Translations under genes and position numbers: made by a program | Shown: piece by piece, positions 1 to 64,000 of the stretch | Numbering within the stretch: position 1 is the first letter of the stretch | How the letters are laid out: each line of letters begins with the position of its first letter | The notes under the pieces: model-generated | What the model was told of the DNA's origin: nothing | The model's database searches: none | Seen by the model: the letters and a program-made list of their open reading frames with translations, nothing else | Source: Spirosoma lacussanchae | GTDB lineage: Bacteria > Bacteroidota > Bacteroidia > Cytophagales > Spirosomataceae | NCBI RefSeq assembly: GCF_005870035.1 | Contig: NZ_SWJG01000004.1 | Location: forward strand, 254,604 to 318,603 | Direction: 5' to 3' | DNA: 64,000 bases

Positions 1-641
1 AAGTCGGATACCGGTCGTTGCTGCTGATCTCCACGACCGGTTTCATAACGGGTATTGTCTTCACGAACCAGTCGAGACCGTCGCTGACCGAATTCGGGGC
101 CACCTCCTGGTTGCCGTCGCTGATCGCCATTGCGGTCGTGCGGGCGCTGGGTCCACTGGTTACGGCGCTGATTGCAGCTGGTAAAGTAGGATCGAGTATC
201 GGGGCCGAGCTGGGCTCCATGAACGTTACCGAGCAGATCGACGCCATGGAAGTCTCCGGAACCGACCCGTTCAAATTTCTGGTCGTTACGCGGGTGCTGG
301 CAACTTCGTTCACCATTCCGCTGCTGACGATGTACACGATCTTTGTGGCCCTGATTGGTGCGTATATAAACGTAAACCAGAACGAGCAAACCAGTTTCAC
401 CTCCTACATTCAGGAGGTATTCGGGGCCATCACCTACCTCGACATTTTCATGTCGCTGATCAAATCCATTGCGTTTGGATTCACAATCGGGATGGTGGGC
501 TGTTACAAAGGGTACCACTCGTCGAAAGGCACCGAAGGCGTGGGTAAGGCCGCCAACTCGTCGGTAGTAACCGCCATGTTTTTAGTATTCATTGAAGAGC
601 TTCTCTCGCTCCAGATCGCCAACGCGATCCGCGGCAGCTAG
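1..641 (+). CDS. MlaE-family ABC transporter permease, 5' end cut by window
   Basis: This is the inner-membrane permease of an Mla-type ABC system that moves phospholipids between the two membranes. The reading frame is already open at base 3, so the start lies outside the window; 212 residues are visible. The segment has several hydrophobic helices and the family-typical run RALGPLVTALIAAGKVGSS followed by a short GAELGSMNVTEQIDAMEV region, which in MlaE proteins forms the coupling part next to the ATPase. The C-terminus is complete. The matching ATPase begins 92 bases downstream and an MCE substrate-binding protein follows, so all three are probably one operon. Seen: frame, hydrophobic pattern, motif. 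Known: MlaE-MlaF-MlaD gene order. Inferred: lipid substrate. Confidence 0.9.
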   Translation, partial: VGYRSLLLISTTGFITGIVFTNQSRPSLTEFGATSWLPSLIAIAVVRALGPLVTALIAAGKVGSSIGAELGSMNVTEQIDAMEVSGTDPFKFLVVTRVLATSFTIPLLTMYTIFVALIGAYINVNQNEQTSFTSYIQEVFGAITYLDIFMSLIKSIAFGFTIGMVGCYKGYHSSKGTEGVGKAANSSVVTAMFLVFIEELLSLQIANAIRGS

Positions 642-733
642 TGAGCATACGCGCCAATGGGCCAACGTCTAGGCGATCGGAAGCCCTGCCGTATCTGTTG
701 CTCTGGCGTTTCTGATTTCTCTTTTACGGATTT

Positions 734-1480
734 ATGGATGAGTTAGTAATTGACATACACGGACTGAAAAAGTCGTTTGGTGATCTCCACGTGCTGCGGG
801 GCGTTGACCTGCAGGTACACCGGGGCGAAAACGTGGTGGTGCTGGGCAGATCGGGTACGGGTAAATCGGTGTTGATCAAGATCATTGTCGGACTGCTCAA
901 GCCCGATGCGGGTGAGGTGCGCGTGCTGGGCCAGGACGTAACCCTGCTACGCGGTCGCGAACTGGACGAATTCCGCCAAAAGGTAGGGTTCTCCTTCCAG
1001 AGCAGTGCCCTCTATGACAGCATGAGCATCCGCGAGAATCTGGAGTTTCCGCTGGTGCGGAATATTCGTAACCTGAGCCGGGCTGACATTAACCGCGCCG
1101 TTGAAGAAGCGCTCGATGACGTAGGACTGTCGCAGACTATTAACCAGATGCCGTCTGAACTGTCGGGGGGGCAGCGCAAACGGATCGGCATTGCCCGAAC
1201 GCTGATGCTAAAGCCCGAAATTATGTTATACGATGAACCAACCGCCGGCCTCGACCCCATTACCAGCATCGAGATCAACAATCTGATCAATGAAGTACGG
1301 CAGCGTACCGGCGCTTCGTCGATCATCATTACCCACGACCTGACCTGCGCCAAAACCACCGGCGATCGGGTGGCTATGCTGCTCGATGGCACCTTTGAAC
1401 GAGTCGGCACGTTCGACGAAGTTTTTGCCGATCCCGATGAACGCGTACAGCAGTTTTATAATTACAACTTTGTGAATTGA
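734..1480 (+). CDS. MlaF-like ABC transporter ATPase
   Basis: This is the cytoplasmic ATPase that powers the neighbouring MlaE-type permease. All nucleotide-binding elements are present over 248 residues: Walker A GRSGTGKS at 38-45, Q-loop Gln89, signature LSGGQ at 143-147, Walker B ending in Glu168, and switch His201. The GRSGTGKS form and the sequence KVGFSFQSSALYDSMS around the Q-loop are typical of MlaF rather than of general importers. It lies between the permease (ends 641) and the MCE protein (starts about 1599), which supports an Mla lipid-transport complex. The ATG at 734 comes just before the first conserved strand, so the start is well supported. Confidence 0.93.
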   Translation: MDELVIDIHGLKKSFGDLHVLRGVDLQVHRGENVVVLGRSGTGKSVLIKIIVGLLKPDAGEVRVLGQDVTLLRGRELDEFRQKVGFSFQSSALYDSMSIRENLEFPLVRNIRNLSRADINRAVEEALDDVGLSQTINQMPSELSGGQRKRIGIARTLMLKPEIMLYDEPTAGLDPITSIEINNLINEVRQRTGASSIIITHDLTCAKTTGDRVAMLLDGTFERVGTFDEVFADPDERVQQFYNYNFVN

Positions 1481-1598
1481 ACAGACGTCGCCGATTCGTG
1501 TTTGATGTTCGTGGCCTTCTCAGACAAGCCGGATGTCCCGCCCGGAAAGCGAACCCAGTCACACTCAACGTATACCACAACCACTACCAATAACACCA

Positions 1599-2609
1599 AT
1601 GCCAACTGAATCGAATAAACGTTCTGTCATTGTCGGAATTTTCGTCGCCCTCGGTATCCTGATTTTCGTTGCCGGGGTGTTCGTTCTGGGCGGCCAGCAG
1701 AAACGCTTTTCCAGCAGTATAAAAATCATCGCGGTCTTTGACGATGTTGGAGGTCTCAAAGCCGGTAACAACGTCTGGTTCTCGGGGGTCAAGATCGGCA
1801 CCGTGAAGCGCATCAGCTTCTTCGGTACCTCGCAGGTCGAGGTCGATATGAACATCGAGGAGGCCTCGCGGCAGTATATCCGGAAAGACGCCAGCGCCAC
1901 CATCAGCACCGACGGGCTGATCGGCAACAAGATTGTGCAGATCGTAGGCGGTTCTACACGATCGGAACCCGTTGAAGAGGGAGACCGGCTGAAGACGCTG
2001 GCGGCCATGAGTTCTGACAAACTGATGGAGACCCTGCAGGAAAACAACCAGAATCTGCTGAAAGTCACTAACGATGTTAAGGAACTGATTGGCAACATCA
2101 AACGGGGTAAAGGTACCGTAGGTGCGGTCCTGACCGACTCGGTGCTGGCCGACCGGTTCCGCTCAACGATGGTCAACCTGAACCAGGCATCGGCCAATGC
2201 CGTCAAGGTAACGGGAGCCGTAACCCAGTTTGCCAACAAACTCAACACCAAAGGGTCGCTAGCCAACGAGCTGGTAACCGACACCACTATTTTCCGGCGC
2301 CTGAGCCGGTCGGCCGGTCGGCTCGAAAGCGCGGCCGGTTCAGCTGACCAGACAGTGGCTAACCTGAACCAGGCCTCGCAGAAGCTGAACAATACCAACA
2401 GTCCGCTGGGGGTACTGCTGACCGATCAGGAAACCGCCAACAATCTGCGGACTACTCTGCGCAACCTGAACACGGGCTCCCAGCTGCTGAACGAAGACCT
2501 GAAAGCGGCTCAGAGCAACTTCCTGCTGCGCGGTTTTTTTAAGAAACGCGCCAAAGAAGAGGCCAAGCGCAAAGCCGACAGCACGGCCGCAGCCACGCCC
2601 CAGCCTTAA
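1599..2609 (+). CDS. MlaD-like MCE-domain lipid-binding protein
   Basis: This 336-residue protein is the substrate-binding part of the Mla system, anchored in the inner membrane and exposed to the periplasm. One N-terminal membrane helix (about residues 10-30) is followed by an MCE domain (about 38-115) with the characteristic segment VFDDVGGLKAGNNVWFSGVKIG. The rest is a long helical or coiled region rich in Asn, Leu and Thr, with a lysine-rich end. I chose the ATG at 1599 because the sequence before the membrane helix is then short and charged, as in other MlaD proteins. An in-frame ATG at 1533 would add 22 residues with no conserved look. The gene follows the ATPase and is the last of the operon; the next gene is on the other strand and ends 4 bases away. 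Confidence 0.9.
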   Translation: MPTESNKRSVIVGIFVALGILIFVAGVFVLGGQQKRFSSSIKIIAVFDDVGGLKAGNNVWFSGVKIGTVKRISFFGTSQVEVDMNIEEASRQYIRKDASATISTDGLIGNKIVQIVGGSTRSEPVEEGDRLKTLAAMSSDKLMETLQENNQNLLKVTNDVKELIGNIKRGKGTVGAVLTDSVLADRFRSTMVNLNQASANAVKVTGAVTQFANKLNTKGSLANELVTDTTIFRRLSRSAGRLESAAGSADQTVANLNQASQKLNNTNSPLGVLLTDQETANNLRTTLRNLNTGSQLLNEDLKAAQSNFLLRGFFKKRAKEEAKRKADSTAAATPQP

Positions 2610-2612
2610 GGC

Positions 2613-3524
2613 TTACCCGATTAGCTCCTGCCAGGAGATCAGCCCGATGGCCAGCACGGCCAGAGCCAATCCAATTTTATTAGCCGTTGATAGCCGCTCC
2701 TGAAAAAACAGGGCGGCTACCAGCGCGGCTACCAGAATGACCCCGATGTTGTAGAGCGGATATACCAGCGCCCCGTTACCGCCAAAGGCCGACAGCGCCA
2801 GCAGCAACGTATAAAAACTCAGAAAGTTGGGCACCCCCAGCGTAACCGCTCCAACCAGGCTCCTGGCCTGAAACGTTTCCCGGCCCTGCACCAGCCGTAC
2901 CACCAGCATAGCATAACCAGCTACGATAGCCCCCAGTACCATAGTCAGGGTAACCTGTACGGTTTTGTCGGTGGTAGGTATGTAGCGCAGGTTCATGTAG
3001 TTGATCATGGTGTTGGTGGTGCCGTAACACAGAAATACCGCCACCGGCAATAGTACCCCGGCCCCTAGCCGACGCGCTGGTGGCTGCCCCTCGACGGGCT
3101 CAGCGCTCTTTTTGTACGTACTCAGCCCGACCGCTACCAGGGCCAGCACCAGGCCTATGTAATTTAGCGCGTCGAACTGTTTGCTTCCCGTACCGAATAC
3201 AAACAGGCTGAAACAAACCGGAATGACCAGCGACAGGTTATTGGCCAGCGAGGTAGCGGTAATGCCCATACGCTGCGTACTGACGCCGGAGAGCAGGAAT
3301 GTCAGGATGAAACCGACCCCCAGCGCCAGCGCCAGCCAGGTCCAGGTCTGGCTGAAGTCGACCGAAAAAGTCTGACCCGCCGGAAGCAGGGCGTACCCGG
3401 TCAGGAAACAAACGGTATAGTTGAAAACAATGGCCTGGAAGGTGTTGATGTCATAACGTGGGAAGAGCCGAAAATTCAGCAGCAGCACCACCGAAAGCAG
3501 AATACTCAGAAACAGAAGAAGCAT
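2613..3524 (-). CDS. EamA/DMT-superfamily membrane transporter
   Basis: This is a predicted inner-membrane permease of the drug/metabolite transporter superfamily, 303 residues with about ten hydrophobic helices in two related halves. The C-terminal half carries the EamA-like run around GGNGALVYPLYNIGVILVAA and a last helix ending KIGLALAVLAIGLISW. The substrate cannot be read from sequence. The start is placed at the ATG on 3524, directly before the first membrane helix. An upstream start at 3707 would add 61 polar residues running across the promoter region of the divergent gene at 3622, which is unlikely. Confidence 0.8.
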   Translation of the reverse strand: MLLLFLSILLSVVLLLNFRLFPRYDINTFQAIVFNYTVCFLTGYALLPAGQTFSVDFSQTWTWLALALGVGFILTFLLSGVSTQRMGITATSLANNLSLVIPVCFSLFVFGTGSKQFDALNYIGLVLALVAVGLSTYKKSAEPVEGQPPARRLGAGVLLPVAVFLCYGTTNTMINYMNLRYIPTTDKTVQVTLTMVLGAIVAGYAMLVVRLVQGRETFQARSLVGAVTLGVPNFLSFYTLLLALSAFGGNGALVYPLYNIGVILVAALVAALFFQERLSTANKIGLALAVLAIGLISWQELIG

Positions 3525-3621
3525 GGGAACGCCTGCGAAGAGGTATTTTTCGGGCGAAGTTACACCGACCGACGGTTGCACGTGTATCTTTAGCGGCTCG
3601 ACCCGAAAAATGCCTTTCGTT

Positions 3622-4284
3622 ATGAATCGGTTTCTGTATGCTTCCGTTTTCGCTTTTCTGCTGCCACTAATCGCCGTTGCCCAATCCTCCTGGTCCGTCT
3701 CCCCCACGGTTGCGCCTGTGTTTACCCGTACCCAGTTCGTACAACGGGTGTTGTACCCGAACAGCGACGGGCAGCTGGTTGAGCCCGTCTATCTGAACGG
3801 GGGTTTCTGGTCAGCGGGGGTAATGGCGGGCGCGTCGGTCCATTACAGTTGGGCACCCGGCTGGTCGGTCAGTATGGGTGGCTGGTTTCGGTCGTCTACC
3901 CTGCGCCAGAACCGGCTTGCCAACGATGGCACTACGACGGTCAGACAGCGTAGTCTGCAGCTTCCGCTCCTGCTGAACGCCCGTACGTCGACCCGGCGGT
4001 TGTCGCCCTATCTGTCAGTCGGCACCCTGATCGATGTACCTATGCAGGCCCGGGTTATCGTAAACCGAACCGACGAGCCTACCCAGCGGCTACGGCTCGA
4101 TACCGAACCGGGGCCCTTTTTTCACGTGCTGGCCGGTGCCGGTGGCTATTATCAGCTCAACAGGCAGTATGCGCTCATCGTGCAGCCCCTGATTACTTAC
4201 AACCTGGGCCGCTTCGGAGGCATCCGAACCCATAACCCTTCCACTGACCTGGGCCTGCTGACCCAGCTCACCTATTCGTTCTGA
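3622..4284 (+). CDS. Secreted outer-membrane beta-barrel-like protein
   Basis: This is an uncharacterised exported protein of 220 residues. A clear signal peptide (residues 1-18, ending AVAQ) is followed by alternating polar and aromatic strands such as HYSWAPGWSVSMGGWFR and a C-terminus ending in TQLTYSF. The final Phe and the strand pattern resemble small outer-membrane barrels of the Bacteroidota (PorT/outer membrane protein beta-barrel type). The ATG at 3622 was chosen because it starts the signal peptide; ATGs at 3610 and 3523 are possible but add non-signal sequence. It is divergent from the EamA transporter and sits 39 bases upstream of a serine hydrolase on the same strand. Specific function is unknown. 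Confidence 0.7.
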   Translation: MNRFLYASVFAFLLPLIAVAQSSWSVSPTVAPVFTRTQFVQRVLYPNSDGQLVEPVYLNGGFWSAGVMAGASVHYSWAPGWSVSMGGWFRSSTLRQNRLANDGTTTVRQRSLQLPLLLNARTSTRRLSPYLSVGTLIDVPMQARVIVNRTDEPTQRLRLDTEPGPFFHVLAGAGGYYQLNRQYALIVQPLITYNLGRFGGIRTHNPSTDLGLLTQLTYSF

Positions 4285-4323
4285 TCCGCAGGCTCCAACG
4301 CTTCCTTTTTATACCCTATCCCG

Positions 4324-5406
4324 ATGAAATCATCTTTCCTGATTCTGCTGTGTCTGTCAGCGTGGGGGCCCGCTGCTGTTGCCCAAAATCAGCCGCTGCC
4401 CACTCCGTCGGCCACCGACCGCTTTGTTACCCGTCTGATGGACAAAGCAGGTATTCCGGGTCTGTCCATCGCCCTCATTCGCCACAATACGGTAGTCTAC
4501 AGCCAGGGATATGGCTTAACTAAAGCCGACTCGACCCAGCGGGTGACCCCGGCCACCGTTTTCGACGCGGCTTCGCTGAGCAAACCGGTCTTTGCCTACG
4601 CCGTGCTCCAACTGGTCGAAGCGGGTTTGCTGGACCTCGATAAGCCACTCTACGAATACCTGCCCTATGCCGACGTAGCGGCCGACGAGCGCTACAAAAA
4701 AATTACGACCCGGCTTGTACTCAGCCATGCATCAGGCCTGCCGAACTGGCGAAAAGATCGACGGTCGAACCAGCTGGCGATGCGCTACAATCCCGGCGAG
4801 CGGTTCGGCTACTCGGGCGAAGGCTTTGTTTATCTGCAAAAAGTAGTCGAGAAAATTACGGGGAAGCCAATCAACGAGCTGATGATCGAGCGGGTGTTCA
4901 AGCCCTTACAGATGACCCGGAGCAGCTACGTCTGGCAACCCGCTTTCGAGGCTGATTTCGCCTACCCTCACGACAAAGAATCCAATCCTGAGGACAAAGG
5001 TCGATTCACGCAGCCCAACATGGCGTACTCGCTCCAGACAACCGCCGACGATTATGCCCGGTTCGTGCTGGCGCTCCTGAACGCAAAAGGGCTGAAACCT
5101 GCTACGATCGAACAGATGCTCTCACACCAGCGCCAGCTGCCTAAAACGTTTTCGGGCACAGAACCGCTATCGCCGGGTTTGTTCTGGGGGCTGGGGATCG
5201 GCATTGAGAGTACCCCGTCCGGCGACTATTTCTGGCACTGGGGCGACAACGGTACGTTTCGGTGTTACGTAACCGCCGACCGCAAACGGGGCGATGGTAT
5301 TGTTTACTTCACCAACAGCTTCAACGGGCTGGACATTGCCGACGACATGGTTCAGCAGTTCATCGGCGGAGAACATCCAGCTCCTGCGTTTCTGGGTATC
5401 GATTAA
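4324..5406 (+). CDS. Serine hydrolase, class C beta-lactamase/esterase family
   Basis: This exported 360-residue protein has a signal peptide (1-20, ending AVAQ) and the beta-lactamase/transpeptidase-like fold. The nucleophile motif SxxK is Ser84-Leu-Ser-Lys87, and the family segment LSHASGLP lies at 133-140. The second motif reads Tyr163-Ser-Gly165 rather than the Tyr-x-Asn of true AmpC enzymes, and the third is replaced by HWGDNG near the C-terminus. These changes are common in esterases and peptidases of the family, so hydrolysis of an ester or D-amino-acid bond in the periplasm is more likely than antibiotic resistance. It may be co-transcribed with the outer-membrane protein that ends 39 bases upstream. 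Confidence 0.85.
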   Translation: MKSSFLILLCLSAWGPAAVAQNQPLPTPSATDRFVTRLMDKAGIPGLSIALIRHNTVVYSQGYGLTKADSTQRVTPATVFDAASLSKPVFAYAVLQLVEAGLLDLDKPLYEYLPYADVAADERYKKITTRLVLSHASGLPNWRKDRRSNQLAMRYNPGERFGYSGEGFVYLQKVVEKITGKPINELMIERVFKPLQMTRSSYVWQPAFEADFAYPHDKESNPEDKGRFTQPNMAYSLQTTADDYARFVLALLNAKGLKPATIEQMLSHQRQLPKTFSGTEPLSPGLFWGLGIGIESTPSGDYFWHWGDNGTFRCYVTADRKRGDGIVYFTNSFNGLDIADDMVQQFIGGEHPAPAFLGID

Positions 5407-5540
5407 CGACCATTCGATAGTACCCGGCGAGCGTGTTGCCAGCCGGGTGCCTGACAGCGCAGCGTCGGTAGCCGCGTTCGGTTTTCGTCTTTCTGATTCA
5501 GGTTGTCGGCTCAGGGCCTGCCTTAACTGAAAACTACTCC

Positions 5541-7718
5541 ATGAACAAACACGTTCTCATGCTGCTAGGACTGCTCATCGGGTACGCCCCGGCCTGTTCA
5601 GCGCAGCGGGTTACCATCCGGCAGACTGATCAATCGCCCCAGAGCCGGTATGCGGCAGCACAGCTGACAAAGGCCCTTAGCAGCCGGTCATACAGTGTAC
5701 AGACCGGTAAACAGCCAACCGACTTCAGCATCCGGCTGGCACCGGCTAATCCCGCACTGGGTGCCGAAGCTTATTCGCTCGACTGGCGTCAGAAACAGCT
5801 TACCATAACCGGTGGCGATGCAAGAGGGATGATTTACGGGGCCCTGTCGGTTGTCGAAGACCTGACAAACGGGATAGCCCTGCCGCAGCTTAAACCCCGC
5901 AGCGAACGGCCGCATTTGCCCCTCCGCGCCATTAAATTCGACCTTCCGTGGGATACGTACCGACATAGTTATGCGCTCGACCTGCACTACGAAACGTGCC
6001 GGGATACGCTCTACTGGCAAGCGTTTCTGGACATGATGGTGACCAACCGGTTCAACGCACTCAGCCTCTGGAATCTGCACCCCTACCCGTTCATGATCCG
6101 GCCAACTAACTTCCCGGCGGCTACCCCCTTCAGCGAGACGCAGATGGCCGACTGGCAGCGGCTCTTCAAAGCTATCTTCCGCATGGCCAGCGAACGGGCC
6201 ATCGAGACATACCTGATTCCGTTCAATATTTTCACCAGTCCCGAATTCTCTAAAGCCTACAACCCCAACCCGGCACTAAACAACCTCGACCATAAGCACT
6301 TCGTCGACGGCGACACCTCGGCCATTGTGAAGCGGTACACGCGCGAATGCGTTACGCAGGTCCTGCAGGAGTACCCCGAACTGACCGGGTTCGGGCTGAC
6401 CCTGGGCGAAGGGATGGGCGGCATGACACCCCAGCAGCGTGAAGACTGGATGAACCAGACCATCATTGAAGGCATGCGCCAGGCAGGCCGGAAAACGAAA
6501 CTGGTCCATCGGATTCCGTTCTCCAGTACTACCGGTTCGCTCGGTATAACGAGTGTCGAAACCGAAAAGCTGACCCGAAAATCCATCGAGCGCGAAGGGG
6601 CGCTGGACTTTATTGAAGGGCCAATCTGGGCCGACCTGAAATACAACTGGTCACACGCCCACTCCACGCCAACGCTGGTGAAAGTGCATGGGGGCAAACT
6701 ATACGACACCTATTTTAACCCCGTCCCATCGGCCTATAAAGTAACCTGGACTGCCCGCAACGAGGATTTTTTCTGCCTGCGCTGGGGCGTACCCGACTTT
6801 GTACGGGCGCACGTCAGGACCAACAGCCAGCCCTATGTCGGCGGGTATTTCCTGGGCTCGGAGACCTATATTCCGGCCCGCGATTACTTTACAGCCCCCG
6901 GCGGGCCGGTCAACTGGCGGTACGCGTTTGAGCGGCAATGGCTGTTTTACAAACTGTGGGGACGGCTGCTGTACAATCCGGCCACCGCCGATGCGGTGTT
7001 CCGGGCTGAGTTCGTGCGTCGGTACGGACCCAAGGCAGGTCCGTTGCTGGAGGCCTATGCGCTGGCGTCGACGACTCCGCTCCGGCTGGCTTCGGCTTTC
7101 GACTTCACCTGGGATTTCTCGCTGTACAGCGAAGGCATGATGGCACACGATGCCGACAAGAACGTCTCGTATATCTCCGTTAATCAGCAAATCACCCAAC
7201 CTACCCTCGACCCAACCTATGTGTCGGTCAGCGACTACGTGAAGACCACCAACGCGGGTGGATCGTTCGGTCCTGACAAAATGACCCCGACCCGACTGGC
7301 CCGGCTGCTGGAGCAGGACTGCCGGAAAGCGCTGCAACTGGTGAAGCCCATCCCGACTGCCGCCAGCCGATCGCTGCAGTACGAAGTGGCCGACGTGCTG
7401 GCATGGGCCAATCTGGGCTTACACCTGGCCGAGAAGCTGCGGGGCGCCGTTGCACTGCAAACCTACCGCACTACCGGCAACGAGACCAGCAAGCAGGCCG
7501 CGGTCCAACACCTGAAAGCCGCCCTTCGCTACTGGGATGAAGTAATTGCCATCACCCGTCCGCTCTACAACGACATGCCGCTGGTACACCTGAGCGAACA
7601 GAAAGGCAGCACCTGGGCCGAAAACGACAAACTCCGGTTTCACTGGGCGAAGCTACGACCCGCCGTGGCCGCCGACATTATCATTGCCGAGCAGTCCAAA
7701 CCTGTTCGGGCAGACTAA
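5541..7718 (+). CDS. Secreted glycoside-hydrolase-like protein (GH20/GH67-type N-terminal domain)
   Basis: This is a predicted periplasmic or secreted carbohydrate-active enzyme of 725 residues. It has a signal peptide (1-21, ending CSAQ), then an about 110-residue alpha/beta domain ending in GGDARGMIYGALSVVEDL, the pattern of the accessory domain found before GH20 and GH67 catalytic barrels. Next comes a large region with barrel-like strands (for example NRFNALSLWNLHPYPFMI and TGFGLTLGEGMGG), and a helical C-terminal part. The acidic residue pair of GH20 (Asp-Glu) is not clearly present, so the exact family is uncertain; uronic-acid-removing enzymes are an alternative. It is a single gene, with an EcsC-type gene converging on it 13 bases away. 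Confidence 0.65.
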   Translation: MNKHVLMLLGLLIGYAPACSAQRVTIRQTDQSPQSRYAAAQLTKALSSRSYSVQTGKQPTDFSIRLAPANPALGAEAYSLDWRQKQLTITGGDARGMIYGALSVVEDLTNGIALPQLKPRSERPHLPLRAIKFDLPWDTYRHSYALDLHYETCRDTLYWQAFLDMMVTNRFNALSLWNLHPYPFMIRPTNFPAATPFSETQMADWQRLFKAIFRMASERAIETYLIPFNIFTSPEFSKAYNPNPALNNLDHKHFVDGDTSAIVKRYTRECVTQVLQEYPELTGFGLTLGEGMGGMTPQQREDWMNQTIIEGMRQAGRKTKLVHRIPFSSTTGSLGITSVETEKLTRKSIEREGALDFIEGPIWADLKYNWSHAHSTPTLVKVHGGKLYDTYFNPVPSAYKVTWTARNEDFFCLRWGVPDFVRAHVRTNSQPYVGGYFLGSETYIPARDYFTAPGGPVNWRYAFERQWLFYKLWGRLLYNPATADAVFRAEFVRRYGPKAGPLLEAYALASTTPLRLASAFDFTWDFSLYSEGMMAHDADKNVSYISVNQQITQPTLDPTYVSVSDYVKTTNAGGSFGPDKMTPTRLARLLEQDCRKALQLVKPIPTAASRSLQYEVADVLAWANLGLHLAEKLRGAVALQTYRTTGNETSKQAAVQHLKAALRYWDEVIAITRPLYNDMPLVHLSEQKGSTWAENDKLRFHWAKLRPAVAADIIIAEQSKPVRAD

Positions 7719-7731
7719 GCCACAGGCGGGC

Positions 7732-8472
7732 TCAGCCGGCCAGCAACGTCTGGTCTTCGGTGAGCAGCCGCATCCGATAAGCGTTCATGGCCGTACGACC
7801 GAGCTGATTGACCAGTCGGTAATTGACCACTATACCGACCGCGGCCCCAATGCCGGGAACCAGCTGCGCCATTTTAGCCAGGTCGATGTAATCGCGGTAC
7901 TCCTGCTGGAAGGTCTGCCAGTCGAACTGGTTGATATCCTCCGGCAATTCACGGCTGTGTCGGGGCCAGTCGGCCAGGTGTTTGTAGACCGCCTGCCGCC
8001 GTTCCTGACTCGAGAAAGCCAGCTGAAACACATATAGCATATATACCCGTTCGCGGTAATCGCTGACCTGGTACCCGTAGAGGGCTGCGATTTCGAAAAG
8101 CATTTTCATCTTCAACGTCAGCAGCAACGGAAAGTCGGCCAGCCCGAGCAGCAGGCCACCCGCCCCCGTCACGCCCCCTTCGGCGGCACTGGCATTCCGG
8201 TAAAACCGGATTCGCCCGGCAACGGCCGCATCCCGCTCGGTCAACGTCAGCCCCTCGGCGGGTTTGCTGGTTAGAAATCCGGCACCGAAGAGAACGGCCC
8301 GGGTCATTTGTTTGATAGCGGTCGTGATGACATCGTGTACACGCTGCGGAATCATTCGGTTGATCCGGCGCTGCCACCGGGCCGATAGTTTTCCGAAGCC
8401 AGAGGGCGGGCGCTGCATCGCTAGCTGCCAGCGGGTTAGCTCAGTTCGGACGGCGGTTTCGTAGGGGGTCAT
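7732..8472 (-). CDS. EcsC-family protein
   Basis: This 246-residue protein matches the EcsC family, proteins of unclear role first named from an ABC transporter operon in Bacillus. Visible family features are the N-terminal helix region with NRMIPQRVHDVITTAIKQM, the glycine-rich stretch EGGVTGAGGLLLGLADFPLLL in the middle, and a helical tail ending in an LVPGIGAAVGIVVNYRLVNQLG segment. The glycine-rich hydrophobic parts suggest membrane association without a signal peptide. It has no obvious functional partner here: neighbours on both sides are on the other strand. Confidence 0.85.
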   Translation of the reverse strand: MTPYETAVRTELTRWQLAMQRPPSGFGKLSARWQRRINRMIPQRVHDVITTAIKQMTRAVLFGAGFLTSKPAEGLTLTERDAAVAGRIRFYRNASAAEGGVTGAGGLLLGLADFPLLLTLKMKMLFEIAALYGYQVSDYRERVYMLYVFQLAFSSQERRQAVYKHLADWPRHSRELPEDINQFDWQTFQQEYRDYIDLAKMAQLVPGIGAAVGIVVNYRLVNQLGRTAMNAYRMRLLTEDQTLLAG

Positions 8473-8581
8473 GGCAGGAAAATTCAGACTTTTTCGTATC
8501 TTAAACGAATCTTTGCCGGCTCCGGTGCGTTTTTTCTTTACATCTTTGTTATACCCAACCCTCTAACAGCCGCTTGTCCTT

Positions 8582-9310
8582 ATGAAGAGAATTGTCGTGT
8601 TGTTGTCTCTGACTGCCTTGCTGAATGTAGCCAGCACCGCCCCCAGCGCTACCCGTACAGTTGCTTCTGCCACGCCCACATCGTCTGTAAAAACGGCCGC
8701 TTCCAGCAAATCCTTCGGTCATCTTGCGGTATATGACCTGCTCAATCTGGGCCAGTCGGGCCTTCAGAAAGAGGTGTTCGAATACGCCCTGCGTGGCTGG
8801 CAGAAAATGGGAGCCTCCAGGCCAATCCTGTCTATAGTAGACCTGAGTCAGCCCTCTACCAAAAAACGGCTTTACGTCGTTGACCTGCTCAATAAAAAAC
8901 TGCTGTTCAACACCTACGTGGCCCACGGTCAGCATTCGGGCGATCTGATGGCCAGCCGTTTCTCGAACGTTAATGCCTCATTTCAGAGCAGTCTGGGTTT
9001 TTACCAGACGCTGAATACTTACATGGGTAAACATGGTCTGTCTCTTCAGCTCAAAGGGCTCGAGAAAGGCTTTAATGACCAGGTTTATAATCGCAACATC
9101 GTTCTGCACGGCGCCGATTATGCCTGCGAAGATTTTATTAAGAAAACCGGTCGGCTGGGTCGCAGCCAGGGTTGCCCGGCCGTACCCTACGCCGACTCGA
9201 AAAACATCATCCAGGCCGTCAAGGGCGGCACCTGTCTGTTCGTTTACGCCCCCAATCAGGACTACCTGAAACAGTCGGCTTACTTGTCGAATCCGTACAC
9301 GTCTTTGTAG
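8582..9310 (+). CDS. Murein L,D-transpeptidase catalytic-domain protein (YkuD_2 type)
   Basis: This exported 242-residue protein has a signal peptide (about 1-21) followed by a Thr/Ser/Ala linker and an L,D-transpeptidase-like domain. The predicted catalytic pair is His176 (in LHGADY) and Cys198 (in RSQGCPAV), the arrangement of the YkuD_2 group. Such enzymes act in the periplasm on peptidoglycan stem peptides, making 3-3 cross-links or attaching proteins. The gene's last 31 bases overlap the end of a second L,D-transpeptidase on the opposite strand. A CATCTTTG sequence at 8541-8548 is one base off the Bacteroidota -7 box and may be part of its promoter. Confidence 0.85.
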   Translation: MKRIVVLLSLTALLNVASTAPSATRTVASATPTSSVKTAASSKSFGHLAVYDLLNLGQSGLQKEVFEYALRGWQKMGASRPILSIVDLSQPSTKKRLYVVDLLNKKLLFNTYVAHGQHSGDLMASRFSNVNASFQSSLGFYQTLNTYMGKHGLSLQLKGLEKGFNDQVYNRNIVLHGADYACEDFIKKTGRLGRSQGCPAVPYADSKNIIQAVKGGTCLFVYAPNQDYLKQSAYLSNPYTSL

Positions 9311-10500
9311 AACCGGAGCCGCCCGGCCGCGTCTACATCAGCGGTGTTGTAGGCGATGAATACCGGAAACGGTTTGGCCACGGCCATCGTCTGCGGTTTC
9401 TGATCGATCAGGCATCGGTTCATGAATCCTTTGTCGAATGTTTCTTTGCCCAGCACGAAGTTGGCCAGCTCGACGGGTTTCTGTACCCGTACGCAGCCAT
9501 GACTCCGCCAGCGGTCGGCGGTAAGGGTAAACATATCCCGCCCGTTCGTATCGTGCAGATAGATAGCCAGCGGGTTGATCAGGTCGAACTTGATCAGTCC
9601 CAGGGCATTCTCGCAACCCGAAGCCTGCCGGATACGGTACGGAAAGTTTGTTTCTGACAGACTGGCCCAGTCAACATCTTCCGGGTTTACAACCTTATTC
9701 CGTTCGTCCAGCACCTCCAGATTCTGGTTGTACAGAAAGGCCACATCGCGCTGAATTTTGGGCAGCATTTCTTTGGTAGCAATACTTTTTGGCACGTTCC
9801 AGTACGGGTAAGCCACGATGTTCTGGATGGCTGTTGTCATGCAGGGAGTCCGTTTGTCGGCTTTACCGGCAATGACCTGCATCGGCAGCAGACGCCGGCC
9901 GCTCCGGTCAAATACATTGAGTTCGCCCGCCGGTATGTTGACCACCACAAACCGATCGCCCGCAAACCGATTGGTGTATCGGTAGAAATTGAGCGACTGC
10001 CGGATAATCCGCAGTGAATCGGCCATGGCGGGGCGGCTACCGGCCAGCTTCCGAAGCCGGTTATAATGGCCCACCAGCTGTTTGTAGGGGCCGAACGTAG
10101 CTGCACTGGCCAGCATACCATCCATTGATGATACATCGGCCTTCTGCGCCCACGACGAGTCAACGGCTTCTTTCAGCCCGTCGAACTCCATACGCGATGG
10201 CTTCTTGCCGTAGCGGATCTCCAGCAACAGCCGCGCCCGCTTATCGTCAAGCTGGGCCAGGGATGGCTGAGCGCCGACGGCAAAGCGACTGGTATCGATC
10301 CCGACTGAATCGGCATAGCGGCAAACCTGGTGCAGACTTTGGGTAGCCGCTGCCAGTTTTTCGTTCTCCTGCTCTACCTGAGCCTGCTTCTCCCGGTCGG
10401 CAGCCCGCTGAGTAAACAGGTAACGACCCACAAAAAACACGATAATAATCCCGGCAATGACGCCGATTAGTAGTCCAATTCTATTTTTATTCATGTTCAT
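9280..10500 (-). CDS. L,D-transpeptidase (YkuD/YcbB type), membrane anchored
   Basis: This 406-residue protein starts with a membrane anchor (about residues 8-28), then a charged coiled segment and a helical region, then the YkuD catalytic domain. The active-site motif is RWRSHGCVRV with Cys336 as nucleophile, preceded by the substrate-binding YLHDTNGRDMF segment. The layout resembles YcbB (LdtD), which makes 3-3 cross-links between peptidoglycan stem peptides, but the C-terminal tail after the active site is longer than in minimal YkuD proteins. It converges with the other L,D-transpeptidase (8582-9310) and their 3' ends overlap by 31 bases. Two starts are possible (ATG at 10500 and two codons later); the difference does not matter for function. 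Confidence 0.88.
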   Translation of the reverse strand: MNMNKNRIGLLIGVIAGIIIVFFVGRYLFTQRAADREKQAQVEQENEKLAAATQSLHQVCRYADSVGIDTSRFAVGAQPSLAQLDDKRARLLLEIRYGKKPSRMEFDGLKEAVDSSWAQKADVSSMDGMLASAATFGPYKQLVGHYNRLRKLAGSRPAMADSLRIIRQSLNFYRYTNRFAGDRFVVVNIPAGELNVFDRSGRRLLPMQVIAGKADKRTPCMTTAIQNIVAYPYWNVPKSIATKEMLPKIQRDVAFLYNQNLEVLDERNKVVNPEDVDWASLSETNFPYRIRQASGCENALGLIKFDLINPLAIYLHDTNGRDMFTLTADRWRSHGCVRVQKPVELANFVLGKETFDKGFMNRCLIDQKPQTMAVAKPFPVFIAYNTADVDAAGRLRFYKDVYGFDK

Positions 10501-10568
10501 ACGTTGACTCTGCTCGCCTATTTATAACGCGTGAGATTAGGTATTGGTTATACAGACGCGTTAAACGA

Positions 10569-10598
10569 AAGAAGGCGTTCCTCTCGAAACGCCTTCTT
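10569..10598 (-). terminator. Hairpin terminator after the small acidic protein gene
   Basis: Two 11-base arms, AAGAAGGCGTT (10569-10579) and AACGCCTTCTT (10588-10598), pair perfectly around an 8-base loop. On the minus strand the second arm is followed by TTCG and TTTAA, a weak U-tract. It lies just past the stop of the 10615-10878 gene. Confidence 0.6.
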
Positions 10599-10614
10599 CA
10601 GGACCCATTTTCCC

Positions 10615-10878
10615 TTAACTGTAGGGCGGCTTATCGATATCTACTTTACCGTCGCGGTTCCGGTTTGGGTGGGTGGTAGCCACATCGTCTTCTTCGGCAT
10701 CATCAGCCGGGGTTGTATCCATGCCGCTCACCGGCGTGTCTTCCGGAGAGTCGTTACCGGGTAGTCGGGTCGCTTTGTCGGAGCGGTCGCCTAAACCAGC
10801 GGGCGAAATAGCCTGTTTGGCACGCAGGATATCTTCTTTTTCGGGATCTTCCATGACGTTGTTTGTTTCGGATTTCAT
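10615..10878 (-). CDS. Small acidic disordered protein, function unknown
   Basis: This 87-residue protein has no signal peptide, no membrane segment and no catalytic motif. It is rich in Asp, Glu, Pro and Thr, so it is probably unstructured. The C-terminus NRNRDGKVDIDKPPYS has the look of a conserved tail, because similar Asp-Lys-Pro endings occur in short proteins of related Cytophagia; that memory-based comparison is weak evidence. The gene lies between two minus-strand genes and is followed by a good hairpin, which supports it being a real transcription unit. I do not assign a function. Confidence 0.55.
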   Translation of the reverse strand: MKSETNNVMEDPEKEDILRAKQAISPAGLGDRSDKATRLPGNDSPEDTPVSGMDTTPADDAEEDDVATTHPNRNRDGKVDIDKPPYS

Positions 10879-10913
10879 TTAATCTACTACACCGATAGAA
10901 CATTCACCACCCA

Positions 10914-13565
10914 CTATTGTTTGTCGGTAGCCATCCGAAATCGAGGGTAAGGCGCGTTGCCTTTCGTGGCAAACCACAGAATTTCATTCATCAACTCGTC
11001 TTCACCGGTGTCGATACCTTCCTCGGCCTGTTCAACCGATTCACGGGCATAATGCAGCGCCCGGCCGCGCAGGCTCGACAGGGGTTTGTTCATCTCGTCG
11101 AGCCGGACGCGGTTGGACAAAGCGGTAAAGGGCGCCGGATCGGGCTTGTCGGTAAAACAGTCGAACATGGGTAGCGCCGTTGCGTCGATCACGTTCATGG
11201 GCGGCAGGCCCAGAATCTGTTCGATCGTCCGGATCATGGACGTCTGGTTGTAATTGGTTCTGACCGTACGTCGAAGGCGTGAATAGGGACTGATCACGAA
11301 GCCGGTCGTACGGTAGGCCGACACGTGGTCCCAGCCGGACTGCGAGTCATCTTCGGTAATGAAAATAACCGTATTGGCCGCGAACCGGCTCCTGCTGATG
11401 GCTTCGACAATCCGCCCTACGGCCAGGTCATTATCGGCTACCATAGCGCGCGGAGTCGGAAATTCGGGGCTCATCCCGGCCGTATGATCGTTGGGCAGCG
11501 ACATCACCATCAGGTTCGGCCAGTCGTCGCCGGGGCGGGCACTGGCTTCGTTCAACTCCCGGATAAACGCGTCGGCCCGCATCTGATCGTTGATCGTTTC
11601 ATCATCGCAGCCCGGAAAGTCCATCGCCAGAATAGGCCTTACCCGCGAAATGGTAGTGGTATTGGTAAACGAAAACGGCTGTCCAACCTGTCGCATCTGG
11701 TAGAGCTTTTGCCAGTCGTATTGTTTCTTATCGAATTCGCAGGTGCAGGCTTCGCCGTAGATCCGGACGGTTTTACCGTGATCGAGGGCGTTGGTCCAGA
11801 TCATGCCTTTTTTGTTGTAGACCAGCGCGTCGTACAGCACGTGCGGATAGGACCGGAACCAGGCCCGCACGCTTTTTTCGGTATAGTCGGTAACCATAGC
11901 TGCATCGGCCCAGTGATGCCCCTCGGCCGACGACTTGCCCGACACGTAATAGTTGTCCAGCAGCATGAACTCGCGGGCCAGCTGGTGCTGGTTAGGCGTT
12001 ACGCTGTCGCCGAAGACACACAGTGACGGCATGCCTTTCCCCTCGCGCATGTCGCCCAGTACCTGATCGTAAGTCCGGTTTTCCTTGATGATGTACACCA
12101 CGTGTTTAAAGACCGATGGCTCGCCGATACGCTCGGGTACCGGCTGGGGCGCCCTGTTGGGTCTGGGCAACTGCTCGGCCAGGGCCAGCCGAAACTGAAG
12201 GGTCATCCTGCGGACATCAGCCGTATAGTTCGCCAGCTGGGCCTCCGTCGGCACGGCAATGCAGGAGAGCGTTGCCAGCTGCCGATGCGCTGTAAAGGCC
12301 TGCTGACCGGTCTTTTGCGGCTGGGATGTCTGGCTCGCTCCCAGCTCAACGGCTGTAGCAATACGCGCCCCGTTCCCTTCGAGGTTGGCCACGTACAACT
12401 CGTTACCCAGACACAGAATCCCGGCCGGGTAAGCCTGCGTCGGCACGTAGCCCCGAACCCGGCTGCTGTCGGCCAGCGAAACAACGGCCAGAGCATTGTC
12501 GAGACCGTTGGCCACATAAAGCGTTGTTTCGGTGGGATCGAGCGCCAGGGCGTTGGGGGTGCTGCCAATGTAGGCCGTCTGACCGCCAAACAGCCCCACG
12601 GCGATTGAATCGGTAACCCGCCGGGTTTGCGCATCGATGACCGAAATGTTATCGCTGTTACCATTTGCTACGTAAAGCACCCGACCATCGCGACGACTGA
12701 TGATAGCATTCGGGTGCAGCCCTACCTTGATGCTGGTTTCTGGCTTTCCCGTTTTCAGGTCGATTACCGTTACCGACCCCCGGGCCATGGCACCGGTACG
12801 GGGATCGATGTAGGCAGCGCCCCAGGGGACACCGGCCGTTTCGTGGGTGCTGGTCGAGTCGGGCACGGGTCCGGCCCAGTTCGTTACGTAGGCCTGATCA
12901 CCCGCCAGCGCCACCCCAAATGGCGCAACACCCGTTTGGGCTGTCCAGACCACCGATCGATCCGAAAACCGAACCTTGGCCAGCTGATTATTGCCGTTTA
13001 GCACCACGTACAGATACGTCTCACCGCCTTCAGCCCGCACGGCTACATCGTTGGCCAGCGCAATAGGGGCCGGCGCAACCGGCACGAACGGCAGCAGCTC
13101 CACTTTCCCTATTTTACCATCGGCCCAGGAAGCAATCATGAGTCCGGACTGGCCTTTTTCGCGCTCCGACGCGCCCCAGACGATATAGGTCTGGTTCTGA
13201 TGGGTAAACACCTCGATACCGGAGTACGTGCTCATCAGTGCTTTGTAGGCCGGCACATCGCGAAACGTCCACCGGTGCACGATCCGGCGGCTCGGCCGGT
13301 CCAGTATCGCAATGCCGTACCGATCCTCAATGACCAGCTGCGTCTGACCCGGCAGCACCGCCATGTCCAGCGTATGGTTCTCGAGTTTCGGATCGCCATA
13401 ACTCAGCACGGTGCCGGCCGACTGGGTAAGCCGGTTATAGGGCATGATGGCTGGCGAACGGTCATCGAGACGTTGCTTATCCGACCGGTGTTTATAGGCT
13501 CGCGGCTGCGCGGCCGACAGAAAACTAAGCAGGCACAGACAAACAAGAAGTACAGGTGTTTTCAT
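10914..13565 (-). CDS. YncE-like beta-propeller fused to phosphoesterase/alkaline phosphatase-like domain
   Basis: This is an exported protein of 883 residues with two parts. After a signal peptide (1-20, ending SAAQ), the first half has repeated beta-propeller blades, for example LYVANGNSDNISVIDAQTRRV and LYVANGLDNALAVVSLADSS, as in YncE proteins. The second half begins at HVVYIIKENRTYDQVLGDM, the first motif of the phosphoesterase family (phospholipase C and acid phosphatase AcpA type), and contains the metal-binding segments MSLPNDHTAG and ITEDDSQSGWDHV. It probably removes phosphate from an extracellular or periplasmic substrate. The start at 13565 was chosen for the signal peptide; an upstream start at 13637 is not needed. 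It lies downstream of a SusC/SusD pair on the same strand, separated by a hairpin. Confidence 0.88.
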   Translation of the reverse strand: MKTPVLLVCLCLLSFLSAAQPRAYKHRSDKQRLDDRSPAIMPYNRLTQSAGTVLSYGDPKLENHTLDMAVLPGQTQLVIEDRYGIAILDRPSRRIVHRWTFRDVPAYKALMSTYSGIEVFTHQNQTYIVWGASEREKGQSGLMIASWADGKIGKVELLPFVPVAPAPIALANDVAVRAEGGETYLYVVLNGNNQLAKVRFSDRSVVWTAQTGVAPFGVALAGDQAYVTNWAGPVPDSTSTHETAGVPWGAAYIDPRTGAMARGSVTVIDLKTGKPETSIKVGLHPNAIISRRDGRVLYVANGNSDNISVIDAQTRRVTDSIAVGLFGGQTAYIGSTPNALALDPTETTLYVANGLDNALAVVSLADSSRVRGYVPTQAYPAGILCLGNELYVANLEGNGARIATAVELGASQTSQPQKTGQQAFTAHRQLATLSCIAVPTEAQLANYTADVRRMTLQFRLALAEQLPRPNRAPQPVPERIGEPSVFKHVVYIIKENRTYDQVLGDMREGKGMPSLCVFGDSVTPNQHQLAREFMLLDNYYVSGKSSAEGHHWADAAMVTDYTEKSVRAWFRSYPHVLYDALVYNKKGMIWTNALDHGKTVRIYGEACTCEFDKKQYDWQKLYQMRQVGQPFSFTNTTTISRVRPILAMDFPGCDDETINDQMRADAFIRELNEASARPGDDWPNLMVMSLPNDHTAGMSPEFPTPRAMVADNDLAVGRIVEAISRSRFAANTVIFITEDDSQSGWDHVSAYRTTGFVISPYSRLRRTVRTNYNQTSMIRTIEQILGLPPMNVIDATALPMFDCFTDKPDPAPFTALSNRVRLDEMNKPLSSLRGRALHYARESVEQAEEGIDTGEDELMNEILWFATKGNAPYPRFRMATDKQ

Positions 13566-13637
13566 AAAGAAACAGGTAGTGGTGTTTGGGGAAGGGGGGG
13601 CTATCACCCCCAGCCCGGTAGGTATGGCGTATAGCAA

Positions 13638-13673
13638 ATAGTCATCAGGCAGCCCTGGCCACCTGATGACTAT
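13638..13673 (-). terminator. Hairpin after susD
   Basis: ATAGTCATCAGG (13638-13649) pairs perfectly with CCTGATGACTAT (13662-13673) around a 12-base loop. It sits between the stop of the SusD gene and the start of the propeller/phosphoesterase gene. The minus-strand tail TTTGCTATAC is only partly U-rich, so it may terminate or merely reduce transcription. Confidence 0.55.
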
Positions 13674-13700
13674 ATACCCTACTGCGAACGTTACGCAGAA

Positions 13701-15377
13701 TTAATAACTGGCGTTCTGAGTCAGATAACCCGGCAGGTTCGAAGCGCCATCGATGGCCGTTTGCGGAATGGGGAAAAGCCGCTTCTGCCGGTCGGCATTT
13801 GTCTTCTCTGTCCAGGTGCCTTCGTATTTACCGAAACGGATCATATCCGTACGGCGCTGGCATTCCCAGTACAGTTCAAACCCGCGCTCCCGGAACAACA
13901 GGTCCAGACTCATGCTGGTCAGTGCTGGAGCCGGTGTGCTGGCCGTACGGGAGGCCCGAACTGCGTTAACATCAGCCAGCGCTCCAGCTGCGTCGCTGCT
14001 CTTACGCAGCTTGGCTTCGGCCCGCATCAGATACACATCGGCCAGGCGCACAATGGGGATATCGACATCGCCCAGGTTACGGCCCGACTGCGATTTCGGG
14101 CTAAACTCATACTTCAGTACACGATACCCGGTATTGTAGTTGCTACCCGCTACGCTGAAGTCGATCTGCTCGGTGAAATTGACCGGCAGGGTTGGCCGGT
14201 TGCGGGTGATGTGAAATAATTTACCAACCCGGTAATTACTCCCGCAGCGAACAAACGCACCGTTTACCCGCAGCAGACCATACTGCTGCCCACGCAGGAT
14301 ACCCCGGTCCATCACAACGCTAGCCGCCGTCATGCAGGAGTCGGCCGGAATATTCAGGTTCTTCCGGTAAAAACGCGGGTCGATACCAGCCGGGTCCTGC
14401 GGAGCGTAGGCGTTTACCCACGTCCGGTAGAAGTCAGGCGTGATGGCCGGACCGTCGGTGCCGTTTGCCCCCGTGAAAGCAGGCAGCGGAAACTGATCGC
14501 CCGAGAGGGAGAAGTACGCCAGCCGATTGTGTCCGTTCAGTTCTGCCCGTTGATCCACCGCAAAAATCAGCTCTTTATTAGTATGGTTGTCGGCATTGAA
14601 AACCGAGAAATAGTCAGGCGCCAGCTGATACTGACCCGAGCTGATGATTTTGTCGGTGTATTCGATCACCTTGTCCATGTCTTCGGTTTTGAAAGCGAAC
14701 TGGGCTGCGTAGGGATCGCGGTACACGGCAGCGTTCAGATACAGGCGGGCCAGCAGGCCCCAGGCGCCCCCCTTGGTCAGGCGACCGGGTCCAACGGTGG
14801 ACAGCAGGTCGGGTTCGGCAGCGAGTAGTTCGCTTTTTACGTACTCAAGGGCCTGCTCTCCCCGCAGGATCTGCGACGTGGCCTGCGGGTCATCTTTTTT
14901 GAATACCAGGCCGAACAGGTCGAGCAGCATCATGTTATAGTACGCCCGCATCCCCCGGGCCTCGGCCAGGTATACCTTCGTGTTAGGATCATTAATGGTC
15001 GGGAGGGTATTCAGCGCGGTAATCGAGCGCGAAATGCCCTGCGCCAGAATCAGCCAGGTATTGCGAAGGTTGGGGTCGGTACTGGTGGGCAAGTGCTGGT
15101 GCAGCGCCAGATAAATCCCGTTGTCGCCCCAGTCTGTGCCGCCCCGGTAGGGCAGAATCGCTTCGTCGGTCGAGATTTCCTGAACGGCGAAGTAATTAGT
15201 ATGGGTAAACAGATCCGGCAGGCGGGCGTACACCGGCGCCAGATTCCCGTCGGCGGCCTGCCGGTCGGTCAGACCCGTTACCGACGACTCGTCCAGTACA
15301 TTTTCTGTCAGATCGGTACAGCTATTCAAAACCAGCAGGCCGAACAGCATCAATGATGAAATAACTATTTTTTTCAT
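13701..15377 (-). CDS. SusD/RagB-family outer-membrane nutrient-binding lipoprotein
   Basis: This surface lipoprotein caps the neighbouring SusC-type channel and captures the nutrient. It is 558 residues long. The start at ATG 15377 gives a lipoprotein signal with Cys20 in LVLNSC; an ORF start at 15401 would add eight residues before it. Typical family features are the N-terminal helical TPR-like region with ARGMRAYYNMMLLDLFGLV, and the C-terminal RLADVYLMRAEAKLR and RGFELYWECQRRTDMIRFGKY segments. It follows the SusC gene by 82 bases on the same strand, the usual order. The substrate cannot be read from sequence, but the adjacent phosphoesterase suggests a phosphorylated or phosphate-linked compound (inference). 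Confidence 0.95.
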   Translation of the reverse strand: MKKIVISSLMLFGLLVLNSCTDLTENVLDESSVTGLTDRQAADGNLAPVYARLPDLFTHTNYFAVQEISTDEAILPYRGGTDWGDNGIYLALHQHLPTSTDPNLRNTWLILAQGISRSITALNTLPTINDPNTKVYLAEARGMRAYYNMMLLDLFGLVFKKDDPQATSQILRGEQALEYVKSELLAAEPDLLSTVGPGRLTKGGAWGLLARLYLNAAVYRDPYAAQFAFKTEDMDKVIEYTDKIISSGQYQLAPDYFSVFNADNHTNKELIFAVDQRAELNGHNRLAYFSLSGDQFPLPAFTGANGTDGPAITPDFYRTWVNAYAPQDPAGIDPRFYRKNLNIPADSCMTAASVVMDRGILRGQQYGLLRVNGAFVRCGSNYRVGKLFHITRNRPTLPVNFTEQIDFSVAGSNYNTGYRVLKYEFSPKSQSGRNLGDVDIPIVRLADVYLMRAEAKLRKSSDAAGALADVNAVRASRTASTPAPALTSMSLDLLFRERGFELYWECQRRTDMIRFGKYEGTWTEKTNADRQKRLFPIPQTAIDGASNLPGYLTQNASY

Positions 15378-15459
15378 ACTATATCCTGAGTTACGAGTCA
15401 ACAGCAGCCGGGATTCGGACCGGACGATCCGGCACAGCCCGGCCGATGTTGACCATTGA

Positions 15460-18400
15460 CTAAAAGGTTAAGTTCAGACCAAAAACAAACGAGCGCGCTT
15501 TCGGATAACTGAGGTAATCGATCCCGTATGACGAAATCCCATTCACCGTGCGGTCGGTATTTACCTCCGGATCGAAGCCGTTATATTTGGTAATCACGAA
15601 CAGGTTTTGCCCCGTTACGGATAGCCGGGCGTTGGCAAACCAGCGCTTCATCCCGATTCGACTCGGATCGAGGTTATATCCCAGGGTCAGGTTATTTAGC
15701 CGGAAAAAGGCACCATCTTTCAGGAAGCGGGTCGACACCGGAGCCGCGTTGTTGATCGACTCGTTGGGTTCGCCAATGGCTTCGGCGGGGCCGTTCAGCC
15801 CTTTCACCAGACGCGCTCTGTAGAACAGGGCGTTGGCCGTGTTGTCGTATACTTTATTGCCGGCTACTCCGTTGAAGTTGGCGGTCAGGTCAAAGCCTTT
15901 GTAGGCCATGCTGGCGTTGATGTTATACTGACGCGTAGGCAAAGCGCTACCTGCTGCAATTCGGTCTTTGTCGGTGCCGCCCTGGCCGTCGCCGTCGCGG
16001 TCGGTGTATTTGCTCAGGCCCTTATCATCGATACCGATGTACTCCCGCAAAAAGAATGTACCGATAGGCTGCCCGTTCACGTAGCCGTTGACAGTAGCCG
16101 ACGTCAGGCCCGGTCCAGTTGCCGATCCCGACGTGATGACCGAGTAGGGCGAACCTTCGACCAGGTTCTTAATGAACGTAATATTTCCACCCAGATCGAA
16201 CCGGAAGCCGCCCTGGCTCACGTACCGATAATTCAGATCCAGTTCCACACCCTGGTTGGTAATGGTCATATCGGGCACGTTGGTCCAGTAAGTAGCCGCT
16301 GGCTGAATAGGATCAGCCGGGATAACTTCGAGCAGGATTTTGCCAGAAACCTTCCGGAAATAATCGACAGAACCCGTCAGGGCACCTTTCAGCAGGCCGA
16401 AATCCAGACCCAGGTCCGTTTGGGTCGATACTTCCCACTGAATATCGGGGTTAGCCAGTCGGGTGTAGGTCGTACCGGCGGGGTAGGTCGTCGAGTTATC
16501 GAGGGGGTAACTGGTCGTATTCGATACGCTCGAGGTAAACAGGGCCTGGGTAATCTTCGAGGGAATTTCCTGATTACCAGTCCGGCCCCAGCCCGCCCGC
16601 AGTTTCAGGTCGGAGAAAGGCCCGTTTTTCAGGAAATCCTCTTCCGACAACCGCCATCCGGCCGAGAACGACGGGAAAACACCGTACTTATTGTTGGCGC
16701 CGAACTTGCTCGACCCGTCGGCCCGTACAGTAGCCGTCAGCAGATAGCGATCGCGAAACTGGTAATTTAACCGGCCAAAGAACGACTGCAGCTCATTCTC
16801 CACCGCAAAACCACCCGGACGGTTGTTGGCCAGCGTCAGATCCTGGCCCAGTCCGGGGTTATTGATGGGCTCGATGGGGCCGATCGGAAACTTGTTGACG
16901 CTCCAGTTGCGGCCACCCAGCGTAAACTTCTGGAACGAGTGTCCCAGCAAGGCCGATACGCTGTGCTGCCCTCTGGCCAGCGTATAGGTAAAGTAGTTCT
17001 CGATCAGGATGTTCTGGTTGGTCGTGTAGATACTTTCGAGCCGTCCGTCCTGCTGAGGAACCAGGCTGGCCAGCGACTGCAGGTCACGCGTCGATGAGGC
17101 ATTATCAACACCCAGATTCAATTTATAGACGAGGTCTTTGGTGATTTTGTAGGAAGGTGATATGGATGCCACCACCCGGTTGGTCGTGGTGATATCCTTT
17201 TGCAGATCGAGCGAAACCAGCGGGTTGGTAAAGGCCTGGTAGCGGGCTGGTGCACCCGTGGCGTCATAAGCCGGGAACGTAGGGTTGGCCGAGAGAGCCG
17301 CGCCGAGTACACCCTCGATCGGGGGCCGCTCGTTGAACAGACGCGACGCAGTCAGGTTCACATCCAGCACCAGCCGATCGTTCAGGAATTTCTGAGTGGC
17401 GTTGAACCGCCCGGTAAACCGGTTGAGTTTGCTGTTTTTCAGTACCCCCTCCTGGTTCTGCATACTGAACGAACCGTAATAGGTCAGCCGATCGGCTCCT
17501 CCACCGAACGATAGGTTGTAATCCTGCGTGATGGCCGTCCGGCTGATTTCCTTCAGCCAGTCGGTAGATGCTTTCTGGTCGTCGACAACGCCCCCTATGG
17601 CCGTCACCTGCTGCCGGAACTCGTCGGCGGTAAAAAGCGGTATGGGTCGGGCCATGTTTGATACGCCCACATTGGCCGAAACGGTCAGGTTTGTAGCCCC
17701 GGCCTTGCCTTTCTTGGTCGTGATCAGAATAACGCCGTTGGCGCCCCGGGCTCCGTAGATGGCCGTTGCCGATGCGTCTTTCAGCACATCGATGGACTCA
17801 ATATCCTGCGGGTTCAGGAAACTGAGTGGGTTGGTAGCTCCTCCGGTGCTGGAGTTATCGAGCGGAATACCGTCCAGCACGAACAGGGGGGTGCTGCCGG
17901 TCCGCACCCCGCCGGGTCCGCGAACGGTGATGCTTTGCCGCGCGCCCGGTTCGCCACTGACCGAGGTCACGTTGACGCCGGCCACTTTGCCCTGTAGCAA
18001 CTGTTCAGGCGAATTGATGATACCGCGGTTAAACTCGGTGCTTTTCACCGTTTTCAGCGCCCCGGTAGCATCTTTTTTGGTCGTTGTACCATAGCCGATA
18101 ACGACGACCTGCGCCAGCTCGGAAGCCGACGGCTTAAGCGCCACATTTATGGTTGTGCGGTTGCCGACCCGTTCTTCCTGCGACACGAAACCAATGAAGC
18201 CGATGACCAGCACAGCGTCTTCGTTGGGTACTACAATCCGAAAAGCGCCGTTGGCATCGGTGGTGGTTCCTTTCTGCGTGCCCTTTACCAAAACCGTACA
18301 GCCAGCCAGCGACTCGTTGGTAGATGCATCAGTAACCCGTCCGCTTATGGTTATCTCGGCAGGGGCCGACTGGCCCGAACGCTCAACCGACAGCCGGGCC

Positions 18401-18513
18401 AGTTGCTGGGCCTGCGCCGAGCCGATCAGACTACAGCCCGCCAGTAAAACGACCAGCAATCGCCACCGTGTTGACAACGAAACGAGTGAATTGGGATGAT
18501 AGAAATTAGTCAT
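15460..18513 (-). CDS. SusC/RagA-family TonB-dependent outer-membrane receptor
   Basis: This 1017-residue outer-membrane channel imports a nutrient with energy from TonB. After a signal peptide (about 1-35, ending AQAQ) comes a carboxypeptidase-regulatory-like domain (about 52-130, beginning ISGRVTDASTNESLAG), then the plug domain with VVVIGYGTTTKKDATGALK, ending in the SusC signature ATAIYGARGANGVILITTKKG, and a beta-barrel whose last residues are FVFGLNLTF. This is the complete size for the family. It is the first gene of the SusC-SusD unit. No sigma/anti-sigma pair or hybrid sensor regulator, which often control such loci, is adjacent here. Confidence 0.96.
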   Translation of the reverse strand: MTNFYHPNSLVSLSTRWRLLVVLLAGCSLIGSAQAQQLARLSVERSGQSAPAEITISGRVTDASTNESLAGCTVLVKGTQKGTTTDANGAFRIVVPNEDAVLVIGFIGFVSQEERVGNRTTINVALKPSASELAQVVVIGYGTTTKKDATGALKTVKSTEFNRGIINSPEQLLQGKVAGVNVTSVSGEPGARQSITVRGPGGVRTGSTPLFVLDGIPLDNSSTGGATNPLSFLNPQDIESIDVLKDASATAIYGARGANGVILITTKKGKAGATNLTVSANVGVSNMARPIPLFTADEFRQQVTAIGGVVDDQKASTDWLKEISRTAITQDYNLSFGGGADRLTYYGSFSMQNQEGVLKNSKLNRFTGRFNATQKFLNDRLVLDVNLTASRLFNERPPIEGVLGAALSANPTFPAYDATGAPARYQAFTNPLVSLDLQKDITTTNRVVASISPSYKITKDLVYKLNLGVDNASSTRDLQSLASLVPQQDGRLESIYTTNQNILIENYFTYTLARGQHSVSALLGHSFQKFTLGGRNWSVNKFPIGPIEPINNPGLGQDLTLANNRPGGFAVENELQSFFGRLNYQFRDRYLLTATVRADGSSKFGANNKYGVFPSFSAGWRLSEEDFLKNGPFSDLKLRAGWGRTGNQEIPSKITQALFTSSVSNTTSYPLDNSTTYPAGTTYTRLANPDIQWEVSTQTDLGLDFGLLKGALTGSVDYFRKVSGKILLEVIPADPIQPAATYWTNVPDMTITNQGVELDLNYRYVSQGGFRFDLGGNITFIKNLVEGSPYSVITSGSATGPGLTSATVNGYVNGQPIGTFFLREYIGIDDKGLSKYTDRDGDGQGGTDKDRIAAGSALPTRQYNINASMAYKGFDLTANFNGVAGNKVYDNTANALFYRARLVKGLNGPAEAIGEPNESINNAAPVSTRFLKDGAFFRLNNLTLGYNLDPSRIGMKRWFANARLSVTGQNLFVITKYNGFDPEVNTDRTVNGISSYGIDYLSYPKARSFVFGLNLTF

Positions 18514-18913
18514 AGTTGATTAATTAATTGGTGGTGCAAAGTTCTGCTTACGGTCCGTTGGAGAATTGAGTAATTGTGTATTTAAAGGAATGATAATAAA
18601 CCCTGAGCAGCTCCCGCTAGCCACTTTCCCGGCGAATCAATTATCACTTCGGCAAATACAAATCCTGCCTGTCTGGAAGAAACAAAACAGCAATAATTAA
18701 AAAATTCCCCTAAATAATCATAACTGGATGTTATGCGTATGTTATCAGGTCATTGACGAACACAACGCCCGCGTAAAAGAGAGCCTTCCACGTAATTATA
18801 CTTACGGCAACACCATTGGTCATCCAGCCGATTATACCGTAGCCAATAAAAAACCCCTTGCCGTTGAGTACAGCAAGGGGTTGGCAGGCCTACGATGCCT
18901 GGTCAGATGACTA
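18514..18913. other. 400-base intergenic region upstream of susC
   Basis: This gap holds the likely promoter of the minus-strand SusC gene. A minus-strand GAACTTTG (plus-strand 18537-18544), one base off the TAnnTTTG box and followed by C as is usual, lies 24 bases before the start codon, but no clear -33 partner is visible. The middle is AT-rich. The right end holds the terminator of the fasciclin gene. A 60-codon plus-strand frame at 18728-18910 runs through that terminator and is not believed. Confidence 0.4.
18852..18882 (-). terminator. Intrinsic terminator of the fasciclin gene
   Basis: AACCCCTTGC (18852-18861) and GCAAGGGGTT (18873-18882) form a perfect 10-base-pair stem. On the minus strand the stem is followed by a run of six T residues, the form of a strong intrinsic terminator, 32 bases beyond the stop codon of the gene at 18914-19519. 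Confidence 0.85.
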
Positions 18914-19519
18914 TTACTTCGCGCCGGTGGGCATCAGCACGGTATCGACCGAATGAATCATACCGTTGGTCGCTTCAATATCGGCCTGGTTGATGGTGGC
19001 TACGCTACCCTGACCGTCAGTAATCGTGATCGCATCGCCCTGCTTGCTAACCGTCAGGGTGCCTCCCGTTACTGTTTTCAGTTTCTGGCCGTCCTGCAGC
19101 TGTTCTGCCGAGAATTTACCTTTAACGACATGATAGGCCAGCAGCTTCACCAGTTTTTGCTTGCCTGCCGGCTTCAGCAGGGCGTCCAGCGCCCCCTCCG
19201 GCAGTTTGCTGAAGGCTTCGTTGGTAGGCGCAAATACGGTATAGGGACCTTTGCCGCTAGCCTGCTCCGTCAGCCCCGATATGCGAAGTGCCCGGAACAG
19301 AACGGTATGATCGGCTGATTTGGCCGCGCTGATGGTCAGATCACGGCCCGTTGAGCCCCCCGCTTTCAGGGTGCCTTCTGCCGTAGTGGATGTTGTAGTC
19401 ATGGTGCCCGAGGAATCGGCACGGCCGACGGCATTCTGGGTCTGGGCCGACACCAGCGCTGTTGATCCTACAAACAGTGACAGGGCCAGCGCCCATCCTA
19501 AATACGTTTTCTTAGTCAT
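18914..19519 (-). CDS. Secreted fasciclin (FAS1) domain protein
   Basis: This exported 201-residue protein has a signal peptide (1-25, ending VSAQ), a Thr/Ser/Gly-rich linker, and one FAS1 domain over about residues 65-198. The two conserved FAS1 boxes are visible: YTVFAPTNEAFSKLP and, at the end, TNGMIHSVDTVLMP. Between them lies the YHVVKGKFSAEQL segment. Such single-domain proteins are periplasmic or cell-surface and are thought to mediate adhesion. It is a single gene with its own terminator. A 16-base perfect palindrome at 19550-19565, upstream of the start, may be a regulator-binding site. Confidence 0.9.
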   Translation of the reverse strand: MTKKTYLGWALALSLFVGSTALVSAQTQNAVGRADSSGTMTTTSTTAEGTLKAGGSTGRDLTISAAKSADHTVLFRALRISGLTEQASGKGPYTVFAPTNEAFSKLPEGALDALLKPAGKQKLVKLLAYHVVKGKFSAEQLQDGQKLKTVTGGTLTVSKQGDAITITDGQGSVATINQADIEATNGMIHSVDTVLMPTGAK

Positions 19520-19549
19520 CTTGGGTTATGTTAAACGTTGAAACAACCA

Positions 19550-19565
19550 GTCTGCCGCGGCAGAC
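19550..19565. promoter_or_regulatory. 16-base perfect palindrome upstream of fasciclin gene, possible operator
   Basis: GTCTGCCGCGGCAGAC is its own reverse complement and lies 31 bases before the start codon of the fasciclin gene. The position suits a transcription-factor site, but no regulator is encoded nearby and no -7 box is obvious, so the role is inferred. Confidence 0.35.
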
Positions 19566-19744
19566 CCGGAGCTACGCACTCCGACTCTCAGGGACTTCCC
19601 CCTGAACCGGCCCCGATGGTACTGAAAAGCGTAAGGAATGGCGGTACGGTTCAGGGCAAAGCCCCCGATTGTTGAGTAAACGGTATACCGATCACCAAAA
19701 ATTGCCTGTCAGTCAGAAAAATGAGTGAATGGGAAAGCCAATCG

Positions 19745-22153
19745 TCAGTAGATAACCGTCAGCTGCCCCCGATAAGTGGTCGAATAAGGGCCCTCGCCGG
19801 TGTTGATTCGATACGTATAAACACCAGGGCTGACCCGCTCCTGCCGGGACGTACCATCCCAGGGTACGGTATATCCTTTCGACTGGAAAATCACCTCGCC
19901 CCAGCGGTTGTAGACCGCTACGTCGCAGTTGGGAAACTGACCGGCGTTTGGAATTACCCACACATCATTCAGGCCGTCGCCGTTGGGCGAGAAAGCTGAC
20001 GGAATATACATGGGCTCCACGACTTCGACCACGATAGAAAAACTGGTGGGACAGCCTACCGTACTGATCGCAGTGAGCTGGTACGGTGTTGTCACGAGCG
20101 GACTCGCTATTGGGTTGGGCACATCGGGACGGCTGAGCGACATCGGCGGGCTCCATATATACTGACCGATTTCTTCGGTGGCCTGGGTTTTTATCTGTAC
20201 GCTGTTGCCTTTGAACAAAATATATGAAGGAGGTCCCGTTACTTTGGGACCGGGCGAGACGACGGCTATCCGGGTCTGCTCGGCCCGGCAGCCTTGTGCG
20301 GAGGTGACCCGGTACGTAATCGGGTGACGCCCGGTGCCTGCCTGGGTTGGATCGAACCGATTGCCATTCACCCCCGGGCCGCTATACACCCCTCCGACTG
20401 GCTGCCCATTCAGCGTAACGACCGATTCGGGCGAGCCGCACAGAGGGGGAATCGAGTCCAGCAGGGCCGTGGGCCGTTCGTTCTGCCGGATGGTCAGCAG
20501 GGCCGATTCGGCCGAGCACCCACTCGGGTTGGTCACCTTCACTCGAAACGTTCCACCCAGGCGGGTCTGCACGCGGTTGATTGTATCACCAAACGGGGTG
20601 CCATCCCGTCGCCAGTCGAACCGGCTACCGGGTTGATTCGTGGCGGTCAGCAGTACCGAGTCGCCGGGGCATAGGTCCGGTCGGGCCGCGCTGATACGCG
20701 CTTCAGGGCGAGGGAAAAACGTCAGGCTAAGCGAATCCAGCCCCTCACAAACGGCAGCACCCGGTCGGGCCAGCACTTCGTAGCGCCCAGACTGGGCTAC
20801 CCGAAGAGAGGCCGTTTCCTGAGCAGTTAGCACGACCCCGTTGCGACGCCATCGATACTGATAGCCGGGCTGCCCCTCTGCCTGGAGCACAATCGTATCG
20901 CCCGAACAGAACGGTTTCGCTCCTTCCAGCCTGAGCTTTACGGTTGGGGCCGTGACAAACGAAACCGTCACCTGCTTTGATACGGTATCGTTAGCGCAGA
21001 TTTTTGCCTGACTGGTCACCACCGTGTATTTTCCAACGGTTTTGACGTCGAGCGTATCGGCGTTGGCACCCGCAATGTTCACCCCATCGCGCTGCCACTG
21101 ATAGCGGTAGTTTTCATTTTTGTCGACTCTGAACACCAGGGGCTGACTGCCACACCAGACCAGGTCTCCGCTCACGGGCTTGTTGTTAACCGAAATGACG
21201 GCAGGCGTGGGTGTATTTTTAGAACAATCGACAACGGGCAGCTGTATATCGCGTCGGACTACGCCAATGCGTTGCCCATTCCGATACTCTTCGCACTGCA
21301 CAGTGAACAGAAAAAGCCCTTCCCGGTTGGCCCGTACGTTAGCGATCCCGGTAGTGGTGTTGATAGTCAGCGGAGGATTACCCGGTATAACGTTGGCCAG
21401 ACTGTACCCCCGATTCCAGGTAATAGGTGGATAGCTGGCCCGGGGGGCATCGGACACACTAAACGGTACCGAACGGGTTGTGTACCCGTTGAAGGGTTGT
21501 ACTATGGTGTACAGCAGCAAATCGCCATCCGCATCGGTCGCGCTGACATCATACGTAAACGGTTTATTCAGGCAGATGTAATCCCCGTTGGGTAATTTGA
21601 AATCCGGTGATGAATTGACAAACGGGCGACCTCCGCGAATCATGGGTGGAAACTCGAGGTAAAATACCATGCCCACACCGGCAGCAATGGCCGAATTGGT
21701 ATTGGTCAGATCGTCGTTTCGGCAGCAGCGCTCCCAGACGATGTAGTACCCACCAGGGTCGGTATATTTCTGGGGATCAAACTGAACGACATCGTAATAG
21801 CGCGCTTCCGTAAACTCGAGTTCCCGAAATTCCGCGCAGGCAGAATTAGCAAACTCGAGCGGCAGCGTTTCCTGAAGCTTAAGCGTAATGGCTTCGACAA
21901 ATACCGGATTGTTTTTCCGATAGATCAGCAGGCGGACCGACGCATCGCGCGTATCCTTACCGGTCTGTTTCTCATCCCAGTACTGATTGAGTTGTAGCCG
22001 AAACAGCCCGGGCTCTCCCCCCTGCTGCTGCATACTGACGTCGCCCCCAATGATGTGGGATGCTTCTGCCGCTTTGGGCAGCAGAAAAAATGAAATCAGC
22101 CATAAAAAACCCATCGACAAACGAAGGGCACTCCATACGGAAAGTTGTCGCAT
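19745..22153 (-). CDS. Large secreted protein with Ig/PKD-like repeats and type IX sorting domain (CHU_C)
   Basis: This 802-residue protein is predicted to be exported and then sent to the cell surface by the type IX secretion system. It has a signal peptide (about 1-31, ending AEAS), an N-terminal domain that begins HIIGGDVSMQQQ, several immunoglobulin-like repeats of about 80 residues with the pattern YQWQRDGVNI / YRWRRNGVVL / FDWRRDGTPF, and a C-terminal gliding-motility-associated domain with YIPSAFSPNGDGLNDVW and VYNRWGEVIFQS. That last domain is the type B sorting signal. Likely roles are adhesion or gliding. The ATG at 22153 is used; the TTG two codons upstream is less likely. Confidence 0.93.
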   Translation of the reverse strand: MRQLSVWSALRLSMGFLWLISFFLLPKAAEASHIIGGDVSMQQQGGEPGLFRLQLNQYWDEKQTGKDTRDASVRLLIYRKNNPVFVEAITLKLQETLPLEFANSACAEFRELEFTEARYYDVVQFDPQKYTDPGGYYIVWERCCRNDDLTNTNSAIAAGVGMVFYLEFPPMIRGGRPFVNSSPDFKLPNGDYICLNKPFTYDVSATDADGDLLLYTIVQPFNGYTTRSVPFSVSDAPRASYPPITWNRGYSLANVIPGNPPLTINTTTGIANVRANREGLFLFTVQCEEYRNGQRIGVVRRDIQLPVVDCSKNTPTPAVISVNNKPVSGDLVWCGSQPLVFRVDKNENYRYQWQRDGVNIAGANADTLDVKTVGKYTVVTSQAKICANDTVSKQVTVSFVTAPTVKLRLEGAKPFCSGDTIVLQAEGQPGYQYRWRRNGVVLTAQETASLRVAQSGRYEVLARPGAAVCEGLDSLSLTFFPRPEARISAARPDLCPGDSVLLTATNQPGSRFDWRRDGTPFGDTINRVQTRLGGTFRVKVTNPSGCSAESALLTIRQNERPTALLDSIPPLCGSPESVVTLNGQPVGGVYSGPGVNGNRFDPTQAGTGRHPITYRVTSAQGCRAEQTRIAVVSPGPKVTGPPSYILFKGNSVQIKTQATEEIGQYIWSPPMSLSRPDVPNPIASPLVTTPYQLTAISTVGCPTSFSIVVEVVEPMYIPSAFSPNGDGLNDVWVIPNAGQFPNCDVAVYNRWGEVIFQSKGYTVPWDGTSRQERVSPGVYTYRINTGEGPYSTTYRGQLTVIY

Positions 22154-22292
22154 AAGCAACCGAACAAAAGAGCTTGTTAAGCCACCTCCTAACCGGAAGT
22201 CGAGCCCCGCCGACTGATGCTGTACACCAAGTACTCAATAAGGCTTGGGAGATCAGTTCGGCACTAGTGATCAACGCCGGCAGAACGGCCTG

Positions 22293-22418
22293 TTATTTCG
22301 ACAAAATACCTTTCGCAATCAGATACGGAATGATCAGCCAGAGTAATCCTTTAATCAGGAAAAACAGAAACCCTGCCCAGCCGACCCGTTTGAGCCACAT
22401 TCTGAATTTTTCATTCAT
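22293..22418 (-). CDS. 41-residue conserved-looking membrane peptide
   Basis: This very short gene encodes a 41-residue protein that starts MNEKFRMWLKRVGWAGFLFF and continues with a second hydrophobic stretch to the end KGILSK. The charged N-terminus followed by one long hydrophobic helix indicates a single-pass inner-membrane peptide. I recall similar short KRxGxxGFLFFLIKGLLWL proteins in other Bacteroidota, but cannot confirm it here. The best support is local: a near-perfect Bacteroidota promoter (22424-22454) ends 5 bases before the ATG, which implies an almost leaderless transcript. The function is unknown. Confidence 0.65.
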   Translation of the reverse strand: MNEKFRMWLKRVGWAGFLFFLIKGLLWLIIPYLIAKGILSK

Positions 22419-22423
22419 ATAGA

Positions 22424-22454
22424 CAAAGATACTGTTCCGGGGCTGGTCAACAAA
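22424..22454 (-). promoter_or_regulatory. Bacteroidota-type promoter of the 41-residue peptide gene
   Basis: On the minus strand TTTG (22451-22454) is followed after exactly 19 bases by TATCTTTG (22424-22431). This matches the Bacteroidota consensus TTTG-N17-23-TAnnTTTG with no mismatch. The start codon at 22416-22418 begins 5 bases after the -7 box, so the messenger is predicted to have almost no leader. Confidence 0.75.
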
Positions 22455-22917
22455 GCAGATGCCAAACGCTTTCTAAACGAACAATAGTGTTATTCTAGTC
22501 AGCGGAATCAGGTTATTATTTACGTCGGTCCCGGTTGGGCCCGGCAGGCTGTAGCTGAGCCGTTATCTGACCATATAGCCCTAATCGTTGGCTGCCTGTC
22601 TGTATTGTAAAAGCGGGTTCACCAATCGGTCGGCCGGGCAGGTTTTGAAACCGGTCTGAAGGGCTCTGATGATCGACGAATCAACTTTTCGGCCCGGCCA
22701 GGCGCTGTCTTTTTCTATGATAATGGGTTAATTTAAAGGAGAATTGCGTTCATTTACATCGCTAAGCTGAACGATCTGGCCCGATCCGGCAGGCAATTTC
22801 CTGCCTGCGGGGCAATACCGCCCAGCAGATCTGCCAAAAAAAAGAAGGCAAAAAAAGCCAATTTATCCGCTCAGTAGTTGTGAATACAAGACCAACCAGC
22901 GCATACAGAAGACAGTT
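22455..22917. other. 463-base intergenic region with a coding-like remnant
   Basis: No complete gene was found. On the minus strand 22516-22680 is an open stretch of 54 codons without ATG, bounded by stops, with a protein-like sequence ending ITAQLQPAGPNRDRRK; it may be a gene remnant or chance. The remainder includes A-rich DNA at about 22838-22860 just upstream of the SlyD gene, which could contribute to its promoter or leader. Confidence 0.3.
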
Positions 22918-23385
22918 ATGAATATTACAAAACACAAGGTAGCGGCCATCCATTATACCCTGCGCGACGATGCCGGGAATGTACTCGATTCGAGCGAAGG
23001 CCGTGCCCCCCTGTATTATCTACACGGCGAAAACAACCTGATACCGGGTATGGAAGAAGGGCTGGAAGGCCGCGTGAAGGGCGATAAACTCAGCCTCGAT
23101 GTACCCCCCGAAAAAGGGTACGGCCTGCGCGACCCGCAGCTTATTGAAGAAGTGCCGCGCCGGGCTTTTGGTGGCCAGGAAGTGGAAGTCGGGATGCAGT
23201 TTGAAGCCAACGACGGCCAGGTCATTACAATCACCAGCGTTGGTCCGGAAACGGTTACGGTCGATGCGAACCACCCCCTCGCCGATCAGAACCTGCACTT
23301 CGATGTTGAAGTCGTTGAGGTTCGCAACGCTACCCCCGACGAGCTGGCTCACGGCCACGTTCATGGTCCGGGGGGCGTTCACTAG
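22918..23385 (+). CDS. SlyD-like FKBP-type peptidyl-prolyl isomerase
   Basis: This 155-residue cytoplasmic protein catalyses cis-trans isomerisation of Xaa-Pro bonds and acts as a folding helper. The FKBP halves are visible at 1-65 (DSSEGRAPLYYLHGENNLIPGMEEGLEG) and about 120-140, with an inserted-flap domain between them (PPEKGYGLRDPQL to FEANDGQVITI). This is the SlyD arrangement. The C-terminal tail HGHVHGPGGVH is short and His-containing, a reduced form of the metal-binding tail of E. coli SlyD. A 14-base-pair hairpin follows the gene. Confidence 0.92.
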   Translation: MNITKHKVAAIHYTLRDDAGNVLDSSEGRAPLYYLHGENNLIPGMEEGLEGRVKGDKLSLDVPPEKGYGLRDPQLIEEVPRRAFGGQEVEVGMQFEANDGQVITITSVGPETVTVDANHPLADQNLHFDVEVVEVRNATPDELAHGHVHGPGGVH

Positions 23386-23393
23386 TCTGCTCC

Positions 23394-23433
23394 GGCCCGC
23401 TGACCTATGGAGTAGACCGTAGGTCAGCGGGCC
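23394..23433 (+). terminator. Hairpin after the SlyD-like gene
   Basis: GGCCCGCTGACCTA (23394-23407) pairs perfectly with TAGGTCAGCGGGCC (23420-23433) around a 12-base loop. There is no T-run after it, so it may be a non-canonical terminator or a transcript-stabilising hairpin. Confidence 0.5.
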
Positions 23434-23463
23434 AGCTGTTACCATCAGAAGCTGGTCTTCTCG

Positions 23464-23471
23464 TATCTTTG
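23464..23471 (+). promoter_or_regulatory. -7 box TATCTTTG of the Sua5/TsaC-type gene
   Basis: TATCTTTG followed by C is a perfect Bacteroidota -7 element. It lies only 6 bases before the ATG at 23478, so the transcript would be almost leaderless. A -33 TTTG at the expected place is not present. Confidence 0.5.
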
Positions 23472-23477
23472 CCGATT

Positions 23478-24434
23478 ATGATGGCAGAAATTGGTACAGA
23501 CATTGGTCGGGCAGCGGCTTTTCTTCAGGCGGGGCAGGTAGTCGGCATTCCGACCGAAACCGTGTATGGCCTGGCAGGCAACGCCCTGGACCCCGATGCG
23601 GTGCTGTCTATTTTCCGGGTTAAAAACCGACCGTCGTTCGATCCCCTCATCGTCCATACCGATTCGCTCGAGAAAGTTTTTCAGTTTGTCAGTGCCATTC
23701 CCGCCCCCGCCCGGCAACTGGCCCAGGCATTCTGGCCCGGTCCGCTGACGTTACTCCTGCCGCGCCGGTCTGTCATTCCCGATCTGGTTACGTCGGGCCT
23801 GCCATCGGTAGCTGTCCGCGTTCCCCATCATCCGCTCACGCTATCCCTTTTACGCGCGCTCCCGTTTCCGCTGGCTGCTCCGAGTGCCAATCCGTTTGGC
23901 TACATCAGCCCCACAACCGCCCAACACGTTGCCGATCAGCTGGGCGGCCAGATTCCGTATATTCTCGACGGTGGCCCCGCCCAGGTCGGGCTTGAATCGA
24001 CCATCGTCGGATTCGATGAACAGGGGCCTACCGTTTACCGGCTCGGTGGTCTGGCTTTGGATCAGATCGAAGCCATTATCGGCCCCGTATCGGTCCGTAC
24101 GCACTCGACCTCGAACCCGGCCGCTCCGGGCATGCTTAGCAGCCATTACGCGCCCCGCAAACCACTTATCTTACTGCCGCCCGGCCAGTCTCCGCCCCCT
24201 GCCGACCGGGTGGGTGCACTGGTATTTCGAGAACCTTTTGGGGGCATACCGTCAGACCGGCAACGGATCTTATCGCCCGTCGGTAACCTGAACGAAGCGG
24301 CCAAAAATCTGTTTGCCCACCTCCGCGCTCTCGACAGCTTACCCGTCGATGTGCTATACGCGGAACCCCTGCCGAACCAGGGGCTTGGCTTCGCCATGAA
24401 CGACCGGTTACGACGGGCCAGCGTTCGGAAGTAA
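23478..24434 (+). CDS. L-threonylcarbamoyladenylate synthase (Sua5/YwlC type)
   Basis: This 318-residue enzyme makes threonylcarbamoyl-AMP from threonine, bicarbonate and ATP, the first step of the t6A modification at tRNA position 37. The YrdC-like domain covers about 1-200 with VVGIPTETVYGLAGNA near the N-terminus, the KNRPSFDPLIVH segment and the APSANPFGYISPTTAQHV motif. The linker motif PGMLSSHYAPRKPL and the C-terminal Sua5 domain identify the longer Sua5 form rather than the short TsaC. The ATG at 23478 (next to another ATG at 23481) is favoured by the -7 box immediately before it; a TTG at 23469 overlaps that box. Confidence 0.93.
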   Translation: MMAEIGTDIGRAAAFLQAGQVVGIPTETVYGLAGNALDPDAVLSIFRVKNRPSFDPLIVHTDSLEKVFQFVSAIPAPARQLAQAFWPGPLTLLLPRRSVIPDLVTSGLPSVAVRVPHHPLTLSLLRALPFPLAAPSANPFGYISPTTAQHVADQLGGQIPYILDGGPAQVGLESTIVGFDEQGPTVYRLGGLALDQIEAIIGPVSVRTHSTSNPAAPGMLSSHYAPRKPLILLPPGQSPPPADRVGALVFREPFGGIPSDRQRILSPVGNLNEAAKNLFAHLRALDSLPVDVLYAEPLPNQGLGFAMNDRLRRASVRK

Positions 24435-24643
24435 ACCCGCCCCGTCAACCTGCCCAACCATTTGCAAGACCGGTTTGCTCAGGCAAATGAACCAATGGCT
24501 GTCCAGATGGGCCGTTGCCTGCTTCTGTGCCCCAATTTTCGCCCCTTCCAGGTATTTTTGGGTTGTATCAGCAACGGTATCGGTCGTACCGTCGCCTGTC
24601 GTCAATCCCCGCTAATGATGACCTTACTTACTCGGCTCATTCG

Positions 24644-25612
24644 ATGGAGAGACTAGCTATAGGATATCACGTTTCGCACGAACAGTTCACCCCAAGCAGC
24701 CTCCTGGCTTACGCCCAGCGAGCTCAGCAGGCCGGTTTTACAGCCGCCTTGTCGTCCGATCATTTTCATCCCTGGAGCAACCGGCAGGGCGAAAGCGGGT
24801 TTGCCTGGTCCTGGCTCGGCGCGGCCCTGCAGGCAACGTCGCTTTCGTACGGCGTTGTCAATGCACCGGGGCAGCGCTACCACCCGGCCATCATTGCCCA
24901 GGCAGCAGCCACGCTGGCCGACCTGTTTCCACAGCGTTTTTGGATGGCACTGGGCACCGGGCAAGCCCTGAACGAACAGATTACCGGGGCTAAATGGCTG
25001 GCCAAGGCCGACCGAAACGCCCGACTCCGCGAATGTGTCGATATTATCCGGGCTCTGTGGGATGGACAAACCGTGACGCACCACGGACTCGTTACGGTAG
25101 AGGAAGCCACCCTGTATACTCGCCCGCGTGAGCATCCTCTGCTTTTCGGGGCTGCGGTAACCCCTTCAACGGCCGAATGGGTGGGTGGCTGGGCCGACGG
25201 TCTGCTGACCATTTCACAACCTCCTCAACAGCTTCGGGCGGTAGTTGATGCCTTTCGGCGGGGAGGTGGCGCAGGCAAACCTATGTACCTGAAGGTTCAG
25301 CTCTCCTACGCCCGCAGCGATTCGACCGCCCGGCAGGGAGCCTACGATCAGTGGCGGGGTAATGTGTTCCCGAATGCGGTATTGACCGATCTGCGTCGGC
25401 CCGAACAGTTCGATCAACTTGGCGAACTGGTCAATCTGAGCGAGGTTGACAAACTGGTTCGTATATCGGCCGATCCCCGTCAGCATATAGACTGGCTGCA
25501 GGAAGATATCGACCTTGGCTTCGAACAGCTCTTCCTTCACAATGTCAATCGGGACCAGGAGGTATTTATCGACGATTTTGGGCAGTTCGTACTCCCAGCC
25601 TTAGTCAATTAA
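24644..25612 (+). CDS. Luciferase-like monooxygenase-fold (LLM) flavin oxidoreductase
   Basis: This 322-residue protein has the bacterial luciferase-like TIM-barrel fold. Visible features are the LLAYAQRAQQAGFTAALSSDHFHPW segment near the N-terminus, the glycine-rich RFWMALGTGQALNEQI in the centre, and FGAAVTPSTAEWVGGWADGLL. The pattern matches the subgroup named TIGR03885 (FMN-dependent LLM class oxidoreductase), which is related to F420-dependent enzymes but occurs in organisms without F420. The substrate is unknown. The start was placed at ATG 24644 because the conserved barrel begins right after it; longer frames upstream add unlike sequence. The 209 bases before it hold nothing recognisable. 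Confidence 0.85.
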   Translation: MERLAIGYHVSHEQFTPSSLLAYAQRAQQAGFTAALSSDHFHPWSNRQGESGFAWSWLGAALQATSLSYGVVNAPGQRYHPAIIAQAAATLADLFPQRFWMALGTGQALNEQITGAKWLAKADRNARLRECVDIIRALWDGQTVTHHGLVTVEEATLYTRPREHPLLFGAAVTPSTAEWVGGWADGLLTISQPPQQLRAVVDAFRRGGGAGKPMYLKVQLSYARSDSTARQGAYDQWRGNVFPNAVLTDLRRPEQFDQLGELVNLSEVDKLVRISADPRQHIDWLQEDIDLGFEQLFLHNVNRDQEVFIDDFGQFVLPALVN

Positions 25613-25660
25613 CATCCCTCCTGACGGCCGACGGATGAACCAGATTAACTCCCCAACATC

Positions 25661-26041
25661 ATGAATCACCAGAAAGCCAGTTTTTACTTCGGGTACTTCT
25701 TGTTATCCGGCTCGCTGGCCGGCTGCAATTCGGGTATTCGCTACTTCGATTTCATCAGCAAACAGTTTACGGTCACCTATAATGTCGATTCGACCCGGGG
25801 GCTCGACAGCAGCCGAATGGCCAGCCTGACAAACATTACCTCCGTTTATATTTTTAGCGAAGGTGGCAAAGGAACCAATCACGTTCAGATGGGTATGCTC
25901 TCCAGAGATACGCCTTTTACCTGGTCCATACGCACAGACAGCCTGATTATCGACAACAAAGGATATGCCGTTCAGAAACAGGACATTGGCTACATTCTCC
26001 GCGCCGATTCCGTCAAGATCATTCTGAGTAAGCAGCCCTAG
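25661..26041 (+). CDS. Small predicted lipoprotein, function unknown
   Basis: This 126-residue protein has a lipoprotein signal with the lipobox LAGC, Cys22. The mature part has short alternating strands (FTVTYNVDSTRG, SVYIFSEGGKGTNHVQMGML), and no known domain is recognised. It follows the oxidoreductase by 48 bases and may be in its transcript. The next gene converges on it 49 bases away. Confidence 0.6.
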   Translation: MNHQKASFYFGYFLLSGSLAGCNSGIRYFDFISKQFTVTYNVDSTRGLDSSRMASLTNITSVYIFSEGGKGTNHVQMGMLSRDTPFTWSIRTDSLIIDNKGYAVQKQDIGYILRADSVKIILSKQP

Positions 26042-26090
26042 ACGGCGCCGGAGCCTGACGAATAAACGCTGTAACCAACTTCTTCACGGC

Positions 26091-27548
26091 CTACTTGTTG
26101 GGTCTTCCGAAAACAGGAACTGGCTTTTCCTGATCGGCTTTCATCGTAGGAGGTAACCGGAATACCTGCCCCCTTTCATCGCAGAAATACAAATAGGAAG
26201 CGGATTGCTGGCGGGCATTGCCGTCTGCCCAGAACGCTACGAAGCCGGGCTGATACCCAACCGGCCGACGCGGATACGCATGGTTGCGGGTACTGCCGGG
26301 CGTTAACAGACGACTCGGACGCCAGGTTTTACCCGCGTCGCGGCTCTCGAGCCGGACCAGACTACCGCCCGTGCCATACGACTGCGGCCCCGGCTCAACA
26401 GGGCCTATAATCTGCCAGTTGTTCCCGTTTATATACAACGAGCCCATATCGTAATTATGGTCCGACTGCGCTATGTCATGAATCACCCAGTCGGCACCGG
26501 TCCAGTGGGCAACGTGCCATTGGTGAGGACCCTGCTCAGGACCGGGTTCGGGTCCTTTGCTGGTTATGTATAGTATAACCGGATGGCCATCGGCGTCGAA
26601 GTTTAGATCACTGATGTACACATTCAGGCCCGCCTGCTGATAGTTCTTGACAAGCGCCTTGTTTTTGGGCTCGGTGAGTGGCAGTGATACGGGTTCCTGA
26701 CCGGCCGTATGCCAGCTTTTGCCGAAGTCGGTGGTTTCAACGTAGTACAGGTTGGTCCGGTAATCGAGCCCGCTTCCCTTTTCGGTATCTGGATGAAAAT
26801 TGAACGATGTGCCAATGGTACTAGCACGCTGCCCACTGGTCTGGTAATGCCCTTCCTGGATCTGGCCGATGTCCTGCCAGGCCGACCAGCTGATGCCGTC
26901 GGGGCTAGTAATAAAGCTCATTGTCCGGCGCGGCTTGTTGGCTCCGTATCGGAGGACGCCCCGGTCGTAGTGGGTCATCAGGTTCAGGAACCCCTGCCCC
27001 GGCTGGTAATAGCTTTGTACGTAGGAGAAATTGTCGAACGGCACCCGCTGCCCGGCTTCGTTCTGCCGGGTGGCGGGTATCCGCTCAAAAGCCGCAATGT
27101 CGTACGGTTGCCGGCTTCGGTGAATATAGGATGGGCGTTCGGTACCGTGTGAGGTTGAAAAAATCCAGATGTACCCTTTATCATCCAGTTGAATAATTGG
27201 ATTATCGTGGGCGTCGTCGGTTTGTTTGTTGAGCAGCCACGTTGGTTTTGACACCAGTTTAGTCCGATGATCGTAGACACCAACAAAGTGTCCTAATTCG
27301 GTAGAAGTCGAATCGGTAACTCCGCCGTAGCAGAAGAACGTTTTCTGGACGGCCGGTGCATAGACCGAGAACGGATAATGATTGGCCGGATACGTGCCCA
27401 GCCCACCACTGTATTTATGCGCATAGGCGTTGCCGGTTTTCCCGATATAGTACCAGATGCCACGGTAGCCGTCCGCTTTCTGACCGACCGGCTGGGCATC
27501 TATTCTGTTTATCACCCCCAGCATTACCCAAACAACTAACCAGCGCAT
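26091..27548 (-). CDS. Secreted BNR-repeat protein (BNR_4 family)
   Basis: This exported 485-residue protein has a signal peptide (about 1-18) and a repeated beta-strand pattern of the six-bladed propeller type. It carries the BNR-like motifs FSTSHGTERPSYIHRSRQ, YYVETTDFGKSWHTAG and SRDAGKTWRPSRLLTP, with the Asp-box pattern Ser-x-Asp-x-Gly-x-x-Trp. The whole matches the BNR_4 family found in Bacteroidota polysaccharide-degrading loci, so action on sugar chains is plausible, but no catalytic residues can be named. It is a lone gene, divergent from the sensor kinase. Confidence 0.8.
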   Translation of the reverse strand: MRWLVVWVMLGVINRIDAQPVGQKADGYRGIWYYIGKTGNAYAHKYSGGLGTYPANHYPFSVYAPAVQKTFFCYGGVTDSTSTELGHFVGVYDHRTKLVSKPTWLLNKQTDDAHDNPIIQLDDKGYIWIFSTSHGTERPSYIHRSRQPYDIAAFERIPATRQNEAGQRVPFDNFSYVQSYYQPGQGFLNLMTHYDRGVLRYGANKPRRTMSFITSPDGISWSAWQDIGQIQEGHYQTSGQRASTIGTSFNFHPDTEKGSGLDYRTNLYYVETTDFGKSWHTAGQEPVSLPLTEPKNKALVKNYQQAGLNVYISDLNFDADGHPVILYITSKGPEPGPEQGPHQWHVAHWTGADWVIHDIAQSDHNYDMGSLYINGNNWQIIGPVEPGPQSYGTGGSLVRLESRDAGKTWRPSRLLTPGSTRNHAYPRRPVGYQPGFVAFWADGNARQQSASYLYFCDERGQVFRLPPTMKADQEKPVPVFGRPNK

Positions 27549-27855
27549 ACGTAGTTCTTATCACATCCGGAAACGACCCTGGACCCTCTAAATTTCTAAG
27601 TCTACAGGCTAGTCAATTTACTCAGTATCGGCTGCGTTTTTCGGGACGTACACCCCAGAGTGTTGCCTTACAATCCGTTTCGGGGTATGGTTACAAACAA
27701 ATCCTGTCGGTAAAGAGTATAGTACATCGCAGTGAGCCATTTCTGACAAACTCAACAGCTCGTATATTTGGGGTGTTATCTCTTTTTCTTCCTCTCTCAA
27801 ACAAGGTAATTCGGGGTATCAGATCATGTCTGTCGTGATTTGCTCAACGTAATGT
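27549..27855. other. 307-base divergent intergenic region
   Basis: The region separates the BNR gene from the sensor kinase gene. It contains the kinase promoter candidate at 27740-27770. I saw no convincing minus-strand promoter for the BNR gene, and no ORF or RNA gene. Confidence 0.4.
27740..27770 (+). promoter_or_regulatory. Candidate promoter of the sensor kinase gene
   Basis: TTTC (27740-27743), N19, TATATTTG (27763-27770): the -7 box is perfect and the -33 box has one mismatch. The ATG at 27856 follows after an 85-base leader. Confidence 0.5.
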
Positions 27856-29943
27856 ATGAATACTAGTGATACTGTTGGTTCGTACCCTTTTTTGACCGGC
27901 GGGGGCGACATGGGTACGTTGACCCGTTCTTATGATTGGTCGAAAACCGAAATAGGATCTCCCGACCAATGGCCACAGAGCCTGCGCACAACGGTTAGTA
28001 TCCTGCTAGCCTCCCGGTTTCCCATGTTTCTTTTCTGGGGACCCTCCCTTATTCAGTTCTATAACGATGCGTACCGCCCCAGCCTGGGTAATGATGGCAA
28101 ACATCCTACTGCGCTGGGCCAGCGCGGAGAGGAGTGCTGGCCCGAAACCTGGCCCGTTATAAAACCACTCATCGATCAGGTATTTGCTGGCGGAGAAGCC
28201 ACCTGGAGCGAAGATCAGCTTATTCCGATCTTCCGGAACGGCAGGCTGGAGAACGTGTACTGGACGTTTAGCTACAGCCCTGTCCGGGACGAATCAGGTG
28301 AGGTAGGGGGCGTGCTGGTCGTTTGCACCGAAACGACGAAGGCAATAACAGTACTCCGCAAAGCCGAAGAAAGCGAAGAACAGCTTCGTTTTGCTATCGA
28401 CGCAGCCGAGCTCGGAACCTTTGACCTGAACCCCATCACCAACCGCTTTGTGGGCAATGATCGGCTGAAAGAATGGTTCGGGCTACCCCCATATGCCGAA
28501 ATTCCGTTACAAACTGCGCTCGATGTCATTATCGATCGGGATCGCCAGCGAGTTACGGATGCGATCTGGGAAGCCATGCAGTATACATCAGGTGGCCTGT
28601 ATGATGCGGTCTACACCATTACCAATCCCCAAACCGGAATTGAACGGATCGTTCGGGCCAAGGGAAAAGCCTATTTCAACCCCGACCGAACCCCATACCG
28701 GCTCAACGGCACCCTGCAGGACATTACCCATGAAGTAACGATTCAGCAGCAACTGATTGCCACCAACGAAGAGCTGGTCGATAGTATCCGGCAGTTTACC
28801 TTCGTAACGGATTTTATGCCCCAAATGGTCTGGGCCACCCAACCGGACGGAACCCACGATTTTTATAACCGGCAGTGGTTCGCCTTTACCGGCCTGACAC
28901 CCGACCAGTCGATGGGCGAAGGCTGGTCAACGGTGCTCCATCCCGACGATGTAGCCCGCACGCAGGCCATCTGGCAGCATTGCCTGCAAACGGGCGATCC
29001 GTACGAAATCGAGTACCGCATGCGTCGGCACGATGGCGCGTATCGCTGGCTGCTGGCCAGGGCCCTGCCCATGCGCGACGCAGGAGCCGATGGACAGCCC
29101 GGCCCAATTCTGCGCTGGTTTGGCACCTGTACTGACATACACGATCAGAAATCGTTTGCTACCGATCTGGAACAGCAGGTAGCTCAACGGACCCGGGCGT
29201 TGCAGATTGCCAACCTCGATCTGCAACGCTCAAACGAAAACCTGGAACGGTTTGCCTATGTCTCCTCCCACGACCTGCAGGAGCCACTCCGCAAGATTCA
29301 GTCGTTCGGCGATCTGTTGAAAACCAACTACGCCAGCCAGTTGGGCGATGGGGTCGACTTTCTGGAGCGCATGCAGTCGGCAGCCGACCGGATGTCGATG
29401 CTTATCAAAGACCTGCTGGCTTTTTCCCGCATCCGGAACCAGCCCGGCGCCTTTCGGCCCGTGTCCATCCCACAGGTCATCAGTGGTGTACTTAACGATC
29501 TGGAGTTATCAATTCAGGAGTCAGGCGCCATCATCGACACCGGGCCACTGCCGACCATAGAAGGCGATGGTCCCCAGCTGCGTCAGCTTTTTCAGAACCT
29601 GATTACGAACGCGATCAAGTTCCGACAGCCCGGCGTGGTGCCCCGTATCAAAATCAGTTGCGAAACCGTTTCGTCGGCCGACCTCCCCGAAGAGCTCCAC
29701 CCCATCAGCACGGCCAGTCGCTTCTACCTTATCACGGTTACTGACAACGGCATCGGCTTCGATGAGAAATACGCCGACCGTATTTTTCAGATGTTCCAGC
29801 GGCTACACGGCCGAAGCCAGTACGGCGGAACCGGCATCGGCCTGGCCATTGTTCAGAAAGTCGTGGATAATCACGGGGGCGCTATCCAGGCCGTCAGTCA
29901 ACCCGGCCAGGGAGCGCGGTTCTGTATCTATCTGCCCGCCTGA
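27856..29943 (+). CDS. PAS-domain sensor histidine kinase, cytoplasmic
   Basis: This 695-residue kinase probably responds to an internal signal, since it has no membrane segment. It has an N-terminal PAS/GAF-like region (about 25-160, starting RSYDWSKTEIGSPDQWPQSL, typical of a Bacteroidota kinase group), a second PAS region (about 175-300), a third PAS with PAC motif (about 315-430, IEYRMRRHDGAYRWLL), a coiled linker, then HisKA with phospho-acceptor His472 in SSHDLQEPLRK and an ATPase domain with VTDNGIGFDEKYADRIFQMFQRLH and YGGTGIGLAIVQK. No receiver domain is fused and no response regulator is adjacent, so the partner is unknown; the orphan response regulator at 34928-35344 is one candidate. 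Confidence 0.9.
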   Translation: MNTSDTVGSYPFLTGGGDMGTLTRSYDWSKTEIGSPDQWPQSLRTTVSILLASRFPMFLFWGPSLIQFYNDAYRPSLGNDGKHPTALGQRGEECWPETWPVIKPLIDQVFAGGEATWSEDQLIPIFRNGRLENVYWTFSYSPVRDESGEVGGVLVVCTETTKAITVLRKAEESEEQLRFAIDAAELGTFDLNPITNRFVGNDRLKEWFGLPPYAEIPLQTALDVIIDRDRQRVTDAIWEAMQYTSGGLYDAVYTITNPQTGIERIVRAKGKAYFNPDRTPYRLNGTLQDITHEVTIQQQLIATNEELVDSIRQFTFVTDFMPQMVWATQPDGTHDFYNRQWFAFTGLTPDQSMGEGWSTVLHPDDVARTQAIWQHCLQTGDPYEIEYRMRRHDGAYRWLLARALPMRDAGADGQPGPILRWFGTCTDIHDQKSFATDLEQQVAQRTRALQIANLDLQRSNENLERFAYVSSHDLQEPLRKIQSFGDLLKTNYASQLGDGVDFLERMQSAADRMSMLIKDLLAFSRIRNQPGAFRPVSIPQVISGVLNDLELSIQESGAIIDTGPLPTIEGDGPQLRQLFQNLITNAIKFRQPGVVPRIKISCETVSSADLPEELHPISTASRFYLITVTDNGIGFDEKYADRIFQMFQRLHGRSQYGGTGIGLAIVQKVVDNHGGAIQAVSQPGQGARFCIYLPA

Positions 29944-29968
29944 GTACTGGAAAGCTGGCCAGCGCCGG

Positions 29969-30919
29969 TCATCGTCCTTTCATAATACGGTCGTTGCGGC
30001 CCTGTAATCCACCGGTATGTATGGCCACGACGATGGCATTGTCCGGGAAATGCCCACGCCTGGTCAGGTCAGACAACGCGTACAGCATTTTTGCCGTATA
30101 GACGGGGTCGAGCGGCACCCCCGTGTGGTTCTCAAACGCCAGGATGAAGTCCAGCAACGGTGGGGTGGTTTTGGCATAGCCTCCGAGGGCATAGTCGAGT
30201 ACCGCAGTAGTAGCAGCGGTCGGCCGCGCCTTAACCGCAGCCTGGATCGTCGGTAGTTGAGCCGCCCCCATCAGCACCCCGATTCCAAGCACGCTGGTCT
30301 GGGGCGGTGCGGCCGCCACCAGCCCGGCCCAGGTGCTGCCCGTACCTACCGGACAGACCACAAAATCGGGCGCACGGCCCAGTTGTGCCTGAATTTCCGG
30401 TATCAGCTCAGCCACCCCCTGTTGTGCCAGTTCATTGGCGCCCCCCTCGGGCAGTATATAACAGCGCCCAAACTGACTGACCAGTTCAGCCAGACAAGCC
30501 GGCTTGTCCTTATCCCGATACGCGGCCCGGCTGACAAACTGTAGCCGCATACCACACGACTCGCAGAACGACAGCGTGGGGTTACGTGGCTGGCTGGCCA
30601 GTTCGTCGCCCCGAACGATACCGACGGTCCGAAATCCAAACGCCAGCCCGGCCGCGGCCGTCGCGTAGAGATGATTGGAATAGGCTCCGCCAAATGTAAG
30701 CAGCGTATCATGGCCCTGCGCCCGGGCCGCCAGCAGGTTATATTTCAGCTTCCGCCACTTGTTACCCGATACCTGGGGATGCAGCAAATCATCCCGTTTG
30801 AGGTACAGCTGAATGGACTTAACTGGCTCATCCAACCCGAGAGCGGCCCACGGATTAACGACCCGTTGCAGGGGTGAGTCGGCTGCCAACGCGGCCATTT
30901 GCGCCAAAATATCGCTCAT
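29969..30919 (-). CDS. PLP-dependent ACC deaminase/D-cysteine desulfhydrase family protein
   Basis: This 316-residue enzyme belongs to the fold-type II PLP family that includes 1-aminocyclopropane-1-carboxylate deaminase and D-cysteine desulfhydrase. The PLP-binding lysine is Lys54 in VSGNKWRKLKYN; the following LLTFGGAYSNHLYATAAAG and the phosphate-binding PVGTGSTWAGLV motifs are complete. In bacteria of this group D-cysteine desulfhydration is the commoner activity, but the two cannot be separated without the key active-site residues. The gene converges with the kinase gene with 25 bases between them and is divergent from the pseudouridine synthase with only 47 bases between starts. Confidence 0.85.
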   Translation of the reverse strand: MSDILAQMAALAADSPLQRVVNPWAALGLDEPVKSIQLYLKRDDLLHPQVSGNKWRKLKYNLLAARAQGHDTLLTFGGAYSNHLYATAAAGLAFGFRTVGIVRGDELASQPRNPTLSFCESCGMRLQFVSRAAYRDKDKPACLAELVSQFGRCYILPEGGANELAQQGVAELIPEIQAQLGRAPDFVVCPVGTGSTWAGLVAAAPPQTSVLGIGVLMGAAQLPTIQAAVKARPTAATTAVLDYALGGYAKTTPPLLDFILAFENHTGVPLDPVYTAKMLYALSDLTRRGHFPDNAIVVAIHTGGLQGRNDRIMKGR

Positions 30920-30966
30920 CCTCGTATCTTCGTGGCTTGGTTAACGGCTCAAAACTGCGTTAATCA

Positions 30967-32013
30967 ATGATACGGGTGACCAACGACCGCGAAGAAATTT
31001 TAGAAGACGAGGACGAACTCTACGAGCATCACCGCATTGTGGTGGATAAAGGCCAGAGCCTGTTGCGGGTTGACCGGTTCCTGATGGACCGACTACCCAA
31101 TGCTTCCCGAACTAAAATTCAGGCGGGTATCGACACCGAATCGGTACGGGTCAATGACAAGCCCACCAAGGCCAGTTACAAAATTAAACCGCTCGATGTC
31201 ATCACGGTATCGCTCCCCCACCCGCCCCGCGATACCGACATCCTGCCCGAAAACATTCCGCTTACCATCGTTTTCGAAGATGAGGACCTACTGGTGCTGA
31301 ACAAGCCGGCTGGCCTGGTTGTACACCCTGCTCATGGCAACTGGAGCGGTACCCTGGTCAATGCCCTGGTATACCACTTCCAGAACCTGCCCACTACCCG
31401 CAACGGCACCATCCGGCCTGGGCTGGTTCACCGCATCGATAAAGACACCTCCGGGCTGATGGTGATTGCCAAAACCGAATACGCCATGACGCATCTGGCC
31501 CGGCAATTTTTTGAGCACAGCATCGAACGTACCTACAACGCACTGGTCTGGGGACTGCCCGACCCGGCCGAGGGGACGATTACCGGCTACATTGGCCGTT
31601 CGGTGAAAGACCGCAAAGTGCAGGCCATCTACAGCGACGAGACTAAAGGCAAATGGGCCGTTACCCACTACAAAACCCTCGAATCTCTTCGCTATATATC
31701 GTTGCTGCAGTGTAACCTGGAAACGGGCCGTACGCACCAGATTCGGGCGCATCTGAAACACATCGGTCATCCGCTTTTCAACGACGCTACCTATGGTGGA
31801 GACCGGATACTGCGGGGAAACCCGGTTGGCAGCTACAAAGCCTTCGTCGAAAATGCCTTCAAACTCCTTCCCAGGCAGGCTCTCCATGCTAAATCGCTGG
31901 GGTTTGTTCACCCGCGAACCCGGGCCTGGCTGCAGTTCGACTCTGACTTACCCGATGATTTTCAGGCTGCTCTGGACAAATGGCGGAATAAAATAGTGAA
32001 TGATGAGCGATGA
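30967..32013 (+). CDS. RluA-family pseudouridine synthase (RluD-like)
   Basis: This 348-residue enzyme converts uridines in rRNA to pseudouridine. An S4-like RNA-binding domain (about 33-90, LRVDRFLMDRLPNASRTKIQ) precedes the catalytic domain with the family motif HRIDKDTSG, where Asp158 is the expected catalytic residue, and LETGRTHQIRAHLKHIGHPLFND near the end. The RluD-type order with S4 domain suggests a large-subunit rRNA target. A TATCTTCG, one mismatch from the -7 consensus, lies at 30925-30932 and probably belongs to its promoter; the shared 47-base intergenic space is tight. Confidence 0.92.
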   Translation: MIRVTNDREEILEDEDELYEHHRIVVDKGQSLLRVDRFLMDRLPNASRTKIQAGIDTESVRVNDKPTKASYKIKPLDVITVSLPHPPRDTDILPENIPLTIVFEDEDLLVLNKPAGLVVHPAHGNWSGTLVNALVYHFQNLPTTRNGTIRPGLVHRIDKDTSGLMVIAKTEYAMTHLARQFFEHSIERTYNALVWGLPDPAEGTITGYIGRSVKDRKVQAIYSDETKGKWAVTHYKTLESLRYISLLQCNLETGRTHQIRAHLKHIGHPLFNDATYGGDRILRGNPVGSYKAFVENAFKLLPRQALHAKSLGFVHPRTRAWLQFDSDLPDDFQAALDKWRNKIVNDER

Positions 32014-32080
32014 ACCGTTAATTTCGTTCACCAACTAGCCCCCATTTGTTCTATCTCTATCATCATTCATTACTCCCTGC

Positions 32081-32533
32081 ATGATTTCTATTCGCCCCGG
32101 CACGCGGGCCGACATTCCGCAAGCCTTTGATCTGGTCGTTGAACTAGCCGTGTACGAAAAAGCAGCCGACCAGGTAACCAACACCGTTGAGCAAATGGCC
32201 GAAGACGGTTTTGGTCCCAACCCGCTTTTTGGCTTACTCATTGCCGAAGACTCCGACAGCCAGAAGATCGTGGGCATGTCGGTCTATTACTTTCGCTACT
32301 CGACCTGGAAAGGCAAGCGGCTTTACCTGGAAGATATCATCGTGACCGAAGCCTTTCGGGGCTATGGCGTTGGTAAACTACTGCTTGATGCCACCATCGA
32401 AATGGCCCACGAGACGAACTGTACCGGCATGATGTGGCAGGTGCTGGACTGGAACCAGCCCGCTATTGGTTTCTACCAGCAGTTCGGTACCCGTTTCGAC
32501 GATGGCTGGACTAATTGCCATCTCGACTTTTAA
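32081..32533 (+). CDS. GNAT-family N-acetyltransferase (diamine/spermidine acetyltransferase-like)
   Basis: This 150-residue protein has the complete GNAT fold. The acetyl-CoA-binding segment is FRGYGVGKLLLDA, preceded by LYLEDIIVTEAFRGYG, the pattern of the SSAT-like diamine acetyltransferases. The N-terminal IRPGTRADIPQAFDLVVELAVYEKA also matches that group. A polyamine or related amine is therefore the likely substrate, but other amines are possible. It lies 67 bases after the pseudouridine synthase on the same strand. Confidence 0.85.
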   Translation: MISIRPGTRADIPQAFDLVVELAVYEKAADQVTNTVEQMAEDGFGPNPLFGLLIAEDSDSQKIVGMSVYYFRYSTWKGKRLYLEDIIVTEAFRGYGVGKLLLDATIEMAHETNCTGMMWQVLDWNQPAIGFYQQFGTRFDDGWTNCHLDF

Positions 32534-32663
32534 GTAAGGGGGACAGGACGCAGCGCCGGACGTATAGGGACGGGGATCAGGCCCTGACCGGATGGCCCAT
32601 GAAAACGGCTATCCGGTGCCGCTGTGCGGGCGGGCCTGCCCCCATACCCCTGCCATAAATCCC

Positions 32664-32692
32664 TTGCCCTTCCCCCCAAATTCCTATCTTTG
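32664..32692 (+). promoter_or_regulatory. Bacteroidota-type promoter of the GT51 gene
   Basis: TTG (32664-32666), N18, TATCTTTG (32685-32692) followed by C. The -7 element is perfect. It lies 25 bases before the ATG at 32718 and is the main reason for choosing that start instead of the upstream one at 32592, which would put the promoter inside the gene. Confidence 0.75.
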
Positions 32693-32717
32693 CGCTTCCG
32701 AGCATTTGTTTCTCAGC

Positions 32718-34931
32718 ATGACGTATCGTCAACGTAAAATCCTCCGTATTGTCGGCTGGGTTTTCTTAGGTCTTTTTATAGTAGCTGGCATTGGGGCTGG
32801 TTACGCCTATTCCCGGCGTGAAAGCCTGTTGCAAACCGCCCTCGACCGGGCAGTTCGTAAAGCCAAACGCGACTACAATCTCAACGTTCGTATAGGCTCA
32901 GCCCGCTTTACGGGACTGAGTTCAATCGCCTTTACCAACATTTCGGTCGTCCCTGAAGAGCGGGATAGTCTGGCCCGCATCGGCACGGTTGAATTGAGCG
33001 TTCGTTTCTGGCCGCTGCTGGCTGGCAAAATCGGGCTCTCAGCTATGACGATGGATAACGGCCTGATTCAGGTGGTTAAACGCGACTCGCTTACCAACAT
33101 CGACTTCTTGCTGCGCCGGAAAAAGCGCGACTCTACCGAAACCCAAACCACGCGACGGACCGACCTGGCCGACGTGGCCGAGAACCTTATCGATAACCTG
33201 CTGTCTAAGATTCCCGACAATCTCAGCGTACGCAATGTTGAGTTTCGGGGTATGGACAATAACGACACCCTTAGCCTGCTGACCCAGACGGCCACGATAC
33301 GCGATGAGGTCGTTAACTCCACGCTGCTGCTGAACCGGAACCTGGCTACCTGGCACATCACCGGAACCGCCGACCCCGCCGACCGGGAGTATGACCTGGC
33401 TCTGTTTGCCGAAGGTCCCGCAGGCCGGCCAAAACCGCTCGAACTCCCGTACATTCAGAAGAAATACGAGCTTAAACTACAAACGGACACCGTTCGCTTT
33501 GAACTCCGCGACGTTGATCGCGAGCGGGGCGAGTTCCGGCTCGAAGGCACGGGCTCGGTCCGGAACCTGCGCATCAACCACCCCGCCATTGCCCGTACGG
33601 ATGTACTCGTGCCGACCGCATCGATGAAAGCCAACGTGTTTGTCGGCGAAAACTACGTAGGCATCGACAGCTCCTCTACTCTGCAGCTGGGCCAGGTCAG
33701 CGCCCGCCCGTTTGTCAAATACACGCTCTCACCCAGCAAAATTTACGAACTGCAGCTGCATACCGATGCGATGGATGCACAAGCCCTGTTCAACTCGTTT
33801 CCGCAGGGACTGTTCGAGTCGCTGGAGGGTATGCAGGTGACGGGCAAGCTTAAATATGACCTGGCCTTTCAGCTCGACACCTCCCTCCCCGACTCCGTTA
33901 AGTTCAACTCGGGCTTAACTCCGCAGGGATTCCGTATCCTGAAAATGGGCAGAACCGATTTTGCAGCCATTAACCAGCCGTTTGTCTATACACCTTACGA
34001 ACAGGGGAAGCCGATGCGTCCCATTATTGTCGGGCCCGAAAATCCGGATTATACACCCCTGAACCAGATCGCGCCCGATCTTCGGAATGCGCTGCTAACC
34101 TCCGAAGATTATAACTTCTTCACCCACAAAGGTTTCAACGAAAAGGCGTTTCGGGTATCCATTGCGACCAATTTCAAGGAAAAGTCGTTCAAGCGCGGAG
34201 CCAGTACGGTTTCCATGCAGCTGGTCAAGAACGCATTCCTGAGCCGGAACAAGACCCTTTCCCGTAAAGTCGAAGAAATACTGATTGTATGGCTGATCGA
34301 GAACGAGCGCCTGATTCCGAAAGATCGCATGTATGAGGTGTATCTGAATATCATCGAATGGGGTCGGAACATTTACGGCATTGGTGAAGCAGCCCGCTAT
34401 TATTTCGGCAAATCACCGGCCCAACTGGATCTGGGCGAGAGTATCTTTCTGGCGTTTGTCGTTCCCCGCCCCAAACGGGCGCTGGACTGGTTCCTGCCCG
34501 ATGGATCGCTTCAGGTACGCAATGTGCGTGGGTATTTCCGGATCATCGGCCGACTCATGGCCAAACGGGGTCTGACCGAGCCCGATTCAGGCGCTTATGG
34601 CTTTTACAGCGTCCGGTTGCGCGAAGGACTGCGCCGTCAGATTGCTCCCGTAGACAGTCTCTACCAGCCCGACAGCCTCATGACCGATCCAATGGAGGGC
34701 GAAGTAGAAGAGAGCGAGGGAATTGATGACTTCCTCCGGCGTATCTTCCGGGGTCGGCGCGAAGACGAACGCCGGAACGAATCGGCCCCCGCAACGGTAC
34801 AGCCCGATGCAGCAACGGGTGAGGTAGCTCCAACCGATACGGTAAAAACACGTCGGCAACTGCGCCAGGAACGTCGGGAACGCAAACGCCGGGAACGGGA
34901 ACAACGGGTACTGGAAGAAGGGGGTAACTAA
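32718..34931 (+). CDS. Membrane-anchored GT51 peptidoglycan transglycosylase with AsmA-like N-terminal region
   Basis: This 737-residue protein is predicted to polymerise lipid II into glycan chains outside the inner membrane. It has an N-terminal membrane anchor (about 10-32), then about 380 residues of beta-rich sequence resembling AsmA-type domains, then a GT51 domain over about 430-610 with motifs TSEDYNFFTHKGF (catalytic Glu) and RGASTVSMQLVKNAFLSRNKTL. There is no penicillin-binding transpeptidase domain, so it is monofunctional. The C-terminal 120 residues are charged, ending in Arg/Glu-rich helix, unlike usual monofunctional transglycosylases. The gene ends overlapping the response regulator's end by 4 bases. 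Confidence 0.87.
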   Translation: MTYRQRKILRIVGWVFLGLFIVAGIGAGYAYSRRESLLQTALDRAVRKAKRDYNLNVRIGSARFTGLSSIAFTNISVVPEERDSLARIGTVELSVRFWPLLAGKIGLSAMTMDNGLIQVVKRDSLTNIDFLLRRKKRDSTETQTTRRTDLADVAENLIDNLLSKIPDNLSVRNVEFRGMDNNDTLSLLTQTATIRDEVVNSTLLLNRNLATWHITGTADPADREYDLALFAEGPAGRPKPLELPYIQKKYELKLQTDTVRFELRDVDRERGEFRLEGTGSVRNLRINHPAIARTDVLVPTASMKANVFVGENYVGIDSSSTLQLGQVSARPFVKYTLSPSKIYELQLHTDAMDAQALFNSFPQGLFESLEGMQVTGKLKYDLAFQLDTSLPDSVKFNSGLTPQGFRILKMGRTDFAAINQPFVYTPYEQGKPMRPIIVGPENPDYTPLNQIAPDLRNALLTSEDYNFFTHKGFNEKAFRVSIATNFKEKSFKRGASTVSMQLVKNAFLSRNKTLSRKVEEILIVWLIENERLIPKDRMYEVYLNIIEWGRNIYGIGEAARYYFGKSPAQLDLGESIFLAFVVPRPKRALDWFLPDGSLQVRNVRGYFRIIGRLMAKRGLTEPDSGAYGFYSVRLREGLRRQIAPVDSLYQPDSLMTDPMEGEVEESEGIDDFLRRIFRGRREDERRNESAPATVQPDAATGEVAPTDTVKTRRQLRQERRERKRREREQRVLEEGGN

Positions 34932-35344
34932 TGCGGGGATGGTTGGTTGCCGGTTAGAGCCAGCTCGACAATGGCCGCTACTATCTGAGCAAATGCATCC
35001 AGCGAACTGGGCTTGATGATAAACTGGTTGGCTCCTTTGGCCAGGCAGAAAATGCGATCGTCGTCGGCCGACGAGGTAGTCATAACGATCAGCGGCACCT
35101 GGCTAAATCCATCAAGGGTCCGTATCTGCTGCAGGAGGTCGCGACCCGAAATCCGGGGCAGGTTCAGATCCATGACGATGACGTCGGGGCGTTTGGTACT
35201 CGCCTGCAAGTGCGACTGCACCCGATCACCATCCATGATCACCTCCAGCTGACAGATGACCCGGCTCGAATGCAAAGCGTACTGGAACAATTCCACGTCG
35301 TCCTGATCATCTTCGATCAGTAAAATGTGCACTGTTTTGCTCAC
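34928..35344 (-). CDS. Single-domain response regulator
   Basis: This 138-residue receiver has no output domain. The acidic pocket is Glu11-Asp12-Asp13, the phospho-acceptor is Asp59 in VIVMDLNLP, and the later Thr in VMTTSS and Lys in IIKPSS complete the site. The Rcp1-like sequence suggests it receives phosphate from a PAS-type histidine kinase; the orphan kinase at 27856-29943 is a possible partner (inference only). The start is GTG at 35344; no ATG is available upstream before an in-frame stop at about 35360. Confidence 0.87.
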   Translation of the reverse strand: MSKTVHILLIEDDQDDVELFQYALHSSRVICQLEVIMDGDRVQSHLQASTKRPDVIVMDLNLPRISGRDLLQQIRTLDGFSQVPLIVMTTSSADDDRIFCLAKGANQFIIKPSSLDAFAQIVAAIVELALTGNQPSPH

Positions 35345-35479
35345 GAATCGCTGGTATTTTTACTCCTACATCAATAAAAAACCAGAATTTGCGCCTTCTG
35401 TTTAAGAAATACTAAACAGAATAGCCAATGAGCCCATCATCTGTCTCTCGTGTACAACCCGAAATTTCACTGAATCAGG

Positions 35480-36157
35480 TCAGGATTCGAGTAAATCGGG
35501 TCGGCGGGCTCGGGTACGTTCCAGTGCCTGTTCATGCCGCCACTCGTCAATTTTAGCTTCGTGGCCGCTCAGAAGAATTGCCGGAACGCGATGCCCCTCG
35601 AACTCAGCCGGACGCGTATACACCGGCGGAGCCAGCAGATTATCCTGAAACGAGTCGGTCAGGGCCGAGGTCTCATCGTTGAGCACGCCGGGCAACAGTC
35701 GGATAATGGCATCGGCGAGTACGCAGGCCGCCAGCTCGCCACCGCTCAGCACGTAGTCGCCAATGCTGATCTCTTTCGTTATGAACAGCTCACGCACCCG
35801 CTCGTCGACCCCCTTGTAGTGGCCGCAGAGAATGATCAGGTTCCGGCGTAGCGACAGCGAGTTGGTCGTCTGCTGGTTGAGTCGTTCGCCATCAGGCGTC
35901 ATGTAGATAACGTCGTCATACGTCCGGTCGGCCTGTAGCGCGCGGATACAGCGGGCAATAGGCTCAATCTGCATCACCATGCCCGCGCCCCCACCAAACG
36001 CATAATCGTCGACGCGCCGGTGTTTGTCGGCGGTATAATCCCGCAGATCATGCACCACCACCTCTACATACCCGCCTGTCTGCGCCCGTTGCAGGATCGA
36101 ATGGGCAAAGAAACTGTCCAGCAGCCGCGGCAGGCAGGTAATGATATCAATCCTCAT
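35480..36157 (-). CDS. trmD: tRNA (guanine(37)-N1)-methyltransferase TrmD
   Basis: This 225-residue enzyme methylates G37 next to the anticodon, using S-adenosylmethionine, and so prevents +1 frameshifting. The SPOUT-fold signatures are visible: [21 protein letters not shown] at the N-terminus, [26 protein letters not shown] and the [14 protein letters not shown] knot motif. The start at 36157 is chosen because the conserved sequence begins there. Its first 11 bases overlap the end of rimM on the same strand, which indicates translational coupling in the rpsP-rimM-trmD cluster. Confidence 0.97.
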
Positions 36158-36734
36158 CGGTATCGTCGTCATCGTCAGCCTCGGGTTTCGCGCCGGCTTT
36201 ATCCTCTTCCATGTAGATATCGAGCAGACCAGCGGGCAACACCACATTCAACTTGCGGGCCTCCCGGTTTACGGTGCGAACGATGTCGCTGTTGATCGGG
36301 ATCAGGACCTCTTTCCCCTGATAATCCATGGCAATCAGGTCCTGGGCGTTCATGGCATATACGCCCCGCACAATGCCCAGTTCACCCGCTTCGGCATCGA
36401 CTACCTGATAGCCAACGATCTCATGAAAATAAAACCGGGTTTCATCGGTTATGGGCTCCAGCTCGTCTAACGGCAGGTACGCTCCGCAGTTAATCAGCCG
36501 TTCGGCCTGCTCGATGGTGTCTACATCTTCGAAGGCCACAATAGCGCGGCTACCCTTCACGATGGCAATCGATTCAATGAAATACGGAATCAACTCCCCC
36601 TTCACCTCCAGCAGTACCGTTTCCAGGTCAGCGTATTCGGCGGGGTTGTCGACATCCAGATACAGGACCAGTTCACCACTGACGCCGTGCGTTTTGGTGA
36701 TGTGGCCCAACTGATAACAATCGTCTTTAGTCAT
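36147..36734 (-). CDS. rimM: Ribosome maturation factor RimM
   Basis: This 195-residue protein assists assembly of the small ribosomal subunit near ribosomal protein S19. The N-terminal RimM domain ([21 protein letters not shown]) and the C-terminal PRC-barrel-like part ([19 protein letters not shown]) are both present, and the tail is an acidic Asp-rich stretch. An in-frame ATG at 36779 would add 15 residues, but the conserved start [10 protein letters not shown] favours 36734. It sits between rpsP and trmD, the usual gene order, and its end overlaps trmD. Confidence 0.95.
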
Positions 36735-36790
36735 GATAGAACGCAGCTCAGCACCGCCACTGAGCGGCTCACCGGCCATATTATGTACAG

Positions 36791-36822
36791 AAAGAGCCTG
36801 CTCGGTGTAGAGCAGGCTCTTT
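36791..36822 (-). terminator. Hairpin between rpsP and rimM
   Basis: AAAGAGCCTGCTC (36791-36803) pairs perfectly with GAGCAGGCTCTTT (36810-36822) around a 6-base loop. It is downstream of the rpsP stop and upstream of rimM, so it is more likely an attenuator that lowers rimM-trmD expression than a full terminator. The U-tract is only three bases. Confidence 0.65.
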
Positions 36823-36844
36823 ACTAACTATTTCTTACGAAAAA

Positions 36845-37414
36845 CTATTCCGCAGCGGGAGTTTCTTCCGGAGCAGCCGCTTCTGTAGCCGGAGCTTCAG
36901 CCGTTGCTTCTTCAGTCGTATCGGCAGCCGGAGCTTCTTCAGCTACTGGCTCTTCTACTTTGTTTTTCTTCGCGATAGCCTCGGCACGGGCTTCGTTCAC
37001 CTTACGCTCAGCTTCCAGACGAGCAGCACGAGCCTGCTCTTTGGTTTGCGTCTTGGTGTCAGCAGCACCGGCTTTCCGGTTCTCTTTGTCTTCTTTCCAG
37101 GTCGAGAATTTCTCGTCGGCCTGCTCCTGGCTGATGGCCCCTTTGTTGACACCTACCTGCAGGTGTTTCTTGTACATGATGCCTTCGTGCGACAATACCG
37201 AACGAGCGGTATCTGTCGGCTGAGCACCTACCATAAGCCAGTAAACGGCCCGTTCCGACTTCAGTACGACCGTCGAAGGGTCGGTGTTGGGGTTGTACGA
37301 ACCGATTTTCTCGATAAACCGGCCATCGCGGGGCGAAGTAGATTCAGCCACTACGATGTCATACATCGCCATCTTTTTGCGTCCACGACGCGCTAAACGA
37401 ATTTTAACAGCCAT
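36845..37414 (-). CDS. rpsP: 30S ribosomal protein S16 with long C-terminal extension
   Basis: The first 80 residues match ribosomal protein bS16, with the start [22 protein letters not shown] and the later [15 protein letters not shown] segment. The usual protein is 80-90 residues; this one is 189. The extension first reads charged and Lys/Arg-rich ([21 protein letters not shown]) and then becomes an Ala/Glu/Pro-rich tail ending in PEETPAAE, probably unstructured. Extended S16 is common in Bacteroidota, so it is normal for the group but unusual compared with model bacteria. rpsP heads the rimM-trmD cluster. Confidence 0.96.
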
Positions 37415-37521
37415 TTGTGCTTGTAAGTTTTGATGGGAGGACGAACCCCCCGCGTAAAACGTGGCCGCAAAGGTACGAAATTATAGCTACTATCCTCCCC
37501 GATAGCCATAAATAATAAACA

Positions 37522-37565
37522 ATCGGGCTTACCCATCATGCCTGTTGCGGATGGGTAAGCCCGAT
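37522..37565 (-). terminator. Intrinsic terminator of rnpB
   Basis: Perfect 16-base-pair stem: ATCGGGCTTACCCATC (37522-37537) with GATGGGTAAGCCCGAT (37550-37565), 12-base loop. On the minus strand it is followed by TGTTTATTATTTATGG, a T-rich tail. It begins 15 bases past the 3' end of the RNase P RNA. Confidence 0.85.
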
Positions 37566-37580
37566 GAACTCATTAAAGAT

Positions 37581-37974
37581 CCCAATCAACCCAGACCGAT
37601 AAGCCGGGTTCTGTCTCCGGACGGGCCGGATGCTTATCATTTATCTGGGATGCCGGTCACCCGACACCTCGTTCGACCTACCCGCGCTGGTGTTGGCCTT
37701 TCGGACCGCTGGCGACGAGCAGCCGCACGTCCAGCGCATATTTGGTCTTTCAGCCCCTAAGGTTTATCCTGCCCCGTCGGTCGCCCGCCGGGCGGTGGGC
37801 TCTTACTCCACCATTTCACCCTTACCTTTCGGCGGTATATTTTCTGTGACACTGGCTGTCGAACGGCCGTTGCCAGCCGTCCGCCTTCCCGTTAGGAAGT
37901 AGGGTGCTCTGTGCTGCCCGGACTTTCCTCGCCCGATCTCCCGGACGCGATAAGCTGGCCTGAATTGGTTGGGG
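37581..37974 (-). ncRNA. rnpB: RNase P RNA (bacterial type A)
   Basis: The minus strand carries the universal RNase P RNA core: GAGGAAAGTCCGGGC near the 5' end, a central AGAAAATATACCGCC-type segment followed by AAGGGTGAAATGGTGGAG, and the 3' end ACAGAACCCGGCTTATCGG. The first and last 17 bases (37957-37973 and 37581-37597) form helix P1 with one A:C mismatch and several G:U pairs, which sets the ends to about one or two bases. The RNA removes 5' leaders from tRNA precursors. A TACCTTTG -7 box (37979-37986) lies just before the 5' end and a strong terminator follows, so it is an independent transcript. The 60-90-codon ORFs crossing this region are chance. Confidence 0.96.
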
Positions 37975-37978
37975 ACAG

Positions 37979-37986
37979 CAAAGGTA
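37979..37986 (-). promoter_or_regulatory. -7 box of rnpB
   Basis: The minus strand reads TACCTTTG then C, matching TAnnTTTG exactly. With a usual spacing of about 6 bases the start point falls at the predicted 5' end of the RNase P RNA. No -33 match is seen. Confidence 0.6.
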
Positions 37987-38008
37987 TGCATTTTGTCAGC
38001 GATCGCGC

Positions 38009-39433
38009 CTACAGGCCGTCTACTTTGACGTCCAGACGACCCTGGGCGTGGACCACCGCCAGTAAGGCTGTCGGTGTCAGATAGACCTGATCGGGCCGTA
38101 TTTCATTGATCCGGCCGTTGATAACCACTCCTTTAGCGAGCTGGTTGTTCCGGAGCTGCTGCTGTAGTTGCTTTTGTATATCGGCAATGTACGACCCGAC
38201 CGGAAAAGTGAGTTGCTTCTCGAGCGTCCGCGCGAAGGTACCCTGCAGCAACCAGCTGGCCGACCGTTGGAGTATATTCCGGGTATCCAGATCGTACTTG
38301 AGGTCGCGGAGCGAAATCGTCTGCGTTTGGGCGTCGTAATACGGGCGGCCCCGCAGATAGATATCGCCCGTGATGGTACCGGTCAGCCCAGCTTTGATGA
38401 TCAGGCTTTCGTTTTGCCCGTATAGATCGATGCTCGTTACGGTAATGGCGTAGCGGTCGTCACTGAACCGAAACGTTTTTCCGACAAATTCCTCTGTAGC
38501 GATCCGGGCGGCTTCGGGGTAGCTTACTTCGCTCAGCAGGCCTATCTTAAAATCATCGTTGACCTGAGCAACGACGTTTAGGTCGGGCAGGACCACAGCC
38601 GGTCGAACGTCGGGCCGGACGCCGGTGGTGGTGAGGGTAAACCCTTCAATACCGATCGTGGACCGAATGACCCGCTCCTCGAACCGCAGGGGTGTGATCA
38701 GTATCCGCTTAGGAACTACCTGAATGTATGTCCGGTATTTTTCCGACACCAGATATGGCTCCCTCAGCGTATTCCAGGCGCGAAGAACCGGGGTTTTCAA
38801 ATCTACATTCCGTCGAACCTGCTGGTCGATCGCTTTGGTTATGCTGCCCAGATTTTTATCGATCATCCGCCCCACAAAGCTGGTGATCGGGATGTTGACG
38901 CCGATTACGCTAACCGTCGGCCGACGCACCCAGCCGTACCCATCGGCCGTAGTCTGGGTGTGAACCGACCAGTCACGCTCCAGATCGAAACGGGTTTTGA
39001 ACCGCAGATCGATGTCGAACTCGGTCTCTTTATAGGTCGTAAAACCCAGCACCGACACGCCTGCCTTCACCCAGATTCGCAGAGGAACCGTAAAGTGGAA
39101 TAAACTATCGGCAGCCGACACGAGGATAGTACCCCGTTTCCAGACTTTCGCCATAAACTGGTCGTTGGCGTTGTCGGTCAGGCTATTGTCCTCGTAGATC
39201 AGGCCGTTTACCTGGCTGTTGATCTGCCGTTCCACGTCGTTCAGCGCTATCGAGACCGGCACATGAACCGTAGACAAAAAGCGTTCGTTACGAACTTCCA
39301 TTTCGGTAGTGGTGTAGGCTTCTTTGGGCGCCTTCGGATTCAGTCGGTTGGTGGTGGTGGTCTGGCAACCGACGAGCAAACTCATCCAGCAAAGAAAGAC
39401 GAAACTAGTTAATCGTAACCTTGGTGGCTCCAT
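38009..39433 (-). CDS. DUF4403-family lipoprotein
   Basis: This 474-residue protein has an N-terminal lipobox LVGC (Cys at about residue 23) and then a long beta-rich region with repeated segments (VPVSIALNDVERQINSQVNGLIYEDNS and QTISLRDLKYDLDTRNI). It matches the DUF4403 family of Bacteroidota envelope proteins, which have an LPS-binding/BPI-like look but no proven function. The start at ATG 39433 overlaps the end of the upstream Smr gene by 29 bases, so the two are probably translationally coupled. Confidence 0.85.
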   Translation of the reverse strand: MEPPRLRLTSFVFLCWMSLLVGCQTTTTNRLNPKAPKEAYTTTEMEVRNERFLSTVHVPVSIALNDVERQINSQVNGLIYEDNSLTDNANDQFMAKVWKRGTILVSAADSLFHFTVPLRIWVKAGVSVLGFTTYKETEFDIDLRFKTRFDLERDWSVHTQTTADGYGWVRRPTVSVIGVNIPITSFVGRMIDKNLGSITKAIDQQVRRNVDLKTPVLRAWNTLREPYLVSEKYRTYIQVVPKRILITPLRFEERVIRSTIGIEGFTLTTTGVRPDVRPAVVLPDLNVVAQVNDDFKIGLLSEVSYPEAARIATEEFVGKTFRFSDDRYAITVTSIDLYGQNESLIIKAGLTGTITGDIYLRGRPYYDAQTQTISLRDLKYDLDTRNILQRSASWLLQGTFARTLEKQLTFPVGSYIADIQKQLQQQLRNNQLAKGVVINGRINEIRPDQVYLTPTALLAVVHAQGRLDVKVDGL

Positions 39434-40478
39434 AGCCGAACTTCTGTTTCTGGGCATCTTCAAAAAAACGAACGTTGGGGTGCTGCCCCAGCCGCCGGTG
39501 TATTTCGGTCTTCAGGGCACCGCTACCGACTCCGTGGATGAATGTGATGTCGTTCATACCACTGGCGATTGCATTTTCCAGGTTTTTCTCAAAATGGTGG
39601 AGCTGTACTGTAAGCAGGTCACTGGGCGTCCGGTTGCCGGGCCCGTTTGGCAACAGCGCTTCGACGTGCAGATCTACTACCGACGATGGCTTTTCAACGG
39701 ACAGCGCGCCAAGATCGGTTTTGGCCTTCAGCATTTCGGCTTTCAGCTCGTCAGGCCGGATGGTAGTGGGGCGCGTAGATACCCCCTGGCTTCCAGTCCG
39801 CTGAGGTACGGAACCAGCGGGCTGAGGGCGGGTTCCAGCCGGCACCGGCGCAGCAGTGTCTCCCTCGGCATCGAGCTGGGTCTGAAAACCCGGCTGACCC
39901 AAAACAGGCACCGTAACCTTATTTTTGAAAAACGTACTGGCCCGGGCTTTGAACCGCTTCACCAGCGGAGGTCGTAATGACGACTTCCCCGACCGAAACC
40001 ACAAACCCTGCACCACGAAAGTGGGCCAGTTCTCGAAGGTGGCGTGGGTATAGAGATCGTTCATTTTCTGCTGCGACTTCGGCTTCAGCAATCCGCTGTG
40101 AACCCCCCGAAACTGAACGCCACCGGCGGGGGCGGCCGACTCTTCGCCCAGCGCATACGCAAATTCCCAATCCGTGTTGTTGATCAGATGCAGGGTGTAC
40201 TCCCGATCGTTCAGCGGCAGGAAAGCCAGGTAGATGCCCTGATTGGACAGTATGGCCGATGACGAGGACGCAGACGCGACTGGCTTCTGGGGAGCATAGC
40301 TATTGGTTTTCAGCAACCGCTCGGCCTCCAGGGGCGATACGGGCACTATCTCCGACCGCATGACCGGAATCCGGAACCCGTCCTCAATTTCAATTTCAAT
40401 CATGTCGCCAGGCAGAAAGCGCGACACAACACCCTGTTCTTTAGCCCGCAGTAAACGGACTTTATCACCAATATTCAT
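39405..40478 (-). CDS. DUF2027 and Smr-domain protein
   Basis: This 357-residue cytoplasmic protein has an N-terminal SH3-like region (MNIGDKVRLLRAKEQGVVSRF), a DUF2027 domain with LPLNDREYTLHLINNTDWEF and KPKSQQKMNDLYTHAT, a variable Pro/Thr-rich linker, and a C-terminal Smr domain with VVDLHVEAL and ITFIHGVGSGALKTEIHRRL. The Smr domain is a nuclease or RNA-binding module like the end of MutS2, but the mismatch-repair ATPase is absent. The partner DUF4403 gene overlaps its end. Its real role is unknown. Confidence 0.85.
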   Translation of the reverse strand: MNIGDKVRLLRAKEQGVVSRFLPGDMIEIEIEDGFRIPVMRSEIVPVSPLEAERLLKTNSYAPQKPVASASSSSAILSNQGIYLAFLPLNDREYTLHLINNTDWEFAYALGEESAAPAGGVQFRGVHSGLLKPKSQQKMNDLYTHATFENWPTFVVQGLWFRSGKSSLRPPLVKRFKARASTFFKNKVTVPVLGQPGFQTQLDAEGDTAAPVPAGTRPQPAGSVPQRTGSQGVSTRPTTIRPDELKAEMLKAKTDLGALSVEKPSSVVDLHVEALLPNGPGNRTPSDLLTVQLHHFEKNLENAIASGMNDITFIHGVGSGALKTEIHRRLGQHPNVRFFEDAQKQKFGYGATKVTIN

Positions 40479-40683
40479 AATCGTACTTAATAAAAGGTTA
40501 GGCGGCTGTTTATACTCTGATTGGATAAGGCGAAACGGCTACCCACTGCAAAAGCGTGCCGGAAAACCGACCGTCTGTACAGATTTCCACCCTCGCGCTG
40601 GCCGGACAAGCCGTTTCGACTCCAGCCTGTACGTATGTAACAAGTTTTTACTGGCTTTGTCAGTCGAACGGTTCCGAAACGAC

Positions 40684-40715
40684 TTTCGTTTTCAAAAGTA
40701 CAACGATTAGCTTTG
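40684..40715 (+). promoter_or_regulatory. Candidate promoter of the PIF1-like helicase gene
   Basis: TAGCTTTG (40708-40715) is a perfect -7 element, followed 25 bases later by the ATG at 40741. A TTTC at 40684-40687, 20 bases upstream, is a one-mismatch -33 element. Confidence 0.5.
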
Positions 40716-40740
40716 TCCGTTTCACGCTCGCCTTATCCGT

Positions 40741-43188
40741 ATGCCTGCCGTAATTAACGAAAAACTTGAACTGGCCCACCAGTTTGTTCTACATACCAAC
40801 CGGAATGTTTTTCTGACGGGAAAAGCCGGAACGGGCAAGACTACCTTTCTGCACCAGATCAGACAACTGAGCGCCAAACGGCTGGCGGTTGTTGCGCCAA
40901 CGGGGGTGGCGGCCATTAACGCAGGTGGCGTCACCATTCACTCGCTTTTTCAACTCCCCTTTGGACCACTGGCGCCGGGCGTGGTGCAGCGGGAAGGTCG
41001 TCATTTCAACCGGGATAAAATCAGACTGGTTCGTACGCTGGATCTGCTCGTGATCGACGAGATCAGTATGGTTCGGGCCGATGTTCTCGATGGCATCGAT
41101 GAGGTTCTCCGGCGGTACCGGGGCAGCAGCGCTCCTTTTGGTGGCGTACAGCTACTGATGATCGGCGACATGCAGCAGCTGCCTCCGGTTATCAAAGATG
41201 AGGAATGGGCGCTGCTCCGGCCTCACTACGATACAGGCTATTTTTTCGGTAGCCACGCCCTGCGGCAGACTCCATACGTATCTATCGAACTGTCACATAT
41301 CTACCGCCAGTCCGATGCGCGGTTTATCAGCCTGCTGAACGGCATTCGAGAGAAGACCATCACCCGGGAACAGCTTGCCGACCTCAATCAGCGGTACGTG
41401 CCCGACTTCAACCCCGACGATAACGAAGGGTACATTACCCTGTCGACGCATAACCATACGGCGCTGGCCATTAATAACCAGAAACTTCAGGCCCTAAAAC
41501 CGAAGTTATACCGTTTCGAGGCCACCGTAACCGGCGATTTTCCGGCCCATGCCTACCCGACCGAAGCGAGTCTAGAACTCAAAAAAGGAGCGCAGGTCAT
41601 GTTCATCAAGAACGATATATCGCGGGATAAACTGTACTACAACGGCAAGATCGGGCGTATTACCGACATTGACGAAGATGGCATTACAGTACTGAGCGAG
41701 GGCGAAGCCATTCCAGTTGGGATGGCCACCTGGGAAAATATCCGCTATTCGCTCGATGCGGAAACCAAAGAAATCAAAGGCGAAATAATTGGTACGTTTG
41801 CCCAGTATCCGCTCCGGCTGGCGTGGGCCATAACGATTCATAAAAGCCAGGGGCTAACCTTCGAAAAAGCCATCATTGATGCCTCTTCGGCCTTTGCACA
41901 CGGGCAGGTCTACGTAGCCCTCAGCCGCTGCAAAACCCTGGATGGACTTGTGCTGCGGACCCCAATTCCGTCGCATAGTATCAAAACTGAACAGACCCTC
42001 GAAGACTTTCACGAACAGGTACAGCTGCAAACGCCCAACGAACAGCACCTGCACGAGGCTAAACGCATCAATCAGGAATGGCTGGTTGAAGAACTTTTCT
42101 CGTTCGAGCAGGCGCACTCGCTTGTATATCGCTGCCGGCGGGTAGCCAATGAACATGCCGGTAGTCTCGACGGCGAAGTCGGCCCCCTGCTGAGCCAGCT
42201 TGCCGATAGCCTGCGCGACAAAGCCCGGGATGTGTCTCGCCGGTTTGTGGCTCAGCTGCCGACCTACTTCGGGGCCGAGCCACTCCCCGAAGCCAACGAA
42301 GCCCTGCAGGAACGGATTCGGAAAGCGGGGGCCTACTTCCAGACCCTGTTGGCCGATGACCTCCTGCCGCTGCTACAGCGCTGCCCCACCGACTGCGACA
42401 ATAAGCAGGTTCGCGAGGCACTGCTGGAGGCCCTCGACGAACTGGAGAAAGAGCTGTTCAGCAAACTCCGATCGTTCGAGAGCGTTCGTACGGGCTTCGA
42501 CGCGCTGGCATACCTGCAGGCCCGCAACCGGGCTGAACTGGATTTTAAACCGGCTCGCAAACAGATCGAGACCGCCAGCAGTGACGATACGCCGAAAGGT
42601 GGTTTATATGGCGCGCTGATGAAGTGGCGCAACGACCTGGCTGGCGAATACAATACATCGGCCTATATGGTTCTCCCTCAGAAAACTATTGTTGAACTGG
42701 CCCGGCTACGTCCTAAAACGACCGCCGAACTTCTGGCGATAAAAGGCTTCGGCAAAACTAAAGTGAAACAGATTGGGGCTGATCTGCTGGCCCTCATTCA
42801 GACCTATACGGAGCAGCCCCGCAAAGCACCGGCTAACGTAAAAAAAGCGAAAGAGCCCAAGCCACCGAAAGAGGTTAAAACTCCGTCGGCAACGGTGACG
42901 CTACTGCTGTTTCAGGCGGGCAAATCTGTACAGGAGATTGCGGCCGAACGCAACCTGGCTACGACCACGGTAGAAAGCCACCTTGCCGAATGCATCCGAA
43001 CCGGCGACTTATCAGTCGAAGCCGTTCTATCACCTGACCGGCTGGTCCTGATTCAGTCGTATCTGGAGAGCAACCCTTCACAAACGCTCAGCGAATCGAG
43101 AACCGGTCTGGGCGACAGCGTTACCTACAGCGAGATTCGGTTTGTTTATAACGCCATGCGCGTTGCTCAGGGCACCGTAGATGATTAA
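40741..43188 (+). CDS. PIF1-like superfamily 1 helicase with HRDC and HTH_40 domains
   Basis: This 815-residue ATP-dependent DNA helicase has Walker A GKAGTGKTT at 27-35, the motif LLVIDEISMVRADVLDGIDE, and the C-terminal helicase motif WAITIHKSQGLTFEKAIID with the following VYVALSRCKTLDGL. After the motor, at about residues 640-700, there is an HRDC-like helical domain with TTAELLAIKGFGKTKVKQIG, and then a helix-turn-helix type 40 domain, LLFQAGKSVQEIAAERNLATTTVESHL. This PIF1-HRDC-HTH order is known in Bacteroidota. The likely role is unwinding structured DNA or R-loops during replication or repair. It is a single gene. Confidence 0.92.
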   Translation: MPAVINEKLELAHQFVLHTNRNVFLTGKAGTGKTTFLHQIRQLSAKRLAVVAPTGVAAINAGGVTIHSLFQLPFGPLAPGVVQREGRHFNRDKIRLVRTLDLLVIDEISMVRADVLDGIDEVLRRYRGSSAPFGGVQLLMIGDMQQLPPVIKDEEWALLRPHYDTGYFFGSHALRQTPYVSIELSHIYRQSDARFISLLNGIREKTITREQLADLNQRYVPDFNPDDNEGYITLSTHNHTALAINNQKLQALKPKLYRFEATVTGDFPAHAYPTEASLELKKGAQVMFIKNDISRDKLYYNGKIGRITDIDEDGITVLSEGEAIPVGMATWENIRYSLDAETKEIKGEIIGTFAQYPLRLAWAITIHKSQGLTFEKAIIDASSAFAHGQVYVALSRCKTLDGLVLRTPIPSHSIKTEQTLEDFHEQVQLQTPNEQHLHEAKRINQEWLVEELFSFEQAHSLVYRCRRVANEHAGSLDGEVGPLLSQLADSLRDKARDVSRRFVAQLPTYFGAEPLPEANEALQERIRKAGAYFQTLLADDLLPLLQRCPTDCDNKQVREALLEALDELEKELFSKLRSFESVRTGFDALAYLQARNRAELDFKPARKQIETASSDDTPKGGLYGALMKWRNDLAGEYNTSAYMVLPQKTIVELARLRPKTTAELLAIKGFGKTKVKQIGADLLALIQTYTEQPRKAPANVKKAKEPKPPKEVKTPSATVTLLLFQAGKSVQEIAAERNLATTTVESHLAECIRTGDLSVEAVLSPDRLVLIQSYLESNPSQTLSESRTGLGDSVTYSEIRFVYNAMRVAQGTVDD

Positions 43189-43247
43189 CCGAACATCAGG
43201 TTGTACGGACTCGGGCATCGCCGGACGTAAATGGTATTGACGAGCGG

Positions 43248-45377
43248 TTAGTAGCCGCCGTAAAATTTCCGCAGGCCCCACTCGATCGAGGCCAGGGTGA
43301 GGATCACGAAAAAGAGCCAGCGCCAGTTGATGATCTCGTTCATCTCCTCAGTACTGGTTAGCCGGGCCTGGCGCGGCCGATCGACCAGGTTGTTCACCAG
43401 CTCATCGAGCCGAGCTGGACTATAGAACTGCCCACCGGTTTGCTGGGATAGCTGCCGAAGCAGTCCGTGATCGGCCGTAGTATTAACGGCTTCGAGTTGC
43501 AGGTCGCGCACGACAAACTGCCCCGATGATTGCTCGTTCCGGTTGTTCACATTCACACTGGCTCTGAAGCGGTAGGCACCATCGGGCAGGCGGCTTATCT
43601 CGAAGCGGCTGTTGGCTGCCGTTGGGGTATAGGTGAATGACCGCGTAATCCCTTTCTCGTCGCTGATTTCGAGCCGCACGGGTCGGTCGTACACGCGCTC
43701 GAAAATATCATTGTACAACTCCGTTTCGAAAATGACTTTCTCCCCCGCAATAAATTCATTTCGGATGGGGTACACCCGCAGTTTACGCCGGTCTTCTTTC
43801 ACCGAAATGAGTTGTATTACCTTCTGTATCAGTTCATCGACTACCTCCTGCTTGTCGGTCAAAGCGTACTCTTCGAGCCGCCACTGCCATAGGCCTTCCC
43901 CAGCCAGGACGGCGGTTTTCCGTGGACTCGTAACGTTCAGCGCCAGGAGTGGTTTGGTAGTCCGGACACTTCCCACCTGCTGATACAACACGACCTCACT
44001 ACCGGGCTGCAGCCGGAAATCGCCATACGGGGCTAGCATAGGTGGTAGTTTACTGAGCAGTTCGAGCCGGGCTGGATCGAAGTTCAACTGCTTGAAATCA
44101 GCGTTGAATACGCCCAGCACCTTATCATTCTGATTGGGAGCGCCGGCAATCTGCATAACCGGGTTCGACGTGTTGAAGGGGCCCAGCGACGACTGGTTTC
44201 CCAGCACAAACAGAACAGGTGTATTTTTGGCCAGATACTTTTGAGCAAGCGCATTGCCAACGCCCCCGTTGTCGGGAATCTGGTGCAGGATAACCAGATC
44301 GTACACTTTATCCGCCGGTGGAGTTGGATCCGTAGAGCCCGTCAGGATACGAATATCCAGTTCGTAGTTCTGGTTTTTCTCCAGGATGCTGCGCAGGGCC
44401 TTGATGTCGGGATGGGGGGTCAGGGCCAGCAGCAGCACCTTCTCTTTGCCATCGATCACATCGATGTAGACATCCTGCCGATTGTTGCGCGTGCTGAATT
44501 CGCCGGGCTGGGGCAACACATCAACGACATAATGCTGCACGCCTTTCTGCGTAGCCGTAGTCTGGAAGGTAAGCTGATTGAAGGTCTCTGCCTGATTAAA
44601 CGAGACAGACTGCCGGGCTAGTTCTTTCCCATTCTGCCGGAGTACAACGGTGCCGCTTCGCCCCTGAAACCCGCTACTGACAATCTCGGCCTGAATGGGA
44701 AACTGATTACCCAGGTACGCGATCCGGTTGGCTACGATGCCTTTTAGCTGAATATCACGTTTGGCGGTTGTATCGCCGAGCCCGATCGTCTGTACGGCAA
44801 ACGGGTACTGCCCAAACGTTGGGGAGACACCCTGGTTAAAAATGCCGTCAGAAACCAGAATGACGTCGGTGAGGTTTCGGCCTTCGTAGTCAGACCGGAT
44901 GCCCGACAGGAGGCCCGACAGATCGGTTGTGCGCTGTGAGAACGCAATTTGTGTCAGGTCCAGCTCGCCCGACGGTGTATTACTGATCGTATCGCCCAGT
45001 CGGCGTACAGCCACCTCCAGCCCCCGTTCGGTGAGCCCGTTTCGGAGTTGCTGTAGTTTCTCGAGCGACTGGCTGAGCGCTGGCCGACCGGCAGCTGCTA
45101 CTGACTCAGAATTATCGATGGCCAGCACAACGGTTGGTTTTTCGGTCAGCGTGCGCAGACTTCTGATGAGCGGGTTAAGCAGAAGAAAGCAAAGCAGGCT
45201 CACCACCACGAACCGCAGCGCAGCCAGCCCATACGTCATTCGTTTGTCGAAGCCTCCTATCGTTCCTTCGTTACCGGCCAGGCGCGGTAGCGGCTGATAC
45301 ATGGCTAACGCGTACACTGCCCCCACGAGCAGACAAACCAGAATCCACCAGGGAGACGACTGAAAAATGACGTTCAT
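43248..45377 (-). CDS. Inner-membrane von Willebrand factor A-like protein
   Basis: This 709-residue protein has two N-terminal helices (about 10-28 and 50-70), then a vWA-type domain beginning VVLAIDNSESVAA, whose DNSES matches the MIDAS pattern Asp-x-Ser-x-Ser, and VILVSDGIFNQG further on. The middle is beta-rich, and a last membrane helix (WRWLFFVILTLASIEWGLRKF) ends the protein, with only about seven residues after it. This layout resembles the BatA/BatB-like and glutamine-amidotransferase-like membrane proteins of Bacteroidota. Its function is not proven. fabG is upstream, separated by a hairpin at 45406-45445. Confidence 0.82.
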   Translation of the reverse strand: MNVIFQSSPWWILVCLLVGAVYALAMYQPLPRLAGNEGTIGGFDKRMTYGLAALRFVVVSLLCFLLLNPLIRSLRTLTEKPTVVLAIDNSESVAAAGRPALSQSLEKLQQLRNGLTERGLEVAVRRLGDTISNTPSGELDLTQIAFSQRTTDLSGLLSGIRSDYEGRNLTDVILVSDGIFNQGVSPTFGQYPFAVQTIGLGDTTAKRDIQLKGIVANRIAYLGNQFPIQAEIVSSGFQGRSGTVVLRQNGKELARQSVSFNQAETFNQLTFQTTATQKGVQHYVVDVLPQPGEFSTRNNRQDVYIDVIDGKEKVLLLALTPHPDIKALRSILEKNQNYELDIRILTGSTDPTPPADKVYDLVILHQIPDNGGVGNALAQKYLAKNTPVLFVLGNQSSLGPFNTSNPVMQIAGAPNQNDKVLGVFNADFKQLNFDPARLELLSKLPPMLAPYGDFRLQPGSEVVLYQQVGSVRTTKPLLALNVTSPRKTAVLAGEGLWQWRLEEYALTDKQEVVDELIQKVIQLISVKEDRRKLRVYPIRNEFIAGEKVIFETELYNDIFERVYDRPVRLEISDEKGITRSFTYTPTAANSRFEISRLPDGAYRFRASVNVNNRNEQSSGQFVVRDLQLEAVNTTADHGLLRQLSQQTGGQFYSPARLDELVNNLVDRPRQARLTSTEEMNEIINWRWLFFVILTLASIEWGLRKFYGGY

Positions 45378-45405
45378 TCTTGGGCAATAAGTTAAAAGCG
45401 ACAGG

Positions 45406-45445
45406 TCATGAGCGATGGCTATGTCTCATAACCTATCGCTCATGA
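45406..45445 (-). terminator. Hairpin between fabG and the vWA gene
   Basis: TCATGAGCGAT (45406-45416) pairs with ATCGCTCATGA (45435-45445), an 11-base-pair stem with an 18-base loop. No clear T-run follows on the minus strand, so it may be an attenuator or stabiliser. Confidence 0.4.
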
Positions 45446-45452
45446 TCACTTA

Positions 45453-46199
45453 CTAGGTAAGCATACCTCCGTCTACCTGCAACACCTGTCCGGTGATGTA
45501 GCGAGACAGATCAGAAGCCAGAAAAACGGCACAGTCGGCTACCTCGTCGGGCTGACCACCTCGTTTCATCGGAATCTGCTGCTTCCATTCGTCAATGGCT
45601 TTTTCATTGATTTCGCCGGTCATTTCTGTCTCGATGAAACCGGGAGCAATGGCGTTGGAGCGAATATTCCGCGAACCCAGTTCCAACGCGACCGACTTCG
45701 TAAAGCCAATGATACCCGCCTTGGAGGCTGCGTAGTTCGCCTGACCCGCGTTACCCCGAATACCTACTACCGATGTCAGGTTGATGATAGACCCGGCGCG
45801 GGCTTTCATCATAGGCTTCGTGGCAGCTTTTGTGAGGTTAAAGACCGACTTTAAGTTAACGTTAATAACGGTGTCCCATTGTTCTTCCGACATCCGCATT
45901 AGCAGTCCGTCTTTGGTAATACCCGCGTTGTTCACCAGCACATCAAGTTTGCCAAAGTCAGCAATCACCTGCGTAACCAGATCGTCGGCGGCCTGGTAAT
46001 TCGACGCGTCGGACCGGTACCCTTTTACCTGTCCGCCAAAAACCCGGAGTTCGTCTTCCAGAGCCTGTCCTTTTTCAACGCTCGATAGATAGGTAAAGGC
46101 TACGGCTGCACCTTCCTGAGCAAATTTTTGAGCCATGGCCCGTCCGATCCCACGTGAGGCACCGGTAATCAGCACTACTTTTCCTGTTAACAAGTCCAT
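45453..46199 (-). CDS. fabG: 3-oxoacyl-ACP reductase (short-chain dehydrogenase)
   Basis: This 248-residue enzyme reduces the 3-keto group of the growing acyl-ACP chain with NADPH during fatty acid synthesis. The Rossmann motif TGASRGIGRAMA, the NNAGITKDGLLMRM segment, the catalytic Ser-Tyr-Lys (Ser in INLTSVVGIRGN; Tyr and Lys in NYAASKAG) and the end ITGQVLQVDGGM are all as in FabG. The ATG at 46199 is used; the ORF can extend 8 codons further without a conserved match. No other fab gene is adjacent, so the assignment rests on the sequence, and other short-chain reductases are possible. Confidence 0.9.
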   Translation of the reverse strand: MDLLTGKVVLITGASRGIGRAMAQKFAQEGAAVAFTYLSSVEKGQALEDELRVFGGQVKGYRSDASNYQAADDLVTQVIADFGKLDVLVNNAGITKDGLLMRMSEEQWDTVINVNLKSVFNLTKAATKPMMKARAGSIINLTSVVGIRGNAGQANYAASKAGIIGFTKSVALELGSRNIRSNAIAPGFIETEMTGEINEKAIDEWKQQIPMKRGGQPDEVADCAVFLASDLSRYITGQVLQVDGGMLT

Positions 46200-46367
46200 T
46201 CTGTGTAATATAAAATAAGCCATGTATGCAACCGTCAGAACAGTATCGAACAGGCCCGAAGGCTTTATTCGACTACATCATCCTACTGCCCCACGGTCAT
46301 TATGCCTGGCTCATTGTTAAGTGGCCAAAAATAGGAGTTTGGCGGCAAACGACAAGGTTGATAGCAG

Positions 46368-46398
46368 TTTGGTTTCCCCATTAGCCTGCGTTACTTTG
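46368..46398 (+). promoter_or_regulatory. Bacteroidota-type promoter of the phosphodiesterase gene
   Basis: TTTG (46368-46371), N19, TTACTTTG (46391-46398). The -33 box is perfect with the consensus spacing, and the -7 box has one mismatch. The ATG is at 46418, 19 bases later. Confidence 0.65.
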
Positions 46399-46417
46399 TC
46401 AGAAATTAAAACGGACT

Positions 46418-47167
46418 ATGTTGTATCGGATACTACTTGCGCTCGGCCTGACCAGCTCGGCCGCGTTGGCGCAAAAGATTCACGCCCACAATGATTATGC
46501 CCAACCTCGTCCGTTTGTGACAGCCTATGAACATCGGGCTGATTTCATTGAAGCCGATGTATGGTTGCAGAATGGCGAGCTGGTGGTGGCGCACGACAAG
46601 CCACAGACGGCCGCTCCTACGCTCGACTCGCTGTACCTGGCTCCTATTGCACGACTTTTCGCTCAGTATAAAGACAAAGTAAGTCCCGATCGGACGTATA
46701 CCTTTTCGCTGGTGATCGATGTGAAGGATAATTACGCGGAGGTGCTGCCTAAACTGATTGCCCGTCTGCAACAGAATCTGACCTGCTTCAACCGGGCTGC
46801 CAATCCCTACGCCGTCCAGGTTGTCATCAGCGGCAACCGCCCTAAACTCGACACGTACCTCGACTATCCCCTGCTTATTCAGTTCGACGGCCGGCCCAGC
46901 GAAGTCTACGATCAGGAAACGCTGCAACGGGTAGCTATGATCAGCGATAATTTTCGGGCCTACTCACGATGGGATGGGGTTAGCGACCTGTCAGACCTCG
47001 ACCGAGAAAAGCTGAAGCGGGTCATCAAACGTGCTCATAACGATAATAAGCCCATCCGGTTCTGGGCCATTCCCGATACCCCTTCGGCCTGGAAACTGCT
47101 GAAAAAGTTAGGCGTAGATATCATCAACACCGACAAAGTTGCCGAGGCCATCAGCGAGCTGAAGTAA
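46418..47167 (+). CDS. Secreted PI-PLC/glycerophosphodiester phosphodiesterase-like protein
   Basis: This 249-residue exported protein has a signal peptide (1-18, ending ALAQ) and begins the mature part with KIHAHNDYAQPRPF. It continues with RADFIEADVWLQNGELVVAHD, which carries the metal and substrate residues of PI-PLC-like TIM barrels (His, Glu-x-Asp, His). The ending contains IRFWAIPDTPSAWKLLKKLGVDIINTD. It most likely cleaves glycerophosphodiesters in the periplasm. It stands alone with a strong promoter and a shared bidirectional terminator. Confidence 0.85.
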   Translation: MLYRILLALGLTSSAALAQKIHAHNDYAQPRPFVTAYEHRADFIEADVWLQNGELVVAHDKPQTAAPTLDSLYLAPIARLFAQYKDKVSPDRTYTFSLVIDVKDNYAEVLPKLIARLQQNLTCFNRAANPYAVQVVISGNRPKLDTYLDYPLLIQFDGRPSEVYDQETLQRVAMISDNFRAYSRWDGVSDLSDLDREKLKRVIKRAHNDNKPIRFWAIPDTPSAWKLLKKLGVDIINTDKVAEAISELK

Positions 47168-47175
47168 CCAGAAAG

Positions 47176-47215
47176 ACACAAAAAAGCCGGACGGAATCGT
47201 CCGGCTTTTTTGTGT
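47176..47215. terminator. Bidirectional intrinsic terminator between the phosphodiesterase and clpC
   Basis: An 18-base-pair perfect stem (47176-47193 with 47198-47215, 4-base loop) contains A-tracts on one side and T-tracts on the other, so it works as an intrinsic terminator in both directions for the two convergent genes. Confidence 0.9.
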
Positions 47216-47228
47216 ACACTTTGATCGT

Positions 47229-49760
47229 TTATTCGACAACGGCCTCTGGCTTTTTCACCGTGATAGTCAGCGTTTCGCCTTCACCCGGATAGTCGGCCTG
47301 GATCACATCGCCTTCCTTGAGTTCTCCCTTCAGGATTTCCTCGGCAACGGGGTCTTCGAGATAGCGCTGAATGGCGCGGCTCAGCGGGCGGGCACCGTAT
47401 TGTGGGTCATACCCTTTCTCCGACAGGAAGTCTTTCGCTTTTTCGGTCAGCTCTACAGTGTATCCCAGATTGGTTACCCGGCCCAGCAATTTGCCCAGCA
47501 TCAGATCGATGATCTTGTGAATGTCTTCGCGCTGAAGCGAATTAAACACGATCACATCGTCCAGACGGTTCAGAAACTCCGGCGAGAATGCTTTACGAAG
47601 GGCGCTTTGAATCGTACTCTTCATCAACTCATCCTGGCTTTCGCTCGAACGTTTGGTAGCAAACCCGATACCGGCTCCAAAATCCTTCAGGTCACGCACC
47701 CCGATGTTCGAGGTCATGATGATGATCGTGTTCCGGAAATCGACCCGGCGCCCCAGACCGTCGGTCAGGATACCATCGTCCAGCACCTGCAGCAGGATGT
47801 TGAACACATCCGGGTGGGCTTTCTCGATCTCGTCAAGCAACACGACACTGTATGGCTTCCGGCGAATCTTTTCGGTCAGCTGACCACCTTCTTCGTAGCC
47901 CACGTAGCCCGGAGGGGCGCCAACCAGCCGGCTTACGCTGAATTTCTCCATGTACTCCGACATATCGATCCGCACCAGCGCGTCATCTTTGTCGAAGAGA
48001 TAGGTAGCCAGTACTTTCGCCAGCTCGGTTTTACCAACCCCGGTCGGACCAAGGAAGATGAACGAACCGATTGGTTTCTTCGGATCTTTCAGACCGACAC
48101 GCGTCCGCTGGATGGCCTTCACCAGTTTGTCGATAGCCGACTGCTGACCGATCACCCGACCTTTCAGCTCTTCGCCCATGTTCACCAGTTTCTTGCCTTC
48201 GTCGTTCGATACGCTCGTGACCGGAATACCCGTCATCATAGCGACTACCTCGGCAACGTTTTCTTCGTTAACCGTGTACCGGCGCTTCTTGGTATCTTCT
48301 TCCCAAGCCTGCTTGGCACGGTCGAGCTGATCGATCAGTCGCTTTTCCTTGTCGCGGAGCTGAGCAGCTTCCTCGTACTTCTGGCTTTTAACGACCTGGT
48401 TCTTTTCTTTCTTAATGTTCTCGATTTGTTCTTCCAGCTTCAGAATATCTTCCGGAACCGTAATGTTCGAGATGTGAACCCGAGCGCCTACTTCGTCGAG
48501 GACGTCGATCGCCTTATCGGGCAGGAACCGGTCCGAGATATACCGCTCCGACAACTTCACGGCAGCCTCGATGGCTTCCTTGGTGTAGTTTACGTGGTGG
48601 TGATCTTCGTACTTATCCTTGATGTTGTTGAGAATCTCGATGGTTTCATCGATCGAAGTAGCATCGACCATCACCATCTGGAAACGACGGGCTAGCGCAC
48701 CATCTTTCTCAATGTACTGGCGGTATTCGTCAAGCGTTGTCGCGCCGATGCATTGAATATCGCCCCGGGCCAGCGCTGGCTTGAACATGTTCGACGCGTC
48801 GAGCGAACCCGATGCGCCACCGGCGCCAACGATTGTGTGCAGCTCATCGATGAACAGAATCACCTCGGGCGACTTTTCGAGCTCGTTCATAACGGCTTTC
48901 ATCCGCTCTTCGAACTGACCGCGGTATTTGGTACCCGCTACCAGCGATGCCAGATCAAGCGTTACTACCCGCTTGCCAAACAGTACCCGCGATACTTTCT
49001 TCTGCACGATACGCAGGGCCAGTCCTTCAGCAATAGCCGTTTTACCAACGCCTGGTTCACCAATCAGAATCGGGTTATTTTTCTTACGACGGCTCAGAAT
49101 CTGAGCAACGCGCTCGATTTCTTTTTCACGACCAACAATTGGGTCAAGTTTGCCGACTTCAGCGAGTTTGGTCAGGTCACGGCCAAAGTTGTCAAGCACC
49201 GGCGTCCGCGATTTTTCGGAGCCTTTGTCTTTACCCTGGCCAGTACCGCTGCCACCACCGCCGAACATCCCCCGATCATTGTCATCATCATCGGTTTCGG
49301 GGCCCATCACCGGACGGCTTCCCGAAGATTGATATTCCAGCATCTCCTTAATGACTTCGTAATTGACATTAAACTTATTGAGAATCTGCGTAGCGACGTT
49401 ATCCTCGTCGCGCAGAATCGACAGCAGCAGGTGCTCGGTACCGATGAGTGGGCTCTTGAAGATTTTGGCTTCCAGATACGTGATTTTCAGCGTCTTCTCC
49501 GACTGACGGGTCAGCGGAATGTTAGCCAGATTTTTCACATTGTTGGTAGCCGTTCCCTTGGTTGCCTGCTCAATAGTAACCCGGAGTTCATCGAGTGATA
49601 CGCCGAATTTCTTCAGCAACCCGATCGCCACACCTTCACCTTCACGAATCATACCCAGCAACAGATGCTCCGTGCCGATGTAGTCGTGGCCTAGGCGCAA
49701 GGCTTCTTCTCGGCTCAGCGAGATAACTTCCTTGACGCGGTTTGAGAATTTTGCTTCCAT
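47229..49760 (-). CDS. clpC: ClpC-type AAA+ protease ATPase
   Basis: This 843-residue AAA+ unfoldase feeds proteins to the ClpP peptidase. It has a double Clp N-domain (about 1-145, two related EHLLL repeats), an acidic/glycine linker, AAA-1 with Walker A GEPGVGKT at 234-241, a middle UVR-like coiled insert (about 420-470, [13 protein letters not shown]), and AAA-2 with Walker A GPTGVGKT at 571-578 and the end region typical of ClpC. The middle insert separates ClpC from ClpA; the length is normal. No mcsA or mcsB gene is adjacent, so the adaptor must be elsewhere. Confidence 0.96.
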
Positions 49761-49915
49761 TCGATTTAGGGGGTCTCCTTAGGTAAGCGTAATATAGGCT
49801 TAACGAAGAGTTTTAAGGATTTGTTCGCCTGCCAACGGTAAAGAGCGGATCGAGTCAGGGTAAGAAAATCAGCGTGGAGAACGACAGAATAAACGACTGT
49901 CTATGGTTTCGTTCT

Positions 49916-50605
49916 TTACCGGTTCAAGTACTCGCTCGCAGCTGGTCCCTGGCAAAACAACAGGTCTATTATGCTAAGGTTTGGTACAAATTCAACGCCA
50001 AAATTCTGTATGTAGGGTGCTGGCGAGTAAAATACATACGATTCAGCTCCCCCACGCGGATTTACCCTGGACCGGGCGTCAATTAGGCCGGATTCGGGTA
50101 TTTGTTCGTAACAATCTGTCAGGCTTATGACGGGCTTAGCCCCCAGTAGTTTCAGACAAATTGTCAGCAACTCAACGTTCAGGTCAAAGAGGAAGGTCCA
50201 GTTTCTTTGGTATACCGACACCAGTTCAGGCCAATAGTACTCAAAAAATGGGGCCTTCCCATAAGCAGCCTGCAGGCATCGTTGATGATGAATTGACCAG
50301 GCCTGATCAGTATCGATCCGCAGCTCCCGGATCGGCTGGTGACGGGTCCCCTGTCGAACCGGTACCGTCAGCACATCAACCTTATTCGCCGTCAGGACGT
50401 AGCAACGATTTCTGTAACTTTGCTTCTGGTAATGCTCATGAGCCTCTAAACGCACCCGACCAACCTGCAGCAAACCCGTCATATAATCCAGACAGGGCAA
50501 ATAGTGCAACTCAATGAGCAATTCGTCGGTAAGCGGCTTAGACTGGTACTTTTCCAATAGTATCAACTGTAACTGTTCACAAGTAAAGCAAAAAATCAAT
50601 ATCAC
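49916..50605 (-). CDS. WbqC-family protein, start uncertain
   Basis: This protein of up to 229 residues matches the WbqC-like family, linked to polysaccharide or O-antigen gene clusters and of unproven role. Family features are LIELHYLPCLDYM, the SYRNRCYVLTANKVDVLTVPVRQG segment, WSIHHQRCLQAAYGKAPFFEYYWPEL, and the end RGGAESYVFYSPAPYIQNFG. The frame starts at GTG 50605 or TTG 50599, neither typical for this group. Because the conserved part begins 31 residues in, at the TTG near 50521, the true start may be there. The upstream DNA is AT-rich and the gene is divergent from the acyltransferase at 50680. Confidence 0.75.
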   Translation of the reverse strand: MILIFCFTCEQLQLILLEKYQSKPLTDELLIELHYLPCLDYMTGLLQVGRVRLEAHEHYQKQSYRNRCYVLTANKVDVLTVPVRQGTRHQPIRELRIDTDQAWSIHHQRCLQAAYGKAPFFEYYWPELVSVYQRNWTFLFDLNVELLTICLKLLGAKPVISLTDCYEQIPESGLIDARSRVNPRGGAESYVFYSPAPYIQNFGVEFVPNLSIIDLLFCQGPAASEYLNR

Positions 50606-50679
50606 CTATTGGTTTTAGCATTTTTTAATTTTTCGGATAAAACGCCGGTTCCGCCCGCTGTTTGTCACTCCTTTGCCAA

Positions 50680-51552
50680 ATGTTTTTTTTTCGTTTGCTG
50701 TCGCGTTTGCCCCTTCGGTTGCTGTATGGTCTGGCTACTATATTGTATTTTTTATTGCTGCACGTAATACGGTACCGGCGTCGGGTAGTGATCGAAAACC
50801 TGCGTCTTTCTTTCCCCGAAAAGTCACCGCAGGCGATTCGGCTCATTGCCAGAGGCTTCTACCGTAATTTAACGGACCTCATCGTGGAGACCATTAAGAT
50901 GCCCGACCTGACGGCCGACGAGCTGCGTCGGCGCGTTCGGTTCACCAATCCCGAGTTAGTTCGGGATCGGCTCAAGGCCGGGCAAACGGTTATCGGCATG
51001 GCTTCACACCAGAGCAACTGGGAGTGGATACCGTCGGCCTCTGTGCTGAATGACATGCCGGTCGATAGTGTCTACAAACCCCTTACCAACCCGTTTTTTG
51101 AAGAGCTGATGCGCGAAGTCCGGTCCAGCTTCGGGGCCGTACCCACGCCAATGAACCTGCTGCCCCGCCAGATGGTGGCTCGCAAAAACATACCCCGGAT
51201 CATTGCGCTGGTAGCCGATCAGGTTCCGGATGTCCCGGAGCAGGCCTACTGGACCAACTTTCTACATCGAGATACCCCCTTTTATCCGGGCACCGAACGA
51301 CTGGCCCGCAGCCGCAACCTGCCGGTTTTCTACACGGAACTGGTACGAGTGGGGCGCGGTCGGTATGAGGTAACGTTTACGCTGATTGGCGACCCTCCCT
51401 ACACAGATCTGCCGGCGGGCGCCATTCTGGAACGCTACCGCGATCAGCTCGAAGATACGATTCGCCGGCATCCGGCCGATTGGCTCTGGTCGCACAAACG
51501 CTGGAAGCACTGGCGTGGGAAATACGCCAAAGTAGGTGCAAAACTGGAATGA
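50680..51552 (+). CDS. Lysophospholipid/lipid A acyltransferase (LpxL/HtrB type)
   Basis: This 290-residue inner-membrane enzyme transfers an acyl chain to a lipid A or phospholipid precursor. It has an N-terminal hydrophobic region, then the HX4E-type active-site motif in MASHQSNWEWIP (His then Glu five residues later), a second conserved region VADQVPDVPEQAYWTNFL, and a C-terminal DWLWSHKRWKHW as in HtrB/LpxL. The ATG at 50680 is chosen; a TTG at 50662 would add six residues with no support. An aminotransferase gene follows after 28 bases. Confidence 0.9.
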   Translation: MFFFRLLSRLPLRLLYGLATILYFLLLHVIRYRRRVVIENLRLSFPEKSPQAIRLIARGFYRNLTDLIVETIKMPDLTADELRRRVRFTNPELVRDRLKAGQTVIGMASHQSNWEWIPSASVLNDMPVDSVYKPLTNPFFEELMREVRSSFGAVPTPMNLLPRQMVARKNIPRIIALVADQVPDVPEQAYWTNFLHRDTPFYPGTERLARSRNLPVFYTELVRVGRGRYEVTFTLIGDPPYTDLPAGAILERYRDQLEDTIRRHPADWLWSHKRWKHWRGKYAKVGAKLE

Positions 51553-51580
51553 ACACATTCCCTCTCTTACCTTTACCCGT

Positions 51581-52606
51581 ATGATTACCTTTTATCCCGG
51601 TCCATCTAAAGTTTATCCGCAGGTAGCCGACTATGCAGCCGAAGCGATTCGGACGGGTCTGACAAGCCTGAATCACCGTAGCCCGGGGTTTATGGAGATT
51701 GTACGCGAGACGATACACCTCCTCCACCAGAAACTGGATATCCCTGCCGATTACCATATTGCATTCGTGTCATCGGCTACGGAGTGCTGGGAAATTGTCG
51801 CCCAGTCGCTGACAGCCGTCGGCAGTACCCATCCATATACCGGTGCGTTCGGCAAAAAATGGATGGAGTACGCCCACCGGATCACCCCCTCCACATCAGC
51901 CCCGGCCGATACCCTTTGCCTGGTGCAGAACGAAACATCGACCGGTGCGCAGATTCCGATGGAGGCCCTGGCAGACTACCGGTCAACGTTCGAAGGATTG
52001 ATAGCAGTCGACGCGGTGTCGTCAATGGCCGGCATTCGGCTCGACTGGCAACGGGCCGATGTCTGGTTTGCCTCCGTTCAGAAATGTTTTGGCCTGCCGG
52101 CGGGACTGGCGGTGCTGGTTTATTCGCCCGCTGCCCTGAATCGGGCCCAGGCCATCGGAGAACGCAACCATTATAACAGTCTGCTGTTCATTCATGAGAA
52201 TTTCTCGGCTTACCAGACGCCCTATACGCCCAACGGACTAGGTATCTATTGCCTGATGCGGGTTCTGCAGCAGGTTGCTCCTATTGCCGAAATCGATACA
52301 ATGACCAAACGCCGGGCCGTGGACTGGTACAATTTTTTCGACCAGGGTTTACCGGGTGCGCTGGGCGCGTTCCGACCCCTGATCAACGATACCGCCAAAC
52401 GGTCCGACACGGTGATTGCCATTGAGGGTTCGGAGACGGACATCAAAGCGCTGAAGCTGGCGGCTCAACAGGCTGGCATCACCCTCGGCAATGGCTACGG
52501 AAACTGGAAAAACACCACCTTCCGCATCGCCAACTTCCCCGCCATTACCGACGATGAGGTTGATCAGCTCAGGCGGTTTTTACACACCTATCGGACCGGT
52601 CAGTAG
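51581..52606 (+). CDS. Class V aminotransferase (SerC/serine-pyruvate type)
   Basis: This 341-residue PLP enzyme begins ITFYPGPSKVYPQVADYAAEA, and the PLP lysine is in SVQKCFGLPAG; the FVSSATECWEIVAQSL and VDAVSSMAGIRLDW regions are typical of class V enzymes. Phosphoserine aminotransferase is a possible function, but the match is closer to a general alanine/serine-glyoxylate type protein. The start at ATG 51581 is favoured over 51536 because conserved sequence begins there and the longer frame overlaps the acyltransferase gene. MarC follows 21 bases later. Confidence 0.82.
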   Translation: MITFYPGPSKVYPQVADYAAEAIRTGLTSLNHRSPGFMEIVRETIHLLHQKLDIPADYHIAFVSSATECWEIVAQSLTAVGSTHPYTGAFGKKWMEYAHRITPSTSAPADTLCLVQNETSTGAQIPMEALADYRSTFEGLIAVDAVSSMAGIRLDWQRADVWFASVQKCFGLPAGLAVLVYSPAALNRAQAIGERNHYNSLLFIHENFSAYQTPYTPNGLGIYCLMRVLQQVAPIAEIDTMTKRRAVDWYNFFDQGLPGALGAFRPLINDTAKRSDTVIAIEGSETDIKALKLAAQQAGITLGNGYGNWKNTTFRIANFPAITDDEVDQLRRFLHTYRTGQ

Positions 52607-52627
52607 GTTGTCCCCCTATCATTCATT

Positions 52628-53203
52628 ATGTTTAACATCAAGGAAATTATTTCGGTAACGCTCATCTTGTTCTCGGTCATCGACGTGATTGGCTCGTTGC
52701 CGGTCTTGATCGATCTGCGTAAAAAAGTCGGCAAGATCGAGTCCGAACAGGCTACGGTCATTTCGGGCATACTGATGGTGTCGTTTCTGTTCGTCGGCGA
52801 GCGGATTCTGAACCTGTTCGGGGTCGACGTTGCTTCGTTCGCAATTGCGGGCGCGCTGATTATTTTCCTGATTGGTCTGGAGATGATACTGGGCCGGACT
52901 ATTTTCAAGTCTGAAGTCAGTTCCGGCGGGGCGACGCACATTGTACCGATTGCCTTTCCGCTCATTGCCGGGGCTGGTACCCTGACGACGATAATCTCCC
53001 TGCGGGCCGAATACCAGACGGTTAATATTATTGTCGGCATCGTTATCAACCTGATTCTGATCTACGCCGTCCTGAAGTCGTCAGAATGGCTCGAAACCCG
53101 GCTGGGACCAGGCGGACTTGATGTACTGCGAAAGATCTTCGGCATTATTCTGCTGGCCATCTCGATCAAGCTATTTAAGACCAATCTGATTGCCGGTTTT
53201 TAG
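52628..53203 (+). CDS. MarC-family membrane protein
   Basis: This 191-residue protein has six hydrophobic helices in the MarC arrangement (FSVIDVIGSLPVLIDL, AFPLIAGAGTLTTIISLRAEY). MarC proteins are inner-membrane proteins of unknown transport function; a link to multiple antibiotic resistance was not confirmed for the founding member. The rsmE gene begins 8 bases later, so the two are co-transcribed. Confidence 0.92.
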   Translation: MFNIKEIISVTLILFSVIDVIGSLPVLIDLRKKVGKIESEQATVISGILMVSFLFVGERILNLFGVDVASFAIAGALIIFLIGLEMILGRTIFKSEVSSGGATHIVPIAFPLIAGAGTLTTIISLRAEYQTVNIIVGIVINLILIYAVLKSSEWLETRLGPGGLDVLRKIFGIILLAISIKLFKTNLIAGF

Positions 53204-53211
53204 TTCGTCTC

Positions 53212-53904
53212 ATGCACCTTTTCTATCAGCCCGAACCAATCGCCCAACTCACCGAAGACGACTCCCGCCATGCGGTTAAAACGTTGCGGCTGAGCGCTGG
53301 CGACAGCATAGCCGTTACCGACGGACACGGAAACCGTCATCTGGCCGTTATTACCTCGGCCGATGCGCGCCGGTGTGCCTTTCGGGTAACGGATACGCAA
53401 ATCACACCCCCACGCCCGTTTTCAATCCGTATTTGCGTAGCACCTACCAAAAATCTGGATCGGATCGAATGGTTTGTCGAGAAAGCAGTCGAAATTGGGA
53501 TCGAACGCATCAGCTTCTTTATCGGCCAGCATTCAGAACGGCGCGTGCTGAAACTGGAACGTATCGAGAAAATTGGCATAGCCGCCATGAAGCAGTCGTT
53601 GCAGTCGTACCTACCCCGGTTCGATGAAGCAGTTTCGTTTACCGATTTGCTGAAAACCGTAACCGAAGAACAGCGGTTTATTGCCCACCTGCCGGCCAAC
53701 GCGTCGCCTGTTAATCTGGCCAGTGCCGTTGGTCCGGGCGGGCAGTATGCGGTACTGATTGGTCCGGAGGGCGACTTTTCTGCTACCGAGATCAGTCAGG
53801 CACAGGCGGCCGGGTGGACGCTGGCAACCCTCGGACCTAACCGGCTGCGAACCGAAACCGCAGCCCTGACGGCCTGTCAGTTACTTAATTTCGTTAACTA
53901 TTAA
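53212..53904 (+). CDS. rsmE: 16S rRNA (uracil(1498)-N3)-methyltransferase RsmE
   Basis: This 230-residue SPOUT-family enzyme methylates U1498 of 16S rRNA. The N-terminal PUA-like start MHLFYQPEP and DDSRHAVKTLRLSAGD, and the SPOUT motifs LIGPEGDFSATEI and LGPNRLRTETAALTA are all complete. It lies directly downstream of marC and 36 bases upstream of a DUF4159 gene. Confidence 0.95.
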   Translation: MHLFYQPEPIAQLTEDDSRHAVKTLRLSAGDSIAVTDGHGNRHLAVITSADARRCAFRVTDTQITPPRPFSIRICVAPTKNLDRIEWFVEKAVEIGIERISFFIGQHSERRVLKLERIEKIGIAAMKQSLQSYLPRFDEAVSFTDLLKTVTEEQRFIAHLPANASPVNLASAVGPGGQYAVLIGPEGDFSATEISQAQAAGWTLATLGPNRLRTETAALTACQLLNFVNY

Positions 53905-53940
53905 CAGCCGGGGTAACCCCAGATCGACGTCTAAACTGCG

Positions 53941-54600
53941 ATGAAAAAAATCTTGTTCACCGGCCTGCTGCTGGTTGCCTGTTGTCAACTGGCATCGGCG
54001 CAGTATGCCTACAAAATCGCCAAGCTGAAATACAACGGCGGAGGAGACTGGTACGCCAACAAGACAGCGTTGCCCAACCTGATCAAATTTGCGAACGCCA
54101 ACCTGCGCATGAATATCTTCCCCGAAGAAGATATTGTGGAACCAGGCAGCCCCGATATCTTCAGCTATCCCTTCGTTCACATGACCGGGCATGGCAATGT
54201 AACCTTCAGCTCGACCGACGTTCAGAACCTGCGCCGGTACCTCATGTCGGGTGGGTTTCTGCACGTTGACGATAACTATGGCATGGATAAATTTATCCGG
54301 CGGGAAATGAAGAAAGTCTTTCCTGAACTCAATTTTATTGAGCTACCCTTCAACCACCCTATTTACCAGCAGCGGTTCAAATTTGCGGGGGGCCTGCCCA
54401 AAGTACACGAACACGACGGCAAAGCTCCGCAGGGCTTCGGCCTGATCTACCAGGGGCGGCTGGTCTGCTTTTACAGCTACGAATGTGACCTGGGTAACGG
54501 CTGGGAAGATCAGAGCATCTATAATGATCCGGAACCGGTCAGGCAGCAGGCCTTACGCATGGGCGCCAATTTGTTGCAGTATGCGACGACTACAAATTAA
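53941..54600 (+). CDS. Secreted DUF4159-domain protein
   Basis: This exported 219-residue protein has a signal peptide (about 1-21, ending ASAQ). The rest is the DUF4159 domain with KLKYNGGGDWYANKTALPNLIKF at its start, the central LRRYLMSGGFLHVDDNYG and the end with FYSYECDLGNGWED. The function of the domain is unknown; in Bacteroidota it often occurs near genes for membrane vWA or MoxR-type proteins, and a vWA protein lies at 43248 here, though not adjacent. A terminator hairpin follows. Confidence 0.85.
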   Translation: MKKILFTGLLLVACCQLASAQYAYKIAKLKYNGGGDWYANKTALPNLIKFANANLRMNIFPEEDIVEPGSPDIFSYPFVHMTGHGNVTFSSTDVQNLRRYLMSGGFLHVDDNYGMDKFIRREMKKVFPELNFIELPFNHPIYQQRFKFAGGLPKVHEHDGKAPQGFGLIYQGRLVCFYSYECDLGNGWEDQSIYNDPEPVRQQALRMGANLLQYATTTN

Positions 54601-54622
54601 TTCCGGTATTATTTAGGGAACG

Positions 54623-54644
54623 CAAGCCAAACCGGCTTGTTTTT
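54623..54644 (+). terminator. Intrinsic terminator after the DUF4159 gene
   Basis: CAAGCC (54623-54628) and GGCTTG (54634-54639) form a stem with a 5-base loop, followed by five T residues (54640-54644). It is 22 bases past the stop codon. Confidence 0.75.
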
Positions 54645-54647
54645 CGT

Positions 54648-54655
54648 TAGTTTTG
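54648..54655 (+). promoter_or_regulatory. Possible -7 box of the desaturase gene
   Basis: TAGTTTTG matches TAnnTTTG and lies 53 bases before the GTG start at 54709. No -33 match is present at the expected distance, and the upstream terminator overlaps that place. Confidence 0.35.
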
Positions 54656-54708
54656 TAGAAGTATTTATAGTTCTGCTCAAGTTGTTCACCCTTTAATCAC
54701 TCCCTATT

Positions 54709-55521
54709 GTGATTGTACTGGCCGCATTCATCGGACACTGGTATCTGTCCCTGTTCTGCCAAACTTTTTTCCTGCACCGTTATTCGGCCCACAAAATGTT
54801 CTCGATGAGCAAATTCTGGGAGCGGTTCTTTTACGCCCTGACCTACATCTCGCAGGGATCGTCATACCTGAGTCCACGGGCTTATGCCGTGCTGCACCGG
54901 ATGCACCACGCCTTCAGCGACACCCCCCGCGATCCGCACTCGCCCCACCATACGCAGAACATCTTTACAATGATGTGGCAGACCAAAAATATTTACAATG
55001 CCGTTCTGCACCGGACACAGCCCATCGAACGTCAGTTCGACAGAAACTACCCCGAGTGGAGCTTCATTGAGAAAGTTGGCGACTCCTGGTTCTCACGTGC
55101 TGGTTGGGGAGTTCTTTACAGCCTGTTCTATATCTTCGCGTTCCTCTATCTGGATATGCACTGGGCGTTTTTCTTTCTGCTGCCCGTCCATTTTGTAATG
55201 GGGCCCGTTCACGGCGCCATTATCAACTGGAGCGGTCACAAATACGGATACGCCAACTTTGACAATCAGGATAAGTCGAAAAACTCATTGATTCTGGATG
55301 TCGTCATGATGGGTGAGCTGTTTCAGAACAACCACCACAAGCGGCCAAATGCGGCTAACTTCGGTGCCAAGTGGTTCGAATTTGATCCTACCTTCCCGAT
55401 CATCGGTGTGCTGCACAAGCTCCACATTGTCCGGTTAAGACCGGCCGCCGAAGCGAAGAAAGCCCAACAGGAAGTTGGCCACGATCGTTTGGTTGAGCGG
55501 GAGCGTGAAGTAGAAGCCTAG
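54709..55521 (+). CDS. Membrane fatty acid (acyl-CoA/acyl-lipid) desaturase
   Basis: This 270-residue di-iron enzyme introduces a double bond into a membrane acyl chain. The three histidine clusters are HRYSAH, HRMHH and NNHHKRP in the right order, between predicted membrane helices. Other signatures are YLSPRAYAVLHRMHHAFSD and FFLLPVHFVMGPVHGAIINWSGH. The start is GTG at 54709: an in-frame TAA lies at 54694-54696, so no earlier start is possible. The C-terminal tail is charged. It is followed by a bidirectional terminator. Confidence 0.92.
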   Translation: MIVLAAFIGHWYLSLFCQTFFLHRYSAHKMFSMSKFWERFFYALTYISQGSSYLSPRAYAVLHRMHHAFSDTPRDPHSPHHTQNIFTMMWQTKNIYNAVLHRTQPIERQFDRNYPEWSFIEKVGDSWFSRAGWGVLYSLFYIFAFLYLDMHWAFFFLLPVHFVMGPVHGAIINWSGHKYGYANFDNQDKSKNSLILDVVMMGELFQNNHHKRPNAANFGAKWFEFDPTFPIIGVLHKLHIVRLRPAAEAKKAQQEVGHDRLVEREREVEA

Positions 55522-55533
55522 AAGCCATTCCAA

Positions 55534-55569
55534 TAAAAAAAGTCCTGACTTAACGGTCGGGACTTTTTT
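55534..55569. terminator. Bidirectional terminator between the desaturase and nucleotidase genes
   Basis: AAGTCCTGAC (55540-55549) pairs with GTCGGGACTT (55556-55565) with one G-T pair and a 6-base loop. A run of A residues precedes and a run of T residues follows, so it serves both convergent genes. Confidence 0.85.
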
Positions 55570-55587
55570 GTTGAACTTAATACCGGC

Positions 55588-56115
55588 TCAAAGAAGCAGG
55601 TCAGCTATTTCCTGCCAGGACTTCATCCGCCGAAACTGGGTGTCCTCGCGGTTGTGAAGTGCATCGAACAGCAGGCCTTCGCCCTGGAACGTGCGCAGAT
55701 TGCGGGGCAGATCATCGATCAGGTAGTCGGTATTGAGTACGCTCTTGTCGCCCATGAAGATGTAGTTGCGCCAGGAGATGGCCGGGAAGTGGGTTTGCAG
55801 CCAGTCCCATTTTTCGCGAAGCGAGTTAGGGAACTCCTGCGCAGCCGAGGCTATGAACACATCGTACTTCGTCATCAGATCAGCAATGACGTCCTGCGCA
55901 CCTTCCATGACTGGAATATCGCTGAAGAAGCCCGGCTCGTAGACCCGCTGCGACAGGGCGCGGTATTCATCTTCGTCGAACAGTTCATGAAACGACTTTT
56001 CTTTCAACTCTTCAAGCGTATAGCGGGGCATCTCCCCGGCCAGATAAAGCTGAATAAACTTACTATGGGTATCGGCCATGACATCGTCCATGTCGATGGC
56101 TATTCGTTGTTTCAT
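55588..56115 (-). CDS. 5'(3')-deoxyribonucleotidase-like HAD phosphatase
   Basis: This 175-residue HAD-superfamily protein matches the NT5C group. It begins MKQRIAIDMDDVMADTHSKF with the nucleophile motif Asp-Met-Asp-Asp, has the later motif FIASAAQEFPNSLREKWDWL and ends in the motif DYLIDDLPRN. It is expected to remove phosphate from deoxyribonucleotides and so balance nucleotide pools. Its start overlaps the end of the E2 acyltransferase gene by 4 bases, so the two are translationally coupled. Confidence 0.88.
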   Translation of the reverse strand: MKQRIAIDMDDVMADTHSKFIQLYLAGEMPRYTLEELKEKSFHELFDEDEYRALSQRVYEPGFFSDIPVMEGAQDVIADLMTKYDVFIASAAQEFPNSLREKWDWLQTHFPAISWRNYIFMGDKSVLNTDYLIDDLPRNLRTFQGEGLLFDALHNREDTQFRRMKSWQEIADLLL

Positions 56116-57623
56116 ATCGATCGGTTTACATCAAACTGTTCCAGATAATCGGCCACGCGCCGGACAAACTGCCCGCCCAGCGACCCGTCTACAACGCGGT
56201 GGTCGTAGGAGTGCGAGAGGAACATGAGTTGCCGGATGCCGATAAAGTCGCCCTGGGGTGTTTCGACCACGGCGGGTTTCTTCACAATAGCCCCGAAGGC
56301 CATGATGGCCACCTGCGGCTGGAGAATAATCGGGGTTCCCATCAGGTTGCCGAACGTACCGATGTTTGAGATGGTATAGGTTCCACCGGCCAGATCGTCG
56401 GCAGTCAGTTTGTTCTCGCGGGCGCGTTTGGTCAGGTCATTGACCCGTTTGGTAAGCCCGACCAGGTTATACTGATCGGCATCGTGAATGACGGGCACAA
56501 TCAGATTTCCGGAAGGCAACGCCACCGCCATACCGACGTTGATCGATTTCTTGACCAGAATCGAATCGCCATCGACCGACACGTTGATCATCGGAAAATC
56601 CTTGATGGCTTTTACAATCGCTTCGACCAGGATGGGCGTATAGGTCAGGTTTTCGCCGGTCTGCTGCTTAAACTGGTCCTTGATACGGGTACGCCAGGCC
56701 ACCACGTCGGTCAGGTCGGCTTCAACAAACGAGCTAACGTGTGGCGAAATCTGCTTCGACTCCACCATGCGTTGCGCGATCATTTTTCGCATCCGATCCA
56801 TCTGAACGATGTCGGCCTGCCCATTGATCGAAGCACTAGCTTTCCCGTTGACGGCGGGGACGGCAGACGGGGCGCTGGCAGGCGTGGCCGGAACAGACGC
56901 AGCAGCCGGAGCCGGTTTCGACGGCGCTATCTGGCGCTCGGCCCGATCGATCACGTAAGCCAGGATGTCTTTCTTCGTAACCCGATTGTCGGCGCCAGAA
57001 CCCGGAATCCGGTCCAGTTCATCGCGGCTGATATTTTCCTCTTTGGCAATGTTCAGCACCAGGGGCGAGTAGAAGCGATCGGCAAACACGGTATCGTAGG
57101 CGGGCGCTGCCGGCATATCGGCCAGACTTGTAGCCGATGTAGCTACGGCCTTTGCGGGTGCCGGTCGACTGCTCATCGCCAGAATGCTGGTTTCCAATTC
57201 GCGGGCAGATTCGGTAACCTCTTCTGGCTGGGCCGCATCGGTCGCTTCAGGCTGGGCCAATCCAGGCTGGGCCAATCCAGGCTGGGCCACATCGCCAATA
57301 CCAACGGGCAGATTGTCCGGTTCGGCGGCTTCGGCGCTTTTAGGAGACCCTGGCGAGGGCGTGGCGCTACCGCCAACCGCTTCGTCGACTTCCAGACGGG
57401 CAATGGGGGCTCCTACTGCCACCACATCGCCATCCTTGACGAGGATCTCTTTCAGAATACCGTTTTGCGGAGCGGGCACTTCGGTATCCACCTTATCGGT
57501 GGCTACTTCCAGTACCGATTCGTCTGCTTCTACCCGATCGCCGGGCTGTTTGAGCCAGCCGATGACCGTGCATTCCATTATACTTTCGCCCATTTTGGGC
57601 ATGACCATGTCGATGAGTGCCAT
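56112..57623 (-). CDS. 2-oxo acid dehydrogenase E2 component (dihydrolipoamide acyltransferase)
   Basis: This 503-residue protein is the acyltransferase core of a 2-oxo acid dehydrogenase complex. It has an N-terminal lipoyl domain with lipoyl-lysine Lys44 in VATDKVDTEV, a Pro/Ala-rich linker that contains a short tandem repeat, a peripheral-subunit-binding domain with YSPLVLNIAKEENISRDELDRIPGSGADNRVTKKDIL, and a catalytic domain with the HxxxDG-type motif in SHSYDHRVVDGSLGG. The branched-chain (BCKDH) and pyruvate forms cannot be separated here. No E1 or E3 gene is in the window, so these are elsewhere; a nucleotidase overlaps the end. Confidence 0.93.
   Translation of the reverse strand: MALIDMVMPKMGESIMECTVIGWLKQPGDRVEADESVLEVATDKVDTEVPAPQNGILKEILVKDGDVVAVGAPIARLEVDEAVGGSATPSPGSPKSAEAAEPDNLPVGIGDVAQPGLAQPGLAQPEATDAAQPEEVTESARELETSILAMSSRPAPAKAVATSATSLADMPAAPAYDTVFADRFYSPLVLNIAKEENISRDELDRIPGSGADNRVTKKDILAYVIDRAERQIAPSKPAPAAASVPATPASAPSAVPAVNGKASASINGQADIVQMDRMRKMIAQRMVESKQISPHVSSFVEADLTDVVAWRTRIKDQFKQQTGENLTYTPILVEAIVKAIKDFPMINVSVDGDSILVKKSINVGMAVALPSGNLIVPVIHDADQYNLVGLTKRVNDLTKRARENKLTADDLAGGTYTISNIGTFGNLMGTPIILQPQVAIMAFGAIVKKPAVVETPQGDFIGIRQLMFLSHSYDHRVVDGSLGGQFVRRVADYLEQFDVNRSI
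57248..57289. repeat. 15-base tandem repeat in the E2 linker
   Basis: CAGGCTGGGCCAATC occurs twice in a row (57248-57262 and 57263-57277) with a third partial copy to 57289. It encodes a repeated Ala-Gln-Pro-Gly-Leu unit in the flexible linker, probably from slippage. Confidence 0.8.
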
Positions 57624-57675
57624 ACAAATAATGATAAACCATGAATAAGGAGCGCCGGTAGCTACTCATCATTCA

Positions 57676-58929
57676 CTACTGGTTAAGTAATTCTTCCCGC
57701 AGCAAATTTAGCAGATAGGTTGTGGTTAGTTGAATATTCTGATCGCGGTATTGCCCCAGTTTGAGCAGGCGGGTCGTGGTGCGCTTACCGGTAGCGACCG
57801 CAATCCAGACCGTACCGACGGGTTTGTCGGGGGTACCTCCGTCGGGGCCGGCAATACCACTGGTGGCTATGCCTACGTCTGCCTGTAGCGCGTGACGAAC
57901 GCCCTCCGCCATTTGCCGGATAGTTTCTTCACTGACCGCACCGAACTGTTGCAGGGTTTCAGGCTTTACGCCCAGCTGGTTTATTTTCACGTCATTACTG
58001 TAGCTTACGATACTGCCCAGAAAATAGGCTGAAGACCCTGGCACACTGGTAATTCGCGAGGCTACGTAACCACCGGTACAGCTCTCGGCCGTGGCCAGCG
58101 TGAGCTGCCTCTCGGTCAGTGTTCGGCCAACTACGCTTTCGAGGGTTTCGTCGTCATAGCCGTACACGTGCTGTTGTATCTGGGGCAGCACCAGGGCTAC
58201 CTGTTCGTCGAGCTCCTGGCCCAGCGTCTCGTTGTCGACGCCGGTTGCCGTCAGCCGGAGCCGGACCCCGCCAAAGCTCGGCAGATAGGCCAGTCGGATA
58301 TGCGGGGGCAGTGCATCTTCCCAACTGGCAATTCGCTCGGCCAGGAACGACTCACCGATACCGGCCGTCAGAATCATCTTGTGCCTGATTACGGGGGTCT
58401 GAAAGTGGCTGAGCAGCCGAGGCAACACCCGGTTCGTCATCAGGTGCTTCATCTCGAACGGAACGCCCGGCAGGGAGACGTACACCCGGCCTTCATGCTC
58501 GAACCACATGCCCGGGGCAGTACCCCAGTCGTTCTGCAGATACACCGCATTGGCGGGCAGATCGGCCTGCCCCCGGTTGAGATCGGTCATTTCGCGGCCC
58601 CGCTTCTCGAAAAAGCCCGTGACCAGCGCCAGGGCCTCAGGGTTCCGGACCAGGCTTACGCCAAAATAATCGCAGAGGGTTTTCTTGGTAATATCGTCTT
58701 TGGTGGGTCCCAGACCGCCGGTAATCAGAATAACATCGGCGCGCTGGTGGGCTTCGTGCAGCACCTCGAGAATGGCTTTGGCCTGATCACCGACCGACGA
58801 CTTCCGTACGATCCGGATGCCGATGTTTGTCAGCTCGGTGCCTATCCACTGAGTATTGGTATCGGTGATTTGTCCGAACAGAATTTCGTCGCCGATCGTA
58901 ACCACTTCGGCACGGATGGTGTTGGTCAT
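57676..58929 (-). CDS. cinA: CinA-family nicotinamide-nucleotide amidohydrolase
   Basis: This 417-residue protein has the N-terminal molybdenum-cofactor-binding-like domain (MoCF) with EVVTIGDEILFGQITDTNTQWIG and ITGGLGPTKDDITKKTL, and the C-terminal CinA domain with LATAESCTGGYVASRITSVPGSSAYFLG and GIATSGIAGPDGGTPDKPVGTVWIA. This is the full-length form that deamidates nicotinamide mononucleotide and hydrolyses ADP-ribose in NAD recycling. It is a lone gene divergent from a DUF4197 gene. Confidence 0.94.
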   Translation of the reverse strand: MTNTIRAEVVTIGDEILFGQITDTNTQWIGTELTNIGIRIVRKSSVGDQAKAILEVLHEAHQRADVILITGGLGPTKDDITKKTLCDYFGVSLVRNPEALALVTGFFEKRGREMTDLNRGQADLPANAVYLQNDWGTAPGMWFEHEGRVYVSLPGVPFEMKHLMTNRVLPRLLSHFQTPVIRHKMILTAGIGESFLAERIASWEDALPPHIRLAYLPSFGGVRLRLTATGVDNETLGQELDEQVALVLPQIQQHVYGYDDETLESVVGRTLTERQLTLATAESCTGGYVASRITSVPGSSAYFLGSIVSYSNDVKINQLGVKPETLQQFGAVSEETIRQMAEGVRHALQADVGIATSGIAGPDGGTPDKPVGTVWIAVATGKRTTTRLLKLGQYRDQNIQLTTTYLLNLLREELLNQ

Positions 58930-59074
58930 AGAGTAATGAATAAATACGTAATGAATAATGGGGTTCGTGATGCCTGGTCAGGACGCTGAAGCCGCCAGCC
59001 TGAAAAATTTCATCACCGTCCACTTTACATTATTCATTCTTACTGGTCAAAAGTACATAAAAACGATCCATTGC

Positions 59075-59845
59075 ATGAACAAGATGATCTGGCTGGGGGT
59101 TTGCCTGGCCCCCTTATTTATCCAGCCTGCGTCGGCCCAGGATACAACTGGTCAGCAGTCGCAGCCACAGAAGCCCCGCAAAACTATATTTGGACAGGTA
59201 CTTGATCAGGTACTGACGCCCGGCACATCGGGGGGGAGCCTGACCAACAGCGATATTGCCACGGGTCTGCGCGAAGCCCTGCGGGTCGGCATCAGCAAAG
59301 GTGCCGATCAGGCCTCGGCCACCGACGGCTATTTCAAGAACCCCCTCCTCCGGATCGCGTTCCCACCCGAAGCCCAAAAAGTGGCAGCCCGGCTGCGGCA
59401 GCTGGGTTTCAACAAGCAGGTCGACCAGTTTGAGCTGTCACTCAACCGAGCGGCAGAAGACGGAGCCAAAGTAGCCAAACCCATTTTCCTAAAGGCCATC
59501 ACTTCCATGAGCATCGGCGATGCCGTTACCATTCTGCGCGGCCAGAACGATGCCGCTACCCAGTATCTGCGCCGAACATCGGGCCAGCAGCTGGTGACCG
59601 AGTTTACCCCTATCATCGACAGCACGCTGAAGAAGAATCAGGCAACACGTTATTATAGCGATCTGGTAACGACTTACAACAAGCTTCCGTTTGTGCAGAA
59701 AGTAAACCCGAACCTGACCCAGTATGCCACGAATAAAGCCGTTGACGGACTGTTTATCCTGGTAGCCCAGGAAGAGAAGCGAATTCGCGAAAATCCGGCT
59801 GCCCGGGTGTCGGAGATTTTAAAACGAGTGTTTGGGAGTCGGTAG
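59075..59845 (+). CDS. Secreted DUF4197-domain protein
   Basis: This 256-residue exported protein has a signal peptide (about 1-20, ending ASAQ) and a helical DUF4197 domain beginning NSDIATGLREALRVGISKGADQAS and continuing with YFKNPLLRIAFPPEAQKVAARL. The family is widespread in Bacteroidota and Proteobacteria, with no known activity. The start at ATG 59075 is chosen because the signal peptide begins there; the ORF extends upstream to 58958 without likeness. It is the last GC-rich gene before the AT-rich locus begins at about 59860. Confidence 0.85.
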   Translation: MNKMIWLGVCLAPLFIQPASAQDTTGQQSQPQKPRKTIFGQVLDQVLTPGTSGGSLTNSDIATGLREALRVGISKGADQASATDGYFKNPLLRIAFPPEAQKVAARLRQLGFNKQVDQFELSLNRAAEDGAKVAKPIFLKAITSMSIGDAVTILRGQNDAATQYLRRTSGQQLVTEFTPIIDSTLKKNQATRYYSDLVTTYNKLPFVQKVNPNLTQYATNKAVDGLFILVAQEEKRIRENPAARVSEILKRVFGSR

Positions 59846-59866
59846 GGCTAGTTAATACCAGCTACG

Positions 59867-60238
59867 CTATTTCGTTTGCAGTTCGAGGATTTTTATATAA
59901 TTTAATAAATATTGCTCACGTTCAATACTTCTTGCCCGCTCTTGCTCAAATTCGACAATTTTTTGGTCTCTTTCAAGCAACTGCTGTCGTTGCAATCGTA
60001 TTGTTTCTTCTAAATCCGTAGAAAATGTTTCTTTTCTTTCAGAGAAGAGTGTACTTATGGGTACACGTAGTACATGAGCAATTTGTTGAAGTCTGACGGT
60101 CGATAACTTTATTTTTCCATTCTCGATTTTTGAATACGTTGCCGGACTTACACCAATTTGTTCTGCAATGTATTCTTGTTTTAAATGTTTAGATTCCCGT
60201 AACACACGTAAATTAATTGCAAGTGATTTTATATCCAT
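59867..60238 (-). CDS. XRE-family HTH regulator with C-terminal coiled coil
   Basis: This 123-residue protein has a helix-turn-helix of the Cro/C1 (XRE) type over about residues 8-66, with IAEQIGVSPATYSKIENGKI as the recognition helix pair, and then a coiled coil of about 45 residues (TDLEETIRLQRQQLLERDQKIVEFEQERA) for dimerisation. It lies divergent to the peptide gene at 60442. A perfect 77-base palindrome sits between them, 27 bases from its start codon. The DNA is AT-rich, unlike the GC-rich genes to the left. It probably controls the peptide locus or itself (inference). Confidence 0.88.
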   Translation of the reverse strand: MDIKSLAINLRVLRESKHLKQEYIAEQIGVSPATYSKIENGKIKLSTVRLQQIAHVLRVPISTLFSERKETFSTDLEETIRLQRQQLLERDQKIVEFEQERARSIEREQYLLNYIKILELQTK

Positions 60239-60264
60239 AGATTAAAAAGTAAATAGAAACCATC

Positions 60265-60341
60265 AGCAAGTAGCATTCGAGACGGTAAAGTAGAATGAAA
60301 GTGACTTTCATTCTACTTTACCGTCTCGAATGCTACTTGCT
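60265..60341. repeat. Perfect 77-base palindrome (38-base arms, 1-base centre)
   Basis: Bases 60265-60302 are the exact reverse complement of 60304-60341, with a single G at 60303 between them. The arms begin AGCAAGTAGC and end GAATGAAAGT. Long perfect palindromes with a 1-base spacer are rare and unstable in bacteria, so this is either a strong cruciform-forming or regulatory site of the divergent region, the end of a mobile element, or an assembly fold-back artefact. Confidence 0.9.
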
Positions 60342-60441
60342 ATTTTGGAAACACAGAATCAGGCTAATAAAGCGCATATTTGTAAAGCTAAAGCGAAGCA
60401 ACCCGCTGGTGTGGTTGTGGAAAGCCAAAGCCTAAAACCCA

Positions 60442-60606
60442 ATGAATCGTTTATCCCTGGCCGATTTGAAGGCAAAAGTCAATGTAGTAGCGAATGTTGA
60501 AGCCATTAAGGGCGGGACTGCAGAGGCTTGTCATTTAGGATCTTGCGGAGATACGACTATGCCAGCAGATGGCACCCGTGTCGCAAAACCAGGAAAAAGT
60601 ATTTAA
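60442..60606 (+). CDS. Candidate RiPP precursor peptide with double-glycine leader (54 residues)
   Basis: This short gene encodes a 54-residue peptide in two parts. The leader MNRLSLADLKAKVNVVANVE continues to AIKGG, so Gly24-Gly25 is a typical double-glycine cleavage site of Bacteroidota peptide precursors. The core of 29 residues begins TAEACHLGSCGDTT and ends VAKPGKSI; it has Cys30, Cys35 and two Asp residues (37 and 43) after the GG. The start is the ATG at 60442 and the stop is at 60604-60606. A hairpin follows before the next gene. Peptides of this form are usual substrates for modifying enzymes encoded next to them. That it is translated is inferred from form and position. An alternative frame across it (60330-60500) was rejected. 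Confidence 0.7.
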   Translation: MNRLSLADLKAKVNVVANVEAIKGGTAEACHLGSCGDTTMPADGTRVAKPGKSI

Positions 60607-60612
60607 TTTATG

Positions 60613-60645
60613 GAGCCCTGATTTGATCATATTAGGTCAGGGCTC
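60613..60645 (+). terminator. Attenuator-like hairpin between the precursor and the modification genes
   Basis: GAGCCCTGA (60613-60621) and TCAGGGCTC (60637-60645) form a 9-base-pair stem with a 15-base loop, followed by TTACTTTCTT. It begins 7 bases past the precursor stop and 24 bases before the next start. This arrangement usually makes the precursor messenger far more abundant than the downstream enzymes. Confidence 0.65.
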
Positions 60646-60668
60646 TTACTTTCTTGTTGATTTTAATT

Positions 60669-61820
60669 ATGAGAGGATATTCTGTTTCAACAATCCTAAT
60701 ATTACTATCATTTGCAGCATGCTCCCAACCCATACAAAATACAACTACTCAAACATTGTTTATTAATCCATCTGTTATTAATCAAGATGACTCGGAAGTA
60801 AAAGAAGTCATATCGGTTTGGAGGAAGTACTTATTGACTAAAGACTCATTATATCAAACTAATCCTTATTGGTCTAATCTGGAATACAAGAAAAGAAACA
60901 TACCAGATTATTTTCTTAAACGGATTAATCACTCTGGAATTTTTAATCAAAAAAATCTATATAAACCCACTGTATTATCTGTTGTAAGAGACGATAGTTC
61001 TTATATCATTAAAACCTTGTTTGCAACCGCAGAAAAAGACAACGGATTTTCTCGCGTTTCTGGAATAATTAATGTTGAAGCAATAAAAGAAAATGGAAAT
61101 TGGAAGCTAAAATCTATGTTAGATCAAAACCTAAAAAAGTATCAACAATATCAGGCTGGTAAAATTCTATATTATTTTTCTAAAAATAGAAAATTAGACA
61201 CATTACTTTGTAACAAATTTAACGAAATAAACACAGACATAGCTAGAAAATTTGACGTTTCTCCTATGGATATTATTTATTATTTATGCACAGATAATAA
61301 TGAACTGCAACGTTTAATTGGATTTGACTATGAGATTTCAATGGCTTATCCTAACCAGGTAAGTGGCCTTGCCGACATTTTCAATAATACTATTTATGCG
61401 GGTAATAATAGTGAATGGTACCCGCACGAGTTAGTACACCTTTATGTAAAGGATAAGTTTGGATTTGCAGTAAATTATTGTTTTAATGAGGGCATAGCAA
61501 CATATCTCGGTGGTAGTGTTGGGAATTCTCTACAATATCATTTGCATAAGATAGCGGTATATGTTAGAAATCACTCTGTAGATTTTACTAAATTATCATC
61601 CTTAGAACGTATTGATGACGAGACGAATTTTCAGTACAGTATTGGTGGCTTAATTTGTAAGATAGCTGATGAACGCTTGGGATTTGAAGGTATTAACAAA
61701 CTTCTTCAAACTGGAGACTCAGATGAAGAAATGTTTCAGGCCATCGAAAATACATTGGGTGTAAAACGAGGAAATTTTAATGAGTTTATTCACACTGAAT
61801 TAAAAAAATATGTCAATTAA
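60669..61820 (+). CDS. Exported HExxH lipoprotein (gluzincin-like metallopeptidase candidate)
   Basis: This 383-residue protein has a lipoprotein signal peptide with lipobox FAAC (Cys18). A zinc-binding motif HELVH (His253 to His257) is followed by Glu274 in NEGIATYLGG, the arrangement of gluzincin-type peptidases (MA-like clan). The ATG at 60669 was chosen because it begins the signal; a TTG at 60654 adds five residues. The region before the motif is of unclear fold. It is AT-rich and its stop overlaps the next gene by 11 bases. It may cleave the leader of the exported peptide outside the cytoplasm, but that is only suggested by position. Confidence 0.75.
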   Translation: MRGYSVSTILILLSFAACSQPIQNTTTQTLFINPSVINQDDSEVKEVISVWRKYLLTKDSLYQTNPYWSNLEYKKRNIPDYFLKRINHSGIFNQKNLYKPTVLSVVRDDSSYIIKTLFATAEKDNGFSRVSGIINVEAIKENGNWKLKSMLDQNLKKYQQYQAGKILYYFSKNRKLDTLLCNKFNEINTDIARKFDVSPMDIIYYLCTDNNELQRLIGFDYEISMAYPNQVSGLADIFNNTIYAGNNSEWYPHELVHLYVKDKFGFAVNYCFNEGIATYLGGSVGNSLQYHLHKIAVYVRNHSVDFTKLSSLERIDDETNFQYSIGGLICKIADERLGFEGINKLLQTGDSDEEMFQAIENTLGVKRGNFNEFIHTELKKYVN

Positions 61821-62955
61821 GTTATTTAGTTTAGAGGTTGACGATTTCTTGGTTCAATCTAATCAGATCGAGTTATCAGACACTGTTCGTTTGCTTTTAT
61901 ATCAGCAGTATCCTAGCTGGTTTGAATACTTAGCGTACGACAATGATGCCATATTTCTTGAGCCTACTCTCTTCTATTCTTTTTCTGACAAATCCTTATG
62001 CGAATTACCTATAGAACAAATATTATTTGGCTATCTACCTGAAGATAAGCGCCCTGGTCAATTTAAAGCTCTTATTGACCCATATGGCTTAATTAGTTTG
62101 CCCAGCTATGGATATATCCATACTAGTTATTCAAAAGAAATCATAGAGATTAACAAGTCAGATATTAATAACTTTAGCAATAAACACACTTTATTAGAAG
62201 AGTCTATTCAGCTTAACCAACACGTTCCTTTTATATTTTATACAGATAAAGTTATGAAATTAAAAGTTAATGAACCAATATCAAAAACCATATCTACACA
62301 TAAGTTACATTTACTAAAAGCATTTGAATTTTTGCAAAAATATTCACGTAAATTTTGGGAGATTATAAAATTAGTAACACGAGAAATTACTTTATTCAAT
62401 AGCCCGAATCAGCGTTCTATGGCGGCAATTTCCTATCATGGAACAGCATTTATTAATACAGAAGGGCAGGCACATGACGAGGTTTTCTTTATAGAAGATT
62501 TAGCACATCAATGTGGTCATATAATTTTTTATGCTTTAACGTTGAAGGCGAACGACTTTCTCAAAATTCGGAAAGAAACGCCAGTATGTGATATAACCGG
62601 TGTTCAACATGACAGCCGAACAGTCTATGGTGTGTTTCATGGTCTTTTTACTTACACTACTATCCTTTATTGCTTAACCGAATGTTTAAAATCAGGCGTT
62701 TTTAGCTATTCGCAACAGTTAGAGTCAATAGCTCGTATTGGCTTTTTTATGCAAAAATTTCAGGTGGATTTAATTTATATGAACCATCCTGAAATTTTCA
62801 CTCCGAAAGGCTGGCTAATATACTCAAGTGCTAAAGATAGCTTTGAACAGATTCAGCAGATGTTTAAAGCTGACTATGCGCTTTATCGCTATGATAATCA
62901 ACCTTACATTTTTAACTATGAATTATTTAGAGAAGCCAATGGTATTCTTACGTAA
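61810..62955 (+). CDS. Candidate alpha-ketoglutarate/HExxH-type peptide beta-hydroxylase (HQCGH variant)
   Basis: This 381-residue protein has no signal peptide. Its central part reads EVFFIEDLAHQCGHIIFYAL, where His233 and His237 hold the places of the HExxH motif, but Gln replaces Glu. About 40 residues later comes DSRTVYGVFHGLF with His277, a hallmark that I associate with the aKG-HExxH-type peptide beta-hydroxylase family (TIGR04267), which modifies RiPP precursors. The likeness is by eye. The gene starts inside the end of the lipoprotein gene (11-base overlap), and the next gene starts inside its end (17-base overlap), so the three are translationally coupled. The most likely substrate is the peptide at 60442-60606. 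Confidence 0.6.
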   Translation: MSIKLFSLEVDDFLVQSNQIELSDTVRLLLYQQYPSWFEYLAYDNDAIFLEPTLFYSFSDKSLCELPIEQILFGYLPEDKRPGQFKALIDPYGLISLPSYGYIHTSYSKEIIEINKSDINNFSNKHTLLEESIQLNQHVPFIFYTDKVMKLKVNEPISKTISTHKLHLLKAFEFLQKYSRKFWEIIKLVTREITLFNSPNQRSMAAISYHGTAFINTEGQAHDEVFFIEDLAHQCGHIIFYALTLKANDFLKIRKETPVCDITGVQHDSRTVYGVFHGLFTYTTILYCLTECLKSGVFSYSQQLESIARIGFFMQKFQVDLIYMNHPEIFTPKGWLIYSSAKDSFEQIQQMFKADYALYRYDNQPYIFNYELFREANGILT

Positions 62956-64000
62956 ATTTAGTCTGTTATTTTTGTTTGTAAGTACGCCAATCTGGCTGCT
63001 GGCTCAAATAAGTCGGCAGCCAGATTATAGTAATGCCCTAAAAGCTAAGGCGATTCTTGATCAGGCTATTGATTATAGCGGACTAGGATCGGATAGCCTG
63101 AATATGGTTATTTCTGCTAAGGGCGTAATGCATGAGTCCGGGCATTTTTCGGCCCCCGAAGAGCGGATCGACGTACCCGAGACCTATACGCTAAGTATCT
63201 TCAGTAGCATAGAGAATTATTATATTGATGGCCAGATAAATTTTCGGGGTCGGAATCTTACCCGGCAGGTATATGTGAAACAGGATAGTATCTTTTATAG
63301 GGACCATTTTGGCAGGGGCGTTAGCCGGGAGGCCCTGATCCGATCTATCCCTGTCTATAATGAAATTCTGGCATTGCATCCGGCTTTGATTTTGAACGAG
63401 GCTCGTCGGTCTTTGCTTTCATTGCGGTACCTAGGAAAAGTGGGAGCTGTCGCCTTGCTCTCATTCTCTACCAACCAAACTTCCTTTACGCTTCATATTT
63501 TGCCGAATGGACAAGTTAAACAAGTTTCGTATTTGGCAAGTCACAATTATTATGGCGATAATGTTCACAGATATGATTACCTGGACTATAAGCCTATAGC
63601 AGGCTACAATCTGCCAACTCGCTTTAACGAATATGAGTTTGGTGGCTTACGGAAGGACCTGACGTTTACTTACGACTTTGCACCTACCTTAACCTTGCCT
63701 GTCAATCAGGTTTGTCCAGGATGCTCTCTTGTGCCGAAGAGAAAAAATGCCAATATAACCGTGAAAAATTTGGGTGGTGATTTGTATAGCGTTGATTTAA
63801 ATGCTTACAACAATCGCTCGTTGTTTCTGGTCGCAAAAAATGGAGTTACGGTCTTCGAGGCTCCTGTAAGTTATAAGGCGGGTCGGGATGTTATTGAAGC
63901 CGTAAACCAAACAACAGGAGGTAAACCTATTACTCAACTGATGGTAACGCACCACCACCCCGACCATGCAGGTGGCCTGCGCGCCTTTGCCGAACAAGGG
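62939..64000 (+). CDS. Exported MBL-fold metallohydrolase, 3' end cut by window
   Basis: The frame stays open to the end of the window, 354 residues so far. It begins MVFLRKFSLLFLFV, a signal peptide ending LLAQ at 22-23. A mostly beta N-terminal domain of about 230 residues follows, and the metal-binding motif THHHPDHAGG (His338, His340, Asp342, His343) is reached just before the edge. The motif identifies a metallo-beta-lactamase fold; the rest of the domain is outside. It contains an isolated CPGC pair around residues 258-261. The start codon overlaps the hydroxylase-like gene by 17 bases. The base composition rises again to near the genome level, so it may be a resident gene next to the AT-rich locus. 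Confidence 0.85.
   Translation, partial: MVFLRKFSLLFLFVSTPIWLLAQISRQPDYSNALKAKAILDQAIDYSGLGSDSLNMVISAKGVMHESGHFSAPEERIDVPETYTLSIFSSIENYYIDGQINFRGRNLTRQVYVKQDSIFYRDHFGRGVSREALIRSIPVYNEILALHPALILNEARRSLLSLRYLGKVGAVALLSFSTNQTSFTLHILPNGQVKQVSYLASHNYYGDNVHRYDYLDYKPIAGYNLPTRFNEYEFGGLRKDLTFTYDFAPTLTLPVNQVCPGCSLVPKRKNANITVKNLGGDLYSVDLNAYNNRSLFLVAKNGVTVFEAPVSYKAGRDVIEAVNQTTGGKPITQLMVTHHHPDHAGGLRAFAEQG

Follow-up and report, generated by a model that had tools for sequence, protein, structure and literature searches.

The right end of the window, a 64,000-nucleotide stretch of Spirosoma lacussanchae DNA (C18:254604-318603 of the source genome), holds part of a gene cluster that makes and exports a ribosomal peptide (RiPP). 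As the original prediction had proposed, a double-glycine (GG) precursor is combined here with a hydroxylase-type enzyme, and support comes from the gene order, the co-occurrence of leader and enzyme, an invariant Cys-His pair in the precursor core, a C39 exporter and the fold match of the enzyme. The five genes then named (for an XRE regulator, a 54-residue GG peptide, and HExxH, HQCGH and MBL proteins) are all found where they had been placed, as are the head-to-tail overlaps of 11 bases between the zincin and HQCGH genes and 17 bases between the HQCGH and MBL genes. The chemistry, product and use of the cluster are inferred, with no activity known for any member of the enzyme group. The window edge cuts the cluster, the remaining genes lying past position 64000 on L003 (C18:313000-332000, the contig read rightward past that edge; window position = L003 position + 58396). 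The features are as follows.

59850..64000, no strand: part of the module inside the window; empty site in the near-identical genome G149
59867..60238, minus strand: XRE/HTH_3 regulator, divergent from the operon (Pfam HTH_3, E 3.1e-15)
60265..60341, no strand: perfect 38-bp inverted repeat, arms 1 nt apart, in the gap separating the regulator and precursor genes (z -11.5)
60442-60606, plus strand: GG precursor, 54 aa; leader of 25 residues up to and including Gly-Gly, then a core of 29
60442..60516, plus strand: leader MNRLSLADLKAKVNVVANVEAIKGG, 25 residues, basis of the leader-only profile A4
60517..60606, plus strand: core TAEACHLGSCGDTTMPADGTRVAKPGKSI and stop, with Cys-His at core positions 5-6
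60612..60646, plus strand: terminator-like hairpin directly 3' of the precursor
60669..61820, plus strand: exported HExxH...E zincin, gluzincin-like; an alternative TTG start is possible at 60654
61810..62955, plus strand: HQCGH enzyme, related to alpha-ketoglutarate HExxH peptide beta-hydroxylases
62939..64000, continuing to about 64429 (L003:4543-6033), plus strand: exported MBL-fold protein with HHHPDH (Pfam Lactamase_B, E 1.7e-9)
L003:6053-8257: C39-peptidase ABC transporter, directly after the MBL gene (Pfam Peptidase_C39, E 6.8e-30)
L003:8257-9555: HlyD protein, after the ABC transporter
L003:9996-10313: IS1 InsA-like fragment, after the HlyD gene

Reading the contig rightward altered the picture of export. 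The original prediction saw no ABC transporter, which proved to be an artefact of the window edge, since the C39-ABC and HlyD genes lie just past it, directly after the MBL gene, and the export route that had been called unclear can now be assigned to this pair. The transporter also carries ABC_tran and ABC_membrane domains and DCGPTC, RHF and ADP motifs. With its GG leader, C39-ABC transporter and HlyD adaptor, the cluster resembles bacteriocin and RiPP export through C39 peptidase (PCAT) systems; unlike these it has no lanthionine, radical SAM, YcaO or ATP-grasp enzyme, and its modifying enzyme is of the HQxxH type.

The peptide meets the criterion of a small precursor with a conserved leader ending in GG (profiles and alignments A3/A4). 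Across 40 aligned precursors the Cys-His pair is invariant (40/40) and stands exactly four residues after the GG in 37, a count that takes in GR and GQ equivalents of GG. Entropy is 0 at Cys-His and exceeds 2.7 bits at all remaining core positions in the range GG+1 to CH+14, and outside the pair the core is hypervariable in this alignment. Five further precursors from G365, G501 and G513, genomes that the enzyme HMM picked out by itself with no precursor in the query, all read GG-x4-CH, giving 45/45 with Cys-His. Strict retention within an otherwise free core is expected of modified residues, and on this conservation we take Cys-His to be the putative modification target, an inference, but a strong one. 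Among variants of the GG position, the Aureispira locus L062 has GQ in place of GG in its own precursor, and L064 carries three precursors with GR in that place; at G596:C30:345860-352811, an entry listed with L062, six precursor-like matches lie near one enzyme.

In a 200-genome sample of the family, 17 genomes carry the enzyme, the source genome included. A4, a profile built from the 25 leader residues without the core, recovered 18 precursors (E<=0.0033) in exactly these 17 genomes. Leader and enzyme therefore co-occur in 17/17 enzyme genomes versus 0/183 others, no leader being found in the enzyme-free genomes of this sample; the next A4 match (E 0.033) looks like chance. When 84,980 species genomes were scanned, 33 enzyme loci emerged, some of them in genomes already found. 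These loci include Chryseotalea, Chitinophaga, Taibaiella, Flavobacterium, Aureispira and Saprospiraceae, as well as Saccharophagus and Marinagarivorans, one Zetaproteobacterium and two Planctomycetota. Seeded with HQC, this contig scan is biased towards Gln; that seed played no part in the genome searches by protein query and by HMM. The roughly 40 enzyme-bearing relatives span Bacteroidota, Gammaproteobacteria, Zetaproteobacteria and Planctomycetota, and most keep the same order: XRE, GG precursor, variable slot gene or genes, enzyme, often MBL, C39-ABC and HlyD. The original prediction would have been refuted by absence of this order from all relatives, where we looked for it and found it, or by wide occurrence of the enzyme and lipoprotein genes without a short peptide beside them. 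The latter is not the case either, the exceptions being two Planctomycetota contigs (L054 and L055) that encode the enzyme with HQCGH and have no recognised precursor or exporter nearby.

The HQCGH enzyme scores 23.3 bits against TIGR04267 (alpha-ketoglutarate HExxH peptide beta-hydroxylase; cut-off 40), a family matched weakly by 11 of 29 enzyme members. Judged on sequence, formal membership fails on both the score and the motif Glu; apart from this locus, no TIGR04267 proper was found in 198 Bacteroidota genomes. A PDB sequence search with enzyme profile A2 gave chance matches only. The AF2 model (pLDDT 93.2, pTM 0.92) has as its best Foldseek match in the PDB the HExxH oxygenase domain of ChlH (8s5f; E 2.1e-9, prob 1.00, TMq 0.57), with SjiH (22ob) second at E 2.5e-9 and a zincin peptidase the next structure at 0.4. 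SjiH differs in being annotated as a radical SAM core domain protein and in having Gln at the third His position of the alignment. H233, H237, R270, H277 and G334 are common to the enzyme and three HExxH relatives; the first four of these are invariant with L121, L122 and L128, and the same positions are present in 8s5f. In the predicted structure, an alpha-ketoglutarate-oxygenase-like fold with conserved His, His, Arg and His positions is shown, the active-site assignment resting on alignment and fold class only, without ligand-bound coordinates.

The only conserved motif residue to differ is the Glu of HExxH, replaced by Gln (Q234) in 29/29 aligned A2 members and in the G365 and G501 copies, and the other conserved active-site positions are invariant in A2 (29 members). 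In zincin peptidases the motif Glu is the general base. Replacement by Gln removes this base, so the enzyme should not hydrolyse peptide bonds, and Gln at this position predicts, by inference, an oxygenase without peptidase activity; PflC, which keeps the motif Glu, can hydrolyse (PMC12636437). The idea that Gln is universal here was dropped, since the G513 enzyme reads HEGSH and is still paired with GG-x4-CH precursors. In that genome (L139:4186-5835, 1661-1840; L140:2580-2771) the HEGSH enzyme is fused to a further domain and accompanied by two such precursors, a natural E/Q comparison.

We consider it probable that an Fe/alpha-ketoglutarate oxygenase modifies Cys-His, that the exporter cuts after GG and that the exported metallohydrolases trim or detoxify the product. 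The Fe(II) ligands of the enzyme would be His233, His237 and probably His277, and Arg270 may hold alpha-ketoglutarate. We infer that the enzyme recognises the conserved leader and oxidises Cys-His. The simplest chemistry would be beta-hydroxylation of the His, which the enzyme family is known to catalyse; oxidation or cross-linking of the Cys is less likely. In RiPP precursors, the residues hydroxylated at the beta-carbon by HExxH enzymes are Asp, His, Phe, Gln and Pro (PMC12636437, PMC13060819). The C39 domain of the ABC exporter is inferred to cleave after GG and would export the product with the HlyD protein, and the exported zincin and MBL protein would act on it outside the cytoplasm, as trimming enzymes or in self-protection. 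The product would probably be an antibacterial of narrow spectrum or else a signal, its specificity being set by the hypervariable tail.

By analogy, the mode of action would be that of an HExxH beta-hydroxylase system in which a leader guides the enzyme and a C39 transporter exports the product. The closest fold is the ChlH/ChlBH HExxH domain (8s5f), an alpha-ketoglutarate-dependent RiPP beta-hydroxylase of Asp and His, which has the same H..H, R and H positions and acts on a RiPP precursor with His among its targets. Identity to ChlH is only 10%, however, ChlH reads HExxH where the enzyme here reads HQxxH, and it is fused to a radical SAM domain, whereas the present enzyme stands alone in a cluster without a cyclophane maker. 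Stand-alone enzymes of the same kind beside a precursor are known in PflC and PosC of Pseudomonas and PesO of Peribacillus, although these have other partner enzymes (MNIO and others) and other target residues (Gln, Pro), and the Pfl and Pos systems differ further in having nitrile-hydratase-like leaders and no GG/C39 export.

Four other explanations have to be weighed against this one. The enzyme might act on the Cys, by thiol oxidation or by joining the Cys sulfur to the His or a neighbour, to give a cyclised or thioether-type product. The Cys is as invariant as the His and directly adjacent to it, and a Cys-Tyr cross-link by another alpha-ketoglutarate enzyme has been reported, as cited in PMC12636437; set against this, all characterised members of the fold named in the cited papers hydroxylate carbon or cleave the backbone, and we regard Cys chemistry as rather unlikely but still to be reckoned with. 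A protein that is dead or non-oxidising, and merely binds leader or core while the exporter matures an unmodified GG bacteriocin, would account for the absence of the HExxH Glu throughout the alignment and for the weak TIGR04267 score. We hold this to be very unlikely, given that the remaining conserved active-site positions are invariant, that a related cluster with an intact HEGSH has the same GG-x4-CH precursors and that the invariance of Cys-His is hard to explain without chemistry acting there.

The zincin-type motif could also mark a peptidase that trims the precursor, and PflC does hydrolyse a leaderless substrate (PMC12636437). The general-base Glu is replaced by Gln here, though, the fold matches oxygenases at 2e-9 versus peptidases at 0.4, and a C39 peptidase is already present in the exporter; on the fold search and the Glu-to-Gln change we reject a peptidase identity for the HQxxH protein, and its use in trimming is highly improbable. 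The last alternative concerns the product, which might be no antibacterial but a metallophore or metal chaperone with the modified Cys-His as ligand. Cys and His are both metal ligands, and hydroxy-His occurs in metallophores, general background with no direct support in the present data, but neither a receptor for metal uptake nor a metal regulator was noticed among the genes of the cluster and the hypervariable tail fits antagonism better, which makes a metal-binding product quite unlikely.

Our preferred reading, oxidation of Cys-His followed by cleavage and export, leaves the exported hydrolases to act afterward. The original prediction of an exported HExxH lipoprotein holds as to motif and export; the lipoprotein label is uncertain, lipobox-like sequences being present in the two Spirosoma copies (FAAC here, FVAC in L040) and most homologues having ordinary ...AQ signal peptides and no lipobox. 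The 60669-61820 protein meets the criteria for a gluzincin, namely HExxH with a downstream Glu ligand and a zincin fold: H253, H257 and E274 are invariant in 12 homologues (4 of which have HDxxH instead of HExxH), and the model (pLDDT 84.9) finds M9 and M1 gluzincin peptidase domains as best Foldseek matches (E 1.7e-5 to 1e-3, TMq about 0.4). It has no Pfam or NCBIfam match. The HDxxH homologues (L068:9134-10321, L070:9147-10334, L071:895-2082, L026:6778-7941) sit after the enzyme gene, not before it.

HHHPDH is kept in most clusters that carry the MBL gene. The slot of some relatives encodes a CPBP/Rce1-like intramembrane protease, and that of others an exported amidohydrolase with a thioredoxin-like protein, or ThiF with an alpha/beta hydrolase. 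The combination of exported metallohydrolases, unfamiliar when the locus was first noted, thus recurs in variant forms (gluzincin, MBL, amidohydrolase, CPBP protease). The common theme, a hydrolase, usually a metallohydrolase, that is extracytoplasmic or in the membrane, makes post-export trimming or self-protection likely for the slot and MBL hydrolases. Bacteriocin loci are known to carry CAAX-type proteases, which leans towards an immunity role.

The products look like an undescribed family of modified peptides. The kind of cluster has no named family in NCBIfam or Pfam, and we found no paper on HQxxH RiPP enzymes or such Bacteroidota clusters in the open-access literature (subscription papers not covered). 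Precursor, zincin and HQxxH enzyme have no matches or only sub-threshold ones in NCBIfam and Pfam, so that annotation easily overlooks such clusters. It is possible, although we propose it only tentatively, that GG-x4-Cys-His cores and HQxxH alpha-ketoglutarate oxygenases define a cross-phylum RiPP class with undescribed Cys-His chemistry (such as oxidative coupling of Cys to His, or hydroxylation of both residues), in which exported metallohydrolases serve as interchangeable modules for maturation or immunity. HExxH oxygenases have only recently been recognised as a kind of enzyme, and the HQxxH branch, which drops the motif-naming Glu and keeps the other active-site positions together with a strictly conserved two-residue target, is a ready test of the role of that Glu. 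Precursor, enzyme and C39 exporter make a compact expression system, with about 45 natural precursors that share the target and differ in their tails.

The whole module measures 9.28 kb, from window position 59850 to about 69126 (L003:1454-10730), and ends ~5.1 kb beyond the right edge; on the left it begins 17 bp beyond the end of the XRE gene that carries the stop codon, and on the right it ends after the IS fragment. G149 lacks everything between L003:1453 and 10731, the flanks L003:1-1453 and L003:10731-12347 being contiguous with a 5-bp overlap at the junction and the flanking genes 100% and 97% identical. This shows that the unit was gained or lost as a single piece; loss in G149 versus gain in the others is undecided. 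The cluster occupies the same chromosomal site in two other Spirosoma, G155 (flanks about 9.1 kb apart) and G068 (S. utsteinense; cluster split over two contigs), and the remaining Spirosoma have unrelated genes or nothing between these flanks. The G155 copy (L038, about 5877-13056) looks decayed, with the enzyme reduced to a truncated fragment and the exporter gene split. No match to the cluster was found among 72,556 plasmids.

The XRE gene adjoins the precursor in many relatives, and its product probably controls the cluster. The 38-bp inverted repeat between them, which like the hairpin after the precursor had escaped the original prediction, is single-copy in the genome, and S. utsteinense (L040) has a 41-bp perfect inverted repeat at the same place in which 12 of 38 aligned pairs are changed on both arms (counted by eye). 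A version so diverged and still perfect indicates that perfection is maintained by selection or templated correction, and the repeat is a candidate operator or leader hairpin; it is absent from the other relatives checked. That S. utsteinense carries a perfect repeat of its own, altered in pairs, makes an assembly artefact unlikely. The hairpin at 60612-60646, placed after the precursor, would leave precursor transcript in excess over enzyme transcript, which we consider its likely role. Rfam searches of the intergenic region found no known RNA family, only hairpin-driven miRNA-type matches below gathering scores. A 5'UTR hairpin of the CCAAAGG...CCTTTGG type, visible in part of the Spirosomaceae and not in other relatives, stands just before the precursor start codon in L036, L037, L027, L028, L030, L035, L025 and L032.

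What the first reader, a model, noticed from the sequence alone, without database searches (positions are those of the whole stretch)
60442..60606. Unannotated 54-residue precursor-like peptide
The reading frame is below the usual cut-off. Its leader has the Bacteroidota form (NRLSLADLKAKV, then AIKGG), the core holds two Cys and two Asp, and it is directly followed by an attenuator hairpin and a modification-type enzyme.
Basis: seen in the sequence. Interest (0 to 1): 0.75.

Follow-up and report, generated by a model that had tools for sequence, protein, structure and literature searches.

The report
Widespread Cys-His modified-peptide gene cluster
A tiny bacterial gene makes the starting material of a probably modified, exported peptide; its relatives in several bacterial phyla carry the same two-letter Cys-His mark and sit beside an unusual oxygenase-like enzyme that probably modifies it.

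Summary
The 54-codon ORF is a real gene: 28 synonymous against 6 non-synonymous changes versus its closest homologue (dN/dS about 0.02). All 19 of 222 family genomes with the downstream enzyme have a precursor. In 395 genomes across the phylum, 4 carry the precursor and 5 the enzyme; the 4 are among the 5. Leader conserved, core hypervariable except an invariant Cys-His after GG: a leader-only profile found 27 GG-type peptides, 27 of 27 with CH.

Cluster: XRE regulator, precursor, hairpin, gluzincin-like lipoprotein, modifying enzyme, MBL-fold protein, C39-peptidase ABC exporter, HlyD. The enzyme model (pLDDT 93) matches the aKG-HExxH oxygenases ChlB and SjiH (Z 23.8, 23.5; next 6.7), but its motif is HQCGH (HQ in 40 of 41 relatives, HE in one) and it scores 23 bits against TIGR04267 (cut-off 40): a sister clade, not a member. 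Gammaproteobacterial clusters reduce to precursor, enzyme, exporter, HlyD; Planctomycetes loci pair the enzyme with a Tat-like CH protein.

Best reading: a RiPP oxidised at Cys-His, cut at GG, exported. Chemistry and bioactivity are inferred.

The parts
59867..60238 (-). XRE-type helix-turn-helix regulator, divergent from the precursor
   Evidence: Pfam HTH_3 E 3e-15; same family found in 12 of the 20 fetched family regions
60265..60341 (.). Perfect 38+1+38 nt palindrome between regulator and precursor; function unknown
   Evidence: single place in the own genome; nearest homologue has a related 41-nt-arm perfect palindrome at the same place
60442..60606 (+). Precursor peptide: leader 1-25 ending in GG, core 26-54 (TAEACHLGSCGDTTMPADGTRVAKPGKSI) with invariant Cys30-His31
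60612..60646 (+). Hairpin after the precursor stop codon (partial terminator or processing element; role inferred)
   Evidence: -23.2 kcal/mol, z -4.8; 15 of 17 loci have a strong hairpin (z -3.75 or lower) in the first 70 nt
60669..61820 (+). Putative gluzincin metallopeptidase with lipoprotein-like N-terminus (HELVH; distal Glu273 in the numbering of alignment A3, which starts at residue 2)
   Evidence: alignment A3; weak Foldseek match to collagenase G and M1 peptidases on a pLDDT 64 model; no Pfam match for the window protein
61810..62955 (+). Modifying enzyme, aKG-HExxH fold, motif HQCGH (His233, Gln234, His237), with His277 and Arg309 invariant in A4
   Evidence: TIGR04267 E 5e-5, 23 of 40 bits; AF2 pLDDT 93.3 and PDB matches; conservation
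62939..64000 (+). MBL-fold protein with hydrophobic N-terminus (start codon uncertain); runs past the window end. Beyond it, in L045: C39-peptidase ABC exporter 7053-9257 and HlyD 9257-10555
   Evidence: Pfam Lactamase_B, Peptidase_C39, ABC_tran, HlyD_3; synteny

Best explanation
The ORF encodes the precursor of a RiPP. Shown here: it is a gene under purifying selection, with a conserved GG leader and a hypervariable core carrying an invariant Cys-His, and it is tightly linked to one enzyme and usually to a C39-peptidase exporter. Inferred: the cytoplasmic enzyme at 61810-62955, a divergent aKG/Fe oxygenase-fold protein, binds the leader and oxidises the Cys-His site (His beta-hydroxylation or a Cys- or His-centred oxidation). 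The exporter then cuts after GG and secretes the core through HlyD. The auxiliary hydrolases with signal-like N-termini (gluzincin, MBL-fold; in other clusters amidohydrolase, CPBP or thioredoxin-like) act outside the cytoplasm or in the membrane as immunity or final processing. The hairpin keeps precursor transcript in excess over the downstream genes. The secreted product is most likely an antagonistic or signalling peptide.
For: Selection: 28 synonymous against 6 non-synonymous changes versus the nearest homologue. Linkage: 19 of 19 enzyme-bearing family genomes out of 222 have a precursor (17, two more). Blind phylum test: enzyme in 5 and precursor in 4 of 395, the 4 within the 5; the fifth has GG..CH peptides by pattern. 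Core: the leader-only profile gave 28 hits in 24 of 37 loci; 27 are GG-type (counting one GQ) and all 27 carry CH, the other being a chance hit without GG. Enzyme: PDB matches to the ChlB HExxH domain (8s5f) and SjiH (22ob), Z 23.8 and 23.5, far above the rest; profile match to an HEISH relative E 3.6e-19 with HQCGH aligned to HEISH. The minimal cluster in L082 and L083 is precursor-enzyme-exporter-HlyD, so this enzyme is the only shared modifier. The exporter has Peptidase_C39 E 7e-30. Hydrophobic N-termini in the auxiliary proteins but mostly not in the enzyme.
Against: No product, modification or metal was measured. The enzyme is under the TIGR04267 cut-off and its Glu is Gln. Some loci show no exporter near the enzyme (L075, L078, L079, L087, L088). 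Two of 17 loci lack the hairpin. An invariant dipeptide could serve enzyme recognition or metal binding without being modified. Arg270, invariant in A4, is not kept in L100 and L101.
Confidence: 0.75

Rival explanations
1. The enzyme is a zincin-like protease that cleaves the precursor (maturation protease), not an oxygenase.
For: Zincin-like fold; published PflC can hydrolyse peptides without leader (PMC12636437, passages read). Weak VIA matches to zincin peptidases.
Against: The general-base Glu of zincin proteases (textbook knowledge) is Gln in 40 of 41 sequences. A C39 peptidase domain is already fused to the exporter. The closest folds by far are aKG oxygenases.
Confidence: 0.1
2. The peptide is an unmodified class II-like secreted peptide (bacteriocin or pheromone) with GG leader and C39 exporter; the enzyme modifies something else.
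For: GG leader plus C39 exporter plus HlyD is a usual layout for unmodified peptides too (recalled). More hydrophobic cores go with a CPBP membrane protease, a type recalled as bacteriocin immunity protein (p 0.02, 10 against 9, not corrected for relatedness).
Against: Cys-His is fixed across several phyla while the rest of the core varies, and it tracks the enzyme even where GG and exporter are missing (L078, L079).
Confidence: 0.12
3. The enzyme is catalytically dead (HQ) and acts only as a leader-binding chaperone.
For: Glu to Gln is the classical inactivating change in zincin peptidases (recalled).
Against: Both motif His plus His277 and Arg309 are invariant in 30 of 30; a relative with HEGSH has the same kind of CH peptides nearby (L100/L110), so Q and E look interchangeable.
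Confidence: 0.1

Closest known systems
aKG-HExxH peptide beta-hydroxylases (TIGR04267; ChlB HExxH domain 8s5f, SjiH 22ob, PflC/PosC, BpmH, PesO)
   Same: Fold (Z 23.8 to 8s5f and 23.5 to 22ob), two-His motif, alignment to an HEISH relative, role beside short precursors
   Different: HQCGH instead of HExxH (HQ in 40 of 41); 23 bits against a cut-off of 40; no radical SAM or MNIO partner among the window cluster genes; GG leader, C39 exporter and CH core
GG-leader RiPP precursors of Bacteroidota (TIGR04149, radical-SAM targeted; pinensin leader NF038180)
   Same: Short leader ending in GG (recalled for these families)
   Different: Best E 0.089 in 2 of 17 members, none for the window peptide; no radical SAM or lanthipeptide enzyme among the window cluster genes
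ChrH/DybH MNIO clusters of Bacteroidota (PMC12636315, passages read)
   Same: Oxidative peptide modification, also in Dyadobacter and Chitinophaga
   Different: Other enzyme fold (TIM-barrel MNIO), CPxCGxG motif, lipoprotein or signal-peptide export rather than GG/C39

Membership tests
RiPP biosynthetic cluster (general) | Short precursor with conserved leader and variable core next to a modifying enzyme | tested here: met
RiPP biosynthetic cluster (general) | Post-translational modification of the core demonstrated | not testable with these tools
   needs mass spectrometry
GG-leader / C39-exporter system | GG at leader end and exporter with Peptidase_C39 domain in the cluster | tested here: met
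   GG in 17 of 17; Peptidase_C39 E 7e-30 in own cluster
TIGR04267 aKG-HExxH peptide beta-hydroxylase | Score over the curated cut-off of 40 bits | tested here: not met
   23.3 bits for the window enzyme; 8 of 30 members of A4 match at E 0.01, best 1.8e-6
TIGR04267 aKG-HExxH peptide beta-hydroxylase | HExxH motif | tested here: not met
   HQCGH in the window; HQ in 40 of 41, HE in L100 only
TIGR04267 aKG-HExxH peptide beta-hydroxylase | Same fold as the solved aKG-HExxH enzymes | tested here: met
   Foldseek E 5e-10 and 4e-9; VIA Z 23.5 and 23.8
TIGR04267 aKG-HExxH peptide beta-hydroxylase | Fe(II) and aKG dependence | not testable with these tools
   needs enzyme assay
TIGR04149 radical-SAM-targeted GG precursors | Match to the model and a radical SAM gene nearby | tested here: not met
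   no match for the window peptide, 2 of 17 members at best E 0.089; no radical SAM among the window cluster genes
Gluzincin metallopeptidase (gene 60669-61820) | HExxH plus distal Glu and gluzincin fold | tested here: inconclusive
   HELVH and invariant Glu273, but some relatives read HDLWH; model pLDDT 64, best PDB match E 1e-3

The most novel reading that the evidence does not exclude
A RiPP class spread over Bacteroidota, Pseudomonadota (Gammaproteobacteria, Zetaproteobacteria) and Planctomycetota, defined by an invariant Cys-His dipeptide. A natural HQxxH variant of the aKG-HExxH oxygenases, with the proteolytic Glu removed, performs a not yet described reaction on that dipeptide, such as a Cys-His crosslink or a metal-binding oxidised His. 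The product is a metal-site warhead, and the exported metallohydrolases of the cluster are the producer's immunity or its target.
Probability: 0.3. Interest if true: 0.85.

Novelty: new variant of a known kind. Interest (0 to 1): 0.62.

Why it matters
aKG-HExxH enzymes are recent RiPP oxygenases, and the mining reported in PMC12636437 used the family IPR026337. This clade scores below the TIGR04267 cut-off and so probably falls outside such surveys (inference). It offers dozens of precursor-enzyme pairs with one fixed two-residue site and otherwise free cores, which makes the reaction directly testable by co-expression. It also offers natural Gln and Glu versions to test what that residue does. 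A fixed site in a hypervariable, exported core suits both antibiotic discovery and peptide engineering.

Tried and rejected
Chance ORF: rejected by dN/dS, linkage and leader conservation. Membership of TIGR04149, pinensin or CCRG-2 precursors: rejected, weak matches only. Known RNA family for the upstream palindrome or hairpin: nothing over gathering score; the listed microRNA matches only reflect a long hairpin. Mobile repeat for the palindrome: only its own place in the genome. Viral or plasmid carriage: no relative of the enzyme in viral contigs or plasmids. Solved relatives by sequence: only weak matches to unrelated proteins or none. I first thought Gln invariant; L100 with HEGSH and CH peptides nearby corrected that. 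The pattern search used an HQC pattern and an FHGL pattern, so its 33 of 33 HQ is partly by selection; two searches were not pattern-based. The A2 profile includes the CH columns, so one search is biased for CH; the leader-only control is not. L078, L079, L109 and L110 peptides were first picked by a pattern that demands CH; of these L109 was also found by the leader profile. A structure model of the gluzincin was too weak to settle its fold (pLDDT 64). The single HE relative outside the clade (L108/L116) has no CH precursor nearby; it is one case only. A literature search for HQxxH gave 5 papers, none on RiPPs by listing; the other searches showed no description of this cluster in the listings seen. 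The main paper on ChlB (Nat. Chem. 2024) was not read; it is known only from a reference list.

Full report
Observation. The ORF at 60442-60606 is as described. It sits between a divergent XRE regulator and an operon in a 6.33 Mb, 23-contig genome. That genome shares its genus with one whose contig length equals that of a Spirosoma utsteinense record (G215:C34, 63,486 bases), so the host is most likely a Spirosoma (inference).

Is it a gene? Against the homologue in that S. utsteinense-like genome (L046) the precursor has 28 synonymous and 6 non-synonymous changes, dN 0.051, dS 2.1. The leader has 1 non-synonymous change in 25 codons and the core 5 in 29. DNA identity is 0.81 inside the ORF, 0.73 in the 200 bases before and 0.68 in the 50 after.

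Linkage in the family. The enzyme was found in 19 of 222 genomes and the peptide at E 0.1 or better in 19 of 222. Seventeen are shared; in sixteen of these the peptide lies upstream of the enzyme on the same contig and strand, and in the seventeenth (G215) the enzyme gene is split over two contigs, its first part downstream of the peptide. The two peptide-only genomes (G135, G136) align only past residue 16 and lack the leader, so they are taken as chance. The two enzyme-only genomes (G146, G068) have precursors found later. So 19 of 19.

Linkage in the phylum. In 395 genomes drawn across the phylum the enzyme profile hit 5 and the precursor profile 4, all four among the five. In one of them (G391) the enzyme match is only a 46-position fragment. 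The fifth, G535, has two peptides with GGILGACH by pattern.

Wider spread. A scan of named genomes gave 33 enzyme loci in Spirosoma, Emticicia, Dyadobacter, Runella, Chryseotalea, Chitinophaga, Taibaiella, Flavobacterium, Aureispira, Saprospiraceae, Saccharophagus, Marinagarivorans, a Zetaproteobacteria MAG and two Planctomycetes MAGs, among others. MAG assignments may include contamination. Precursors were found in 28 of 33 by profile (L091 only at E 0.57), all with CH. Two more (L078, L079) carry a Tat-like N-terminus and end in GIWIPELVPVF.KLD plus a few residues, an ending much like that of L091. The other three (L066, L084, L095) start at a contig edge.

The Cys-His mark. In 17 family precursors the invariant columns are M1, L4, L6, L9, K10, A21, I22, G24, G25, C30 and H31. 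Because that profile contains CH, I built one from the leader only. It gave 28 hits among 5,862 small ORFs of 37 loci, in 24 loci. Twenty-seven are precursor-like (GG, in L086 GQ) and all carry CH; the last has no GG and is taken as chance.

The enzyme. It is 381 aa, TIGR04267 E 5e-5 but 23.3 bits against a cut-off of 40. The AlphaFold2 model has mean pLDDT 93.3. Foldseek's five significant matches are SjiH-Ni (22ob) and four chains of the ChlB HExxH domain (8s5f). VIA-align gives Z 23.8 (8s5f, rmsd 2.9 A, 281 aligned) and 23.5 (22ob, 4.3 A, 328 aligned), then 6.7. The motif is HQCGH. HQ is read in 33 of 33 loci, in the five sequences that are not among them, and in L099 and L101; L100 reads HEGSH. 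In A4 (30 sequences) Gly211, His233, Gln234, His237, Arg270, His277, Thr281, Arg309 and Gly334 are invariant, but Arg270 is not kept in L100 and L101. An HEISH relative aligns over 249 columns with E 3.6e-19.

The cluster. Around the precursor stand the XRE regulator (12 of the 20 fetched family regions) and, downstream, the exporter (18 of 20 regions) and HlyD (18 of 20). Auxiliary genes differ: gluzincin-like, CPBP, MBL-fold, amidohydrolase, thioredoxin-like, C6 and TPR proteins. In Saccharophagus and Marinagarivorans the set is only precursor, enzyme, exporter, HlyD. The auxiliary families mostly have hydrophobic N-termini; the enzyme mostly does not (a hydropathy measure, not a signal-peptide predictor). 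CPBP clusters have more hydrophobic cores (mean GRAVY 0.05 against -0.53, p 0.02, 10 against 9; relatedness not corrected; G100 and G154 go against the trend).

RNA. A hairpin near the precursor stop has z -3.75 or lower in 15 of 17 loci; G154 and G192 have none. Its sequence differs between species, which suggests the structure is what is kept. A second hairpin ending shortly before the start codon is predicted in nine Spirosomaceae upstream regions.

Mechanism. Shown: coding, linkage, fixed CH, enzyme fold by prediction, C39 exporter. Inferred: leader binding, Fe/aKG oxidation at CH, cleavage after Gly25, export, and extracellular action. Published aKG-HExxH enzymes hydroxylate His, Asp, Phe, Gln and Pro and can cut the backbone (PMC13060819 passages; PMC12636437 introduction and passages), so His31 is a plausible target. 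Losing the proteolytic Glu would fit a dedicated oxygenase, but the HE relative shows that Gln is not required.

Verdict. A genuine RiPP-type precursor in a cluster type that I did not find described in the searches listed under Tried and rejected. Known principle, new variant.

Noticed in passing
60265-60341; L046 same position: Perfect 38-nt-arm palindrome with one-base centre between regulator and precursor; the nearest homologue has a related 41-nt-arm perfect palindrome whose arms differ in step, so both stayed perfect.
   Followed up: partly
Upstream of precursors in L049-L051, L053, L055, L059, L061, L062, L067: Predicted 5' UTR hairpin ending shortly before the start codon, with differing paired sequences; not scored for covariation.
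   Followed up: partly
L078 9580-9906, L079 9507-9917, L091 9617-9883: Planctomycetes CH proteins with a Tat-like N-terminus and a C-terminal GIWIPELVPVF.KLD motif, similar in the Zetaproteobacteria precursor.
   Followed up: partly
L049:9781-10941, L092, L094, L095 gluzincin-like genes: Some relatives of the gluzincin-like gene read HDLWH instead of HELVH.
   Followed up: no
L059, L060, L063, G391: Several relatives have broken or fragmentary enzyme or exporter genes, so clusters seem to decay often.
   Followed up: no
L056:1341-3105: In one Dyadobacter cluster a ThiF-family gene and an alpha/beta-hydrolase-like gene stand where others have gluzincin or CPBP (the hydrolase by eye).
   Followed up: no

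Follow-up and report, generated by a model that had tools for sequence, protein, structure and literature searches.

Results

Gene organization around the HQxxH gene

The stretch analysed here (the window) comprises 64,000 nucleotides of Spirosoma lacussanchae and carries toward its right end an operon preceded by a divergent Xre-type regulator gene (Table 1). The operon encodes a short precursor peptide, a secreted lipoprotein, an HQxxH enzyme and an exported protein whose gene runs past the window. The HQxxH gene shares an overlap of 11 bp with the lipoprotein gene upstream and one of 17 bp with the gene downstream, and is present as a single copy in its own genome. Beyond the window, the gene for the exported protein is followed by genes for a C39-peptidase ABC exporter and then an HlyD-type protein. 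The operon thereby holds both a double-glycine (GG) leader precursor and a C39-peptidase ABC exporter; cleavage itself is predicted. Most loci of relatives of the enzyme also have the C39 exporter and its HlyD partner, and the metallo-beta-lactamase (MBL) protein, a CPBP protein and the HELVH lipoprotein come and go by clade.

Genes similar to the regulator adjoin several enzyme relatives. Defence-system models gave general HTH matches only for the regulator and no match for the enzyme. The lipoprotein had no Pfam or NCBIfam match, and in a structural comparison its model, of moderate confidence (pLDDT 76.6), resembled M1 peptidases and collagenase, with a best E of 1e-4. Homologues of this lipoprotein adjoin several HQxxH enzymes, and the one at locus L027 has HDLWH instead of HELVH.

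The inverted repeat between the regulator and precursor genes occurs at one place only in its own genome. Another perfect inverted repeat, 41 bp and of different sequence, occupies the same place at locus L015 (7699-7781). The repeat may serve as an operator or form an RNA hairpin, and the presence of such a repeat in two genomes makes an artefact of assembly less likely.

Table 1. Coordinates of the features, in the window unless a locus handle is given.
Feature	Position	Strand	Basis
Xre-type HTH regulator, transcribed divergently to the operon	59867..60238	-	Pfam HTH_3, E 3.1e-15
Perfect inverted repeat (arms of 38 bp around a 1-nt centre), between the genes of the regulator and the precursor	60265..60341	.	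sequence
Precursor peptide, 54 aa, double-glycine leader and core	60442..60606	+	leader/CH pattern, precursor profile
Secreted lipoprotein with HELVH...NEG, gluzincin metallopeptidase-like	60669..61820	+	motif, model
HQxxH enzyme, alphaKG-HExxH oxygenase-like, 381 aa	61810..62955	+	ORF, motif, TIGR04267, fold, profile alignment, conservation
HQCGH motif (H233, Q234, C235, G236, H237)	62506..62520	+	sequence; conservation among 59
Codon of H233	62506-62508	+	
Codon of Q234 (caa)	62509-62511	+	
Codon of H237	62518-62520	+	
R270, which aligns with the DPRP Arg of HExxH hydroxylases	62617..62619	+	R in 55/59; also in 5/5 pseudoenzymes
H277, likely third metal ligand	62638..62640	+	kept in 57/59; lost in 5/5 pseudoenzymes; His also in LLHA of ChlH
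Exported protein, C-terminal metallo-beta-lactamase fold; gene runs past the window	62939..64000	+	Pfam, neighbourhood (L013 8939-13951)
Tandem pseudoenzyme copies without metal motif	L054 11506-12645; L055 11522-12661; L057 11514-12677; L058 11438-12583; L061 11901-13034		

Gln is nearly fixed in the motif of relatives

The enzyme carries HQCGH within IEDLAHQCGHIIF (H233, Q234 and H237), with R270 and H277 further downstream. The first-pass annotation had described HQCGH replacing the HExxH of peptide hydroxylases with both His and the downstream H277 kept, and the ORF, its coordinates and the motif were found as it described. A Pfam search of the enzyme gave no significant match.

Relatives were gathered by a protein search of 99 related genomes, 10 of which hold one, and by a collection scan with a 7-row alignment, which returned 48 loci, mostly from Bacteroidota, with 3 from Planctomycetota and 1 from Streptomyces. 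The patterns used in the scan (FF[IV][DE]D[IL]AH and YG[AV]FHGLF) partly impose H233 or H277 and leave Q234 and H237 free. The family is rare, being found in 5 of 395 sampled Bacteroidota genomes. When identical sequences were counted once, 68 distinct homologues remained; 64 cover the site and 59 have both motif histidines. At position 234, 58 of these 59 have Gln and one has Glu (HQCGH, 23; HQTGH, 20; HQGGH and HQSGH, 4 each; HQGSH, 3; HQCAH, 2; HQGAH, HQCSH and HEGSH, 1 each). HQCGH is therefore no one-off, and the Gln pattern is beyond chance. Position 235, by contrast, holds Cys, Thr, Ser or Gly, so that Cys, unlike Gln, is not conserved and Cys235 was ruled out as a metal ligand.

Only 15 of 349 scored columns reach at least 95% identity, and H233, Q234, H237, H277 and E305 are among them, each kept in 57 to 59 of the 59 sequences. 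The two sequences that lack H277 have Tyr or Asn, and R270 is absent from four. Either H267 or H277 had been proposed as third metal ligand. H267 was ruled out, since it already varies in the alignment of the seven nearest full-length sequences, which leaves H277 as the better candidate.

The HQxxH enzymes form a clade with tandem pseudoenzyme copies

In a maximum-likelihood tree of 71 rows, in which the program flagged some outgroup rows as long-branched, the HQxxH family formed one clade of 62 rows (support 98/95) beside the alphaKG HExxH peptide hydroxylases. The subfamily suspected from the window alone thus corresponds to a supported clade with a near-fixed Gln. L119, which has HQCAH, is the sister of L118, the only sequence with Glu (support 100/99), and the fork joining L060, the L118/L119 pair and the remainder is weakly supported (87/74). 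Since L118 pairs with an HQCAH sequence, the simplest reading would be one basal Glu-to-Gln change followed by one reversal to Glu in L118.

The revertant HExxH enzyme at L135 (7497-9146) is 549 aa long, with a C-terminal extension fused to it and two GGILGACH precursors nearby. Broken or shortened enzyme copies occur at L022 (4682-5870), L023 (7965 onward) and L137 (about 5400-6500), with CH precursors still nearby. At L067 (5477-7741), a Streptomyces protein of 754 aa contains an HQGGH domain.

Five loci (three from Kordia, one from Aureivirga and one from Mucilaginibacter) have a second, tandem copy lacking the site. These pseudoenzymes form one clade (100/100), and each adjoins an HQ copy. 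Among the columns conserved in the 59 relatives, all five have lost Q234, H237, H277, E305 and Q364, and four have lost H233, while P52, P98, G101, G211 and R270 are kept in all five. This joint loss with retention of structural residues marks H233, Q234, H237, H277 and E305 as probably functional. Because the true pseudoenzymes lost Q234, H237, H277 and E305 together, HQxxH itself looks active, catalysis being predicted from these comparisons. Conversely, R270 was dropped as a diagnostic of alphaKG binding since all five pseudoenzymes retain it. With R270 missing from four of the 59 relatives but present in every pseudoenzyme, its role may lie in the structure and not in anchoring alphaKG.

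The predicted fold is that of ChlH and SjiH

The AlphaFold2 model of the enzyme, built from 39 aligned sequences, reached a pLDDT of 92.8 and a pTM of 0.92. A Foldseek search of the PDB matched it to the HExxH domain of ChlH (8s5f, E 1.7e-8) and to SjiH-Ni (22ob, E 2.0e-8), with every other row at E 0.6 or worse. VIA-align ranked the same two structures on top (8s5f, Z 23.4, rmsd 2.9 over 281; 22ob, Z 23.4, rmsd 4.5 over 338), followed by a row at Z 6.3 and by zinc peptidases at about Z 6 or less; other fold families remain compatible with both lists. The model thus has the ChlH fold, in keeping with the initial description of the protein as peptide-hydroxylase-like. Direct sequence searches of the PDB with the enzyme and with the 39-member profile gave no relevant chain, and fold comparison alone found these kin. 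In the topology of the model, the next long helix behind that of the motif has H277 close to its beginning, and the metal geometry deduced from this arrangement is putative.

Comparison of the family profile with 32 genuine HExxH members using hhalign (probability 95.4, E 1.9e-8) placed HQ opposite HE, R270 opposite the DPRP Arg, which is invariant, and H277 opposite His/Gln. The enzyme therefore has both motif histidines, the downstream Arg and the His/Gln of these members. ChlH (LIHEHRH...LRPPSGLLHA) has His at the place of H277, and SjiH and genuine members of its type have Gln there. All 32 genuine members have HExxH with Glu, which the enzyme of the window and nearly all of its clade replace by Gln.

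The TIGR04267 model (aKG-HExxH-type peptide beta-hydroxylase), proposed at first pass as a check, aligned with residues 173-287 of the enzyme (E 5.2e-5) at 23.3 bits, below its cut-off of 40; the predicted model nonetheless has the ChlH fold. TIGR04267 matched only 10 of the 39 members of the enzyme profile at E 0.1, and its search of 296 Bacteroidota genomes returned the window's own gene only. The enzyme lies outside TIGR04267 by score and by motif, yet it shares the fold and has its gene beside that of a ribosomal peptide precursor, and should work like TIGR04267 enzymes. At locus L079, in the Flavobacterium genome of L043, a genuine HExxH enzyme (LVHEAIH) has a C39 ABC exporter and a radical SAM-type protein as neighbours (named by eye).

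A Cys-His pair is invariant in the neighbouring precursors

The precursor of the window consists of the leader MNRLSLADLKAKVNVVANVEAIKGG and a core that begins with TAEACHLGSCGD and contains the conserved pair C30 and H31. To count such peptides, duplicate loci (L025, L032, L044 and L076) were removed and short ORFs within 3.5 kb were searched in the remaining 54 loci with a leader pattern that does not contain CH, although it was drawn up after some precursors had been viewed. We found 52 leader-type ORFs in 44 of the 54 loci, and all 52 have CH in the core soon after GG (51 by script; the last one, from L071, was cut at a second GG and has its CH before it). CH stands exactly four residues after GG in 41 of the 51. 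When the cores were aligned on the pair, CH were the sole invariant residues, other positions reaching at most 21 of 52. In 2,000 trials with shuffled cores, CH appeared on average in 4.9 of the 52 and never in more than 12.

Among the 10 loci without a pattern match, L021 and L046 do carry CH precursors with a GG leader, which fall beyond the distance limit or deviate from the pattern, L035, L037 and L050 have the Planctomycetota precursor type described below, and L042, L060 and L066 lie near contig ends. No CH peptide was found at L063 and L067, where the flank is sufficient. Precursors beside the enzyme/pseudoenzyme pairs have a doubled motif, e.g. DCHTDNCH, at all five loci. Precursors with GGILGACH or GGIMGACH likewise accompany the HExxH revertant L135 and L136, its HQCAH sister. 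This argues that Glu or Gln alone would not set the substrate.

A precursor profile (E 1e-4 or better) hit exactly the same 10 of 99 genomes as the enzyme. If the two were independent, the probability of this overlap by chance would be 6e-14, a value that serves as a guide only given relatedness and linkage. At the three Planctomycetota loci, neither a C39 exporter nor a GG leader was found beside the gene. The gene directly upstream of it encodes in each case a small unrelated protein that has CH and, as judged by eye, a Tat-like signal, and is of the form T(K/R)CHK..MR..GIWIPELVPVF or MMCHEEMR..HGIWIPELVPVF. At L035 the small protein with the GIWIPELVPVF tail is encoded at 9580-9906, and in L037 and L050 such proteins directly precede the enzyme.

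None of the scanned precursors scored over an NCBIfam or Pfam cut-off, and that of the window has no model in either. TIGR04149 (GG rSAM-modified RiPP, cut-off 25 bits) did not match the window precursor and gave 10.4 bits for L016 and 10.1 bits for L028. A haem c motif was ruled out as the meaning of CH, CxxCH not being the common feature (by eye).

Discussion

The near-fixed Gln of the enzyme and the Cys-His peptides encoded next to it point to an undescribed kind of peptide modification. In our judgement, the HQxxH clade probably consists of active Fe/alphaKG oxygenases of ChlH-type fold that oxidise the Cys-His pair, most likely by beta-hydroxylation of His, with export of the product by the C39 transporter and perhaps with loss of proteolysis. 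Our data show the fold and the clade, the conserved residues, the operon, the motif of the peptides and their co-occurrence with the enzyme, whereas the metal, the cosubstrate, the target residue and the reaction are what we infer. According to published accounts, ChlH-type related enzymes depend on Fe(II) and alphaKG (PMC12636437, PMC13060819); the residues hydroxylated are Asp and His for ChlH, Gln for PflC and PosC, which also cut the backbone (PMC12636437), and Pro for PesO (PMC13060819). In the HQxxH enzyme, one Fe(II) would probably be held by H233, H237 and H277, and alphaKG and O2 would be used for oxidising the invariant Cys-His of the cognate leader peptide, the most likely product being beta-hydroxylated His. 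The C39 domain of the exporter would then cut after Gly-Gly and secrete the peptide. H277 as third ligand is unsure because genuine SjiH-type members have Gln at this place, and the CH pair could have a role in recognition or function rather than being the modified site.

PflC is also reported to hydrolyse the leaderless peptide with Zn, Co or Fe (PMC12636437). By analogy with zincins, Glu is presumed to be the hydrolytic base in the related HExxH oxygenases. The Glu-to-Gln change would then be the loss of a general base that could underlie this metal-dependent peptidase side activity, and the HQxxH clade may have kept oxygenation while shedding proteolysis.

It is improbable that the HQxxH protein is an inactive scaffold or leader-binding partner, as had also been suggested at first pass. 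In zincins, the Glu of HExxH is the catalytic base, and its replacement by Gln classically inactivates the protease. Pseudoenzymes are also known in RiPP clusters, such as PesX (PMC13060819), and within the HQxxH family. However, diverged sequences retain the two His, the Gln, H277 and E305, whereas the five true pseudoenzymes lost such residues jointly while each adjoins an HQ copy, and no alternative modifying enzyme is conspicuous among the operons listed. A metallopeptidase that trims the precursor seems highly improbable. The active-site helix is zincin-like and the activity of PflC gives a precedent, but the general base of zincin metallopeptidases is absent from 58 of the 59 relatives, with Q234 in its place in the window, the GG cut is already supplied by the C39 exporter, and the fold matches are to oxygenases rather than to zinc peptidases.

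The same metal site could also support another reaction in which Cys is obligatory, i.e. an oxidative cross-link (thioether), Cys oxidation or backbone oxidation, which we regard as unlikely. Plain His hydroxylation leaves unexplained a Cys that is fixed next to His in all 52 cores while all other core positions vary, so that a Cys-dependent reaction has to be kept in view. The two oxidations reported for PflC and PosC are consistent with such versatility. On the other hand, members of the alphaKG-HExxH family hydroxylate or cleave in the reports covered here and none cross-links, and the revertant (L118/L135) lies beside CH precursors too, which indicates that Gln is not needed for the link to CH. 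A broader version of this idea, which we hold tentatively, is that of a separate iron-oxygenase lineage that would recognise Cys-His anywhere, in GG-leader peptides of Bacteroidota as in Tat-like proteins of Planctomycetota, and carry out a Cys-dependent oxidation, e.g. a Cys-His cross-link, the loss of the Glu base separating oxygenation from latent peptidase activity. If true, this reading would define a class of modified peptides that has yet to be described.

The description of alphaKG-HExxH oxygenases is recent, and their protease-like fold raises the question of why they oxidise rather than hydrolyse, PflC doing both. A clade with a natural replacement of Glu, one revertant and five dead copies makes the role of Glu directly testable. 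Furthermore, the invariant Cys-His near the leader cut site gives the search for a new modification of peptides, in Bacteroidota as well as Planctomycetota, a precise target.

In the open-access literature, HQxxH or HQxGH turned up only in papers apparently on other zincins (ACE3, ADAM and CLCA), and searches there on Bacteroidota peptides gave nothing recognisable as an HQxxH/Cys-His system. PolE (DUF6421), described as an oxidase that uses Fe and pterin and has the motif HE/DxxHx(21-23)E (PMC12614342), has in common with the HQxxH enzyme an HExxH-like iron site for oxidation; substrate and cofactor differ, and the apparent likeness is in the motif only. With double-glycine/C39 systems of bacteriocin and RiPP type, the HQxxH loci share the GG leader, the C39 exporter and the HlyD partner. 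Unlike GG peptides of those systems, the HQxxH-linked core has an invariant Cys-His, and none of the NCBIfam or Pfam models passes its cut-off with the scanned precursors. The closest known systems are the alphaKG-HExxH hydroxylases (TIGR04267/IPR026337: ChlH, SjiH, PflC, PosC, PesO and BpmH/BipH), with which the HQxxH enzyme shares the fold, the two motif histidines, the downstream Arg, the His as in ChlH and an operon with a peptide precursor. Unlike these enzymes, the HQxxH enzymes form a separate clade with a near-fixed Gln and a score below the family cut-off, and their locus in the window, which has no radical SAM fusion, instead combines Cys-His precursors with a GG leader and a C39 exporter.
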